Both the position numbers and the translations under genes were made by a program. From the NCBI GenBank assembly GCA_030427425.1, contig JAUICQ010000011.1, forward strand, positions 1 through 47,990: 47,990 nucleotides of DNA. The letters are read 5' to 3'. Of the stretch, positions 1-47,990 are shown one piece after another (within the stretch, counting starts at the first letter, position 1; each line of letters opens with the position of its first letter). Below the pieces are notes generated by a model. It was not told the origin of the DNA, did not search any database, and saw only the letters and a program-made list of their open reading frames with translations. Origin of the DNA: Fimbriimonadia bacterium. Its GTDB lineage: Bacteria > Armatimonadota > Fimbriimonadia > Fimbriimonadales > Fimbriimonadaceae.

Positions 1-45
1 TGGGATGTAGCACCTTAACTGTTACCTTACTCCCATCTCTGATTT

Positions 46-72
46 GTCATTCCGTTCCGGAATCCAGTCTAT
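46..72. repeat. Dispersed inverted-repeat element, copy 1
   Basis: This stretch reads GTCATTCCGTTCCGGAATCC followed by AGTCTAT, so ATTCC and GGAAT form the arms of a short inverted repeat. A reverse-complement copy lies at 47379-47409, and the similarity runs a few bases outward on the TTTGTCATT side. A weaker third copy is at 47503-47530. All copies are in non-coding DNA. The arrangement resembles the small ATTCC-N-GGAAT repeats scattered through several bacterial genomes. Assignment to a named family is not possible from here. Confidence 0.6.
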
Positions 73-123
73 AATAAAGATTATTTTTCCTTATCTTGCT
101 AGACATTTCAGGAGTGTTTTTAG

Positions 124-177
124 AAGGAACATGGTCCTTCCCCTGCGAGGACAGGGGTGCTGGTGTTCGGCCGGCAC
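124..177. other. Run of three adjacent GC-rich hairpins downstream of comEA
   Basis: Three potential stem-loops follow one another. They are AAGGA/TCCTT (124-139), CCCCTG/CAGGGG (140-157) and GTGCTGG/CCGGCAC (157-177, with one G-U pair). The GC content is far above the flanks. No convincing gene is present; the minus strand offers only a 34-codon frame. The segment lies next to a dispersed repeat and could be part of a repeat element, a structured RNA or a transcription end for comEA. Function is unknown. Confidence 0.4.
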
Positions 178-213
178 TTCACTAATATCCATGGCCTTCT
201 ATAGCCTAACCCT

Positions 214-861
214 TTACGGACCCACCAAATACTCTTTAATCTTGTTATATTTTTTTAGGCTTATGCCTGGGATAATCATCAATTCTTCTTTGGATTTAAA
301 GTTGCCGTTTTTTTCTCTATACTGGATAATTTTCTCTGCAGTTTTTCTGCCTATACCAGGTAGTTTCATCCATTGCGCAGAATCTGCTCTGTTGATATGT
401 ACGGTTCTGATATCTTGAATATTTTTTTTAGCTTGATGAACAAGGCTACTCTTTTTTTTAGTTTTTGTGATGGTGGCAGTTTCTCTCTCTATTCTGTGAT
501 GGATGAAAATTTTATCATTATTTTGTAATATCTTATCTGGATTGATGCTGGAAAGAGTATAGTTGTTTTTTAATCCGCCTGCTACATCGATGATATCTTG
601 AACAGTAGAATTTACAGGGAGCTTATATTTGCCAGGTTTCCCCACTCCTCCATGTATACTAACTGAAATGTATTTTTGATGATTATTAGATGCGATAGTA
701 GAGGTGTTTTCTTTTTTAACTTCCTCAATTTTAATGGGTGGCACTCTGTTTATGTACCAAGAACCAGTATATCCGGCAAACAGAAAGGCTAGGAATATAA
801 CAGTATAGTATGCTCGTTCCTGAGTTTTGTTCCATTGTTGGGGTAGTTTTCCAAAAATCAT
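214..861 (-). CDS. comEA: ComEA-type DNA-binding competence protein
   Basis: This 215-aa protein has the classic ComEA plan. There is one N-terminal membrane segment (about residues 20-37), a linker, an SLBB domain (about 65-125, with VSIHGGVGKPGKY and DIIDVAGGL), a basic linker, and a C-terminal double helix-hairpin-helix domain (about 150-215). The HhH signatures are INRADSAQWMKLPGIG and LMIIPGI. In Gram-positive and many diderm bacteria ComEA is the membrane-anchored receptor that binds incoming double-stranded DNA and hands it to ComEC. No comEC is in the window, so the rest of the uptake machinery must be elsewhere or may be missing. The SLBB+HhH combination is typical of Bacillota and relatives; proteobacterial ComEA lacks SLBB. 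The gene is divergent from the next one. The identification is firm; a role in transformation is inferred. Confidence 0.93.
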   Translation of the reverse strand: MIFGKLPQQWNKTQERAYYTVIFLAFLFAGYTGSWYINRVPPIKIEEVKKENTSTIASNNHQKYISVSIHGGVGKPGKYKLPVNSTVQDIIDVAGGLKNNYTLSSINPDKILQNNDKIFIHHRIERETATITKTKKKSSLVHQAKKNIQDIRTVHINRADSAQWMKLPGIGRKTAEKIIQYREKNGNFKSKEELMIIPGISLKKYNKIKEYLVGP

Positions 862-986
862 CTTTTTATTTTATTAGAGAATAGATTCGGATATCCGTGA
901 TTACACTGCCCGACTAACTATGCTTGCTAAAAATACCTATAATATATTATATAAGGAAATAGACCGGTTATCAAGGATAGATAGAG

Positions 987-2024
987 ATGTTATCGTTTGG
1001 ATTAGTTGGATATGGCTATTGGGGTCCTAATTTGGCCCGAGTAATTAATAATTTACAGGGTGGAAAGCTGTATGGGGTTTGCGATAAAGATAGCGCAAAC
1101 TTAGAAAAGTGTTCTAAGTTATATCCGCACACCAAGATTTTTACAGATTATGATGCTCTATTAAGTAGTAAAGATCTAGATGTTATTGTTATTGCTACCC
1201 CGGTAAACACTCATTATATGCTTGCAAAAAAGGCGTTAGAGTGCAATAAACATGTGTTTATAGAGAAGCCTATAACCTCAAATACTAGAGAGGCCGTAGA
1301 ATTAAAACGGATTGCTGAAGATAACAACTGTTGCTTGATGTCGGGTCATACATTTATCTATTCTCCTCCAGTGATAAGGATAAAAGAATTATTAAGTGCT
1401 GGTGCAATAGGGGAGCCTTTATATTTTCATTCTAACAGGATTAATTTAGGGAAGTGTCATCCTGATGTTAACGTAATATGGGATTTAGCTGTTCACGATT
1501 TTTCAATTATCGAGTATTTATTTAATAGGAACGTTTCATGGGTACGTGCGTCTGGCGAAAAATATATAGATAATAAAAATGAATGCATAGCGTATGTTGA
1601 TGCAGAATATGAACGAAATTTAAGAGTACATATCCATGTCAGCTGGTGTTCTCCAACGAAAGCTAGGAGTATAGTGATTGGTGGTACAGAAGGAATGATT
1701 ACTTACGACGACCATCTTCTTTCTGAAAAAATTCGTGTACATAATAAGCAGATAAGATTTGAAGATAGTGGGTACATCTATTCAGATGAGGGTTGTTATA
1801 TTCCTAATTTAGATACCAGAGAGCCTTTGTTGAATGAGATGGATCATTTCTGTTATTGCATAAAGGAAAACAAGAAACCCTTAACAGATATCGATTTTGG
1901 GATAGGTGTATTGAAGTGTTTAGAGTTGACAGATCTTTCGCTCCAGAAGTGTGGAGCGAAAGTTAGTTCCAATAATGCTACGAGAGCACTATTGCCTGAT
2001 AAAGTGTATCAGGATGCTTCTTAA
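987..2024 (+). CDS. Gfo/Idh/MocA family NAD(P)-dependent oxidoreductase
   Basis: This is a 345-aa dehydrogenase. The Rossmann glycine motif GYGYWGPN is at about residues 8-15, VIATPVNTH follows, and the family signature EKPIT is at about 93-97. The C-terminal substrate domain is of the Gfo/Idh/MocA type (GEPLYFHSNRINLG, WDLAVHDFSI). The closest resemblance by motif is to nucleotide-sugar or polysaccharide-linked sugar dehydrogenases (WbpB/WlbA-like), but the substrate cannot be read from the sequence. It stands alone. Its stop codon overlaps the convergent dapF stop by a few bases. AT-rich sequence resembling a -10 box (TATATAAGG) lies upstream at about 945-955. Confidence 0.88.
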   Translation: MLSFGLVGYGYWGPNLARVINNLQGGKLYGVCDKDSANLEKCSKLYPHTKIFTDYDALLSSKDLDVIVIATPVNTHYMLAKKALECNKHVFIEKPITSNTREAVELKRIAEDNNCCLMSGHTFIYSPPVIRIKELLSAGAIGEPLYFHSNRINLGKCHPDVNVIWDLAVHDFSIIEYLFNRNVSWVRASGEKYIDNKNECIAYVDAEYERNLRVHIHVSWCSPTKARSIVIGGTEGMITYDDHLLSEKIRVHNKQIRFEDSGYIYSDEGCYIPNLDTREPLLNEMDHFCYCIKENKKPLTDIDFGIGVLKCLELTDLSLQKCGAKVSSNNATRALLPDKVYQDAS

Positions 2025-2911
2025 GCGAGTCCTGCAGCATTTTTGGCTTGAATTAATAGTCCAATCTGATTAATCCATTCCCCTATAGTTGTAATGCTGG
2101 CGTATCCTTCTAATTCAATGGTTTCATCTTGATGGATGGTTACCGTTAAAACTCCACCGCTCATCTGAACCTTAACAGGATTATTTCCTATTTTTTTGTT
2201 TAAGTATGCGACGTATGCACATGCGCTTGCTCCTGTGCCACATCCTGTAGTAATACCTACTCCACGTTCCCATGTATATACAGTCAGCTCATCCTTGTCA
2301 GTAATTTCGCAAAGATGAACATTGGTTCTTTCGGGGAAGTATTCATGATTTTCTAGAAGATACCCAACCTCTGCTATGTCCCAGTTGTGTATATCTTCAA
2401 CCATAACTACCAGGTGCGGATTTCCCATGGATACACCTGATACTTCATTAAATTCAAGGGTATCTATTTTTACCTTTTGGTTTAAAAACGGGTGTTTTAC
2501 TAGGCTGGTATTTAATGGAAATTTTTCGAGACTAGGTTTGCCGAGGTTAGCTGTAGCGTATAAATCGTCTATCTTAGTATGCTTGTATCTGCCACTTATC
2601 GTGTTAATATAGATTTCCTCGTCCTGGATTTCAAGTATGTCCCAAAGGAATCTAGCAATAGATCGCATGCCATTTCCACAAACCTCTGCGATGCTGCTAT
2701 CAGGATTAATAACATGCATCCAATGTTCACCTTTTCTGTTTTCATATAATAAAACAGAATCGGCACCTAGGCCAAAACCATAATCACAAAGAATGGGAGC
2801 TAATGTTTGCAGATAACTTAATGGTGTTGTATCTGTTACTTCATCAACTATATCTTCTTCATTAAAAACTATAAAACTATTTCCTAAACATTGAATTTTT
2901 GTATATACCAT
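2021..2911 (-). CDS. dapF: Diaminopimelate epimerase
   Basis: This 296-aa enzyme interconverts LL- and meso-diaminopimelate in lysine and peptidoglycan synthesis in the cytoplasm. Both catalytic cysteine motifs are present. The first is CGNGMRSIARF (about residues 78-88) and the second is GITTGCGTGASA (about 218-229). SMGNPHLV is also conserved. The usual N-terminal GLGNDF motif reads CLGNSF, a mild deviation. The gene is the last of a minus-strand miaA-hfq-dapF operon and starts 14 bases after hfq. Its presence indicates DAP-type peptidoglycan. Confidence 0.96.
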   Translation of the reverse strand: MVYTKIQCLGNSFIVFNEEDIVDEVTDTTPLSYLQTLAPILCDYGFGLGADSVLLYENRKGEHWMHVINPDSSIAEVCGNGMRSIARFLWDILEIQDEEIYINTISGRYKHTKIDDLYATANLGKPSLEKFPLNTSLVKHPFLNQKVKIDTLEFNEVSGVSMGNPHLVVMVEDIHNWDIAEVGYLLENHEYFPERTNVHLCEITDKDELTVYTWERGVGITTGCGTGASACAYVAYLNKKIGNNPVKVQMSGGVLTVTIHQDETIELEGYASITTIGEWINQIGLLIQAKNAAGLA

Positions 2912-2925
2912 ATTCTTATTTTCTT

Positions 2926-3222
2926 TTAGATGTTCATCATAACAGTTGCTTTCCCAGATGTATGTTCTAGTTCTTCAATCTGTCTGGAATTTCTAGGATC
3001 TCTATCGATGGAGAATCCTTTAGCAGGCAGTATACTGCTTATAGCATGTTTGTATACCAGCTGGGTAGGTTTGCCGGGTGAATCGAGCAGTACGGTAAAA
3101 GAATCGAACCCTTTTACTGTTCCTTTTAATTGTATGCCGTTGCTTAAATAAATAGTAAGAACAGTGCCATCCTTGCGTGCCTGATTCAGAAACATATCCT
3201 GTAAATTAATTGTTTTTGTCAT
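2926..3222 (-). CDS. hfq: RNA chaperone Hfq
   Basis: This 98-aa Sm-like protein has Sm1 ([36 protein letters not shown]) and Sm2 with the hallmark YKHAISSI. Hfq hexamers bind small RNAs and mRNAs and help them pair. The wording ([23 protein letters not shown]) is closer to Bacillota Hfq than to the proteobacterial form. A tail of about 25 residues is predicted to be disordered. The ATG overlaps the miaA stop by 4 bases, so translation is probably coupled. A purine-rich GAGGAG lies just upstream, inside miaA. Confidence 0.96.
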
Positions 3223-4136
3223 ATTAAACTCCTCTCAGATCTCGAATGAATCTGAGCATCAAAATACTCGCATAAATACTTGTTTTTTAATGTCATTAAC
3301 TCAGAGAAGTTTACCTCCGAAAGTAGTTTTTCTGTGCGCAGCCATGTTTTTTGTTTTCTGGCATACCAGATGGTTTTTTGTGCAATGATATCGGTTGTAT
3401 CTTTTAAGCTGCATTTTCCCTCTATATAGTTACATATTTCGTTATATCCAATAGCTTGAAATGCTGGTGCGGTGCGTGGTATTTGCATTTCTATAATTTT
3501 TTCACACTCCTTAATCCACCCACTGTTTATCATCTGTGGTGTTCTTAATATAATATTTTCTCTTAACTCTTCCCAGTTGAACGTGGGTGCGAGTCGAACT
3601 TTATGAAATGGAGGAATATTCACCTTAGTAGGTTTACTATTCATCATCTGTTTTTCTAGTGCCCGTAAAATTCTTTTAGGATTACGGTAATCGGACTGGT
3701 TAAGTTTAGAGTTGTTTTTGATTAATTGATTCTGGAGGTACTCTATTCCATAGGAGAGGAACTGTTCCATCAGTTTGTTTTTTAAATCTGCAGGAGCTGG
3801 TGGGTGAATTTCGGTCCACTCTTCGTTTAGGGCTCTCAGATATAAACCTGTACCGCCAACTACTACCACATTCCGTTTTTTATCCCATGCTTCAGCTAAT
3901 ACTGTGGTAATGTCTTTAATCCACTCTCCCAAACCGTACTGAGTAGTGGGTTCTACATGGCTAATTAGGTGGTATCGATCTTTTAGATCACTTTTATTAG
4001 TACCAATATCGAAGTGTTTGTATACCTGAAATGCATCAGCGTTAACCAGTATGGCATCTAATTCGTCAGCTAAATATTCTGCTAGGTTTGATTTTCCTGA
4101 TGCGGTTGGTCCATAAACTGATACTAGATACGGCAT
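3219..4136 (-). CDS. miaA: tRNA dimethylallyltransferase
   Basis: This 305-aa enzyme transfers a dimethylallyl group to A37 of tRNAs reading UNN codons. The P-loop GPTASGKS is at about residues 9-16. The substrate loop reads [17 protein letters not shown], and [11 protein letters not shown] is present. AIGYNEI and the C-terminal [11 protein letters not shown] region bind tRNA. The length is normal. It is the first gene of the miaA-hfq-dapF operon, an order also found in Bacillota. Upstream is a 100-bp gap to the lipoprotein gene. Confidence 0.96.
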
Positions 4137-4239
4137 ATTAATTACAATTTACCATATATTTAAGAATAGAAAAATTTGTTAGAGATGCTTTAGGAGTTTT
4201 AAGTGGTATTGGGAGGTGATTTTGAACCTAAATTATTCA

Positions 4240-5052
4240 TTAGTATTGTGGTTTAATACTAAATTCTTCCTGATTTTTCTTGTTTTCTAATGTTTGAAGA
4301 ATAGAGAATCCGCCGTTAGTAACAGCAGTCTGTTCCACCAATTTCAGGGTGCTTTGTAAAATAAACGAGAGAAGTCTTTCAGATGCGGTATCTGCGATAT
4401 TCATATAAAACTGTATATCATAGTTAGCGTAACTAGGGAGTAAGTTATTTTCGTTCTTATTGTCGTTAGCTAGCTGGGCTTTCTTTTTGGTGAAAGTGTT
4501 ATCGGTGCGTAATACATCCACTTGGAATGTTTCAGTGTTTATTTTTCCGCTGTATTCAGCATTTTGTATAGCTAACTGAAATGTTTCAGTTAGTTTTTCT
4601 TTAAATTTAGCTTCTGCTAATTTAAGTGCATGATCTTTATTATTAATAACCTCTTCAGTGAAGTAGAGTTCGCAAGTATAGGTTCCTAGTATATATTTTA
4701 ATTTATTTGTTAAGAAATTATATTCAAGAGTAAAGAGCAGATAGGGTTTAAATAGATCTTCATGTTTAGCTAGAGTTGGTCTAATCTTAGTATTAAACCT
4801 CATGATAGTTTTATCGATTAGTGTGGCTGTAGTATGGAATTTAATCTCATGTTTTTGCTCGAGATTGTCTCTTAATTTTAAGAGAAGGTTTCTGAAGATA
4901 ATTTGTGCACTTTCAATGTTACATTTGTAATTATGAGCGGTTTCGATACCCATAGTTTTAGCAGCGTGCTCTTTAGCAGGCTCGCATCCTGTTAAAACTA
5001 AAGCAATGCAGATTAAAATTGCTAATATGTTATTTTTCAAGCTAATCTTCAT
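4240..5052 (-). CDS. Predicted lipoprotein of unknown function
   Basis: This 270-aa protein has an N-terminal signal peptide with a hydrophobic core (ILAILICIALV) and a lipobox LTGC, so the mature protein would start at Cys23 and be lipid-anchored. The remainder is Lys/Glu/Asn-rich, alpha-helical in character, and holds no domain I recognise. It lies between the tRNA-Thr gene and miaA on the same strand. Residue +2 after the cysteine is Glu, as in the last lipoprotein of the window. It has no visible similarity to that protein otherwise. Confidence 0.75.
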   Translation of the reverse strand: MKISLKNNILAILICIALVLTGCEPAKEHAAKTMGIETAHNYKCNIESAQIIFRNLLLKLRDNLEQKHEIKFHTTATLIDKTIMRFNTKIRPTLAKHEDLFKPYLLFTLEYNFLTNKLKYILGTYTCELYFTEEVINNKDHALKLAEAKFKEKLTETFQLAIQNAEYSGKINTETFQVDVLRTDNTFTKKKAQLANDNKNENNLLPSYANYDIQFYMNIADTASERLLSFILQSTLKLVEQTAVTNGGFSILQTLENKKNQEEFSIKPQY

Positions 5053-5189
5053 AGTAATTAGTAAGGCGTATTTTGTGTGATGTTGTAAAAATAAGTCTGG
5101 TAATAATACGTGCCTTAATAAATACTATTGGTTGATTTAATAAAAACTTTATACTAGAGAGTAGTGGTGGAGATAATTGGTTTATAAAA

Positions 5190-5264
5190 TGGAGCCGGCG
5201 ACAGGATTCGAACCCGCGACCAGCTGTTTACAAAACAGCTGCTCTACCCCTGAGCTACGCCGGC
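5190..5264 (-). tRNA. tRNA-Thr (anticodon UGU)
   Basis: The minus strand folds into a complete cloverleaf. The acceptor stem is GCCGGCG/CGCCGGC, the D stem GCTC/GAGC, the anticodon stem GCTGT/ACAGC and the loop TTTGTAA, giving anticodon TGT. The T arm contains TTCGAAT. A CCA end is encoded (5190-5192). The discriminator base is U73. The tRNA body is 72 nt plus CCA. It stands alone between the lipoprotein gene and the divergent rpsB operon. Confidence 0.95.
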
Positions 5265-5345
5265 GATATTTTTATTATACCTAAAAGATATAGAAATATA
5301 TGCTAAAAAAATAATGAAAAAATGGTATTATTTAATAGTATTGCA

Positions 5346-5373
5346 AGCTAAGTAAGCATTATATTGCTTAGCT
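5346..5373 (+). promoter_or_regulatory. Imperfect hairpin in the rpsB leader
   Basis: AGCTAAG (5346-5352) pairs with CTTAGCT (5367-5373). An alternative inner pairing AAGCA/TGCTT is also possible. It lies about 100 bases before rpsB in a long leader (5265-5471). Ribosomal protein S2 genes are often autoregulated through leader structures, but I do not recognise a described S2 leader here. The stretch could equally be part of the promoter. Confidence 0.25.
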
Positions 5374-5471
5374 ATTTCACACGGAATGCTTTATTTCTGG
5401 GTGCTTGATGAATTTCTTGTTAAATTGATAGTCCCTTTAGTGTTCCGGAGGCAAAACCCAGGAGAATAAAT

Positions 5472-6362
5472 ATGGTTGAACTAAGTATGAAAGAGTTGCT
5501 TGAAGCAGGTGTGCACTTCGGGCATTTAACTAAAAAATGGCACCCAAAGATGAAGCGCTATATATATGGTGCTAGAAACGGTATCTACATTATCGATCTT
5601 AATCAGACAATTAAGCTATTTCAGGATGCTTTAGAGTATGTTGGCAAGATTGCTGAAGATGGTGGGAATATTCTGTTTGTTGGTACTAAAAAGCAAGCTC
5701 AGTCTGCAATGAAAGAGGCAGCTCAAAAGTGTGGCATGTACTTTGTTACAGATAGATGGCTTGGTGGAATGCTTACAAACTGGAAGACCATGCAGCAGCG
5801 AATTAACAGACTTAATGAGCTTGATAAAATGGAAGAGGATGGCTATATAGATAGACTTCCTAAGAAAGAGCAGTTAAAAAGAAGGGAAGAGAGAAGTAAG
5901 CTAAACAGGTATCTAGAAGGAATCCGTTACATGCCAGGAATGCCAGCATGTTTGTTTGTTGTGGATGTTAATAAAGAGCTTATTGCTATTAAAGAAGCCA
6001 AGAAACTAGGTATTCCTGTTGTTGGTGTAGTAGATACCAATAGCGATCCAGATTTAGTAGATGTTATTATTCCAGGTAATGATGATGCCATTAGATCTAT
6101 CAAGCTAGTAGCGTCTAAAGTTTCTGAAGCAGTGATTGCAGCAAGACCAGTAGATGCGGAAGCTGCAGATGGTAGTGCTGAAGGAGAAGCAGGCAGTGAA
6201 GATGAGAGCGGAGTTGTGTTTGGTGCAGTAGAAGCTGAATTACTGAAGGCTTTTAATGTAGATGGTTCTACAGAGAGTAATGGTGCGGCTAGTAAAGATG
6301 TAGCACCTGAAAAGGTAGCAGCAGAGAAAGAGTTAGCAGCTAAGTCTTCGGAGGAGAAATAA
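5472..6362 (+). CDS. rpsB: 30S ribosomal protein S2
   Basis: This 296-aa protein is S2, a component of the small subunit that is needed to recruit S1 and complete the 30S particle. Family signatures include [35 protein letters not shown] at the N-terminus, [19 protein letters not shown] and the VVDTNSDP region. The core ends near residue 225. An Ala/Glu-rich, low-complexity tail of about 65 residues follows, longer than the usual end. There is a strong ribosome binding site (AGGAG, 7 bases before ATG). The stop overlaps tsf by one base, giving the universal rpsB-tsf operon. Confidence 0.98.
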
Positions 6363-7204
6363 TGAGTATTAGTGCATTAGATGTAAAAAAACTGAGAGCA
6401 GAAACAGATGCTCCTATTCTAGAGTGCAGATCGGCTCTTCAAGAGGCAGATAACGATTTTGAAAAAGCTAAGGCCATTCTAAGAGAGAAGGGTAAAGCAG
6501 CTGCTGCAAAGAGACAGGACAGAAATACTAGTGAAGGTGTAGTTGCATTAGCCGTTTCAGATGATAAGACTGTTGTTGCTGGTGTACAGTTAGAGTGTGA
6601 AACCGATTTTGTAGCAAGAAATGAAGATTTCTTGAAGACTGCTGAAACTATGGCACAGGCTCTTTTAACTCATGATAGTGAAGATGTTCTTACTGCTACC
6701 ATTGACGGTAAATCTGTACAGGCAATTGTAGAAGAGGCGGTTCTTAAGATTAGAGAGAACATCCGTGTAGTGAAATCTTTTAGATTAGAGAGTTCGAGCA
6801 AAAAAGCAGCTTACATACATCATGATAAAGCAAAAGCAGTTATTATCGAAGCAGAAGGTACTGCAGATAACTTGTTAGATGTTGCTTATCAGCTCGCTAT
6901 ACAGTCTGTAGCATTTCCGCCAGAATTTCTTAACAAGGAAGACGTGCCTCAGGATATTATTTCCAAAGAGATGGAGATTGAAACACAGAGAGCTATTAAT
7001 GATGGTAAGTCGGAAGAGATTGCTAAGAACATAGCTACTGGAAGAATTAACAAAGAGTACTATAAGCGTGTAGTGCTTCTGGAGCAACCATTCTTTAAAG
7101 ATCCTTCTAGGTCTGTAGCACAGTATGTAGCTGATGAAGCTAAATCTGGAAACGGTACAATTAATATTGTAGCGTTTAAAAGATTAGAAGTTGGTGTCCA
7201 GTAA
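6362..7204 (+). CDS. tsf: Elongation factor Ts
   Basis: This 280-aa protein exchanges GDP for GTP on EF-Tu. It begins with the UBA-like domain (VKKLRAETDAPILECRSALQEA; many homologues have TGAGMMDCK at this site, so the loop is somewhat divergent). Next comes GVVALAVSDD, then the core motif VECETDFVARN, here LECETDFVARNEDF. The C-terminal domain is full length. Its ATG overlaps the rpsB stop and is preceded by GGAGGAG. A very strong bidirectional terminator follows 12 bases after the stop. Confidence 0.97.
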   Translation: MSISALDVKKLRAETDAPILECRSALQEADNDFEKAKAILREKGKAAAAKRQDRNTSEGVVALAVSDDKTVVAGVQLECETDFVARNEDFLKTAETMAQALLTHDSEDVLTATIDGKSVQAIVEEAVLKIRENIRVVKSFRLESSSKKAAYIHHDKAKAVIIEAEGTADNLLDVAYQLAIQSVAFPPEFLNKEDVPQDIISKEMEIETQRAINDGKSEEIAKNIATGRINKEYYKRVVLLEQPFFKDPSRSVAQYVADEAKSGNGTINIVAFKRLEVGVQ

Positions 7205-7216
7205 TAGTTTGGTAGA

Positions 7217-7274
7217 AATAATAAAGTAAAAAAGCCTAGGCGATTTATCGCCTAGGCTTTTTTACTTTATTATT
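7217..7274. terminator. Perfect 28-bp-arm bidirectional terminator after tsf
   Basis: The two arms, 7217-7244 and 7247-7274, are perfect reverse complements separated by only two bases (a four-base loop in practice). The core is AAGCCTAGGCGAT/ATCGCCTAGGCTT, flanked by A-rich and T-rich tracts. It therefore works as an intrinsic terminator on either strand. It separates rpsB-tsf from pyrH. The stem is unusually long for a terminator. Confidence 0.9.
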
Positions 7275-7352
7275 CACTTTTCAGTTAAGTAAGCTGTGAT
7301 TAATACGCTAAATGAATCATATCTTACTTCATTTTAATCTACAATAATAGTA

Positions 7353-8075
7353 GTGAGTTGCGAAAAGTATAAACGGATTCTTGTAAAAGTTAGCGGAGAG
7401 AGTTTAGCCGCACCGGGTGGATTTGGTATCGATCCCAATGTTTTAAGTTACATGGCTGAGGAGATTAAGGACGCCTACAATCAGAACATTCAAATATGTG
7501 TAGTGGTAGGTGGTGGGAACTTTTTCAGAGGTAGTATTCTCAGTAACGACGGAGTGTTAGACAGAACAGTAGCTGACCAGATGGGGATGCTGGGTACAAT
7601 CATGAATGCTCTTGCTCTGCAGAAAGCATTAGAGCGGATAGATGTGCCCACTAGAGTGCAGAGTGCTATAAGTGTTACTCAGGTAGCCGAGAATTTTATA
7701 CTTAGAAGAGCCATGAGGCATTTAGAGAAGAATCGTGTGGTGCTCTTTGCAGCAGGAACAGGTAATCCTTACTTTACAACCGATACCGCAGCAGTATTAA
7801 GGGCTCTTGAGATTAGAGCTAACTGCTTGATTAAAGCTACTAGGGTAGATGGTATTTACGATAAAGATCCTTTAAAATATGATGATGCTGTTAAGTATGA
7901 CAAGATATCTTATCAGGAAGCGATAGGGAAACGTTTAGCAATTATGGATCAGACTGCTTTTACAATGTGTTTAGAACACTCTATGCCTATTATTGTTCTA
8001 AACTTAAATAAGAAGGGTAGCCTTGCGTCTGCAATATGTGGAGAGAGCGTAGGCACTTATGTAGGAAATAATTAA
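7353..8075 (+). CDS. pyrH: UMP kinase
   Basis: This 240-aa amino-acid-kinase-fold enzyme phosphorylates UMP to UDP. Motifs are RILVKVSGESLA (ATP site), the glycine loop VVVGGGNFFRG, ADQMGMLGT, and AAGTGNPYFTTDTAA. Length and motifs are typical of bacterial PyrH. The start is GTG with no clear Shine-Dalgarno sequence; KYKRILVKVSG follows closely, so no later start is likely. It begins the pyrH-frr-uppS run after the strong terminator. Confidence 0.97.
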   Translation: MSCEKYKRILVKVSGESLAAPGGFGIDPNVLSYMAEEIKDAYNQNIQICVVVGGGNFFRGSILSNDGVLDRTVADQMGMLGTIMNALALQKALERIDVPTRVQSAISVTQVAENFILRRAMRHLEKNRVVLFAAGTGNPYFTTDTAAVLRALEIRANCLIKATRVDGIYDKDPLKYDDAVKYDKISYQEAIGKRLAIMDQTAFTMCLEHSMPIIVLNLNKKGSLASAICGESVGTYVGNN

Positions 8076-8089
8076 TTAGGAGAATTTAT

Positions 8090-8647
8090 ATGATAGAAGA
8101 TACACTAAAAATATGTGAAGAAAAAATGAAGCAATCATTAGATTCGCTGGTAAACGATTTTAAACGTTTTAGAACAGGTAGAGCGAATCCGATAATTTTA
8201 GAAAAGCTAATGGTTGACTATTATGGGTCGGAAACACCTATAATGCAGGTTGCGAATGTATCTGTTCCTGATGGTAGACAGATTGTATTAACTCCTTATG
8301 AAAAAAATATAGTTGGTGCAGTGGAAAAGGCTATTATTAATAGTGATCTTGGATTGACACCAACGAATGATGGTGCAAATATCCGACTTATTTTTCCTCC
8401 AATGACAGAAGAAAGACGTAAAGAATTAGTAAAACAAGTGAATAGTAGAACGGAACAAGCTTGTGTATCTGTTAGAAACATTAGAAGAGAGATTATCGAC
8501 GTCTTTAAAAAAGGAAAAAAAGATAAAGCAATCTCTGAAGATGAACAGAAATCTGCAGAAACACGTGTACAAAAAATTACTGATAAGTATATAGCTGAGG
8601 CGCATACTGTTCAGAAGAAGAAAGAAGCTGAATTAATGGAAGTATAA
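8090..8647 (+). CDS. frr: Ribosome recycling factor
   Basis: This 185-aa protein splits post-termination ribosomes together with EF-G. It has the conserved RTGRANP (about residues 28-34), YYGSETPIMQVANVSVPDGR, IVLTPYEK and IRLIFPPMTEERRKELVKQ motifs. Length is as expected. It begins 14 bases after pyrH with a good site (TAGGAG, 8 bases before ATG) and is followed closely by uppS. Confidence 0.98.
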   Translation: MIEDTLKICEEKMKQSLDSLVNDFKRFRTGRANPIILEKLMVDYYGSETPIMQVANVSVPDGRQIVLTPYEKNIVGAVEKAIINSDLGLTPTNDGANIRLIFPPMTEERRKELVKQVNSRTEQACVSVRNIRREIIDVFKKGKKDKAISEDEQKSAETRVQKITDKYIAEAHTVQKKKEAELMEV

Positions 8648-8653
8648 TTATTG

Positions 8654-9400
8654 ATGCTAGCCCAACGAAGAAAAATAATCAAAGAGAAAGCTACAGCTTT
8701 AGGAATTGATACAAATTTACTTCCAAACCATATTGCTGTAATCATGGATGGAAATGGTCGGTGGGCTAGTACTAAAGGTTTTTCACGTATTATTGGTCAT
8801 AAGAATGGTTATGACGTTTTTCATAACATTATTGAGAATGCTTCCGATTTAGGATTAAAGCATTTAACATTATATGCTTTTTCTACAGAAAACTGGAAGC
8901 GTCCTAAAACTGAAGTTAATAGTATTTTTAATATCATGGTGAGTGTGGCTCAACGAGAGATTCGGTTTGCCCATGAAAACAATGTAAAGGTCCGCATAAT
9001 AGGTAGATTAAACGAACTAGATAATAGAGTGAGGGATGCTCTACTGCGTAGTGAAGAAGAAACTAAAAATTACGATGGATTACAGCTGTCCGTTGCGGTG
9101 AATTATGGTGGCAGAGCAGAGCTTTTAGATGCCGTTAAGAAGATTATGGATGAGAAGATAGATCCGGATAATCTGGATGAAAGTATGATAAAAGAAAGGT
9201 TGTACTATCCAGATATGCCTGATGTAGACTTGTTGATAAGAACCTCTGGAGAGATGAGATGGAGTAACTTCTTAATTTGGCAGGCTGCATATGCAGAATT
9301 TTATACTACTACTGTTAATTGGCCAGATTTTAAGACTGAGGACTTTTTACAGTCGATATATCACTATCAGTTAAGGCACCGTAGATTTGGTGCGTTGTAA
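8654..9400 (+). CDS. uppS: Isoprenyl transferase (undecaprenyl diphosphate synthase)
   Basis: This enzyme of about 248 aa condenses isopentenyl diphosphate onto farnesyl diphosphate to make the C55 lipid carrier for peptidoglycan and other glycans. The catalytic motif IMDGNGRWA holds the essential Asp. YAFSTENWKRP, AVNYGGRAE and the C-terminal IRTSGEMRWSNFLIWQAAYAE follow. I place the start at the ATG at 8654 rather than the TTG three bases earlier. In many genomes cdsA, dxr and rseP come next; here the operon stops and an unrelated minus-strand gene follows. Confidence 0.96.
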   Translation: MLAQRRKIIKEKATALGIDTNLLPNHIAVIMDGNGRWASTKGFSRIIGHKNGYDVFHNIIENASDLGLKHLTLYAFSTENWKRPKTEVNSIFNIMVSVAQREIRFAHENNVKVRIIGRLNELDNRVRDALLRSEEETKNYDGLQLSVAVNYGGRAELLDAVKKIMDEKIDPDNLDESMIKERLYYPDMPDVDLLIRTSGEMRWSNFLIWQAAYAEFYTTTVNWPDFKTEDFLQSIYHYQLRHRRFGAL

Positions 9401-9441
9401 CAGGCTGGTAGATTGAAAAAAGCTTGAGGGGAATCTTTATT

Positions 9442-11943
9442 TTATTTGAGGAAAACATCCTGATCTACTTTATCTTCTTTAAGCTTTCTTGCTTGTATTG
9501 CTTTAACATAAAGATAAGTATTGATGGATACATCACAAATTACGGTACAAATCAGGATGTTAATAGCTAAGTCTCTAGACTGAAAAAGTAGGACAGAACT
9601 CGCTGATGCAATGCCCCCTAGAGAGCCAAACATAGCACAGATGTTCTGGTAGTTTGAGTATGTCTGATAATATTTTGTAGGCGCGAATAAAATGCTTATA
9701 CTGGATCTATAGTAGTCTGCCATTCCATATCCTATAAAGAATAAGAAGACTGATAATAATATAAATGAGTATTCGAAGAGGTAGTTGGAAAAATACACTG
9801 CGACCATAAAGATTGTCTTATTTGCAATGTAGCAGTAAATGGTTCTATTAGCCTTGCAGTAGCGCGCCATTGTTCCTTGTACGCTTCCATTAGCAATGAA
9901 GGAACAACTAAAGCCTAGCATGAGAGTATGTATGCTAATACCATTTCTGTATAGCCATATAGGAGCAAATACTAGTGTGAAATTTAATAAATATCCGTGA
10001 AAAAAGTTCATGGAGCCCATGAGAAATACTTCCCGTATATGATGGCGAAAAAGAAATTTAATCTCCTGAAGTGGCTGTGAATTACTAGATGTTTGTTGTT
10101 CTTCGCCTATCATAGTCTGTATACTTACGGTATCAAAAGATTTTAGGATATATTCGGAATTTTCTGAATTTGAAATACATATTGGGATCCAACAGAGCAT
10201 AACAAATGTTCCTGCGATGAAAATAGAGAGTAGTATGAAGTGATTATTTTCAATGCTATTATAGAGTAGGATAGCACCTACAACGGGTCCAATAAATTTT
10301 CCGGTATTGATGTAAAATCTTGAACTTGTATTATAGATACTATTGAACAGAAAATTCTGTGAGAGTCTCAAAAATCCAACGTTATGTATGTGGAGTGCTA
10401 ATCCTGATATTAATCCTATAAGAACTGCAATGTAAGGTTTTAAGGAGAACGGACTCATGAAAATAGCTAAACCTAATAAGGCGCAAGATGCTGTTATGCT
10501 GTTATATGTATTGGATATCACAGGAGGTATTCTAGAGGTGTGAAAATGTAAAAGCGTTATGGTTATTAACATTCCTAAATAGTCTAGAAGGAAATAGAAT
10601 AATCTACCGTTGTTCTCTAGCCAGAACATATAGAGAACTTTGAACATGGAGAATCCTGAATAGAATAGAGTGTACATTGCAGCTAAAAGATACGTCGTTT
10701 TTTTATTTTTTGAATTTGAAACGGTAGATTTAGTATATGTTCCTTCACTTAATTCTGGGAAGTTCATCATGAATGGAATAGAGAATGAGAAGATACTGAT
10801 GAAGATCCCTAGAATTGCAATATATAGTGAGATCGTTTGCATGTGATTAATAAGACAGAATCCTCCTATTGCAGTACCTATGATACAACCAGACAAGTAT
10901 CCGCTATAAATTACGAAATTATAAAAAAGAGTGTTTATTGGTTCAATAATGATATTTTCCATATTGTTTCTATAACGTATGCAGTATCCATAAGTGATAA
11001 TAGTTAGTGTGTTAGTGATAATGAGCCAAAAAGGATTACTGGTTTGTAGTGAAAACATACCTATGGTAATGGTAAGTAGAATACTTGAGCTAAACATACC
11101 TATTAATACGTGCTTAAAACTTGTTAAGTGCTTGGTATAGGTTTGCAGCACCATACTTAAAATAATAGAAGCGATTGTAGAGAGGATATAGGATAAATCT
11201 CCGTAATTACTTTCCTTGAAAAGAATAGGGATATAAGGAAAGACGATGTGGGCGGATGCTGAAAATATTAAATTAGCTACGAATAGGTATAAGGTTTTTT
11301 CTTTATTATTATGTAATAATTTTTCGATTGTACTCAGGTTTAATTTTTTTATTGATTCACTATTATGTATATCTTGTTTTGAGTGGTTGTTTTTTTTTAA
11401 TATTTTCTGGAGTGATTTAATATATCCTAAAGATCCTGATAGTATCATTAGGCTGCTAATACAGCTTATTCCTGTATATAAATATCCTGAAATTGCTGTG
11501 GCATATAGTGATAAGATCACCCAAATAGAGATGTTACGTTCTTTTTTTTCATCCTCTTTACTTTGTGATGTTAAGTTGCTAAATGCGGTAAGATATTGCA
11601 CTAAGTATCCAACCACTGCACCAGCAAGTAATCCTATGATGAACGATCTAAGCATGATGCAAGCATAGTAAAACGTAAATACTACCCAGAATAGGATATG
11701 AAATATTTTAACCTTATCTTTTATAAGCTTGCAGCGGTATTTCTCAATGCTGTATAGTATAACACCAAGCAACATGCCGCAGCGAGAAGCGATGGTATAA
11801 ATTACCATTGGAACTAAAACTTCAGAGCCGTACTCTAGTGAAATTCTGTTTAGTAAGAAAATTAGTAGAGGAATATACATTGCTAAAGTATAAAATACAG
11901 GATGGATTGAACGGAGTTTAGCTAATATTTGATGCGACCACAT
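9442..11943 (-). CDS. Very large multi-spanning membrane protein, probably MFS-like
   Basis: This 833-aa protein consists almost entirely of hydrophobic helices; I estimate more than 20 membrane segments. There are two or more hydrophobic blocks, separated by polar stretches near residues 185-210, 405-425 and 600-635. The last block has MFS-like loops such as NGISIHTLMLGFSCSFIANGSVQG. Ordinary MFS carriers have about 400 residues and 12 helices, so this looks like two fused carrier-like units or a carrier with an extra N-terminal membrane domain. Substrate is unknown. It lies alone between uppS and a GNAT gene. It is rich in Ile/Phe/Tyr, as expected for AT-rich DNA. Confidence 0.65.
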   Translation of the reverse strand: MWSHQILAKLRSIHPVFYTLAMYIPLLIFLLNRISLEYGSEVLVPMVIYTIASRCGMLLGVILYSIEKYRCKLIKDKVKIFHILFWVVFTFYYACIMLRSFIIGLLAGAVVGYLVQYLTAFSNLTSQSKEDEKKERNISIWVILSLYATAISGYLYTGISCISSLMILSGSLGYIKSLQKILKKNNHSKQDIHNSESIKKLNLSTIEKLLHNNKEKTLYLFVANLIFSASAHIVFPYIPILFKESNYGDLSYILSTIASIILSMVLQTYTKHLTSFKHVLIGMFSSSILLTITIGMFSLQTSNPFWLIITNTLTIITYGYCIRYRNNMENIIIEPINTLFYNFVIYSGYLSGCIIGTAIGGFCLINHMQTISLYIAILGIFISIFSFSIPFMMNFPELSEGTYTKSTVSNSKNKKTTYLLAAMYTLFYSGFSMFKVLYMFWLENNGRLFYFLLDYLGMLITITLLHFHTSRIPPVISNTYNSITASCALLGLAIFMSPFSLKPYIAVLIGLISGLALHIHNVGFLRLSQNFLFNSIYNTSSRFYINTGKFIGPVVGAILLYNSIENNHFILLSIFIAGTFVMLCWIPICISNSENSEYILKSFDTVSIQTMIGEEQQTSSNSQPLQEIKFLFRHHIREVFLMGSMNFFHGYLLNFTLVFAPIWLYRNGISIHTLMLGFSCSFIANGSVQGTMARYCKANRTIYCYIANKTIFMVAVYFSNYLFEYSFILLSVFLFFIGYGMADYYRSSISILFAPTKYYQTYSNYQNICAMFGSLGGIASASSVLLFQSRDLAINILICTVICDVSINTYLYVKAIQARKLKEDKVDQDVFLK

Positions 11944-12078
11944 AATGCCTCATGTTATGGTATACGTACCATTAATAGAGGATACTCTATACTTAGAAAG
12001 CATATTATATAATTAGAAAAAAGTATTTGTTTGAGAGATATAGTTGTATTTACCGCAAGGTATGGTGGTGGAACTTAT

Positions 12079-12819
12079 TTATTCTAGTTCAATACCTAGC
12101 ATTATATAATAGTCTTTGATAGTGAATCCTAATTTTAAACTAGCAAAAAGGGATGATTTATTGAAAGCATCACAGGTCCATTCTACTAATAGGTTATGTT
12201 TATTACATTCTCTAATGAGGTGTGAAATAATAATTGGAGCGAATCCTCTCCCTCGATAGTTTGGGTTGGTAGCTACGCTTAGTTCTGCGACGTTTCTGGC
12301 AATAGTAGCATAACATTCACTAACCACCTCGTTATTTAAACAGAGTGCATAACCTTTTCCGTGCTTGAGAAAATTAGTTTCGGATCCGTATGCGGTGCAT
12401 AATTCTTTGTATTTCTGGCATTTAGAGAAAATAGTAGAATCTGTTATCGGGACTATATTCAGATTTTCATCTATTCTATTATCTTCTATATTTTTCTGTA
12501 AGGAGAATTTTACTCGAGGGTGTATATTCCATCCATCTTTAATAAAAAGTGGGTGGTAGTGATAATGGCAGTAGAGAAAAGTGCGTTTAAAGAATCTGAG
12601 GGAATCTTTGACCCTAGGTAGAAGATCTTCATTCATATCTCCAACAATAAATGCAAAAGGCTCCGGTCTGTTTTCATGAATTAGATAACAGTTAGAGCTT
12701 AGAGCAATAATTTTTCCATTAATTTCAGTATCAATAATCTTCCACAAAATTCCTTGGTGAGGGAATGTGGTGAGTTCGGCTAAAATATTATTATTTAGTG
12801 TTCCAGGTTTCTTATCCAT
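12079..12819 (-). CDS. GNAT-family N-acetyltransferase
   Basis: This 246-aa protein has a C-terminal GNAT acetyl-CoA fold at about residues 140-245. VSECYATIARNVAELSVATNPNYRGRGFAPIIISHLI contains the R-G-x-G-x-A type acetyl-CoA loop, followed by a beta strand and a helix ending in LGFTIKDYYIML. The N-terminal half (1-130) is a second, divergent unit. The plan matches the GNAT_acetyltran family of about 250 aa that includes antibiotic self-resistance enzymes. The substrate cannot be told. It sits 135 bases upstream of the big membrane protein, on the same strand. Confidence 0.8.
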   Translation of the reverse strand: MDKKPGTLNNNILAELTTFPHQGILWKIIDTEINGKIIALSSNCYLIHENRPEPFAFIVGDMNEDLLPRVKDSLRFFKRTFLYCHYHYHPLFIKDGWNIHPRVKFSLQKNIEDNRIDENLNIVPITDSTIFSKCQKYKELCTAYGSETNFLKHGKGYALCLNNEVVSECYATIARNVAELSVATNPNYRGRGFAPIIISHLIRECNKHNLLVEWTCDAFNKSSLFASLKLGFTIKDYYIMLGIELE

Positions 12820-13022
12820 TAATACTTCTACCTACTCTATTTTTGGCAGTAATACTTAACACCAATTTTAATTTTAAGGTAATATTCTGCTATATTGTTT
12901 AAAAATGGTACATATACTTGTATTTAAATAATGATTTTACATTGCTAATGAAGAATATTTATGTGCCTGTCATCTGATTTATCCGAGAATAGATCATACT
13001 GCATGAAACAAGAGCATATCCA

Positions 13023-14282
13023 ATGAAATTTAATTATTCAACACATTTTAAGAACTGTGTACAGAGCGTTAAAGAAGAAGGTCGTTATAGATATTTTGCA
13101 CAACTAGAGCGTATAGTGGGTAGTTTTCCTAATGCTATATATACATCTCCGGAAGGAAAACGTAAGAACGTAAAAATTTGGTGTGGTAACGATTATTTAG
13201 GTATGGGGCAGCATCCCAAAGTTTTAGCTGCAGCACAGGATGCCATTGAAAAGTGTGGTGCTGGCGCTGGAGGTACAAGGAATATCTCTGGAACGACCAC
13301 CTATCATGTAGAGCTAGAAGAGTGTGTGGCAGATTTACATAACAAAGAGGCCGGACTGGTCTTTTCGTCTGGTTATGTGGCCAACGAAGGTACCTTAAGT
13401 ACACTAGGTAAATTGATGCCAGGATGTGTCATATTCTCTGATGAATTGAATCACGCTTCAATGGTACACGGGATACGATCTAGCAAGTGTCAGAAGTTTA
13501 TATTTAAACATAATAATCTGGATCATCTAGAATATCTTTTAAAACAAGTGGATATTAATCTTCCTAAGATTATAGCTTTTGAATCTGTGTACTCCATGGA
13601 GGGTGATATCGCTCCTATAGAAGAGATTGCAGATTTGGCAGAGAAGTACAATGCTTTAACTTATATAGATGAGGTTCATGCTGTAGGTATCTATGGTAAT
13701 CGTGGTGGTGGTGTTGTTGATGAACGTGGCCTCATGGATAGGATAGATATCATAGAAGGAACATTTGGTAAATGTTATGGATCTATGGGTGGCTTCATTA
13801 CAGGGGATGCAGCAGTATTAGATGCTATACGATGTTATGCTTCCGGCTTTATTTTTACTACTAGTTTGCCACCTGCAACATTAGCGGCATCCAGAGCGGC
13901 GGTGGATCATCTTAAAGAATCTCAAGAGGAGAGAAGAGTTTTACATGAGAATGTTGCACTCTTGAAAGGTTTACTACGTAAATCGGGATTAAAGTTCTAT
14001 GATGGTGATACCCATATTATTCCGCTTATAGTTGGTGAGCCAACCTGTTGTAGGGAAGTAACGAACATTCTGTTGGATGAGTATAATATTTACGTGCAAC
14101 CGATTAACTATCCTACGGTTCCACGCGGTACAGAGCGTTTACGTTTAACTGCGTCATGCGTCCATACTAAAGAGGATATTCATTATCTGGCAGAAGTACT
14201 AGAACATTTGTGGATACATAATCATGTGTTTAATGAAGTGAAAAACATTGAGGATATTGAAAAACTGAAGGTGTGCGTTTAA
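13023..14282 (+). CDS. hemA: 5-aminolevulinate synthase (Shemin pathway)
   Basis: This 419-aa PLP enzyme condenses glycine with succinyl-CoA to give 5-aminolevulinate, the first step of heme synthesis in Alphaproteobacteria and mitochondria. It matches alphaproteobacterial ALAS almost motif for motif. These include [57 protein letters not shown], the cofactor Asp in [10 protein letters not shown] (about 213-222), the catalytic Lys250 in [12 protein letters not shown], and [18 protein letters not shown] near the C-terminus. Close relatives (KBL, BioF) lack several of these. Most Bacillota-like bacteria use the glutamyl-tRNA C5 route instead, so acquisition by transfer is likely. It stands alone, with no other heme gene nearby. 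Confidence 0.95.
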
Positions 14283-14310
14283 CGCTGAAATTGCTCTGAA
14301 AATTCATATG

Positions 14311-15081
14311 TTAAGATCGATTAATTATTATGTAATCTGTTAGTATATTATCATTATCATGGTAATTAATCGGAGACTCTTCTGGATAATAATGTAGTAT
14401 GAAAATGTCTTCATGAAATGTTATAAAAATATTAGTTTCGTCTACAGTTTCATTAATGAGGTTTAGAAGATCTCTAACTTCGTAATTATCATATACCCTA
14501 AACCGTAGTTTATCAACTATTATTGTTCCTGACGGTACTATGTTATTTGTATCGTTATATTTTCCACTGATATCAATAATTACTTTATGATTCATGCAGG
14601 TTAGAGTGCCATTATGATTTTCAGAAAGAATGCATAGAGGATCGTGTACTATTGGGTAGAAGTCTATCAAATTATTTAGTTCTAATATTATATGGTTATA
14701 GTAAAGGTTCGCAACTACTTGTGTTAAATGTGAAAAACTATTGATTATGCGTACGGTGTCTACCAATGTAGTGTTAATAGGAATATTTATGGGTATATTA
14801 TTTATTCTGATATTTCCTCCCTTACTAATTCTTTCGTACGAAGGTTCAATAATTCCAAATTCCGAATTGTCGGTATACTCATCGTCGGAGTCAGTATACT
14901 CATCATCGGAGTCAGTGTACTCATCTTCATAGTAAGTGTATTCATCATCGGTGTCTGATACATAGAGTTCAGAAGGTATTCTACTATGAACCTTTGATAA
15001 TGCATAGCTAAGGTTGTAGATGGAAAAAGTAAGTGTGTAGCATAGTATATGAATAAATAATTTTTTTATCATGATAATCAT
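14311..15081 (-). CDS. Secreted protein with Asp/Glu/Tyr-rich tandem repeat
   Basis: This 256-aa protein begins with a signal peptide (about residues 1-28, MIIMIKKLFIHILCYTLTF, cleavage near SYALS). A strongly acidic stretch (about 43-75) follows, made of repeated DDEYTDS units. The remaining 180 residues appear beta-rich and contain no recognised domain. It includes two loosely similar halves (INNIPINIPINTTLVDTVRIIN and VRDLLNLINETVDETNIFITF). The acidic repeat could bind cations or act as a flexible spacer. It is convergent with hemA and has no neighbours that suggest a job. Confidence 0.65.
   Translation of the reverse strand: MIIMIKKLFIHILCYTLTFSIYNLSYALSKVHSRIPSELYVSDTDDEYTYYEDEYTDSDDEYTDSDDEYTDNSEFGIIEPSYERISKGGNIRINNIPINIPINTTLVDTVRIINSFSHLTQVVANLYYNHIILELNNLIDFYPIVHDPLCILSENHNGTLTCMNHKVIIDISGKYNDTNNIVPSGTIIVDKLRFRVYDNYEVRDLLNLINETVDETNIFITFHEDIFILHYYPEESPINYHDNDNILTDYIIINRS
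14873..14956 (-). repeat. Four 21-bp tandem units coding DDEYTDS-type heptads
   Basis: Four consecutive 21-bp units read GTATACTCATCGTCGGAGTC-like on the plus strand (starts 14873, 14894, 14915, 14936). The middle two are nearly identical and the outer ones are diverged. Because the unit is a multiple of three, copy-number change would alter the acidic stretch of the encoded protein without breaking frame. Confidence 0.85.
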
Positions 15082-15247
15082 TATTGTTTAGATAGGTAGT
15101 ATAACAATTTTTGTTTCATTAGACATGTTTACATTATTATTAGTCGGAGAGAAATAATATAATAATTATTTCTTGAAAAAAACTGTACCAGCATTTAAGA
15201 ATCCCTTATCTGTATTTAGGAAATAAAATTAGGATAGCACCATAATT

Positions 15248-15289
15248 ATTCAATTAGCTCTGAACATTAATGTTCAGAGCTAATTGAAT
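15248..15289. terminator. Perfect 42-bp palindrome after leuS
   Basis: Arms of 21 bp meet at ACATT/AATGT (centre 15268/15269) and include AGCTCTGAACATT. It lies 14 bases beyond the leuS stop. This position fits a transcription end for leuS, but no long U tract follows on the minus strand. It could therefore also be a protein-binding palindrome or a processed 3' end. Confidence 0.6.
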
Positions 15290-15302
15290 GTAGTGAGATA
15301 AC

Positions 15303-17921
15303 TTATTTCACTACCAAGTTGACCAGTTTGCCGGGAACAACTACCTCTTTAATAATCTCTTTTCCTTCTATATGTGGAATTACCTTCTCGTTCTCTTTAG
15401 CCACTTGGAGAAGATTTTCCTTAGAAATATCGTTAGGGACGCTTGCCGTACCTCTAAGTTTTCCGTTTACCTGAATAGCGATTGTTACTGCATCGTTGGT
15501 AAGGAACTTATCAATAATCGTTGGCCAATCTTTCTGATAGGTGAATCCGGTATTACCTATGCTTTCCCATAGTTCGTCAGCAGAATGTGGTGCTGCGGGC
15601 GAGAGTAGTAGTATCAGAGTCTCCATTGCTTCGCTTAGCGCTAGTTGTACGGCTTTATCGTCTTTAGTAAGATCTACTTCTTTAACTCCATCCTGCAGAT
15701 TGTTTAGGTACACCATGAGGGTAGAGATGTAGGTGTTAAAGGCGAATCGATTGATATCATCCGTTACTTTCTGTATGGTTTGATGGGTAAACCTTCTAAA
15801 TTTACGCGATTTAGAGTGAGGAGGAACCGTATCGATGAGACTTCTCCAGTTGATGATGTGGAGGTGTCTAAATTCGGATATAAATTTGAATATTCTATTT
15901 AAGAATCTTACGCTACCTTGGATTCCTTCTTCACTCCATTGCAGATTCTGTTCGAATGGTGCAACAAAGAGTTCGAAGACACGTAATGCATCGGCTCCAT
16001 ATTTTTCTACGGCTTCATCTGGTGTTACTACGTTTCCTTTGGATTTGCTCATCTTCTCCCATTTGAAGAAAACATCATCTTTATCTAGTTTGGCAGCCTC
16101 TTCAAAGGTTAGCTGGATACCATCTTCACCAATATCTAGTTTCTCTCCTTCTTTAGCTTCTCTATAAGGAGTTTTAGCTAGTACCATGCCTTGGTTATGG
16201 AGGGTCTGGAAAGGTTCATCAAAGTTGACTAATCCTTCATCATAGAGCACCTTTGTCCAGAACCTTGCATAGAGGAGGTGCATTACAGCATGCTCTGCAC
16301 CTCCTACATAGGTATCAACTGGGAGCCATTTATTTATGATATCTTTATCCCAAGCTTCTTTATAGTTGTGTGGATCAGCGAATCTGAGGAAGTACCAGGA
16401 AGAGCAGGCGAATCCTCCCATGGTATCGGTCTCTCTAGTGTACTTTTTGCCATCAATCTCAATGTTTACAAAATCGTCTAGACGGGATAGTGGACTGCTT
16501 CCATCGCCTGATGGCTGGTAGCTTTCAACGTGGGGAAGTTCAACCGGGAGCATCTCATCGGGAACGGGATGTTCTTTTCCATCCTCATCATACATCATAG
16601 GGATAGGGCAGCCCCAATATCTCTGTCTACTAATAAGCCAGTCTCTAAATTTGTACTGTACACTTTTTTGTCCTATCTCTCTTTTTATAACCCACTCTTC
16701 TAGCTTCTGTGCAGCTTCGGTTACAGAGAGGCCATTCATGGGGCCAGAGTTAACCATAACTCCTTCTTTTGAAGTAAATGGAAGTTCTGACTGTTCGCCA
16801 TTTGCATCTTCTATAACTTGCATGATAGGAATATTAAATTTGGTAGCAAATTCATAGTCTCTAATGTCATGAGCAGGTACGCACATAACACCACCGGTTC
16901 CGTAATCGGCAAGAACGTAATCGGCAATCCATACGGGGATTTTAGTAGCGGTAATAGGATGCACTACGTAGAATCCTGTAAAGACACCGGTTTTTTCTCT
17001 AGCATCAGAGAGCCGTTCTTGATGTGAGAGTTCTGCTGCTTGGTCGCGGTATTTTTGCATCTCTTCGGCAAATGAGTCTTCTTCCGATAGCCGGATTAAA
17101 TCATCCACTAGTGGGTTTTCTGGTGCTAATACGCAGAATGTCATACCGTACATGGTATCGATTCTGGTGGTGAAGACTTTAAGGTACAGTTGCGGATCTG
17201 TATCCATGGTTAGCCTTAGTTGGAATTCAACACCCTCTCGCCTTCCAATCCAGTTTTTCTGCATCTGTTTAATGCCTTCTGGCCAGTTAAGTTTATCGAG
17301 ATCGTTAGTGAGTCGTTCTCCATAGGCAGTTATTTTGAAGTACCATTGAGGAATTAACTTTTTCTCTACTAGAGCTCCGCTTCTCCATCCTCTTCCTCCT
17401 ATTACCTCTTCATTGGCAAGAACTGTCTGTTCAACAGGATCCCAGTTTACGTAGGACATCTTCCTGTATGCTAGCCCTTTAGAGTATAGAATTTTGAATA
17501 TCCACTGGGTCCATTTATAGTATGATGGGTCACAAGAAGAGAAGCATCTGCTCCAATCGAAGCTGATTCCTACTAAGTTGAGTTGTCTTTTATAGTTTTC
17601 AGCATATTTTTTAATCATGATAGCCGGGTGCGTTTTTTTTGCGATGGCTTCATTTTCTGCTGGCAATCCGAATGCATCGAAACCCATTGGGTGGAGTACA
17701 TTATATCCTTGCATATATTTCATTCTGCTAAGGACATCTGTAGGGATATAGTTCCTACAGTGGCCGACACTTAACCCTGTTCCGCTAGGATAAGGAAAGA
17801 AGTCTAATGTATAAAATTTTTTTCTAGATTCATCTTCTCTGGTGGCAAATAAATTCTGGTCGTGCCACCTTGTTTGCCATTTAGATTCAAATTGTTCTGG
17901 GTTATATCTATCTTGCGCCAT
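15303..17921 (-). CDS. leuS: Leucyl-tRNA synthetase
   Basis: This 872-aa class I synthetase charges tRNA-Leu. It shows FFPYPSGTGLSVGHCRNY (HIGH region, here SVGH), VLHPMGFDAFGLPAEN, a CP1 editing domain (about residues 220-420, with TRIDTMYG and VPAHDIRDYEFA), the KMSKS loop (MSKSKGNVVTPDE), an anticodon-binding helical domain, and a C-terminal tail ending IKEVVVPGKLVNLVVK. The zinc-type cysteines of many LeuRS are replaced (WDPVEQTVLANEEV). The YYKWTQW and SVGHCRNYIPTDV wording resembles Armatimonadota/Chloroflexota-type enzymes. Monocistronic, minus strand, with no T-box leader visible. Confidence 0.97.
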   Translation of the reverse strand: MAQDRYNPEQFESKWQTRWHDQNLFATREDESRKKFYTLDFFPYPSGTGLSVGHCRNYIPTDVLSRMKYMQGYNVLHPMGFDAFGLPAENEAIAKKTHPAIMIKKYAENYKRQLNLVGISFDWSRCFSSCDPSYYKWTQWIFKILYSKGLAYRKMSYVNWDPVEQTVLANEEVIGGRGWRSGALVEKKLIPQWYFKITAYGERLTNDLDKLNWPEGIKQMQKNWIGRREGVEFQLRLTMDTDPQLYLKVFTTRIDTMYGMTFCVLAPENPLVDDLIRLSEEDSFAEEMQKYRDQAAELSHQERLSDAREKTGVFTGFYVVHPITATKIPVWIADYVLADYGTGGVMCVPAHDIRDYEFATKFNIPIMQVIEDANGEQSELPFTSKEGVMVNSGPMNGLSVTEAAQKLEEWVIKREIGQKSVQYKFRDWLISRQRYWGCPIPMMYDEDGKEHPVPDEMLPVELPHVESYQPSGDGSSPLSRLDDFVNIEIDGKKYTRETDTMGGFACSSWYFLRFADPHNYKEAWDKDIINKWLPVDTYVGGAEHAVMHLLYARFWTKVLYDEGLVNFDEPFQTLHNQGMVLAKTPYREAKEGEKLDIGEDGIQLTFEEAAKLDKDDVFFKWEKMSKSKGNVVTPDEAVEKYGADALRVFELFVAPFEQNLQWSEEGIQGSVRFLNRIFKFISEFRHLHIINWRSLIDTVPPHSKSRKFRRFTHQTIQKVTDDINRFAFNTYISTLMVYLNNLQDGVKEVDLTKDDKAVQLALSEAMETLILLLSPAAPHSADELWESIGNTGFTYQKDWPTIIDKFLTNDAVTIAIQVNGKLRGTASVPNDISKENLLQVAKENEKVIPHIEGKEIIKEVVVPGKLVNLVVK

Positions 17922-18101
17922 TGTTTAGTTCCATTTCAAATGCATGTGTATCGAAGTGTAATTTTGTATTTTAAAAATATTTCTAAGAAATTATAATAAA
18001 CTGTATATTTATTATTAATTTTACTCGTTATGTAAAATTGAGTATAGAAACTTAGTAAAAAGTTGTTAAAAAACGTGCATAATATAAGTAGAAGAAACAT
18101 T

Positions 18102-18272
18102 ATGATTCATATTAACGTACAATCTACAGAAAATTTTGACGGTGCATTAAAGCGATTCAACATGAAGGTTCAGCAGTATGGTCTGCTAAAGAAGCTTAAA
18201 GAGAAAGCTCATTACGAAAAGCCAAGTGCTATTAGACGACGAAAGAAAAATAGAGCTCCTGCTAGAGTATAG
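18102..18272 (+). CDS. rpsU: 30S ribosomal protein S21
   Basis: This is a 56-aa basic protein starting MIHINVQSTENFDGALKRF and ending in an Arg/Lys-rich tail (PSAIRRRKKNRAPARV), both typical of S21. The frame extends upstream to a TTG at 18063, but the ATG at 18102 gives the standard S21 start and has a purine-rich GAAGAA before it. It opens the rpsU-ybeY-dgkA-CBS-dnaB block; ybeY starts 8 bases after its stop. Confidence 0.95.
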   Translation: MIHINVQSTENFDGALKRFNMKVQQYGLLKKLKEKAHYEKPSAIRRRKKNRAPARV

Positions 18273-18280
18273 TAGCATTA

Positions 18281-18766
18281 ATGTTAGAAGTACCTACAGA
18301 AACTATTAATATTGAGATGAGAGATGATGTTGGTGAAGACCGGCATCATCATCTCGTCTCTAATTGTATTAAGCACACACTTAAGAAGTATGGTGTGAAA
18401 TCTGGTGATGTGAGTGTATTGCTCACTGATAATGAAAAGATACGAGAGCTTAATAACAAGTTTCGCGGGGTGAATACTGCAACGGATGTGCTTACTTTTC
18501 CTGGTCCAGATTATCTAAAAGACATATTAGGAGACATAGTAATATCCATACCTTATGCTGAATTTCAGTGCAGATGTCGTGGAAATACATTAGAATCTGA
18601 ATTAGCATTTCTATCTGTTCATGGTGCATTACATTTATTAGGCTACAATGATGAAACCGAAGAGGAGAGGTTTTTGATGTTAGGTAAGATGAATGAGGTT
18701 ATAGAGGAATTAAATCTACCTACGGATTCTACTTGGCATACTTATTACGAAATTAGTGAAAACTAA
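18281..18766 (+). CDS. ybeY: Endoribonuclease YbeY
   Basis: This 161-aa protein belongs to the UPF0054/YbeY family, which matures the 16S rRNA 3' end and takes part in ribosome quality control. Recognisable motifs are NNKFRGVNTATDVLTFP (about residues 54-70), GDIVISI, and the zinc site VHGALHLLGYND. In family members the last motif is HGxLHLxGYDH. Here the third zinc-binding His is replaced by Asp (N-D instead of D-H), while the first two His remain. Asp can ligate zinc, so activity is not excluded. It overlaps the next gene by 11 bases. Confidence 0.93.
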   Translation: MLEVPTETINIEMRDDVGEDRHHHLVSNCIKHTLKKYGVKSGDVSVLLTDNEKIRELNNKFRGVNTATDVLTFPGPDYLKDILGDIVISIPYAEFQCRCRGNTLESELAFLSVHGALHLLGYNDETEEERFLMLGKMNEVIEELNLPTDSTWHTYYEISEN

Positions 18767-19490
18767 AGAAAGACTATCTATTATTATAAATAGAAAAAAG
18801 TTTTACAGACCATTTTACGCTGCGTATTATGGAATTAAGAATGTTTATCAGAATCAGTTTCATTTCAAAGTTCAGATAACATTTTCATTATTAGTATTAA
18901 GTGCATCTGCTTATTATCGGTTGCCATTAACCCACACATTATTTATAGTGATGGCCTGTTTTTTTGTTCTTATCTCTGAGATGATGAATACGTGTATTGA
19001 GATGATAGTGAATTTGGTGAGTCCGGAGTATCATCCTTTAGCAAAAATTTCAAAAGATATTGGAGCAGGTGCTGTGTTATTAAGCGCAGTGTTATCGGTT
19101 GTAATAGGTGTTGCAGTGCTTCTTGATATCATGTATACCGTAGGTGTTCCTGATGTGTTATCACTAGAGGAGACTTATCCTCATTTTATAGCAAGAGGTG
19201 CATGTGGGTTTTTGCTGGTGTTATTTATGACCATTGTAGGAAAAAATTTTGGTGGTAGCGGTCTTGTTACAAAAGGCGGACTGATAAGCGGTCATGCATC
19301 CATTGCTTTTTATGTGGCTACCACGATATCTTTGCTTTACATGCATTCTTGGATAAGTATGGCTTGTTTTTTTCTAGCAGGAATGGTTGTGCAGTCACGA
19401 GTTGAGGGTGGTATCCATACTATTATAGAAATATTTTATGGTGGAGTGTTGGGTGCGTTAGTAAGTATTATGCTTTTTGGGCTAAAATAA
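18756..19490 (+). CDS. dgkA: Undecaprenol/diacylglycerol kinase fused to PAP2-like phosphatase domain
   Basis: This 244-aa membrane protein has two parts. Residues 15-125 are a DgkA-type kinase with FHFKVQITFS, SEMMNTCIEMIVNLVSPEYHPLAKISKDIGAGAVLL and three membrane helices. In Bacillota this enzyme phosphorylates undecaprenol. Residues 140-244 are a PAP2-type domain with SGHASIAF and SRVEGGIHTIIEIFYG, the second and third phosphatase signatures. The first PAP2 signature is weak. Kinase plus phosphatase suggests recycling of the C55 carrier. The start is GTG inside ybeY. The ybeY-dgkA order is a Bacillota hallmark. Confidence 0.9.
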   Translation: MKTKERLSIIINRKKFYRPFYAAYYGIKNVYQNQFHFKVQITFSLLVLSASAYYRLPLTHTLFIVMACFFVLISEMMNTCIEMIVNLVSPEYHPLAKISKDIGAGAVLLSAVLSVVIGVAVLLDIMYTVGVPDVLSLEETYPHFIARGACGFLLVLFMTIVGKNFGGSGLVTKGGLISGHASIAFYVATTISLLYMHSWISMACFFLAGMVVQSRVEGGIHTIIEIFYGGVLGALVSIMLFGLK

Positions 19491-19565
19491 TAGATTGGTG
19501 TGGAGGAAATTCTAACAATATTTTAAGGGTATTCTATACTTTAAATAAAAAAGAAAGATTATTAA

Positions 19566-21005
19566 ATGAACTTATATTTATCTACAAAACTAGTTGAATT
19601 AGACGATTACGAACTGATACTCTCTTTTGGTAATGAGGGTGTTGGTATGCTTATTTTTTCAATAATTGGTATAATAATTTCCATTATATGGATAGGGAAC
19701 AGTGTGGCTTGTATCCATTCTATTGAAAATTTGAAGCAGATTCATTTAAAAATAGAATCCCTTACTCCAAAACAGAAGAGCAGATTAAGAAATATGTTAG
19801 ATTTCAGGCCTGCCTTTGTTTCATCTTCTACCTTGGCCAGTAATATTGCGAAGTCTTTTATAGTATTCTTCAGTTTTATTCCTGCTCCTTACTTAATTAG
19901 TGTTTATTACTATTTTATGAGGGGTGGCAATGTTAATGTGGAAGTGAGTTGGTTTCAGATGTTTATGGCCGCCGGGGTTATCTTTATTCCTGCCTTAATT
20001 ATTAGTCTAGTATTTGGCGAGTTGGTTCCTAAAACATATGCTACTGTCCACCCTGTATATGTAAGCACTTACTTATTTCCATTTGCCAAAACTAATGGTG
20101 CCATATACAGATTGCTCAGCTATATCCTTTTACACTTAGCATCTCTAGTAACGAGGAGATTTGGTAAAGTAGCTAGCTTTTTAACGGTGGCTAATGCTAC
20201 TGAAGAAGAGATTAAAACATTAGCAAATTCTGCAGAGGCTACAGGAGAGATGGAAGCGGATGAGAAAAAACTTATTCACAGTGTATTCCAGTTTGGTGAT
20301 ACTATTGTCCGAGAGATAATGACTCCCCGCGTAGACCTTTCAGCTGTTCCAATTACAGCTACGAGAAATGATGTTATTAGGTTAGTTGGTGATACTGGTT
20401 ATTCTAGAATTCCTGTCTATAAAGAATCGGGAGATATGATATTAGGGATTATACATGCAAAAGATCTGCTGTTAGCCTGTGCTTCCGAAGATAAGTCATC
20501 AGAAAAGAATTGTGGAATTAGAGAGTTTATTAGGCCTGTACTTCATGTTCCAGAAACAAAGAGGTTAAACGAGCTTTTGGAAGAGCTGAAATCGAAGAGA
20601 ATGCATATGGCAGTGGTACAGGACGAATTTGGTGGAACTGCCGGAGTTGTGACTGTTGAGGATATTATTGAAGAGCTTGTTGGGGATATCGTTGATGAAT
20701 ACGATATGCACGACGAACCCGATTTATGTATAGTAGAAGATGGTTTCAGCTTAGATGGAAAAATGTCTTTATCTGAAGTAAATGAATATTTAGATACTAA
20801 ATTTAGCAGTGAAGAGTTTGATACTATTGGAGGCTATGTATTTGGTTTGTTTGGTAAACAGCCTTTGGTAGGAGAATCTATTAGCGATGAAGAGTGTAAG
20901 TTTACTGTTCTGGAAACAGATGGTAGAAGAGTATCTAGAGTTAAAGTAGCAAAAGATGATAAACTGAAGGTAGAGGCTATTCAAGAAGATGAATGGTTTA
21001 GGTGA
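19566..21005 (+). CDS. CNNM/CorC-type membrane protein with CBS pair (hemolysin-like)
   Basis: This 479-aa protein has an N-terminal DUF21/CNNM membrane domain (about residues 25-200, four hydrophobic segments, VFGELVPKTYA). Two CBS domains follow (about 240-370; IMTPRVDLSAVPITAT, YSRIPVYKESGDMILGIIHAKDLL, MAVVQDEFGGTAGVVTVEDIIEELVGDI). A C-terminal CorC/HlyC domain closes it (about 390-470). Relatives take part in magnesium or cobalt efflux and cation homeostasis. It starts 75 bases after the kinase gene, and its stop overlaps the dnaB start (GTGA). Confidence 0.92.
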   Translation: MNLYLSTKLVELDDYELILSFGNEGVGMLIFSIIGIIISIIWIGNSVACIHSIENLKQIHLKIESLTPKQKSRLRNMLDFRPAFVSSSTLASNIAKSFIVFFSFIPAPYLISVYYYFMRGGNVNVEVSWFQMFMAAGVIFIPALIISLVFGELVPKTYATVHPVYVSTYLFPFAKTNGAIYRLLSYILLHLASLVTRRFGKVASFLTVANATEEEIKTLANSAEATGEMEADEKKLIHSVFQFGDTIVREIMTPRVDLSAVPITATRNDVIRLVGDTGYSRIPVYKESGDMILGIIHAKDLLLACASEDKSSEKNCGIREFIRPVLHVPETKRLNELLEELKSKRMHMAVVQDEFGGTAGVVTVEDIIEELVGDIVDEYDMHDEPDLCIVEDGFSLDGKMSLSEVNEYLDTKFSSEEFDTIGGYVFGLFGKQPLVGESISDEECKFTVLETDGRRVSRVKVAKDDKLKVEAIQEDEWFR

Positions 21006-22375
21006 TAGATGTGTCAGAATTAACTATTCCTCAAGAGTTGCTACCACAGTATAACAACGAAGCAGAAATATGTACTTTAGGTGCTATGCTCCTTTCCGAA
21101 CGAGCTTGTGAGGAGGTATATGCTACCGTTAATGATTCCGATTTTTACCATCCTGCTCATAGGACAATATTTCAATCGATTGTTCAATTAATAGAGAACG
21201 ATAGAGCTGTAGACTTAGTAACCTTAAAGAATGATTTAATATCCAAAAACAAGTTAGATTCTGTTGGGGGCATCGATTATCTTATACAAGTGGCAGAATC
21301 TGTCCCTAGCGCAGCTAACGCGGTAGATTATGCCAATATAGTGCTAGAAGACGCGTTGTCTAGGCGATTAGAGCTAGCAGGGAATGATATTGTAAAGGTG
21401 GTCCGCAAGACCGATCTTCCTATAGCAGAGAAAATAGATAAGGCTGAGCAGATAGTATGTTCTATAGGTAAAAACAGGAATTCAAAAGATCTTACCCATA
21501 TTAAAGGTGTAGCAAGAGATTTTTTTGATGATGTAGATAACTTATACGAGAGTGGCGAGCCCGTACTGGGCATGTCTAGTGGCTATTACGATTTTGATAA
21601 AATGACCGGTGGCTTTTATGGGAGCGATTTCCATATACTAGCCGCTAGACCTTCTATGGGTAAAACCGGTTTAGCTATGAATTTCGCTGTTAATGTAGCC
21701 AAGAAGAATACTGGCGCAGTGGCCGTATTTTCTATTGAAATGAGTGCTAAACAGCTTGTAGGAAGAATGGTGTCTATGCTGAGTGGTATAGGGCTTAGCA
21801 CTCTTAAGAAGTCGAACTTATCGAAGTTTGTGTATGATAAGCTAGCGGATGCCTGTGATGAGCTATACAGTCTTCCTTTGTATATAGATGATACTTCTGA
21901 TATTAGTCCGCTTGAGATGAGAGGGAAGTGCCGTAGGCTAAAGCAGACGCAGGGATTATCGATGGTAATTGTGGACTACCTTCAATTGATGAAGGGTAGT
22001 AAGAAGACGGAAAATCGCGTCCAGGAAATTAGTGAAATAGCTAGGTCTTTAAAGTCTATAGCAAAAGAGTTTGACGTTCCAGTAATAGCATTGAGTCAGT
22101 TAAATAGAAGCGTGGAGTCTAGGGAGGATAAACGACCCATGTTGAGCGATATACGGGAGTCTGGCTCTATAGAAGCAGAGGCCGATCTTGTGATGTTTAT
22201 CTACCGAGATGCGTACTATCAGGCCAAAGAAGTGGCTGCTGAAATAGAGTATGATGAGAATAGGGTAGAAGAAGCAGAAATTATTATAGCAAAACACAGA
22301 AACGGCCCTACTGGAAAGGTAATGTTAGGATTCCACCCTAGTTGTGTAAGATTTGTTAATTTAAAACATGAATAA
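21002..22375 (+). CDS. dnaB: Replicative DNA helicase
   Basis: This 457-aa hexameric helicase unwinds DNA ahead of the replisome and recruits primase. The N-terminal domain begins PQELLPQYNNEAEICTLGAML. The RecA-like motor has Walker A AARPSMGKTGLAMN (about residues 215-228), Walker B MVIVDYLQLM, and LSQLNRSVESREDKRPMLSDIRESGSIEAEADLVMF. Only the Ala-to-Gly after the GKT is unusual. The start is GTG, overlapping the stop of the CBS protein. No intein is present. Its stop codon lies inside a hairpin shared with convergent clpS. Confidence 0.97.
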   Translation: MIDVSELTIPQELLPQYNNEAEICTLGAMLLSERACEEVYATVNDSDFYHPAHRTIFQSIVQLIENDRAVDLVTLKNDLISKNKLDSVGGIDYLIQVAESVPSAANAVDYANIVLEDALSRRLELAGNDIVKVVRKTDLPIAEKIDKAEQIVCSIGKNRNSKDLTHIKGVARDFFDDVDNLYESGEPVLGMSSGYYDFDKMTGGFYGSDFHILAARPSMGKTGLAMNFAVNVAKKNTGAVAVFSIEMSAKQLVGRMVSMLSGIGLSTLKKSNLSKFVYDKLADACDELYSLPLYIDDTSDISPLEMRGKCRRLKQTQGLSMVIVDYLQLMKGSKKTENRVQEISEIARSLKSIAKEFDVPVIALSQLNRSVESREDKRPMLSDIRESGSIEAEADLVMFIYRDAYYQAKEVAAEIEYDENRVEEAEIIIAKHRNGPTGKVMLGFHPSCVRFVNLKHE

Positions 22376-22403
22376 GATGCTACTTCTTAGGAAGTAGCAT
22401 CTT
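22374..22403. terminator. Hairpin shared by the convergent dnaB and clpS ends
   Basis: AAGATGCTACTTC pairs perfectly with GAAGTAGCATCTT around a TTAG loop. It begins inside the dnaB stop codon and covers the last codons and stop of clpS, whose minus-strand TAA is in the loop. It plausibly ends both transcripts, although U tracts are short. Confidence 0.7.
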
Positions 22404-22686
22404 CGTCCCATTCTTTACTTACTTCAGCGCGAATACCTATCTGTCTAATAACATTGGCTGCTTCTTCACACTGGTCTTTTGAAGAGTAGTGTACAGCTGC
22501 TTTTCCATATTGATGAGTTTCCCAGGCTTCAATATAAGCTTCTTGTAAATCACAGCTTGTCGCCTTCATTAGTATATTCATAACTTCATCAAATGTATTA
22601 TAGTCATTGTTATATATTACTACTTTCCAGCGTTCTGTAGCTATTTTAGGTTGTATTTTTGATTTTTCTATTAGTATTTGTGCCAC
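22387..22686 (-). CDS. clpS: ATP-dependent Clp protease adaptor ClpS
   Basis: This 99-aa adaptor delivers N-end-rule substrates to ClpAP/ClpCP. The core reads RWKVVIYNNDYNTFDEVMNIL (about residues 20-40), where the NDYNTF segment lines the N-degron pocket. HQYGKAAVHYSSKDQCEEAANVIRQIGIRAEV follows. An unstructured N-terminus of about 18 residues is usual. No clpA/clpC is next to it. Confidence 0.95.
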   Translation of the reverse strand: MAQILIEKSKIQPKIATERWKVVIYNNDYNTFDEVMNILMKATSCDLQEAYIEAWETHQYGKAAVHYSSKDQCEEAANVIRQIGIRAEVSKEWDEDATS

Positions 22687-22929
22687 GATTTCTCCTGTAA
22701 TAATATACTTAAATTGTGTTGATTGATTAACATTTAATCATCCTACGTTATCTATTATATCTTAGTTGCATATTTAATTACTTGTGATATATTTCAATTA
22801 TTTCTATATTTGTAGATAAAAAGGAATAAAGACCCACTTTAAGTATGTTATATGTTTATGTTTTCCTTAAAATCTAACAGATAATTTGAGATGCTTGTTC
22901 CGCATAATTGGATTAATAGGGATTAAGCC

Positions 22930-23409
22930 CTACTCCCAGCAAAGAGCCTTTCCAATAAGAGCGTGAATATCTGCAATTCTACTCTCTTTTAGTTCAATTG
23001 CATAGCGGATACGGTTATTCCCAGAGCTATAGACTTGTTCTGGATGGGAATGATTCATCTGGCTTATTTGAAGTACTCTCTTCTCATTATCTAGCAGGAG
23101 AAGGTCTAGGTTGAAGTTCATATCTTTCATCCAAAAGTCTACTTCTGTAGAGCTAGGAAATATAAATAGCATTCCTTCATCATCATTTAATTCATTAGGA
23201 TGGATGCATGAGAGTCCTTCATTGCGTTTACTTTCAGTATCTGCTATATAGAGTTTAAATACATTATCATCAATGATAGTATTTGTATATTCTAGAGATT
23301 TTAAAGGATATTTTCTAGGATTATTCTGTGGGTTATTCTGTGGGTTATTCCATGAAAAATTGAAATAAATAGCTAAGAGTACTAATATTAGAGTGAATAT
23401 TTTATTCAT
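22930..23409 (-). CDS. DUF192 family secreted or membrane-anchored protein
   Basis: This 159-aa protein has an N-terminal hydrophobic segment (about residues 4-18, FTLILVLLAIYFNF), a short Asn-Pro-Gln repeat (NNPQNNPQNNP) and a DUF192 domain from about residue 45. That domain has VFKLYIADTESKRNEGLSC, LFIFPSSTEVDFWMKDMNFNLDLLLLD, and a final YAIELKES. DUF192 proteins are small, conserved, usually exported, and of unknown biochemical role. The start codon lies just behind the hairpin that follows sepF. Confidence 0.88.
   Translation of the reverse strand: MNKIFTLILVLLAIYFNFSWNNPQNNPQNNPRKYPLKSLEYTNTIIDDNVFKLYIADTESKRNEGLSCIHPNELNDDEGMLFIFPSSTEVDFWMKDMNFNLDLLLLDNEKRVLQISQMNHSHPEQVYSSGNNRIRYAIELKESRIADIHALIGKALCWE
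23319..23354 (-). repeat. 12-bp tandem repeat in the DUF192 gene
   Basis: Three 12-bp units (GGATTATTCTGT, GGGTTATTCTGT, GGGTTATTCCAT on the plus strand) encode the Asn-Asn-Pro-Gln spacer between the membrane segment and the DUF192 domain. Copy-number change would keep the frame. Confidence 0.8.
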
Positions 23410-23415
23410 AAAAAT

Positions 23416-23438
23416 AGCGCTGCATTGAATACAGCGCT
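23416..23438 (-). terminator. Hairpin between sepF and the DUF192 gene
   Basis: AGCGCTG and CAGCGCT pair around a 9-base loop. On the minus strand the stem is followed by ATTTTTAT, a fair U tract that runs into the DUF192 start codon. It may end sepF transcription or attenuate read-through into the next gene. Confidence 0.6.
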
Positions 23439-23450
23439 TAACAATTCTTT

Positions 23451-23867
23451 TTAGTTTCTTAAAGCAGAGTGCTTTGGTGTATTGCTAGCAACTTCTACTA
23501 ATGCTTGTGAAGGAGCTAAAAGATAGATGCAATCTCCAATCTCTTCCCATGATCCTTCCTGAGCGTAGTTTACACCACACATAAAGTCTTTAATCTTATC
23601 TCTAAGGATGTGATCTGTATGAGCTAGATTTAGTATCTGTTGCTCTCCTCTTTTTAATCCATCAGCAGCAGCGATTGCATCCTGGAATGAGAGTATCTGT
23701 CTTCGGACAGTTATCTGATACCTTGGGGAAGGTTGTACTCTAACAGGCTTCTTGCTACTTGGTAATGGAGTCTCCTCAGGAATATCTTCAAAGTCCTCTT
23801 TTTTTGAGAACACATCTGCTAATTTTGTGAAAAATCCTGGTTTTTCCTCTAACGTAAATTCTGACAT
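23451..23867 (-). CDS. sepF: Cell division protein SepF
   Basis: This 138-aa protein has a variable acidic/Pro-rich linker (about residues 1-50) and a C-terminal SepF (DUF552) domain. The domain reads FQDAIAAADGLKRGEQQILNLAHTD..LRDKIKDFMCGVNYAQEGSWEEIGDCIYLLAP. SepF tethers FtsZ to the membrane and organises the division ring in Bacillota, Actinomycetota, Cyanobacteria and archaea, and is absent from Proteobacteria. The amphipathic N-terminal helix may be EEKPGFFTKLADVF. It is not linked here to yggS or ftsZ, its usual neighbours. Confidence 0.9.
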   Translation of the reverse strand: MSEFTLEEKPGFFTKLADVFSKKEDFEDIPEETPLPSSKKPVRVQPSPRYQITVRRQILSFQDAIAAADGLKRGEQQILNLAHTDHILRDKIKDFMCGVNYAQEGSWEEIGDCIYLLAPSQALVEVASNTPKHSALRN

Positions 23868-24333
23868 TAATTACCTCTTATGCTATTTATACTATGTATA
23901 TGTATTAAATTCCTTCAATCTGTACTTATTTTATTTAGAACTATTCGATTTTTGTAATAGTTCATGATATAGTGTAGTACAGCTAACTCTAGTAGTTATA
24001 CTTAAATATATTCTGTAACATATTGTATAGAAGAGTCAATACCTAGATATCAAATATTAGGTTAGAATTGAGATTTATTTAGCTGTAGTCTGCTTGAAAT
24101 AATAATGATTTTAGCCTAGACTTATACGATAATAGCGCATTATTGGTGAATATGCCGAAAAATTTATTTTATAAAAAAAATATAAAACTAATACATGCAT
24201 AGTGGTTATTTGTGACAATAGTGCCGGAATGTATGTATAAATAAAATAAAGACTCGGTTCTGGATTGTTGAAATATATCTGGATGATATCCTATGTTATT
24301 AAAATGACTAGAGATACTTAGGCTGAGTTATTT
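23868..24333. other. Intergenic region without a recognisable gene
   Basis: These 466 bases separate sepF from the next minus-strand gene. They are very AT-rich and have stops in all frames. I see no tRNA, repeat or strong hairpin. The part nearest sepF must contain its promoter and ribosome site. A run of A near 24170-24182 is the only notable low-complexity stretch. Confidence 0.6.
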
Positions 24334-25602
24334 CTATTTTTCCAGTTCTCTTAGCTTCAGTGCAATAGGGATACATGCTGTTACGCAGAGTGAGGACAAA
24401 ATAAGTGGTGAGTATCTACCAAAATCTGGATTGATATTCTGGAAAACTTGATAGGCTGTTCCGCCGATGGGGGATCCGATAATCATTCCAATTCCTTGAG
24501 CTGTGAGCATAACACCTACATAAGTAGCACTTTTTTTAGGATTTATGTTAGCAATGAATCCGTACCAAGCGGGAACTGCCATAAGGAATCCGATACCAAC
24601 AGGAATAGCAGCTATTCCCATGAGGAATAAATTCCGCATAAATGGGAGTACTGCTCCAGAAGAGATAATAAGCATACCTATGGAAGATAATATGTTTCCG
24701 ATTAATACTGTTTTACTAGTGCTAAAGTGTTTTACGATGTTTGAGACAGGGGTGGCTAGAATAGCTAGTCCTAATGCTCCTGGGATGAATATTACACCGA
24801 AAGTAGCTTCACTCATTCCAAATTGGGCTTGGGCAAATAGCTTGATAATAGGAACTAGGATACCGATGGACATGAAGGTTGCCATGGCTAATAGTACAAA
24901 GTGTGGTATCTGCTTAGCTGCTTTATAATTTTCTGTAAAATAGTCTAGTTTGCTCTGTTTTAGTATTTCAGTGAAGGGCACCGTCTGTTTGTCTGGTTTA
25001 ATTGCGTACCATGCATAAATTGTTAAACATAGGAATATAGTAGATGTAAGGAAGAAGCTAGCCTCTTTTTCACCTGTAATATCGTTTACAATACCCCCTA
25101 ATGGCATAGCAATGGCAACACCGATTAGATAGCAAGTATTTAGTAGTGCCATAGACTGTGCCTTGTCTCTTTTCCCTACTTCTTCGCTCATGAGAGCAAA
25201 TGCTGCAGGCCAGAACATGGCTACACCTACTCCGTCTAAAATTCTAAGGAATACAATAGCAAGGATTCCTATGGTGCCAGCCGACTTTGGAATGAGTAGT
25301 GTAAGAATAGGCGTAAGAATTGTGATTGCAGTGCCTGGAAGGATGAGTTTTTTTCTACCTACTTTGTCTGCTACCTGACCCGTTATGCTCTTGAAAAAAG
25401 TTTCTGAAAGGAGGAATGATGCTAAAACAAATCCTATAACACTAGTAGGCATAGCAAGATCATTTTTTAAGTACACAGGCATTGCTGAAAAGTTAACAAG
25501 TGCATAACCCAATTCTGCTAGCAGGGCTACTAAAAGAAGTCTGTAAACATTAGGTTTTTTCCAGATGGGTGTTCCATATTCTGGTTGATTTTTATTATCC
25601 AT
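24334..25602 (-). CDS. Major facilitator superfamily transporter
   Basis: This 422-aa carrier has 12 predicted membrane helices. The diagnostic MFS loop between helices 2 and 3 reads ITGQVADKVGRKKLI (about residues 72-86). A second family motif, GVGVAMFWPAAFALMSE, follows helix 4. C-terminal features (YVGVMLTAQGIGMIIGSPIGG) resemble drug or sugar efflux MFS members, but the substrate is undetermined. It is monocistronic on the minus strand. Confidence 0.9.
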   Translation of the reverse strand: MDNKNQPEYGTPIWKKPNVYRLLLVALLAELGYALVNFSAMPVYLKNDLAMPTSVIGFVLASFLLSETFFKSITGQVADKVGRKKLILPGTAITILTPILTLLIPKSAGTIGILAIVFLRILDGVGVAMFWPAAFALMSEEVGKRDKAQSMALLNTCYLIGVAIAMPLGGIVNDITGEKEASFFLTSTIFLCLTIYAWYAIKPDKQTVPFTEILKQSKLDYFTENYKAAKQIPHFVLLAMATFMSIGILVPIIKLFAQAQFGMSEATFGVIFIPGALGLAILATPVSNIVKHFSTSKTVLIGNILSSIGMLIISSGAVLPFMRNLFLMGIAAIPVGIGFLMAVPAWYGFIANINPKKSATYVGVMLTAQGIGMIIGSPIGGTAYQVFQNINPDFGRYSPLILSSLCVTACIPIALKLRELEK

Positions 25603-25702
25603 AATATATTAAGCAGTATAGGTATTTTAAATAACGAGATCTATCAACGCGATAAAATAAATATAAATTAATACTATACTGTTTTTATTATATTTTATCG
25701 TA

Positions 25703-26263
25703 TTATTCATAATAATTGCGCAGAGTTTGTTTATTTATAGTGTATAGTTGGTCTTTATCGATAAATCTCCATGGTAGAGTATCTCCTTTTCCAGCAGAGA
25801 GGCCCACTCTCGTAGTGCGAATAATATTCTTCTTGCCTGTGTTTAATTCTAGTTTGAGAGGTGAATTTTTGTTTAAAACATCTATCCCATGGAGTGATTT
25901 ATTAATTCCCATATTTTTTGTGAGAATGGCTGGACCGTTAAGTTTGGTGTCCTCATTGAATCCGTTGATAGGTATTCCTGCTCTTATAAGGATGGCTGCA
26001 GGATTATTTTCTGGTTCTACCACAATATTTAAGAGCCAATGGATTCCATAATTGAGATAGATGTAAGTGAATCCGGGTGGACCGTACATGATTTGGTTTC
26101 TGGGAGTGGGGCCTTTTGTAGCATGACTCCCTCTATCGTCCGATCCTCTATATGCTTCTACTTCTACAATCCGGATTATTTTGTCTTTGTATATTAAATG
26201 AGATCCGAGAATAATTTTAGCAGTATCTAATGCGTGTCCTTCAAGTATTTTTCTGGCATTCAC
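25703..26263 (-). CDS. 3-methyladenine DNA glycosylase (AAG/Mpg family)
   Basis: This 186-aa protein removes alkylated or deaminated purines from DNA in base excision repair. Family motifs include GSHLIYKDKIIRIVEVEAYRGSDDRGSHATKGPTPRNQIMYGPPGFTYIYLNYGIHWLLNIVVE, including the catalytic Glu in VEVEAYRG and the intercalating Tyr region, then AAILIRAG and LNGPAILTKNMGI. Length is normal. It lies alone, divergent from the next gene. Confidence 0.93.
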   Translation of the reverse strand: MNARKILEGHALDTAKIILGSHLIYKDKIIRIVEVEAYRGSDDRGSHATKGPTPRNQIMYGPPGFTYIYLNYGIHWLLNIVVEPENNPAAILIRAGIPINGFNEDTKLNGPAILTKNMGINKSLHGIDVLNKNSPLKLELNTGKKNIIRTTRVGLSAGKGDTLPWRFIDKDQLYTINKQTLRNYYE

Positions 26264-26363
26264 GATAAGTAGTTTATCCTACCAATATAAGTAATAGTTT
26301 TTATTGCGAAAAACATATGTCAATGATATGTTTTATAGCATTGAAGCCAGTAATTTAATTAAG

Positions 26364-26816
26364 ATGGATAGAAGTAGGTTAAATTCTGTAAATTTATGTA
26401 AAGTGGTTTGTTTGTTATTTTTGTGTGTATGCGAAATAGCTTATTCATTCTGTGACAATAACGAAAAGTCTGTTGAGAATGGGGAGCGTCATAGAAAGTT
26501 AGCGAATGGGGTAGAAGAGATATGTTATGAGGATGGTTCCAGAGAGCGATTTTATAAGTCGATGTGGTGTCATATTTCAGCTAAGGGAGAAAAATATTGT
26601 TACTATCCCTCGTTATTTACTGTCTATATAGATGCTACTGGAGTGCAAAAAGTAATTTCTCATTCTTCGGATGTTACTTGTAGGGATAAGTATGGTCATA
26701 CAACCTTTAAGTATAGCAATATAGATTTGCTATGTTATATGGAAGATAAAGTTGTACGAAAAACACTGAGTGGCAATTGGAAGCAGAGAGTAACCGCTTC
26801 TGGAGTGGGTGTTTGA
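26364..26816 (+). CDS. Secreted repeat protein, N-terminal part of an apparently frameshifted gene
   Basis: The reading frame begins with a signal peptide (MDRSRLNSVNLCKVVCLLFL..AYSF) if the ATG at 26364 is used. The open frame extends to a TTG at 26304, with another ATG at 26328. About 120 residues of Tyr/Cys-rich beta-type sequence follow, with loosely repeated aspartate-glycine turns (CYEDGSRERF, YIDATGVQKV, CRDKYGHTTF). It stops at 26814-26816, 8 bases past the start of a second frame that continues the same composition and turn pattern. The two together look like one gene of about 270 residues broken by a one-base shift between 26794 and 26814. Family unknown; the turns recall G-box/MORN-like repeats only loosely. 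Confidence 0.55.
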   Translation: MDRSRLNSVNLCKVVCLLFLCVCEIAYSFCDNNEKSVENGERHRKLANGVEEICYEDGSRERFYKSMWCHISAKGEKYCYYPSLFTVYIDATGVQKVISHSSDVTCRDKYGHTTFKYSNIDLLCYMEDKVVRKTLSGNWKQRVTASGVGV

Positions 26817-27171
26817 GAAAAGAGGGATTAACGGAAAATACTATAGATGTTTACCTCATGTGCAACATATCACTCGAAACGGGTGGATGGGTGATTGGTT
26901 TCCTCCCGGAACTCTCGTGCGTCTTTGTAAGCTTAGCAGAAATCGAGTCATTTCTTATCCTAAAAATTTGGTTGAATATGATACTGTAGTAGAGTATGCA
27001 TCGGGAGAAAGTGTTGCATTTAGCAGTTGTGGCGAGAAGCAGCGTATTTATGATGCTCATGGGAAATTAATTGCTGAGATTACGGAGAAAGAGTATAGAG
27101 ACTTCTTGGATCCGTTATTGCCAGAGGAGAAACTTGGTATTGGTGCCATTAAAATTTGTAGTGTGATGTAA
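26809..27171 (+). CDS. C-terminal part of the frameshifted secreted repeat protein
   Basis: This 120-residue frame starts with a GTG and overlaps the previous frame by 8 bases. It has no signal peptide of its own. The sequence WVFEKRGINGKYYRCLPHVQHITRNG, counting three codons before the GTG, lines up with WCHISAKGEKYCYYPSLFTVYIDATG of the upstream frame. This suggests internal repeats of a single protein. Later turns (VEYASGESVAF, RIYDAHGKLIAEI) continue the pattern. Alternatives are a translationally coupled second gene or programmed frameshifting. Its stop is 1 base from the stop of the convergent next gene. Confidence 0.5.
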   Translation: MFEKRGINGKYYRCLPHVQHITRNGWMGDWFPPGTLVRLCKLSRNRVISYPKNLVEYDTVVEYASGESVAFSSCGEKQRIYDAHGKLIAEITEKEYRDFLDPLLPEEKLGIGAIKICSVM

Positions 27172-27172
27172 T

Positions 27173-27673
27173 TTAGTTTGATGGATCGTTATTGTTTTCT
27201 AGTAAGCCAAGTAGTTTTTCTGATGGCAGGTTCATGATATGGAATCCGGGATGTGTATTGAACTGATCGAATGAGACGCCTTTTAAATCGCCCGATTGTA
27301 TGAATTCGTCGTACATTTTTTTAAGTGATTCCATGGTTTCTGGTTTATGGTAATTGATATCAATCCATATGCCGGGAGTTTCACTCTGCGTTGGGTAGGT
27401 AATAACGGTAATCCAGTAGCCAAGCATTCTTTCATTATCTTGCGAGGTATCGAACCATCTTCCTTCGCTTAGTGTGTAACCTTTAGCTGTTAATTCGTTT
27501 TTAATTTCTGATAGTTTAAATCCAGTGGAACACTGTAGGGTGCAGTTGTTTTTGAAATTGGCGAGTGTTAAAATGGTTTTATCACCCTGTATTTCGTAAT
27601 ATATGGTTTTATCTAAACCCTTATCTTCTTTGATGGTATTTAGAAATGTTTTAAATGGTAATTTTAATAGCAT
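27173..27673 (-). CDS. Hypothetical protein
   Basis: This 166-aa, apparently cytosolic protein has no signal peptide or membrane segment and no domain I recognise. It has a beta-rich N-terminal half (YYEIQGDKTILTLANF, WFDTSQDNERMLGYWITVITYP) and a helical C-terminal half (ETMESLKKMYDEFIQSGD). It is convergent with the frameshifted gene and divergent from the DUF5693-csaB operon. Confidence 0.6.
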   Translation of the reverse strand: MLLKLPFKTFLNTIKEDKGLDKTIYYEIQGDKTILTLANFKNNCTLQCSTGFKLSEIKNELTAKGYTLSEGRWFDTSQDNERMLGYWITVITYPTQSETPGIWIDINYHKPETMESLKKMYDEFIQSGDLKGVSFDQFNTHPGFHIMNLPSEKLLGLLENNNDPSN

Positions 27674-27757
27674 GCATTAATATTATCCCTTATAACCCAA
27701 TATCTATGCACTCTGATGTTGGGATTTGCGAGATGAATTTTATACTATAATATAATT

Positions 27758-29512
27758 ATGTTGAAAGAAAAGAAGTTTATAATTGCTTCTGCTTTACTAG
27801 TTTTAGTAGGAATAGTATTATTTAGTGTTTATAGATATAGAAATGCGAATCTTGGCCACAAGACGGTTGGGTTGTGTGTTGAGAGTGATGTTCTTCGCAA
27901 CTTGATGTTCCAGTCTAAAGTATCGCCAGGGAAGAATCTTGCTAAGTTAAAAGAGTCTGGTATTAATGGGGTGGTTTTATCGGAATGGACGCTTCATGAT
28001 TTAGTAGAGAATAGATACGCTGTGGTGAATTATCTTGGTGAGAGTGAGGGATATCTATTCCAGTTTTTTATGGATGAATTTTCTGTTAACAATTTTTTTG
28101 AAGTATTACAAGTAAAATTTGGCAGTGTTGTTGAGAGAAAATCGGGAAATAGTATTCAGATAAAAGGGATTCCGTATGCGGACATAAAGAGAATCGGACT
28201 AGGATTTAATAAGAATGAGATAGACGATTATAAGCGAGAATCGTTATTGGTAGTGGGTAGAGTATTAAATGAGTCTACTGCAAATGAAGAATCTATTACA
28301 AAAACCGTACATTTAATGAAATATGCAGGTGTAGATTATTATCTCCCCGAAGGTGAGGTGGTGTTAGGTGATAAGAATAGTTTATTGCATGTAGCAGACT
28401 TGTTGGATGATAATGGAATTGGTTATTTATGTCCCGAATTTACTAAAATTTCTGGCGATAAGGAATTATTGAGGGAGATGCTTGAAAAAGGCAACAATCG
28501 TAATGTAGCTAAAATTCATAGTGTATTACCTTTAGAGATGAGTAGACTATCTTATTCCGCTGCAATTGAGAGGTATGTTAAAAGTGTAAAAGAGAGGGGA
28601 GTAAGAATGCTTTTAATCCGACCATTCTCTATGTCTAATGTGGATAGTACAGAAGCGTTTTCTGGCTTTGTTACAAAAATTAAAAATAGATTAGATCTGT
28701 TTGGTTATAAAGTAGGTGTTCCTTCCTCTTTATGCGATAAGAATGTGGGAATGTTGGGTGGCGTCTTTACAACCTGGTTATCGAGTATTGTTTGCTTATT
28801 GATTTTTTCTATACTACTTTATATTGCTATGTATAGTATTAGTAGTACCTATGCGAATGTATTATCTGTTGGTGTAATGGTTATGCTATTCTCTATTGTA
28901 TGGGGAATGTTCCACTATTTACTCCATCATACTTCCGATTATGTTTATGGTGTTAAGTTGATATCCGGAGTGAAATTGGCTCATATTGTTCCACTTGGAT
29001 TTGTATTTATTGCGCTAGTAGATAAGTTTAAGCTGTGGACGTATTTTAAAAATAATCCTGTTTATCCTAGTCAGTTAGTGGGAGCGTTTTTATTTATAGG
29101 ATTGTTAGGTTATATGTTATTGCGATCTGGTAATGAAGGGGTGAATACGGTAAGTGGCATGGAGTTGTATCTGAGAAACTTTATCGATAGTACCTTTGGG
29201 ATTAGGCCCCGCATTAAGGAGATCTTTTTTGGATATCCTGTGCTTTTTGCCGGATTCTGGCTGTTTGTGCAGTCGGATAAAATAAAGAGATTAAATTGGT
29301 TGAAGCTACCTGCATCGATATTAATAACGCTAGGGAGTATTGTTTTTGTAAGTATTTATAACACCTTTTCACATATCCATACTCCTCTAGAAGTAAGTGT
29401 GCTAAGAAGTATTCTTGGAGTAATATTTGGTGGTATAGTAGGGTTAGGTTTAGTAGGGATATTAAAGCTGATATTTCCTGCGTTAGTTAGAGCTAGTAGA
29501 GTGACAGAATGA
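27758..29512 (+). CDS. DUF5693-type multi-spanning membrane protein
   Basis: This 584-aa protein has an N-terminal membrane anchor (about residues 5-23). An extracytoplasmic region of about 300 residues follows (KLKESGINGVVLSEWTL, YYLPEGEVVLGDKN, GVRMLLIRPFS). A C-terminal block of about eight membrane helices includes GIRPRIKEIFFGYP, which I remember as typical of DUF5693 proteins. These are usually encoded directly before csaB in Bacillota, Cyanobacteria and related diderms, suggesting a shared role in cell-wall polymer modification. Here too its stop overlaps csaB by 4 bases (ATGA). Confidence 0.82.
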   Translation: MLKEKKFIIASALLVLVGIVLFSVYRYRNANLGHKTVGLCVESDVLRNLMFQSKVSPGKNLAKLKESGINGVVLSEWTLHDLVENRYAVVNYLGESEGYLFQFFMDEFSVNNFFEVLQVKFGSVVERKSGNSIQIKGIPYADIKRIGLGFNKNEIDDYKRESLLVVGRVLNESTANEESITKTVHLMKYAGVDYYLPEGEVVLGDKNSLLHVADLLDDNGIGYLCPEFTKISGDKELLREMLEKGNNRNVAKIHSVLPLEMSRLSYSAAIERYVKSVKERGVRMLLIRPFSMSNVDSTEAFSGFVTKIKNRLDLFGYKVGVPSSLCDKNVGMLGGVFTTWLSSIVCLLIFSILLYIAMYSISSTYANVLSVGVMVMLFSIVWGMFHYLLHHTSDYVYGVKLISGVKLAHIVPLGFVFIALVDKFKLWTYFKNNPVYPSQLVGAFLFIGLLGYMLLRSGNEGVNTVSGMELYLRNFIDSTFGIRPRIKEIFFGYPVLFAGFWLFVQSDKIKRLNWLKLPASILITLGSIVFVSIYNTFSHIHTPLEVSVLRSILGVIFGGIVGLGLVGILKLIFPALVRASRVTE

Positions 29513-30576
29513 AGAATAGAATCTTGTTAGTAGGCTATTATGGAAATGGAAACTTAGGGGACGATTTACTTGCTGAGGTAAGTATCCGTAATCTTATTAA
29601 AAGTGGAAAGAGGGTTTCATTTACTAGAAATAAGCCGTTACAGATTGAGAAAGAAGAGAAGATAACTCCCGTTTACTCTAGAAGTATAGTAAGTATTTTC
29701 CGTGCGGTAATAAGTAACGATATCGTTATGTTTTCTGGAGGGAGTATTTTCCAGGATGTTACTAGTACCCGGAGTATTCTTTATTATGCCTTTATCGCAT
29801 TATTGGCGCTATTGTTTAGAAAAAAGCTTTACTTAGTGGGTCAGGGTGTCGGACCTTTAAATTCCGATCTTGCGTTTACTTTAACACGTTACATATTTGA
29901 AAGAGCACACCATGTAAGTGTAAGAGATAGGAAGTCTTATGATTTAGTGAGCATTTGGAGACAGAATGACGATGTTCAGTTTATTCCAGATCTGGTTTTT
30001 GATTTCAAGAAAGATGATGAGATTTTAAAAGGGAATAATACGAAAAAAGTAGGGATTATAGTGCGCGACATACCGGGTCTGCCGACTGAACTTACTGTGG
30101 ATTATTATATAAATATTCTGCAGGTTTGCAGAAAGTATACGGAACATCTCCTATTAATCGGTTTCCATTATTCCCATGATAAAGAGTTGATAAACAGTAT
30201 CATTAGTCGGTATGATCCCAATTTGGATGTTATTTATCCTAATTCATATGATGAGGCTGAAGGAGTGTTAACAACTTGTACTGATATTGTAACTACCAGG
30301 TTACATGGTGCTATTTTATCTATGATTTGTAGAATAAAGCCATGTTGCATAGGATATGATAAGAAAGTGGATATGCTTGCGGAAGAGTATCAACTACCTA
30401 TACTGAAAGAAGCCATGTACGGATTTTCATATCAGAATAAGAGTACGTTGGAATCTTATTTAAAAGAGAATAATACCATGTTAAATGATGCTAATCAATT
30501 AACAGAAAATAAATTAGTTTTAGACAAGTATTTAGCTACTTTATTTGATGGTAAAGAAGAAAAAGTATCCCTATGA
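29509..30576 (+). CDS. csaB: Polysaccharide pyruvyl transferase CsaB
   Basis: This 355-aa protein has the polysaccharide pyruvyl-transferase fold. The N-terminal motif is LVGYYGNGNLGDD. FSGGSIFQDVTSTRSILYY, YLVGQGVGPL and VSVRDRKSYDLV follow, with the C-terminal VTTRLHGAILS. CsaB adds ketal-pyruvate to a wall polymer, which SLH domains of S-layer or outer-membrane anchoring proteins recognise. Pairing with DUF5693 supports the CsaB assignment over exopolysaccharide pyruvyl transferases. It overlaps both neighbours by 4 bases, so the three genes form one translationally coupled operon. Confidence 0.92.
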   Translation: MKNRILLVGYYGNGNLGDDLLAEVSIRNLIKSGKRVSFTRNKPLQIEKEEKITPVYSRSIVSIFRAVISNDIVMFSGGSIFQDVTSTRSILYYAFIALLALLFRKKLYLVGQGVGPLNSDLAFTLTRYIFERAHHVSVRDRKSYDLVSIWRQNDDVQFIPDLVFDFKKDDEILKGNNTKKVGIIVRDIPGLPTELTVDYYINILQVCRKYTEHLLLIGFHYSHDKELINSIISRYDPNLDVIYPNSYDEAEGVLTTCTDIVTTRLHGAILSMICRIKPCCIGYDKKVDMLAEEYQLPILKEAMYGFSYQNKSTLESYLKENNTMLNDANQLTENKLVLDKYLATLFDGKEEKVSL

Positions 30577-30986
30577 TAGTATTAGCAATAGATCCTGGTA
30601 ATACAAAATGTGGTTTAGCCTTAGTGGAAAAGGTTTCCGAGATAGAGTGCAATATGCTTTGGAGCACTATCATCCCTTCAGCTGATATCATAGATACGAT
30701 TAAAAAAGCTCTCGATATATCTGCGTTCAAGACGATTATTTTAGGAGATGGTACTTATAGTAAGCAGATAGCAAATGATATCAGAGATAAGTTTACTTCA
30801 ATAGGGATTATTATAACCAATGAAAAAAATTCCACTCTATCTGCTAGAGAGAAGTACTGGAAGTATAATCCGAGGAAAGGTTGGAGAAAGCTTTTGCCGG
30901 TATCGATGCAAGTGCCTCCTGTAGATATTGATAATTATGCAGCACTTGTTCTGGCTGAGAAAGTTCTTCTGGGCGGAAATGGATAA
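30573..30986 (+). CDS. RNase H-fold nuclease-like protein (YqgF/RuvC-like)
   Basis: This 137-aa protein begins VLAIDPGNTKCGLALVE, the first Asp-bearing strand of RuvC/YqgF-like RNase H folds. An acidic NEKNSTLSARE follows in the middle, and PPVDIDNYAALVLAEKVL at the end, matching the three-acid pattern D...E...D. Bacillota encode such short resolvase-like or pre-16S-processing-like proteins beside csaB. It is too short for RuvC. Its start overlaps the csaB stop. The biochemical role is unproven. Confidence 0.75.
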   Translation: MIVLAIDPGNTKCGLALVEKVSEIECNMLWSTIIPSADIIDTIKKALDISAFKTIILGDGTYSKQIANDIRDKFTSIGIIITNEKNSTLSAREKYWKYNPRKGWRKLLPVSMQVPPVDIDNYAALVLAEKVLLGGNG

Positions 30987-31002
30987 GTTAGCGCGAATAA
31001 CT

Positions 31003-31953
31003 TTAAGTGTTTGAAAGTGCAAGTTCTCTAAGAATCTCCTGAGCGGTATTGCTGCCATTTTTAATTCTTGGAATTATTTCATCATCAAATTTATCAGAAG
31101 CACTATCATAGAAGGTTGTTAGAGTGAAGAATTCATCGATGTATTCATCTTTTGCCTCTTTTAATATACCGAAGCTTAGGAGATAAATAAATCTGTTTTT
31201 AAGAGGAGATAGATGATCTATTGTGTAGTACGACATATAGCAGATTTTTTCAGAAATTTCTAGTTGATTCCAGTTTCTTACATTTCTGAGGTAGTAATTT
31301 ACAGCATCTATGGGGAATCCGAGGAAATAGCCTATTGGATTCAAATCTATAGGTGTGTTTTCAATGGCATATTGAATGTCTTCTGCAGTAGAGCTTATAT
31401 CCAATAGTGTCTCTTGTGTGTGTGTTGGTATCACAAGCGCATGAGAAGGGAATCCATCATTATTTATTATAGTTCTAACTTCATAGATGCTGTTTCTATA
31501 AAAAATGAGATCCCATATTTTTTTTCTTGCAGCATCCATATTAAAGGCGAATATTCTGGCCCCTCCTCTGCAATCGGCGCAGCTACATAATTTTTTGGAC
31601 CAAGATGTTGAATTATTGGAGTCTACTTTAAATAATAAAAATCGGAATTTATCTGTATTAAAGCTGCTTAAGAAGTCTTCTACTTCGTTTCTTATGCCTT
31701 TTTGTCTTATGAGTGCATGTAGATTGTAGCTAAGGCATACTGTAGAGAGTGGTTTTATCTCTGTGAGAAGGGTGATTTGGGCATTTGATAACACTACTCT
31801 ACTAATACTGTTCTTATACAGTATATTAAATATGGGACGTCCGGATGAATCGGTAATAGCGTTTGCGTTGGCAGGGTATATATTGATAGAGAATATAAGG
31901 CTAGAAGCTATTAGAATTCTTTGTAAAGTTTTCATTTTTTTCAGTGTGTTCAA
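31003..31953 (-). CDS. Secreted hypothetical protein
   Basis: This 316-aa protein has a signal peptide (hydrophobic ILIASSLIFSINIY, probable cleavage after ANANA). The mature part is helical, has one cysteine cluster (CSCADC, about residues 127-132), and no recognisable domain. It is convergent with the csaB operon, ending 17 bases from it. It fits the set of lineage-specific exported proteins sitting at operon boundaries. Confidence 0.62.
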   Translation of the reverse strand: MNTLKKMKTLQRILIASSLIFSINIYPANANAITDSSGRPIFNILYKNSISRVVLSNAQITLLTEIKPLSTVCLSYNLHALIRQKGIRNEVEDFLSSFNTDKFRFLLFKVDSNNSTSWSKKLCSCADCRGGARIFAFNMDAARKKIWDLIFYRNSIYEVRTIINNDGFPSHALVIPTHTQETLLDISSTAEDIQYAIENTPIDLNPIGYFLGFPIDAVNYYLRNVRNWNQLEISEKICYMSYYTIDHLSPLKNRFIYLLSFGILKEAKDEYIDEFFTLTTFYDSASDKFDDEIIPRIKNGSNTAQEILRELALSNT

Positions 31954-31983
31954 GAAGTGTTAGCTAGTAAGCTTTAGAATATT

Positions 31984-32139
31984 TTACTGGGATATAATTT
32001 TCCTAAGCAATATTCTTTTGTTTATTCTAGGATAATTTAATTGGGATAGTATCCCGGCAACAAATTCCCCCAAAGCCGACTGATAGGCTAATCTCTTCGG
32101 ACGAGTATTCTGGGTGTCAAGAAGTATATGGGAATCATC
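31984..32139 (-). CDS. Small ORF downstream of smc (uncertain)
   Basis: A 52-codon frame starting at an ATG (MDDSHILLDTQNTRPKRLAY..) runs between smc and the secreted hypothetical. The open frame extends upstream to 32202 without a clear start. Its composition is less hydrophobic and more protein-like than random AT-rich DNA, but no family is recognised and no good ribosome site is present. It could be a remnant of a larger gene. Confidence 0.25.
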   Translation of the reverse strand, partial: DDSHILLDTQNTRPKRLAYQSALGEFVAGILSQLNYPRINKRILLRKIISQ

Positions 32140-32154
32140 CATTATAGAAGTTAA

Positions 32155-32173
32155 GATCTTCATACTGAAGATC
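32155..32173 (-). terminator. Hairpin after smc
   Basis: GATCTTCA and TGAAGATC form a perfect 8-bp stem with a 3-base loop, about 70 bases beyond the smc stop. No long U tract follows, so its role as a terminator is tentative. It lies in the upstream extension of the small ORF frame. Confidence 0.35.
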
Positions 32174-32240
32174 ATCAGCTTTATTAGTGAAAATCTTAAC
32201 AATCTAAATGAGTTTTGTTATAGTTTTATAGAAAATCGGG

Positions 32241-35200
32241 TTAGTGAGCGTATGCCTGATTTTGTTCACTTTTTTCTTCAGGTGTGTACGGGATTAGTGT
32301 TGTAACTCCGGGTTCTTGCATGGTGACCCCGATCCAGGTAGTGGCAGCTTCTATGGTAACTGGATTATGGGTGATAAGCATGAACTGAGTAGTGGAGGAG
32401 AAATCTTTTAGTAGATCTACGAATCTTTCGACGTTTCTTCCATCTAGAGGGGCATCAACTTCGTCTAGTACCACGATTGGGGTTGGATTCACCTTAAGCA
32501 GGGCAAAGAGTAGTGCGCAGGCGCAGAGGGCTCTTTCTCCTCCGCTAAGAAGCTCTAGTTTCTGTTTTTTCTTTCCTGGCAGTGTAACTTCTACGTTGAC
32601 GCCGGTGGAGAGGAGATCGGAATCGTCTGTGAGGGATAATTCTGATGCACCGCTTCCGAATATTTTCTGGAAGTTCTCATTAAACGCTTCTCGTACTTTA
32701 GTAAATGTATTAAGAAACTTTTCTTTAGTTAGGGAATCCAGCTCCTTAATACCTTTTAACAATTCTTCACGTGATTCGGTGATATCGATTCGTTCTACCC
32801 TCAGTTCTTCGTATCTCGCAGCTAGCTTTTCATAAGCTTCAATGGCACCTACATTCACGTTTCCAAAAGATTTCAGTCTTCTTTTCAAACTATTTAAAGT
32901 GTTAGAGTAGGAATCTTCATACGGGATTGTGCCGTATAGTGCAGAGATTTCTGAAGATTCTAATTCGTACTCTTCTGCTAATGTAGTGATAATATTGTTT
33001 ATTTTATTATTTAGCTTAGATAGTGATATTTCGCATTGATGTTGTTCTCGAGATAGTTCTTCTTTATCTGTAGTGATTTGCTTAAGATTATTTTTAAGTT
33101 CTTTTAGAGTAAGGATTGTGGATTCCTTTTCTCTAATATATGTATTAAGTTGTGTGGTGTCTTCTTCTGAGAGAGTATCTTTTTCTTGGAGTGATTCTTC
33201 CAAGATGGCCATTTTATTTTTATTTGTTTCTAGTTCTGCATCTGAATTATTTAGCTGAATTTCAATTTCATTTCGTCGATTTTTAATGTGTGAAATTTTG
33301 TTAACAAGATCGTTACCAGTTTTTTCTAAGTTGCGGAGCTGATTTTTCAGGTTAGCAAGCGTGTCTTCCTGATATTTTTTTCTGCTTTTAATTTCAGCTA
33401 ACTGATTCTGGAGTTCTTGTAGTTTGTTATCTTTTTCTAGAATATCGGAATCGTCTTTAGATTCTGGTTTAGTAAGGTTCAGTTTTTGTAGTGAGGATTC
33501 CAACTTTTCGATTCGTGTTGTATGGTGATGTATTTGATGTTCTAGTTTATCAATACTGCTTTTTTCTTTAACTAAGTTTCTTTCTTCTTCTCTGTTGAGG
33601 TTATTTTTATCGTGAATAGTCTCTCTTAAACTTGTAAATTCTTTTTGTTGGTGTGCAATATTACTTTCTAATTGATTAAGGTTGGTATCCAATTGAGTAA
33701 GATTTTTTTCAATGGATTCCAGTTCTGTTTTTCGTTGCAGTATACCGTGGGAGACCTTACCTGTTTTACCTCCAGATACGGCTCCAGATGCATGTACAAC
33801 TTCACCATCTAAGGATACAATTTTATTCCAACCAGATGTTTTAGCTAATTTAAGGGCCACATCGATATCTTGGACGATAAGTGTTTTTCCTAGTAAGTTA
33901 TTGATGACTGGTGAAAATTGATTGTCAAACGTCACTAGTTGATTAGCCCATCCTAATACGCCAGCTTGGTTTATCAGGTTAGGATCGTCTTTTTTATAGA
34001 ATTCCCGCATTAGAGTAATGGGTTGGAAGGTAACTCTGCCTCCACCGCTCTGTTTAAGATACTGGATGGCTTTTTTGGCATCTAATTCGTTAGGAGTAAT
34101 AAGATCGTTAGCGGATCCTCCGAGAGCAGTTTCGATGGCGATTACGTACATCTCTTCAGTAGAGATTGCTTCAATCACAGGGGTGTAATTGTTTTCAAGA
34201 ATTTTCTTAGAGACGGCATTAAGTATATTTTTTGCACCGAATGCTAATCCTTCGTGGGTTGCAAGCGTGGCCGAGAGTCCGCGGTGTTTTGCTTCGAGGG
34301 TGCTTTTTTCAGATAGTAAGTTCCTTTTTTTGTCGGTTAGAAGCTGTATCTCTTTTTCTGAATTTCTGAAATTGATTTGTAGTTGTTCAATCTGTTGTTG
34401 TGATGCTTTTAGCTGATCTTTTTTATTCTGATAAGTTTGAAGGAGTGCGTCTTTTTCTGCTTGAATATCGGGAAGATTTGTGTTAATTTCTCGGATTTCT
34501 TCCTGTAATTCTTCCTGTCTTTTTTGTGCGTTATTGTATTCTGATATTTTAGCTAAGTATTCTTGATAATCTTTTTTATCTTTGTTAATTTCAAGTATGA
34601 ATTGTTGTATTTCTTTTTGTTTTTCTTCTTGCTGAGTATTATGTAGAGTAGATTCATTCTCTATTATGGTTATCTGATTTTTAATATTATTCAGTGTATT
34701 GATATTTTCAGTAATATCGCTTTGGATGTTATTCTCTTCAGCAAATGTACGTTGGTGTTCATTTTGAAATTGTGCTTTTAGGATTGTATTCGATTCACAC
34801 TTTTCTTTGAGTAGTTGTATTTCTTTTTCTTTATTTACGTTTTGTAGTTGTTGTGCGTGGATCTTGGTTTGTAAGGATTCTATTTTTTGTGAATATTCGA
34901 AGTGTCTGTCTTCTACCCGACTAATGTTCTCTTCTAAAGTATGTTGTTCCTGTTCTAATTTTGATTGATTAGATAGTAGGTTCAGGTTCTTTTCTGATAG
35001 ATTGTCAATACTTTCTTGGGTAGATTGATGGTTATGGATAAGGACACTTTTTTCCAATGTATTATGTTCATTTAATACATCAAGATACTCTTTTGCGAGT
35101 TCTGCATCTTCTCTGAGAGGTTCGTACTGTATACCTAGTTCTTGTAGGAGATCGTCAATACGGGTGAGATGTTCTTGTACTGAATCTAGTTTCTTTTTTG

Positions 35201-35729
35201 TATCTTCTCGTCTATATTTATATCTTTGTATTCCGGCAGCTTCATCAATCCATACTCTTCTATCGTAGGGTGATGCTGCGAGTGCGGCATCAATCTCTTT
35301 CTGTCCCACTACTGCGTAGCCCGATTTTCCCAGCCCGCTATCGGCTAGGAGATCGGTAATGTCTTTCAGTCGGCAGTTTTTTCTATTAATCATGTAGTTA
35401 CTCTCTCCGGATCTTGATATTCTTCGGGTGATAACTACTTCGTTTAGGTTGTTTCTGTTGTCTTGGGAGTTTGTTTCGAAATGGAGTGTAACTTCAGCGT
35501 ATCCCAATGATTTTCTTTTAGAGCTACCGTTGAAGATAAAGTCTTCAGCATTCTGTGCTCTTAGGTTTCTAGGATTCTGTTCACCAATTCCCCAGAGCAG
35601 AGCATCTACGATGTTCGATTTACCACAACCGTTGGGTCCGATAACGGCGATGATGTTGCCGTTAATGGTTAGGTCTGCTCTGTCTGCGAAGCTTTTAAAT
35701 CCGAAAATGCGAATGCTTTTTAAATTCAA
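32241..35729 (-). CDS. smc: Chromosome segregation protein SMC
   Basis: This 1162-aa ATPase is the core of the condensin-like complex with ScpA/ScpB. Walker A GPNGCGKSN is at residues 31-39. Two long coiled coils (about 165-480 and 670-985) flank a hinge (about 500-650; GGSANDLITP, ASGAVSGGKTG). The C-terminal head has the LSGGERALCACAL signature and Walker B VVLDEVDAPLDGRNVERF. The ending TWIGVTMQEPGV resembles SMCs of several non-proteobacterial phyla. The start is TTG with GAGGGA upstream. No rnc or ftsY adjoin it, unlike the common Bacillota order. Confidence 0.96.
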   Translation of the reverse strand: MNLKSIRIFGFKSFADRADLTINGNIIAVIGPNGCGKSNIVDALLWGIGEQNPRNLRAQNAEDFIFNGSSKRKSLGYAEVTLHFETNSQDNRNNLNEVVITRRISRSGESNYMINRKNCRLKDITDLLADSGLGKSGYAVVGQKEIDAALAASPYDRRVWIDEAAGIQRYKYRREDTKKKLDSVQEHLTRIDDLLQELGIQYEPLREDAELAKEYLDVLNEHNTLEKSVLIHNHQSTQESIDNLSEKNLNLLSNQSKLEQEQHTLEENISRVEDRHFEYSQKIESLQTKIHAQQLQNVNKEKEIQLLKEKCESNTILKAQFQNEHQRTFAEENNIQSDITENINTLNNIKNQITIIENESTLHNTQQEEKQKEIQQFILEINKDKKDYQEYLAKISEYNNAQKRQEELQEEIREINTNLPDIQAEKDALLQTYQNKKDQLKASQQQIEQLQINFRNSEKEIQLLTDKKRNLLSEKSTLEAKHRGLSATLATHEGLAFGAKNILNAVSKKILENNYTPVIEAISTEEMYVIAIETALGGSANDLITPNELDAKKAIQYLKQSGGGRVTFQPITLMREFYKKDDPNLINQAGVLGWANQLVTFDNQFSPVINNLLGKTLIVQDIDVALKLAKTSGWNKIVSLDGEVVHASGAVSGGKTGKVSHGILQRKTELESIEKNLTQLDTNLNQLESNIAHQQKEFTSLRETIHDKNNLNREEERNLVKEKSSIDKLEHQIHHHTTRIEKLESSLQKLNLTKPESKDDSDILEKDNKLQELQNQLAEIKSRKKYQEDTLANLKNQLRNLEKTGNDLVNKISHIKNRRNEIEIQLNNSDAELETNKNKMAILEESLQEKDTLSEEDTTQLNTYIREKESTILTLKELKNNLKQITTDKEELSREQHQCEISLSKLNNKINNIITTLAEEYELESSEISALYGTIPYEDSYSNTLNSLKRRLKSFGNVNVGAIEAYEKLAARYEELRVERIDITESREELLKGIKELDSLTKEKFLNTFTKVREAFNENFQKIFGSGASELSLTDDSDLLSTGVNVEVTLPGKKKQKLELLSGGERALCACALLFALLKVNPTPIVVLDEVDAPLDGRNVERFVDLLKDFSSTTQFMLITHNPVTIEAATTWIGVTMQEPGVTTLIPYTPEEKSEQNQAYAH

Positions 35730-35868
35730 TTTTATCCCTCTAACTTATTATATTATGGCATTATTAGTAGTTAATGTTGGTTAGTAAAAGGGGTGTGGTG
35801 TGGATCAGGGTGTTAAATATAAAAAGCGGGGTTTGATGATATTTGTTTTGAATAATGGGGTTGGGGGA

Positions 35869-35910
35869 GTATGTCTATAAAAAGAGTTACATCTCTTTTT
35901 ATAGACATAC
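35869..35910 (-). terminator. Hairpin terminator after cheA
   Basis: Arms of 18 bp (35869-35886 and 35893-35910; core TATAAAAAGAG/CTCTTTTTATA) enclose a 6-base loop. It lies 16 bases beyond the cheA stop and is well placed to end the cheW-cheA transcript. U content downstream is low on the minus strand. Confidence 0.7.
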
Positions 35911-35925
35911 GTTAGTATAAAATAT

Positions 35926-38433
35926 TTATGCTACTTGCATATTTGTAAGTTGGTTCACATCTGCAATAAGTGCAACATTACCATTCCCAAGAATAGTAGC
36001 TCCAGTAATACCTCTTACATCTCCGCAGTAATCACTTAGTGATTTAATAACTACTTCTTGTTCACCTACAAGGTTGTCTACAACGAGACCTACATGGGAG
36101 CCTTGGTATGCAACGATAACTACAAAGCACTGATTTTCGCTATTAAAGCTATCTTCTTTAGTACCACAACAGAATGTTTCGCTTAGCCAGAGAAGTGGTG
36201 TAGTCTCTCCACGTAGAATGATAACCTCTCTTCCACTAACTGTTTGAATATCATCTTTATTTAGAAGTATGGTTTCAATAACACTTCCTAAAGGTAGTAC
36301 GTATGTTGTACTTGAAACATTCACTAGCAGACCTCTAATAATGGCCAATGTAAGTGGGAGTTTCAGGGTAAATGTAGAGCCTGTCCCGAGGGTAGTATCA
36401 AGGTCTACTAGTCCCCCTAGTTTTTGGATGTTAGAGCGTACGATATCCATACCAACACCTCTACCGGATACTTCACTAACTTGCTTGGCGGTACTTAATC
36501 CGCTAGAGAAGATGAGCTGTAGAGCTTCTTTTTGGCTCATCTTCTCTGCAATATCTTCTGTGATTAATCCAGAGCTGATGGCTTTAGTTTTTACTCTTTC
36601 TACATCAATACCGGCACCATCATCGATAATTTCAATAACGATATGGTTTTCTTGGTGCCGAGCGTTTATCTCTACGATACCCGTTCTTGGTTTGCCAGCT
36701 TTCTCCCTATCATCGGGCATTTCTAATCCGTGATCTAAGCTGTTTCTAAGTATGTGTAGTAGCGGGTCTCCTATTACTTCTAGGACGCTTCTATCTAGTT
36801 CTGTTTCGCCTCCAGATACCTGAAACTTTACTTCTTTTCCTAGTTTTTGTGCGAGGTCTCTAATGACTCGTGGGAACCTATTAAGAACCGTATCTATTGG
36901 CATCATTCTTGCTTTCATTATCTGATCTTGTAGATCGCTAGTAATTCTGGCAATATGATCTATGGTTTCGGATAGATTTTCTATATGTGGATCTTTATAA
37001 GTCTGTGCAAGATCGTTTTTAATTTGTGAAATTCGGGTTCTATCGATAACAAGTTCACCAACTAGGTTCATCAGGTTATCTAATCTGGTAACATCAACTC
37101 TAACTGTCTGATTACTTTCAACTTTTTTAGCTTTATCGGGTGTAGCAGTTGCTTTAGCTGGTGCAGTTGTAGGAGCCGCTGGTGCTGGTGCTGGTGCTGG
37201 TGCTGGTGCAGTATTTGTTTCTTCTTGTTTAGGTTCAGATTTATTTATTTCGGGCTTGCCATCGTTAAGCAAGCTATTGATATTTACTGTTTCTACTTTA
37301 ACTACATCAACAATGTTTGTTAAAGATTCCAATACTACTTTATTCTCTACAAAGGTAGTGTAGTATAGTTGGAATGAACTTTCAAATTTTTCTTCTTCTA
37401 GATCTTGAGCATTTGGGTTGCTAAATAATAATTTACCATTATCACTAATAGCTTGCACGCACATATAAGCTCTAGGATGTTTCATCATGCATTCGCTATC
37501 TAGGGTGATATTCGCCATAAATACTTCGCTAGTAGTAGCATTTTCTTGAAGGATGATTTTAAGGTTGTCTGATAGATTTTTATAATGTGATGAAATATCA
37601 TCAGAACCTTCTTCTGTCGTATTATTGCATCCAGATTCTTTATTCCATTCATGGATATTTACTTTTACAACGTCAGTGATTCCGAGTAGTTGCTGCTTCA
37701 CATTTTGGATGTTATCTTCGGAAACAATATAGAGATCGAAGCTGGATTCAAATTTTTCGTCTTCCAAATCTTCCATGCTTGGTATAGAGAAGAGAACTCT
37801 TCCTTTTTCGTTCACTTTTTCGGTAAGCATGAATACGCGTGGGAATTTCATTACGCAGTTGTCATCAATGGTTATATTGCAGTGATAAACATTACTTTCG
37901 TATGAACCAATCTCTAATACCTGATTCTGTTCTTCAGATAATTCTGGGCACTTACTGGTAGGAGTTGATGCTTTTTCCTCAGCTGGTGTATTGGTTTGGG
38001 TAGATACTGGAGCAGGAGCGGGACTTGCTTCTTTTTTTTCTGATGGAGCAGATGTGAATGACTGTAGTTTTTTTACTAAGTCTTGGCAATCTTTATCATC
38101 TTTACCTGTATCGGCGATTAAGTCTCTAAGTTCTAGTAAGCAGTCTATACAGCTAAGTAGTCCATCAGCAATTTCTGTTGATATTTCTAATTCGTTATTT
38201 CTAAGTTTGTCTAAGATGTTTTCCATTTCATGGGTAACATCTGCAAACTGTATAAACCCCATAGCACGACTGCTTCCTTTGAGGGTATGAGCCGCTCTGA
38301 ATATTAATTGCAATCTTTCAGAAGAAGGATCTTCTTCAAGTTTAATCATTTCAGTTTCTAATATCTCTAGCTGTTCTTCCGATTCTTGCATGAACAGGTC
38401 TAAGTATTGACTCATATCAAATTCTGCGCTCAT
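35926..38433 (-). CDS. cheA: Chemotaxis histidine kinase CheA with two P2 domains
   Basis: This 835-aa kinase passes phosphate from chemoreceptor arrays to CheY. The domain order is an Hpt/P1 domain (about 1-125, phospho-acceptor His49 in AAHTLKGSSRAMGF) and two homologous P2-like domains (about 176-262 and 300-384). Both P2 domains contain EKFESSF and FPR/HPRxxM-type strands, like the Thermotoga P2. An Ala/Pro linker (400-440) follows, then P3 dimerisation (about 445-510) and P4 ATPase (HILRNSLDHGLE, DDGAGID, GRGVGMDIV). P5, the CheW-like domain, occupies about 695-830. It follows cheW by 42 bases. Confidence 0.95.
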   Translation of the reverse strand: MSAEFDMSQYLDLFMQESEEQLEILETEMIKLEEDPSSERLQLIFRAAHTLKGSSRAMGFIQFADVTHEMENILDKLRNNELEISTEIADGLLSCIDCLLELRDLIADTGKDDKDCQDLVKKLQSFTSAPSEKKEASPAPAPVSTQTNTPAEEKASTPTSKCPELSEEQNQVLEIGSYESNVYHCNITIDDNCVMKFPRVFMLTEKVNEKGRVLFSIPSMEDLEDEKFESSFDLYIVSEDNIQNVKQQLLGITDVVKVNIHEWNKESGCNNTTEEGSDDISSHYKNLSDNLKIILQENATTSEVFMANITLDSECMMKHPRAYMCVQAISDNGKLLFSNPNAQDLEEEKFESSFQLYYTTFVENKVVLESLTNIVDVVKVETVNINSLLNDGKPEINKSEPKQEETNTAPAPAPAPAPAAPTTAPAKATATPDKAKKVESNQTVRVDVTRLDNLMNLVGELVIDRTRISQIKNDLAQTYKDPHIENLSETIDHIARITSDLQDQIMKARMMPIDTVLNRFPRVIRDLAQKLGKEVKFQVSGGETELDRSVLEVIGDPLLHILRNSLDHGLEMPDDREKAGKPRTGIVEINARHQENHIVIEIIDDGAGIDVERVKTKAISSGLITEDIAEKMSQKEALQLIFSSGLSTAKQVSEVSGRGVGMDIVRSNIQKLGGLVDLDTTLGTGSTFTLKLPLTLAIIRGLLVNVSSTTYVLPLGSVIETILLNKDDIQTVSGREVIILRGETTPLLWLSETFCCGTKEDSFNSENQCFVVIVAYQGSHVGLVVDNLVGEQEVVIKSLSDYCGDVRGITGATILGNGNVALIADVNQLTNMQVA
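37176..37207 (-). repeat. GCTGGT hexanucleotide repeat in cheA
   Basis: About five GCTGGT units in a row encode the Ala-Pro run of the linker between the second P2 and P3 domains. The unit is six bases, so slippage would change linker length without changing frame. Confidence 0.8.
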
Positions 38434-38475
38434 AATAGTTTCATCCTCAATTTCCAGGGTTTATTTAAGTGTGTT

Positions 38476-38922
38476 TTAATCTGCTTTAATGGTTAATGTT
38501 TTATCTAAGTTTAAGATAGTAATAATTCTCTCATCTTGTTTTGCAACGCCCCATACGTATTCGTGATCTGCGTCTGATACTAATGCAGGAGATGATTCTA
38601 TCTGATCTCCTTGTAAGGTGGCTACTTCTTGAACTGAATCTACCATCATACCGATGTTTCCCTGATCTGAATCTACAACTACTATTCGGGTATCATCGCT
38701 TTCGACAGTATTACCCATGTTCATTCTTAGTTTTAGATCTATAACAGGAATGGTTTTACCTCTCAAGTTAACTAAACCTTTTATATGTGGTTCCGATTTA
38801 GGGATAGGGGTAATCTCTCTCATTTTAATAATCTCATTTACACGAAATATATCTATGCAATAGAGTTCTTTATCTAACTTAAATATTACAGATTGTAACC
38901 CATTTTCTAATTGCTGTTCCAT
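38476..38922 (-). CDS. cheW: Chemotaxis coupling protein CheW
   Basis: This 148-aa protein is a single CheW domain that links chemoreceptors to CheA. Motifs include VIFKLDKELYCIDIFRVNEIIKMREITPIP, IKGLVNLRGKTIPVIDL (about residues 45-61) and IGMMVDSVQEV. It has a good ribosome site (AAAGGAG). It forms a cheW-cheA operon; no other chemotaxis gene is in the window. Confidence 0.96.
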   Translation of the reverse strand: MEQQLENGLQSVIFKLDKELYCIDIFRVNEIIKMREITPIPKSEPHIKGLVNLRGKTIPVIDLKLRMNMGNTVESDDTRIVVVDSDQGNIGMMVDSVQEVATLQGDQIESSPALVSDADHEYVWGVAKQDERIITILNLDKTLTIKAD

Positions 38923-39041
38923 TGATGTATGTTTCTCCTTTCAGTACCCTATAGTATAAGATTGGGCAGTTGCCTTAAAATTGTTATAGGTACAAATATT
39001 GTTTTAGATGAATAGTTCTGTTTTAAGGGGATTTTTTTATA

Positions 39042-40445
39042 CTATCCGCCTAAAGTTTCATTTAAGTTTACTATAGAATATGAATTTAGAAGAAAGTTCT
39101 CTTGAGTGTATTTATTAATGCTTTCAAGAGTGTTAAGTAGTAGGATATCGTTCTGATGTTCTATCATAATTCTCAGTATGGATTGTGTACCGCTAGGACG
39201 AATATGGATTCTTCCTGAGGTGCCAAAAGATTCCATTATATCTTGAATAAGTTTTTTTGTTGCAGAATTTTCTAGAAAAGAGCTTGGATTATCCATCCCT
39301 AAATTTAGTAGATACTGAGGTCTGGGTATGAAGTTTGATAAGTAATGGTTTAATACATTTGGATTGTGTTTGATGGCATTTAAGAAATAAATAGCTGTAA
39401 GGAGTCCGTCTCCAGTAGGCAGGGAATCACGGAAGATAATATGACCGCTCTGTTCGCCTCCTAAGGAAAGATTTTCGGATTCCATTAGTTGGAAAACTTT
39501 TTTATCCCCAACATCAGAACTGATAAAATGGATGTCCTGATTATTAAGGTAATCGATTATGCCGCCATTGCTCATGATGGTTCCTACAACGGTGGATTTT
39601 TCTAGCTTGTTGATAGATTTTAAATAATTTGCACAGATAGCCATGATGGCATCACCATTAAGTAGAGTGCCATCTTTATTGCAGATTAGAACCCTATCGG
39701 CATCGCCGTCGAATACAATACCGTAGTCGCAATGTCCTTCCACTGTTAATTGTTGGATAACAGTGGGGTGAGTAGCTCCGCAATTATCGTTGATATTTAA
39801 TCCGTTTGGTTCTGAGTGGAAAGTGTTTACATTGCAGCCTAGGATAGTGAATACTTCTGCGGCAATTCTATAATTGCTACCGTTGGCCGTATCAAGAGCA
39901 ATATTTAATCCTTGCAAGCTTTCTTTTGCTGTTTCAAGAATAAATTGAACATAATGATTGGTTAAATTTTGGTATTGGGTGGATCCGATTTTTGTAGAAC
40001 TTCGTAATAGGTTGTCTGGATTATTTAAAAGAATTTCGATAGATTGTTCGGCACTATCGTTATACTTCGATCCATTTTCACTGATTAATTTTATACCATT
40101 ATCTTCAGCAGGATTATGACTAGCTGATACCATTACCCCTGTATGATAGTTGAAATTTCTGGTAATAATGGATACGGCGCCAGTAGGGACTATCCCTAGC
40201 CTGGTAACATTTCCTCCCATAGAATTGAATCCAACAGAGAAGGCATCTGCTAATAATGGACTGCTAATGCGGGTGTCTTCTCCCAAACATACTTCTGGTG
40301 CTGAGTGGTACTGTTTAAGATAAGCAAAAGTAGCTTTGCCTAAATTTAGTGCTAGTTCCGGAGTGAGTTTTATATTAGCAGTTCCTCGTATACCGTCTGT
40401 ACCAAAATATTTTTTATGTTTAGATTTGGTTGTATCTAGTTCCAT
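39042..40445 (-). CDS. glmM: Phosphoglucosamine mutase
   Basis: This 467-aa enzyme converts glucosamine-6-phosphate to glucosamine-1-phosphate on the way to UDP-GlcNAc. It has KYFGTDGIRG, the active-site loop VMVSASHNP with phospho-Ser109, the metal loop FDGDADRVL, the sugar loop GGEQSGH and the phosphate loop RPSGTQSILRIM (usually RPSGTEPLIR). About ten residues precede the usual start. It follows grpE by 20 bases on the same strand, an unusual pairing. Confidence 0.95.
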   Translation of the reverse strand: MELDTTKSKHKKYFGTDGIRGTANIKLTPELALNLGKATFAYLKQYHSAPEVCLGEDTRISSPLLADAFSVGFNSMGGNVTRLGIVPTGAVSIITRNFNYHTGVMVSASHNPAEDNGIKLISENGSKYNDSAEQSIEILLNNPDNLLRSSTKIGSTQYQNLTNHYVQFILETAKESLQGLNIALDTANGSNYRIAAEVFTILGCNVNTFHSEPNGLNINDNCGATHPTVIQQLTVEGHCDYGIVFDGDADRVLICNKDGTLLNGDAIMAICANYLKSINKLEKSTVVGTIMSNGGIIDYLNNQDIHFISSDVGDKKVFQLMESENLSLGGEQSGHIIFRDSLPTGDGLLTAIYFLNAIKHNPNVLNHYLSNFIPRPQYLLNLGMDNPSSFLENSATKKLIQDIMESFGTSGRIHIRPSGTQSILRIMIEHQNDILLLNTLESINKYTQENFLLNSYSIVNLNETLGG

Positions 40446-40464
40446 AGGATATTTTCGATATGAT

Positions 40465-41022
40465 TTACTTGGCTACTTTTACTCTGGCTACACGGATTAC
40501 TTTTTCCGAGAGAAGGTATCCGCTTTCTATCTCTTCTATAACAGTTCCGGAAGTGTGGTCGGCTGAATCGATAGTGGCAAGAGCTTCATGATATTCTGGA
40601 TTAAACTCTTCCCCGACTGATGGAATTTTTGTGACATTACAGTTTTTCAATGCAGTTTCTAATTGTTTTGCAATCATATGAACACCTTGTTTTATAGAAT
40701 CTACATCGGCTCCGCTTTCTATGGCTAGTAGCGTTCTACTAAAGTTATCTAAAACAGGCAATAGCTCTAATGCAAATTGTTCGTTAGCCAATTTTCTTAA
40801 GGAATCTTTTTCCTGAGCAGTTCTTTTGCGGAAGTTTTGGAATTCAGCAATGCTTCTTAGTAACTGATTGTTTAACTCTTCTTTCTCTAAAATTAGTTTA
40901 TCTATATCAGAATTGTTAGTGGATTCAGATACAGTCTCCTCTCCAGCATTCTCCTCTTCACTCATATTTTCACTCTCGTTAATCTGTTGTTTAATATTCT
41001 CAGAAATATCTTTATTATCCAT
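40465..41022 (-). CDS. grpE: Nucleotide exchange factor GrpE
   Basis: This 185-aa co-chaperone releases ADP from DnaK. An acidic N-terminal tail (1-45) leads to a long helix (LILEKEELNNQLLRSIAEFQNFRKRTAQEKDS). The four-helix and beta-wing part has ELLPVLDNFSRTL and NPEYHEALATI (usually NPxxHEA) and ends VIRVARVKVAK. No hrcA or dnaK adjoins it, and no CIRCE-type operator was seen in the 150-bp upstream region shared with the divergent aroF-like gene. Confidence 0.95.
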   Translation of the reverse strand: MDNKDISENIKQQINESENMSEEENAGEETVSESTNNSDIDKLILEKEELNNQLLRSIAEFQNFRKRTAQEKDSLRKLANEQFALELLPVLDNFSRTLLAIESGADVDSIKQGVHMIAKQLETALKNCNVTKIPSVGEEFNPEYHEALATIDSADHTSGTVIEEIESGYLLSEKVIRVARVKVAK

Positions 41023-41172
41023 AGTTGTCCTCTTCTAAAGTTATACAGTATATATTTTACTAGAATTTAGCACAATCTGGAACAATATGAATATTTACTA
41101 GTTGGAGTTGATAAATTATACTCAAGCATTCCTGAGTGATTATTATTCTAAAACCTAGTAAAATTAAGAGAT

Positions 41173-42195
41173 ATGGTCCTGTTGTTGAGAAAATATCCGA
41201 ATGAGAATGATTGTTGCTATTCAATATTAAACAGGTTTGGATTTGAGTATAAAACCCTTGTAATTGGTAATCAGGTGTATGTTAATGTTATCCAAGGAAA
41301 AATTACCGTGGGTGATAGATGTGCTTTCGAAGAGGCATTATTAAAAGATACTAATGTTAAAAGAATTTTATGGGATGAAAAAACTCCTGTATTATTAACA
41401 GATGAGCAGAGAGAAAAAACAGTGACCGTTGGTCGGGCAGTCTTTGGAGAAGGATTTCATTTTATTGCAGGTCCTTGTGCAGTGGAATCGTATGATGCCT
41501 TAGATGAAATAGCTTATCAGTTAAGGGAGATGGGAGTGGGGATTTTAAGAGGTGGAGCTTATAAGCCTTCAACCTCTCCATACTCTTTTCACGGATTAAA
41601 GGAGAAGGGTTTAGATATACTAAGGCGTGTTGCGGATAAGTATAGTATGAGTGTTGTAACAGAGGTTATGGATACTCGTGATGTTACGATGGTAGCAAGC
41701 TATGCAGATGTTTTGCAGATTGGTTCTAGAAGTATGCAGAACTATCCGTTATTATCTGAGGTAGGGAAGTGTGTGAAGCCTGTAATTCTTAAACGAGGTC
41801 TTTGGGCTAATTATAATGAATGGTTGTTAGCGGCGGAATATATTGCAGTTCATGGTAATGAAAAAATAATATTATGTGAACGTGGGATAAGAACCTATGA
41901 GCAGGAGACGAGGAACACCTTAGATTTACAGGCTATTCCTGTGATAAAAGAAAAATCGAATGTGCCAATAATCATCGATCCTAGTCATGCTGCTGGGGAT
42001 AGTAGATATATTCTGCCTATGTGTAGAGCGGCTAAGGCTGCAGGTGCAGACGGATTAATGGTTGAGGTTCATATAAAGCCTGAGGAATCGTGGAAAGACA
42101 GTAAACAAGCATTATCATTAAGTGAAATGCGTGAGATACTCAAAGCGTGTAGTGATATAAGAAGTGTGAAAGAGCATACTTGCCATGTTAGTTAA
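41173..42195 (+). CDS. aroF: 3-deoxy-7-phosphoheptulonate synthase (AroF/AroA-beta type)
   Basis: This 340-aa enzyme condenses PEP with erythrose-4-phosphate, the first step of aromatic biosynthesis. An N-terminal ferredoxin-like regulatory domain (about 1-75) precedes the barrel. The barrel has FIAGPCAVES (metal-binding Cys), LQIGSRSMQNY, VILKRG, ILCERGIRTYE, IIIDPSHAAGDSRY and GLMVEVH. The substrate loop normally reads KPRTSPYSF. Here it is KPSTSPYSF, so the conserved Arg is Ser (codon TCA). Type and length match the Bacillota/Thermotoga regulated form. It is the first of a plus-strand run with nif3. Confidence 0.92.
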   Translation: MVLLLRKYPNENDCCYSILNRFGFEYKTLVIGNQVYVNVIQGKITVGDRCAFEEALLKDTNVKRILWDEKTPVLLTDEQREKTVTVGRAVFGEGFHFIAGPCAVESYDALDEIAYQLREMGVGILRGGAYKPSTSPYSFHGLKEKGLDILRRVADKYSMSVVTEVMDTRDVTMVASYADVLQIGSRSMQNYPLLSEVGKCVKPVILKRGLWANYNEWLLAAEYIAVHGNEKIILCERGIRTYEQETRNTLDLQAIPVIKEKSNVPIIIDPSHAAGDSRYILPMCRAAKAAGADGLMVEVHIKPEESWKDSKQALSLSEMREILKACSDIRSVKEHTCHVS

Positions 42196-42239
42196 TGGTT
42201 AGTATATAATTAGAATTTTTGTAAAGAGGAGAGTGGTTA

Positions 42240-43352
42240 ATGGTTAAAAAAGACATTGTTGTTAAGGATATTTTGTCATTTATTGAGGAGGTTGCTCCAA
42301 GTAATTTAGCATTTTCTTGGGATAAGATTGGTCTTCAAGTAGGGAATAAAAACAAGAAAGTAACAAAGTGTTTGGTGACCTTGGACAGATCTTTAGGCGC
42401 CATTAAGAAAGCTGCACATTTAGGTTGTGAATGTATAGTGGCTCACCATCCGTTAATATGGGATCCTTTAAAAAGTATCTTAACGGATACTCATCAAGGG
42501 GAATCTATCGAGATGTTGGTAAAGTATGGGATAAGCTTTATTGCTGCTCATACCAATTTAGATACAGCTGCTGGTGGGGTGAATGATGCTCTCTGCGAAA
42601 AACTAGAGTTAATGGATATAGAAGGGTTTGGTAGTACCATAACTGAAAAGTTTTTTAAGGTAGTGGTGTATGTTCCAGAAAAGAGTCTAGATACTTTGAT
42701 TGATGGGATGAGCGGTGCTGGTGCTGGTGAAATAGGATTATATACTAGGTGCGGATTTTACACATCTGGAAAAGGGACTTTTATACCAGGAGATGGATCG
42801 GATCCTACTATTGGTTCGGTAGGTAAAGCTGAGAGTGTCGACGAGTGTAAATTAGAGATGGTATGTGCGGAAAGGTCGTTGCAGAATGTTAAGAGTGCCA
42901 TCTACAAAAATCATCCTTATGAAGAGCCTGCATACGATATTTACAATATGGTAAATGGGAGGGAGTATCCTCTCTCTAGGTATGGCAAGTTAAAGGAAGA
43001 GTGTATATTAGAAAAGTTTGCAGAGCATGTTTCAGAGAAGCTGGATACGGTAACAAGAACCTGGGGAAAACCGGATTCCGTAATACGTAAAGTGGCTGTT
43101 TGTGGTGGGAGTGGAGGCTTCCTCTGGAAGGATGCATTGAAGAGCGGAGCTCAGGTGCTGGTTACTGGTGAAGTGAAGCAGGATGTAGCATTAGAGGCAT
43201 CGGAAATGGGGTTTAATATCATCGAAGCAGGACATTATGCTACCGAACAACCAGGTTGCGAAGTGTTATCTAAAAAATTACAAGATAGTTTTAAAAATAT
43301 AAAAGTTCATTTATATGTTCCTGAAAAAGGTGTACAGGGCAGACCTTTTTAA
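42240..43352 (+). CDS. Nif3-like dinuclear metal centre protein
   Basis: This 370-aa member of the Nif3/YqfO/YbgI family has metal-site motifs at both ends. CIVAHHPLIW (about residues 62-71) and FIAAHTNLDTA are near the N-terminus, and IIEAGHYATEQPG is near the C-terminus. Between them is an inserted CutA-like domain (about 130-240, FKVVVYVPEKSLDTLIDGMSGAGAGEIGLYTRCGF), present in the long Bacillota form and absent in E. coli YbgI. The function of the family is debated (GTP cyclohydrolase-like or metal chaperone). It has a good ribosome site (GAGGAG) and lies 44 bases after the DAHP synthase gene. Confidence 0.93.
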   Translation: MVKKDIVVKDILSFIEEVAPSNLAFSWDKIGLQVGNKNKKVTKCLVTLDRSLGAIKKAAHLGCECIVAHHPLIWDPLKSILTDTHQGESIEMLVKYGISFIAAHTNLDTAAGGVNDALCEKLELMDIEGFGSTITEKFFKVVVYVPEKSLDTLIDGMSGAGAGEIGLYTRCGFYTSGKGTFIPGDGSDPTIGSVGKAESVDECKLEMVCAERSLQNVKSAIYKNHPYEEPAYDIYNMVNGREYPLSRYGKLKEECILEKFAEHVSEKLDTVTRTWGKPDSVIRKVAVCGGSGGFLWKDALKSGAQVLVTGEVKQDVALEASEMGFNIIEAGHYATEQPGCEVLSKKLQDSFKNIKVHLYVPEKGVQGRPF

Positions 43353-43419
43353 ATATATTTTTAAAAATTCAGTGCGCAGAGATCTTTAGAGTGCTGGTAT
43401 TTTTACCGATAAATTGTAC

Positions 43420-45099
43420 ATGAGCACATCAATTGATTATTTAAACCGTGAAGAGAGCACTGTTTCGGTTATAGAAAACGAAGAATTGAATACTAATAGA
43501 TATCAGCCAAGAAACGAATCTTATTATAGAATTCTGAATTCTAATTTAGCTGAAGTTATTCCTACTAATATCGGGACCATGTTGGATGTTGGATGTGGAA
43601 TTGGGGTTTTAGGGGGTCATCTTAAGAAAAAAAATCCAGCTCTTAAAATATGGGGAATTGAAGAAGTAGCTTCTATTGCTAACCGTGCAAAGGAAAAGTT
43701 AGATAGCGTTGTAGTTGGCAATATTGAAGAGAATATCTTTCTTCCTTTTGAAAATAATTTTTTTGATGTTATTGTTTTTGATGAAAGTTTAGGATTGTTT
43801 AAAAAGCCAGAGGTTGTTGTCCAGAAAATTTTACAGTATCTAAAGCCTGAGGGAAGAATTATTGCTAGTTGTTCTAACATGGCCCATTGGTCGGTTATTA
43901 TGCAATTAGTGAGGGGCGAGATTGAGTTAAAAGAGCAGTCGGTGTTCGATCCTGATAGGATTAGGTTTTTTACTTCTAAGACAGCTAAAGACTTATTTGA
44001 AAATTTAGGGCTGAATGTAGAAAAAGTAGATAGGATATCGATGCCAAGTAAGCGTGCTATTAAGTATTTAACCCAATTGGCAGAGGATTTCAATTATGAT
44101 GTTACCGGATTAGCCGAAGAGTGGAGTACGTATCAGTTTATTCTATCTGCAGTAAAGAAGTGTGACAAGATTTACCCAGAAAGAGCGATTATAGAACAAG
44201 AAGATAGATCTAATAATTATGTTTCAGAAAATGAGAACAGGGCTGTTGTAAAGAGCTTAATTGAGGAAGCTGGAGAGCAGAGAGAAGCATCTGAATCGTT
44301 ACGGATGGCTGTTGCTGAACAACTTTTGAAGAACGAACCATCCGATTCACCTATTAGTATAATCGATCTCGTAAATAACAAGCCTAAGGAAGATAATTCT
44401 GCAAAAGACGTTGTAGATTTGAATAGTGTGCCTGCGATGAATAATCCGGTGTCAACCGATGTCTCAGTTATCTTTATCCATAACAACAAGGATCTAGATT
44501 TCTTAGCATCTTGGTGCAGCATCTATGAGGAGTGTTCTGAGGATGTTCCTATATATATATTAAATAATACAGATCAGGATATCGTCACAGCCAATAGAAA
44601 TGTGTTATCAGATAGCAATGTGAAATTTATTAATAGCATATCAGAGGCATTAGACCATATATCGTCAAACAATGTTGTTTTCGTAACATCCGATTGTATA
44701 GTTGCTGGAAAATGGTATGAAAAATTATCTGCTGGGCTTAGCATAGATAAATTTGTAGCCGTTGTGCCAACCATTGATGCGTTTGATAACTCTCAGCATG
44801 TAAAGCATTATGTCCCTAGCGATATTTCTGGTAACTTTAACAACCAGACTATCAATACTCTACTAGAAGAGTACAACAACGGGAAGGTTCATGAAGTAGA
44901 TGATATCACAAGTTACTGTATAGCCTTTAGGTTGAAAGATATTCATAATTTAAGAAGTAGGCTGCCAGAAATTACTAGCATTGATGTCTTGAAAAATACG
45001 TTAGTTGCAAATAGTAACGGATCATTTGGTGTGGTGACGGATACATACGTCCATATAGAAGTAGTAAATGAGCTGTATAAGATGCTCTTAGAAGACTAG
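43420..45099 (+). CDS. Methyltransferase fused to a glycosyltransferase-like domain
   Basis: This is a protein of about 559 aa. The first part (about 35-200) is a class I SAM methyltransferase with LDVGCGIGVLGG, a following acidic strand IWGIEEV, and FDVIVFDESLGLF. A low-complexity linker (about 250-335) follows. The last 200 residues resemble a degraded GT2 glycosyltransferase (VSVIFIHNNKDLDFLASW, IYILNNTDQ, VVFVTSDCIVAGKWYEKL). The usual DxD is replaced by TSD. Similar fusions occur in glycan and flagellin-glycosylation loci of Bacillota; the target here is unknown. I prefer the ATG at 43420 over the TTG at 43414. A strong terminator follows. Confidence 0.75.
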   Translation: MSTSIDYLNREESTVSVIENEELNTNRYQPRNESYYRILNSNLAEVIPTNIGTMLDVGCGIGVLGGHLKKKNPALKIWGIEEVASIANRAKEKLDSVVVGNIEENIFLPFENNFFDVIVFDESLGLFKKPEVVVQKILQYLKPEGRIIASCSNMAHWSVIMQLVRGEIELKEQSVFDPDRIRFFTSKTAKDLFENLGLNVEKVDRISMPSKRAIKYLTQLAEDFNYDVTGLAEEWSTYQFILSAVKKCDKIYPERAIIEQEDRSNNYVSENENRAVVKSLIEEAGEQREASESLRMAVAEQLLKNEPSDSPISIIDLVNNKPKEDNSAKDVVDLNSVPAMNNPVSTDVSVIFIHNNKDLDFLASWCSIYEECSEDVPIYILNNTDQDIVTANRNVLSDSNVKFINSISEALDHISSNNVVFVTSDCIVAGKWYEKLSAGLSIDKFVAVVPTIDAFDNSQHVKHYVPSDISGNFNNQTINTLLEEYNNGKVHEVDDITSYCIAFRLKDIHNLRSRLPEITSIDVLKNTLVANSNGSFGVVTDTYVHIEVVNELYKMLLED

Positions 45100-45141
45100 T
45101 ATTTGCAATATTCAATAATAACTAATCACCAATAAAATCTT

Positions 45142-45189
45142 AAAAAAAAAAAACAGGTAAAACATTATAATTGCCTGTTTTTTTTTTTT
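45142..45189 (+). terminator. A12/T12 hairpin terminator between the fusion gene and the repeat lipoprotein
   Basis: Twelve A plus CAGG (45142-45157) pair with CCTG plus twelve T (45174-45189) around a 16-base loop. On the plus strand this is a textbook intrinsic terminator for the preceding gene. Its T tract ends only 24 bases before the next start codon, so it also lies in the promoter or leader zone of the lipoprotein. A diverged copy of the right-hand part precedes the second paralog at 47560-47595. Confidence 0.85.
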
Positions 45190-45213
45190 AAAAATCCAAA
45201 TATTAGTATTGTG

Positions 45214-47226
45214 ATGAAGAGTTACGCATTTAAATTTGGAATAATAGTAGGAACAATTGGTATCATAGGTTGTGATCCTAACAAGACAGAAATTAATTTC
45301 AGTGGTTCGAAGAGCAGTGCTAATACAAGTTCTGCATTACAGAAGAGTAGTGGTAGTGGTGCTACAGCTCTCGGGGTTAGGTCGGCAGGTGATGTTGTAG
45401 GTGAATCTACCGAAACTGGTGTAGCTAAATCTACCGAAACTGCTGCCGTTGAATCTAAGGATAAAGTTGTAGCTAAATCTGCCGAAAATGGTGGGCTTGA
45501 CTCAGCCATAATTGATGAGGTTAAAAAGCTATATCCAGAAGAGGCAAAACGCTTGATAAGTGATATTGCAGATTCTACACGAGATTTAAACGAGGCTGTA
45601 GGAAAGATGAAGGCGTTGTATGATCTTTCAAAAAAGAATGCTGAAGGACTCACTACTTATATTAACGAATATAAGAACGGTGCTAAGTTGTATGAAAGGA
45701 TGAAGAATCTAAGCTTGAAACTACCTAAAGATATGCAAATTACTGTGGATGTATATTATTACAAGAATGGCATAGATGGTGAAAAGGACTGGTTGCCTGG
45801 GAAAGAAATAGTTTACAATACAGACAACGATAGATTTTTAATAAAAGGTGCAAGAAAGTATGATGATGGTAGTGATAAACCTATCATGTATTCTTTAGGA
45901 AATTTTGATATCTATCCTAATAATGACAAAGAAGATGTGTATAATTTTAGGAACATAAAAGTAGTTAAAGAAGATCTTACTACTTATATTAACAAATATA
46001 AGAACGGTGCTAAGTTGTATGAAAGGATGAAGAATCTAAGCTTGGAACTACCTAAAGATATGACCTTTACTGTGGATGTATATTATTACAAGAATGGTAA
46101 AGATGGTGAAATGGACTGGCTGACTGGGAATGAATTCAAGTACTATAAAGGCATCGATAGATTTATAATGAAAGGTGCAGGGAAGGATCCTGATAATAGC
46201 TATAAGCCTATACGGTATAATGCAAAAGAATTTGATACCTATCCTAATAATAATGGCAAAACGAAGTATAATTTCAGGAACATAAAAGTAGTTAAAAAGG
46301 AATCATCAGATAGTAATGTCTTCAAATTCAAATTTTCATATAGGAATCCCAAAACTAATGGTATTGAGACCAATAACAATTTTGAATTTGAGCTAACTCC
46401 TACTCTTCTTTGTAAGCTTAAAAGAAACAACATTATCTCAATGGTAGATCCTTTGTATATAAAGTATGGAAGTCCAGAATTTTATTTGTATCCGAACCGT
46501 CAATATACATATTCTCCTTCCGAATTTCAGGAACTGGTGGATGTCCATGGAAGTACACTATCAGTAGAAATTTCTAAAGAGGATATGTTATTTTTTAAAG
46601 ATGATAAGCATGTAACAACTATAAATTGTCTAAAAACTGTGACAAGTGAAGATTGGGATCGAGCTCAGGAATATCGTAAAAAGATTGGAAAAGATCCATT
46701 TGACAAATTGGTTATTGAACATAATAATAAGTTATTTGAAAAATTGCGTCAAAGTATGACAATTGACGAATTGCATAGTAGTATGCTGGAGAAAAAAGCG
46801 AGTATAAAAGCATACAAAATTCCTGACGATAAAGATTATACAGAGAAAGGATTGGATAAAATGACTCCTTATGAATTGGTAGCTATAGATGAAGGTGATA
46901 AGAAATTTAAACTAGAGGATGAGTATTTTACTTATGATGATATTAAAAAGCATATGAAATCATTCGAATATGTTTATATGGTTAACCCTTATCTCTTTAA
47001 TTATGTATGGCAAATTCAAACCAGTCTGGACAGGGGAATGTATGAAACGTATTATAATGTAGAAGCGTTATATGAAGCTATCGAAAACAATACTGAAGTA
47101 AAATTTATACTGAGTTCCTATAATCAACCGATAACAGTAAAAGAGGGTGATTTTTATGATGGAGAAGAGAAGATAGGTAGTAAATATGATATTCATGAAA
47201 GGTGGCTGATAATGGCTCTTAGATAA
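45214..47226 (+). CDS. Repeat-containing lipoprotein (paralog 1)
   Basis: This is a 670-aa predicted lipoprotein. The signal peptide MKSYAFKFGIIVGTIGIIGC ends in a lipobox with Cys20, followed by Asp at +2. A Ser/Ala/Thr/Glu-rich low-complexity region (about 25-95) and a helical stretch (about 96-145) follow. Two 109-residue repeats (about 146-254 and 255-363) come next; each begins LTTYIN and includes AKLYERMKNLSL, TVDVYYYKNG and a final FRNIKVVK. The C-terminal 300 residues are charged and of unknown fold. No Shine-Dalgarno sequence is visible. The GTG three bases upstream could also serve as start. Not similar to any family I know. Confidence 0.8.
   Translation: MKSYAFKFGIIVGTIGIIGCDPNKTEINFSGSKSSANTSSALQKSSGSGATALGVRSAGDVVGESTETGVAKSTETAAVESKDKVVAKSAENGGLDSAIIDEVKKLYPEEAKRLISDIADSTRDLNEAVGKMKALYDLSKKNAEGLTTYINEYKNGAKLYERMKNLSLKLPKDMQITVDVYYYKNGIDGEKDWLPGKEIVYNTDNDRFLIKGARKYDDGSDKPIMYSLGNFDIYPNNDKEDVYNFRNIKVVKEDLTTYINKYKNGAKLYERMKNLSLELPKDMTFTVDVYYYKNGKDGEMDWLTGNEFKYYKGIDRFIMKGAGKDPDNSYKPIRYNAKEFDTYPNNNGKTKYNFRNIKVVKKESSDSNVFKFKFSYRNPKTNGIETNNNFEFELTPTLLCKLKRNNIISMVDPLYIKYGSPEFYLYPNRQYTYSPSEFQELVDVHGSTLSVEISKEDMLFFKDDKHVTTINCLKTVTSEDWDRAQEYRKKIGKDPFDKLVIEHNNKLFEKLRQSMTIDELHSSMLEKKASIKAYKIPDDKDYTEKGLDKMTPYELVAIDEGDKKFKLEDEYFTYDDIKKHMKSFEYVYMVNPYLFNYVWQIQTSLDRGMYETYYNVEALYEAIENNTEVKFILSSYNQPITVKEGDFYDGEEKIGSKYDIHERWLIMALR
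45649..46302 (+). repeat. Two tandem 327-bp repeats inside the lipoprotein gene
   Basis: Unit 1 (45649-45975) and unit 2 (45976-46302) have a period of exactly 327 bases (109 codons) and stretches of near identity, such as AAGAACGGTGCTAAGTTGTA. A third, more diverged unit starts near 47863 in the second paralog and is cut by the window end. Period and identity indicate tandem duplication of a domain. Confidence 0.9.
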
Positions 47227-47239
47227 TAATGAATCATGA

Positions 47240-47285
47240 TTCCAGGACCAGGCCATATTAAGTCTGGACCTGGAACTTTTTTTTT
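47240..47285 (+). terminator. Intrinsic terminator after the repeat lipoprotein
   Basis: TTCCAGG-A-CCAG pairs with CTGG-A-CCTGGAA (one A-A mismatch) around a 12-base loop, followed directly by C and nine T. It lies 13 bases beyond the stop codon. Confidence 0.88.
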
Positions 47286-47320
47286 CCGAGGTGACGGTAA
47301 TACAAGGAGTGATATGAGAT

Positions 47321-47364
47321 TGGGGCTCCCAACATTTGACTATTAATCACCAAGTGCGGGTTGA
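47321..47364. repeat. Direct repeat, copy 1 (CTCCCAACATTTGACTATTA type)
   Basis: The unit contains CATTTGACTATTAATC, then ACCAAGTGCGGGTTGA. A second copy lies at 47414-47459 in the same orientation, about 94 bases on, with only a few differences. The outer bases CCCAACA and TGCGGG are roughly inverted, as are CCCACA and TGTGGG in copy 2, so each unit could form a weak hairpin. Confidence 0.75.
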
Positions 47365-47378
47365 AAATAATATTCGTA

Positions 47379-47409
47379 ATAGACTGGATTCCGATTCTGG
47401 AATGACAAA
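47379..47409. repeat. Dispersed inverted-repeat element, copy 2 (reverse orientation)
   Basis: Reads ATAGACTGGATTCCGATTCT then GGAATGACAAA, the reverse complement of the element at 46-72 with a few changes in the centre. Similarity continues into the flank (ACAAACCAGATGGG versus the reverse complement of CCCATCTCTGATTTGT at 32-47). Confidence 0.65.
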
Positions 47410-47413
47410 CCAG

Positions 47414-47459
47414 ATGGGTCTCCCACATTTGACTATTAATCTACCAGGTGTGGGCTGAC
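47414..47459. repeat. Direct repeat, copy 2
   Basis: Contains CTCCCACATTTGACTATTAA then TCTACCAGGTGTGGGCTGA and matches the unit at 47321-47364 closely. CCCACA and TGTGGG at its ends are perfectly inverted. Confidence 0.75.
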
Positions 47460-47502
47460 AGATTAGATGTGGGGCTAAAACTATTACTCTTCTCCTCCCT
47501 CG

Positions 47503-47530
47503 GTCATCATTCTCGAAGGGAATCCATATC
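47503..47530. repeat. Dispersed inverted-repeat element, degenerate copy 3
   Basis: GTCATCATTCTCGAAGGGAA followed by TCCAT keeps the outer GTCAT...ATTC...GAATCCA pattern of the element at 46-72, in the same orientation as that copy. Similarity is limited, so this is less certain than the other two. Confidence 0.4.
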
Positions 47531-47621
47531 CCTATTATTTGCCTTTGCAGGAGAGTTATCATAAAAACGTAACAATTGCGTGTTTTTTTTTTTTTCTGTT
47601 ATTCCAAATATAAATATTATA

Positions 47622-47990
47622 ATGAAGAGTTACGCATTTAAATTTGGAATAGTAGTAGGAACAATTGGTATCATAGGTTGTGAGCCTAACAAGACAGAAA
47701 TTAATTTCAGTGGTTCGAAGAGCAGTGCTAATACAAGTTCTGCATTACAGAAGAGTAGTGGTAGTGGTGCTACAGCTCTCGGGGTAAAAGCGGCAGGTGA
47801 TCTTGTAGGTACAGAATTAAGCTCATCAGACATAAAAGATTTAATTTCAGCTAAGGACACTAAAAAGCTTACTGATTACATTAACGAAGATAAAAGTGGT
47901 TCTGCTTTGTATGAAAAGATGAAGGAGTTATGCTTAGATTCAGAATTTGCTAGTAATATGACCTTTACTGTGGATGTGTATTATTACAAG
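47622..47990 (+). CDS. Repeat-containing lipoprotein (paralog 2), cut by window end
   Basis: An open frame of 123 codons runs off the right edge. The signal peptide and first 55 residues are nearly identical to the upstream paralog. Over 164 bases from the ATG I count two base differences, one changing Ile to Val and one changing Asp to Glu right after the lipid-modified Cys20. After residue 55 it diverges. It has a shorter acidic or helical part and then reaches the same repeat domain (LTDYINEDKSGSALYEKMKE, TVDVYYYK) 60 residues earlier. A T13 tract ends 26 bases before the start. No Shine-Dalgarno sequence is evident. Confidence 0.8.
   Translation, partial: MKSYAFKFGIVVGTIGIIGCEPNKTEINFSGSKSSANTSSALQKSSGSGATALGVKAAGDLVGTELSSSDIKDLISAKDTKKLTDYINEDKSGSALYEKMKELCLDSEFASNMTFTVDVYYYK

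Follow-up and report, generated by a model that had tools for sequence, protein, structure and literature searches.

Two lipoprotein genes that begin almost identically and then part company raise two questions: (i) what kind of family do they belong to and (ii) by what means do its members vary? The genes, A and B, lie at the right end of the window, by which we mean the whole 47,990-base stretch analyzed. It is a complete contig (G000:C2) of a 1.507 Mb genome (G000) assembled into 19 contigs and 97.65% complete; sites elsewhere in this source genome are given by contig number, and G001 denotes a genome of the same genus. In answer to the first question, A and B are members of a family of about twenty lipoprotein genes, putatively surface-exposed, in which a common copied start cassette precedes different bodies. 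In answer to the second, a homopolymeric T tract ahead of most members is probably the main mechanism of variation.

The gene pair

The features of the locus are summarized in Table 1. The lipobox of gene A can be read directly, and its signal peptide (MKSYAFKFGIIVGTIGIIGC, then D) is that of a normal lipoprotein. Gene B remains open for 123 codons and then meets the contig end. Aligned without gaps from the ATG, the two coding sequences have mismatches at positions 31 and 63 and next at 165, 167, 168, 169 and onward. A preliminary description of this DNA had reported two differences in the first 164 coding bases and an abrupt divergence thereafter, and both observations hold: past about position 165, the alignment requires gaps of 59 and 130 nt and identity falls to 68–84%. 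The degenerate repeats of gene A are missing from gene B, where they correspond to an alignment gap. The C-terminal part of gene A is common to family members on C14 and C1.

The strong stem-loop that follows gene A is its probable terminator. Parts of the repetitive DNA between the two genes recur at 71 places in the genome, many of them adjoining family genes, and matches to its palindromic elements are clustered next to members of the family on C4, C7, C10, C13 and C14.

Table 1. Coordinates of features at the gene A–gene B locus (window positions)
Feature	Position	Strand	Description or evidence
A12 run	45142..45153	-	19-bp perfect hairpin with T12 of gene A, -17.3 kcal/mol
Leader and signal-peptide cassette, gene A	45173..45291	+	R1 match, E 1.1e-25
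T12 homopolymer, gene A leader	45178..45189	+	24 nt before ATG
Gene A	45214..47226	+	ORF; 670-aa lipoprotein with two 109-aa repeats and a divergent C-terminal part
Degenerate 24-nt (8-aa) repeats, gene A	45393..45488	+	Between signal peptide and helical linker
109-aa repeat unit 1, gene A	45649..45975	+	DNA repeat, protein comparison, profile search
109-aa repeat unit 2, gene A	45976..46302	+	DNA repeat, protein comparison, profile search
Strong stem-loop and T9 after gene A	47240..47285	+	-19.7 kcal/mol
Repetitive intergenic DNA, palindromic elements	47288..47580	.	Genome match search
Leader and signal-peptide cassette, gene B	47577..47699	+	R1 match, E 2.9e-27
T13 homopolymer, gene B leader	47583..47595	+	26 nt before ATG
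Gene B	47622..47990	+	Paralogue of A; contig end cuts first repeat unit
Partial repeat unit, gene B	47868..47990	+	E 3.5e-13; first ~41 of 110 model positions

A common start cassette

Genes A and B each also carry a copy of a common leader. A sequence-only model of the leader and signal-peptide region (R1), built from 11 leaders, finds at least 12 strong copies in the source genome (E 1.6e-18 or better) along with several weaker matches; G001 gave none (best E 0.07). In the main members the cassette comprises, in order, the motif TTGC(C/G)(T/G)G, a run of 12–15 T, a stretch of about 25 nt and an ATG from which a lipoprotein signal peptide is read. It also heads short lipoproteins with unrelated bodies at C7:152k, C7:153k, C19:70k, C19:115k and C19:242k. 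The preliminary description had suggested that further members may follow past the right edge; the window ends with the contig there, and many members lie on other contigs.

In pairwise profiles, identity is near 95–100% from about position -50 to +150 and then drops sharply in several pairs. An abrupt junction is evident in C2A/C2B (genes A and B), C4/C3, C4/C7_153 and C8_3/C8_5; in C4/C3, identity of about 95% extends over 950 nt before falling to 65–75%. At least seven contig ends lie inside or beside family members (C1 start, C2 end, C3 start, C6 end, C7 end, C10 start and C14 end), and the repeats of the family have thus broken the assembly and left several members incomplete.

A constant cassette, steep drops in identity and a variable number of repeats together make up a mosaic, which in this single strain suggests recombination within the family. 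The earlier reading of the locus as a recombination-driven surface-protein family is sustained to this extent, but it had overlooked the T tract.

Three other loci deserve mention. In the cassette copy at G000:C7:160461, Tyr replaces the lipobox Cys (GFVSGYG), and judged by this substitution the encoded protein may not be lipidated. A lipoprotein with 11-aa repeats (VSSAVGDVKSG) extends from G000:C12:15353 to the contig end, where the contig stops inside it. Two adjacent short lipoprotein ORFs at G000:C7:108386-108691, whose N-termini are nearly the same and which have a T-rich stretch with interruptions, are a second, small constant-N-terminus pair.

The 109-residue repeat

The two repeat units of gene A are spaced at 327 nt and share 83% DNA identity over 282 nt and 69% protein identity; with the partial unit in gene B, they confirm that A and B have a 109-residue repeat in common. 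Searching the source genome with an alignment of 17 units as query recovered 21 units, located in gene A, gene B, C3, C4, C10, C13 (four units), C8 (five successive genes), C14 and C1. Compared between paralogues, copy number ranges from 1 to 4 per gene in about 11–13 genes, a count that can be given only as a range because some units sit in contig-end fragments that probably come from the same genes. The claim that repeat number differs between members therefore stands genome-wide, but it could not have been made from the A/B pair alone, as gene B is cut within its first unit.

The distribution of the repeat is narrow. The 17-unit alignment found no units in 40 related genomes including G001, the full lipoprotein had no match in 60 related genomes including G001, and the lipoprotein family had none in the plasmids, phages or GTDB contigs searched.

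The domain had gone unrecognized in the preliminary description, and profile searches likewise gave no match to a well-described domain. No convincing database match was found for the repeat, nor any match to a lipoprotein family in Pfam or NCBIfam. DUF5700 scores 28.6 bits on the whole of gene A (cut-off 25), but the match spans a unit boundary and not one single unit matches; DUF5680 matches three of the 17 units (best E 1.1e-5, in one unit) and is a lead only. In a profile search of the PDB, the top hit was a beta-lactamase at E 0.02, which we judged to be chance. AlphaFold2 gave no usable fold (pLDDT 55 for the repeat unit and 38 for full gene A), and Foldseek searches of the PDB with the low-confidence repeat model returned nothing below E 0.1. 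The 109-aa repeat domain appears to be undescribed. dN/dS values for the bodies of family members are mostly about 0.5–0.9, with 1.4–2.3 for C10/C4 on few changes, and provide no significant evidence for diversifying selection.

Long T tracts are confined to the family

Runs of at least 12 T/A number 13 in the source genome, and all belong to the lipoprotein family. Twelve lie 17–26 nt upstream of a family ATG (C2 twice, C3, C4, C6, C7 twice, C8 twice, C13 and C19 twice); the remaining one is the A12 that pairs with the gene A tract. Shorter runs are scarce, with only two of exactly 11 and eight of exactly 10 genome-wide. An order-5 Markov model predicts 3.9 runs of 12+ and 1.3 of 13+, and overshoots the observed 10- and 11-mers. 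The stronger argument is not the number of runs but their placement, since all fall within about 1–2 kb of leaders in a 1.5 Mb genome. Upstream of other lipobox genes, in the stretches examined, T runs do not exceed T6. A T12 run is absent from G001 and from eight of nine other relatives tested, the single match elsewhere being at a contig end.

Within the family, pure tracts of T12–T15 are present in 12 of about 19 cassette copies, and the rest have T9 or an interrupted tract. In the C8 cluster, for example, two paralogues have a pure T13 and three have an interrupted 13-nt T-rich stretch. Tract length varies where the surrounding sequence does not: five leaders whose flanks match exactly (19 nt before and 37 nt after) carry T13, T14, T15, T12 and T13, and the leader of gene B differs from that at the C6 end by T13 versus T14 while being otherwise identical to it over the last ~185 nt. 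These differences are between paralogues of one assembly.

Could such leaders be static? The tract might be an ordinary promoter or translation-enhancing element copied by duplication, with lengths that reflect drift or assembly error and no switching at all. Duplication would carry the tract along with the cassette, every copy was read from one assembly whose contigs break in the family at several ends, and MutS is present and intact in the source genome. Intact MutS rules out a general loss of mismatch repair and, along with the T9 and interrupted tracts of some members, counts against switching. We nevertheless consider a static family unlikely. Four tract lengths in five copies are to be set against zero changes in 56 flanking bases, and the occurrence of interrupted tracts in the same cassette family indicates that purity is not merely inherited. 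As for assembly error, the repeat-associated contig breaks suggest short reads, which would usually be correct over 13-base homopolymers.

Recombination and termination as alternatives

A second possibility is antigenic variation by recombination only, in which a constant cassette swaps bodies, as in the vsa system of M. pulmonis, and the T run is incidental. There, too, a constant 5' end is found on different bodies, and the products are lipoproteins with repeats (PMC10502178). The four abrupt identity junctions described above are what such a process would leave, and flanking repeats are plentiful near family genes. However, vsa-like systems are expected to have a single expression site, with silent partners brought into use by DNA rearrangement, whereas in the present family nearly all members have a leader of their own, complete in at least 12 of them. 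Nor would such a mechanism explain why the long T runs are found exclusively where they are, and we regard recombination as the sole mechanism as quite improbable.

Least probable of all is that the tract belongs, as its tail, to an intrinsic terminator or attenuator controlling read-through into the gene. The hairpin formed by the T12 and A12 of gene A fits this idea, but the folding energies of the remaining leaders, 0 to -3.7 kcal/mol, do not improve on those of shuffled sequences, the C8 members have a separate upstream terminator (-25.9 kcal/mol) and true terminator tails in this genome are shorter (e.g. T9–T10). With strong hairpins before the tract unconserved, the run is not simply a terminator tail. 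The A12/T12 hairpin occurs in the gene A leader and in no other, and the gene A copy may be under different control or may combine a terminator with a switch.

A proposed model for switching by slippage

The explanation that we favor, and consider likely, is that the genes form a dispersed lipoprotein family under simple-sequence contingency control, to which reassortment of the cassette is added. Slipped-strand mispairing would lengthen or shorten a T run by a base or so and change the distance between elements around the promoter or start region; the single gene concerned would thereby be turned up or down. Since each gene would switch independently, cells of one population could display different combinations of lipoproteins; their location at the cell surface is predicted from the lipoprotein signal. 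Such variety may play a part in encounters with a host or with phages. In the longer term, the cassette may be copied onto different bodies and 109-aa units gained, lost or exchanged, processes that the sequence identity of the cassettes and the flanking repeats would aid.

A search of the + strand near the tract yielded no good sigma-70 promoter; several TANNNT-like candidates follow the tract, and they do so in all leaders. A Shine–Dalgarno sequence is seen in few leaders, and in only nine of 28 genes in the window generally. A GTG immediately preceding the T run was considered as an alternative start codon, one that would place the tract inside the reading frame, and was rejected: only a T13 tract keeps it in frame, and the A and C19 leaders lack it.

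Relation to known switching systems

Slippage in a tract of such length and position is an established switch for surface genes, as in vlp (PMC10502178) and sabA (PMC2715451). The finding added here is that the long homopolymeric tracts are, genome-wide, exclusive to one family. The Vlp system of M. hyorhinis and sabA of H. pylori would be the closest in working, by analogy and not by sequence membership.

The Vlp system comprises several lipoprotein genes; every one of them has a conserved 5' region and a signal peptide of its own, and their bodies bear repeats and vary in size (PMC10502178). A homopolymeric A tract is present in all vlp promoters (PMC10502178), compared with a pure T tract in 12 of about 19 cassettes here. 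The two systems differ in that the tract on the vlp coding strand is A and here is T, and in that M. hyorhinis is a mollicute, whereas the source genome has flagellar genes and does not belong to a mollicute. They differ in layout as well: Vlp proteins have short coding repeats and their genes form one cluster, but the repeats described here are 109-aa domains and the loci are scattered over many contigs. Pfam and NCBIfam profiles gave no match of the present proteins to a lipoprotein family; the likeness is one of organization.

The promoter region of sabA contains a poly-T of 13–19, similar in length to the 12–15 here, that varies by slippage in clones of single strains (PMC2715451). It differs in being a single outer-membrane adhesin gene that also has a coding CT repeat, as against about twenty lipoproteins with no coding simple repeat at the start.

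Genome setting and implications

A methyltransferase gene adjoins a family locus, and its orthologue in G001 (45% identity) has as its neighbor a fliD-like gene on the opposite strand, not a lipoprotein gene. Relatives of G000 in the same taxonomic family mostly have genomes of 2–4.5 Mb, by which measure the genomes of G000 and G001 are reduced. From genome size one might guess at a host-associated life style. Some marker proteins of the genome may resemble those of Armatimonadota, and no report of a symbiont was found in the literature on that phylum.

The window also contains a 5-aminolevulinate synthase gene at 13023-14282 (TIGR01821, 603 bits), and the same genome encodes a CsaB-type pyruvyl transferase at window position 29509. 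Synthases of the TIGR01821 type are known chiefly from Alphaproteobacteria.

There is about an even chance, in our estimate, that the family is an independently arisen, Vlp-like combinatorial coat switch in a genome-reduced lineage outside the mollicutes, built on a lineage-specific 109-aa domain, with pure T tracts that were derived from T-rich spacers and then passed to unrelated lipoprotein bodies. As a comparative signal, the tie between every long homopolymer of a genome and a single gene family is unusually clean. If switching does take place, a strategy of surface variation associated with mycoplasmas and mucosal pathogens is also used by an uncultured lineage whose genome is reduced, which would suggest that a host or phage exerts the selection.
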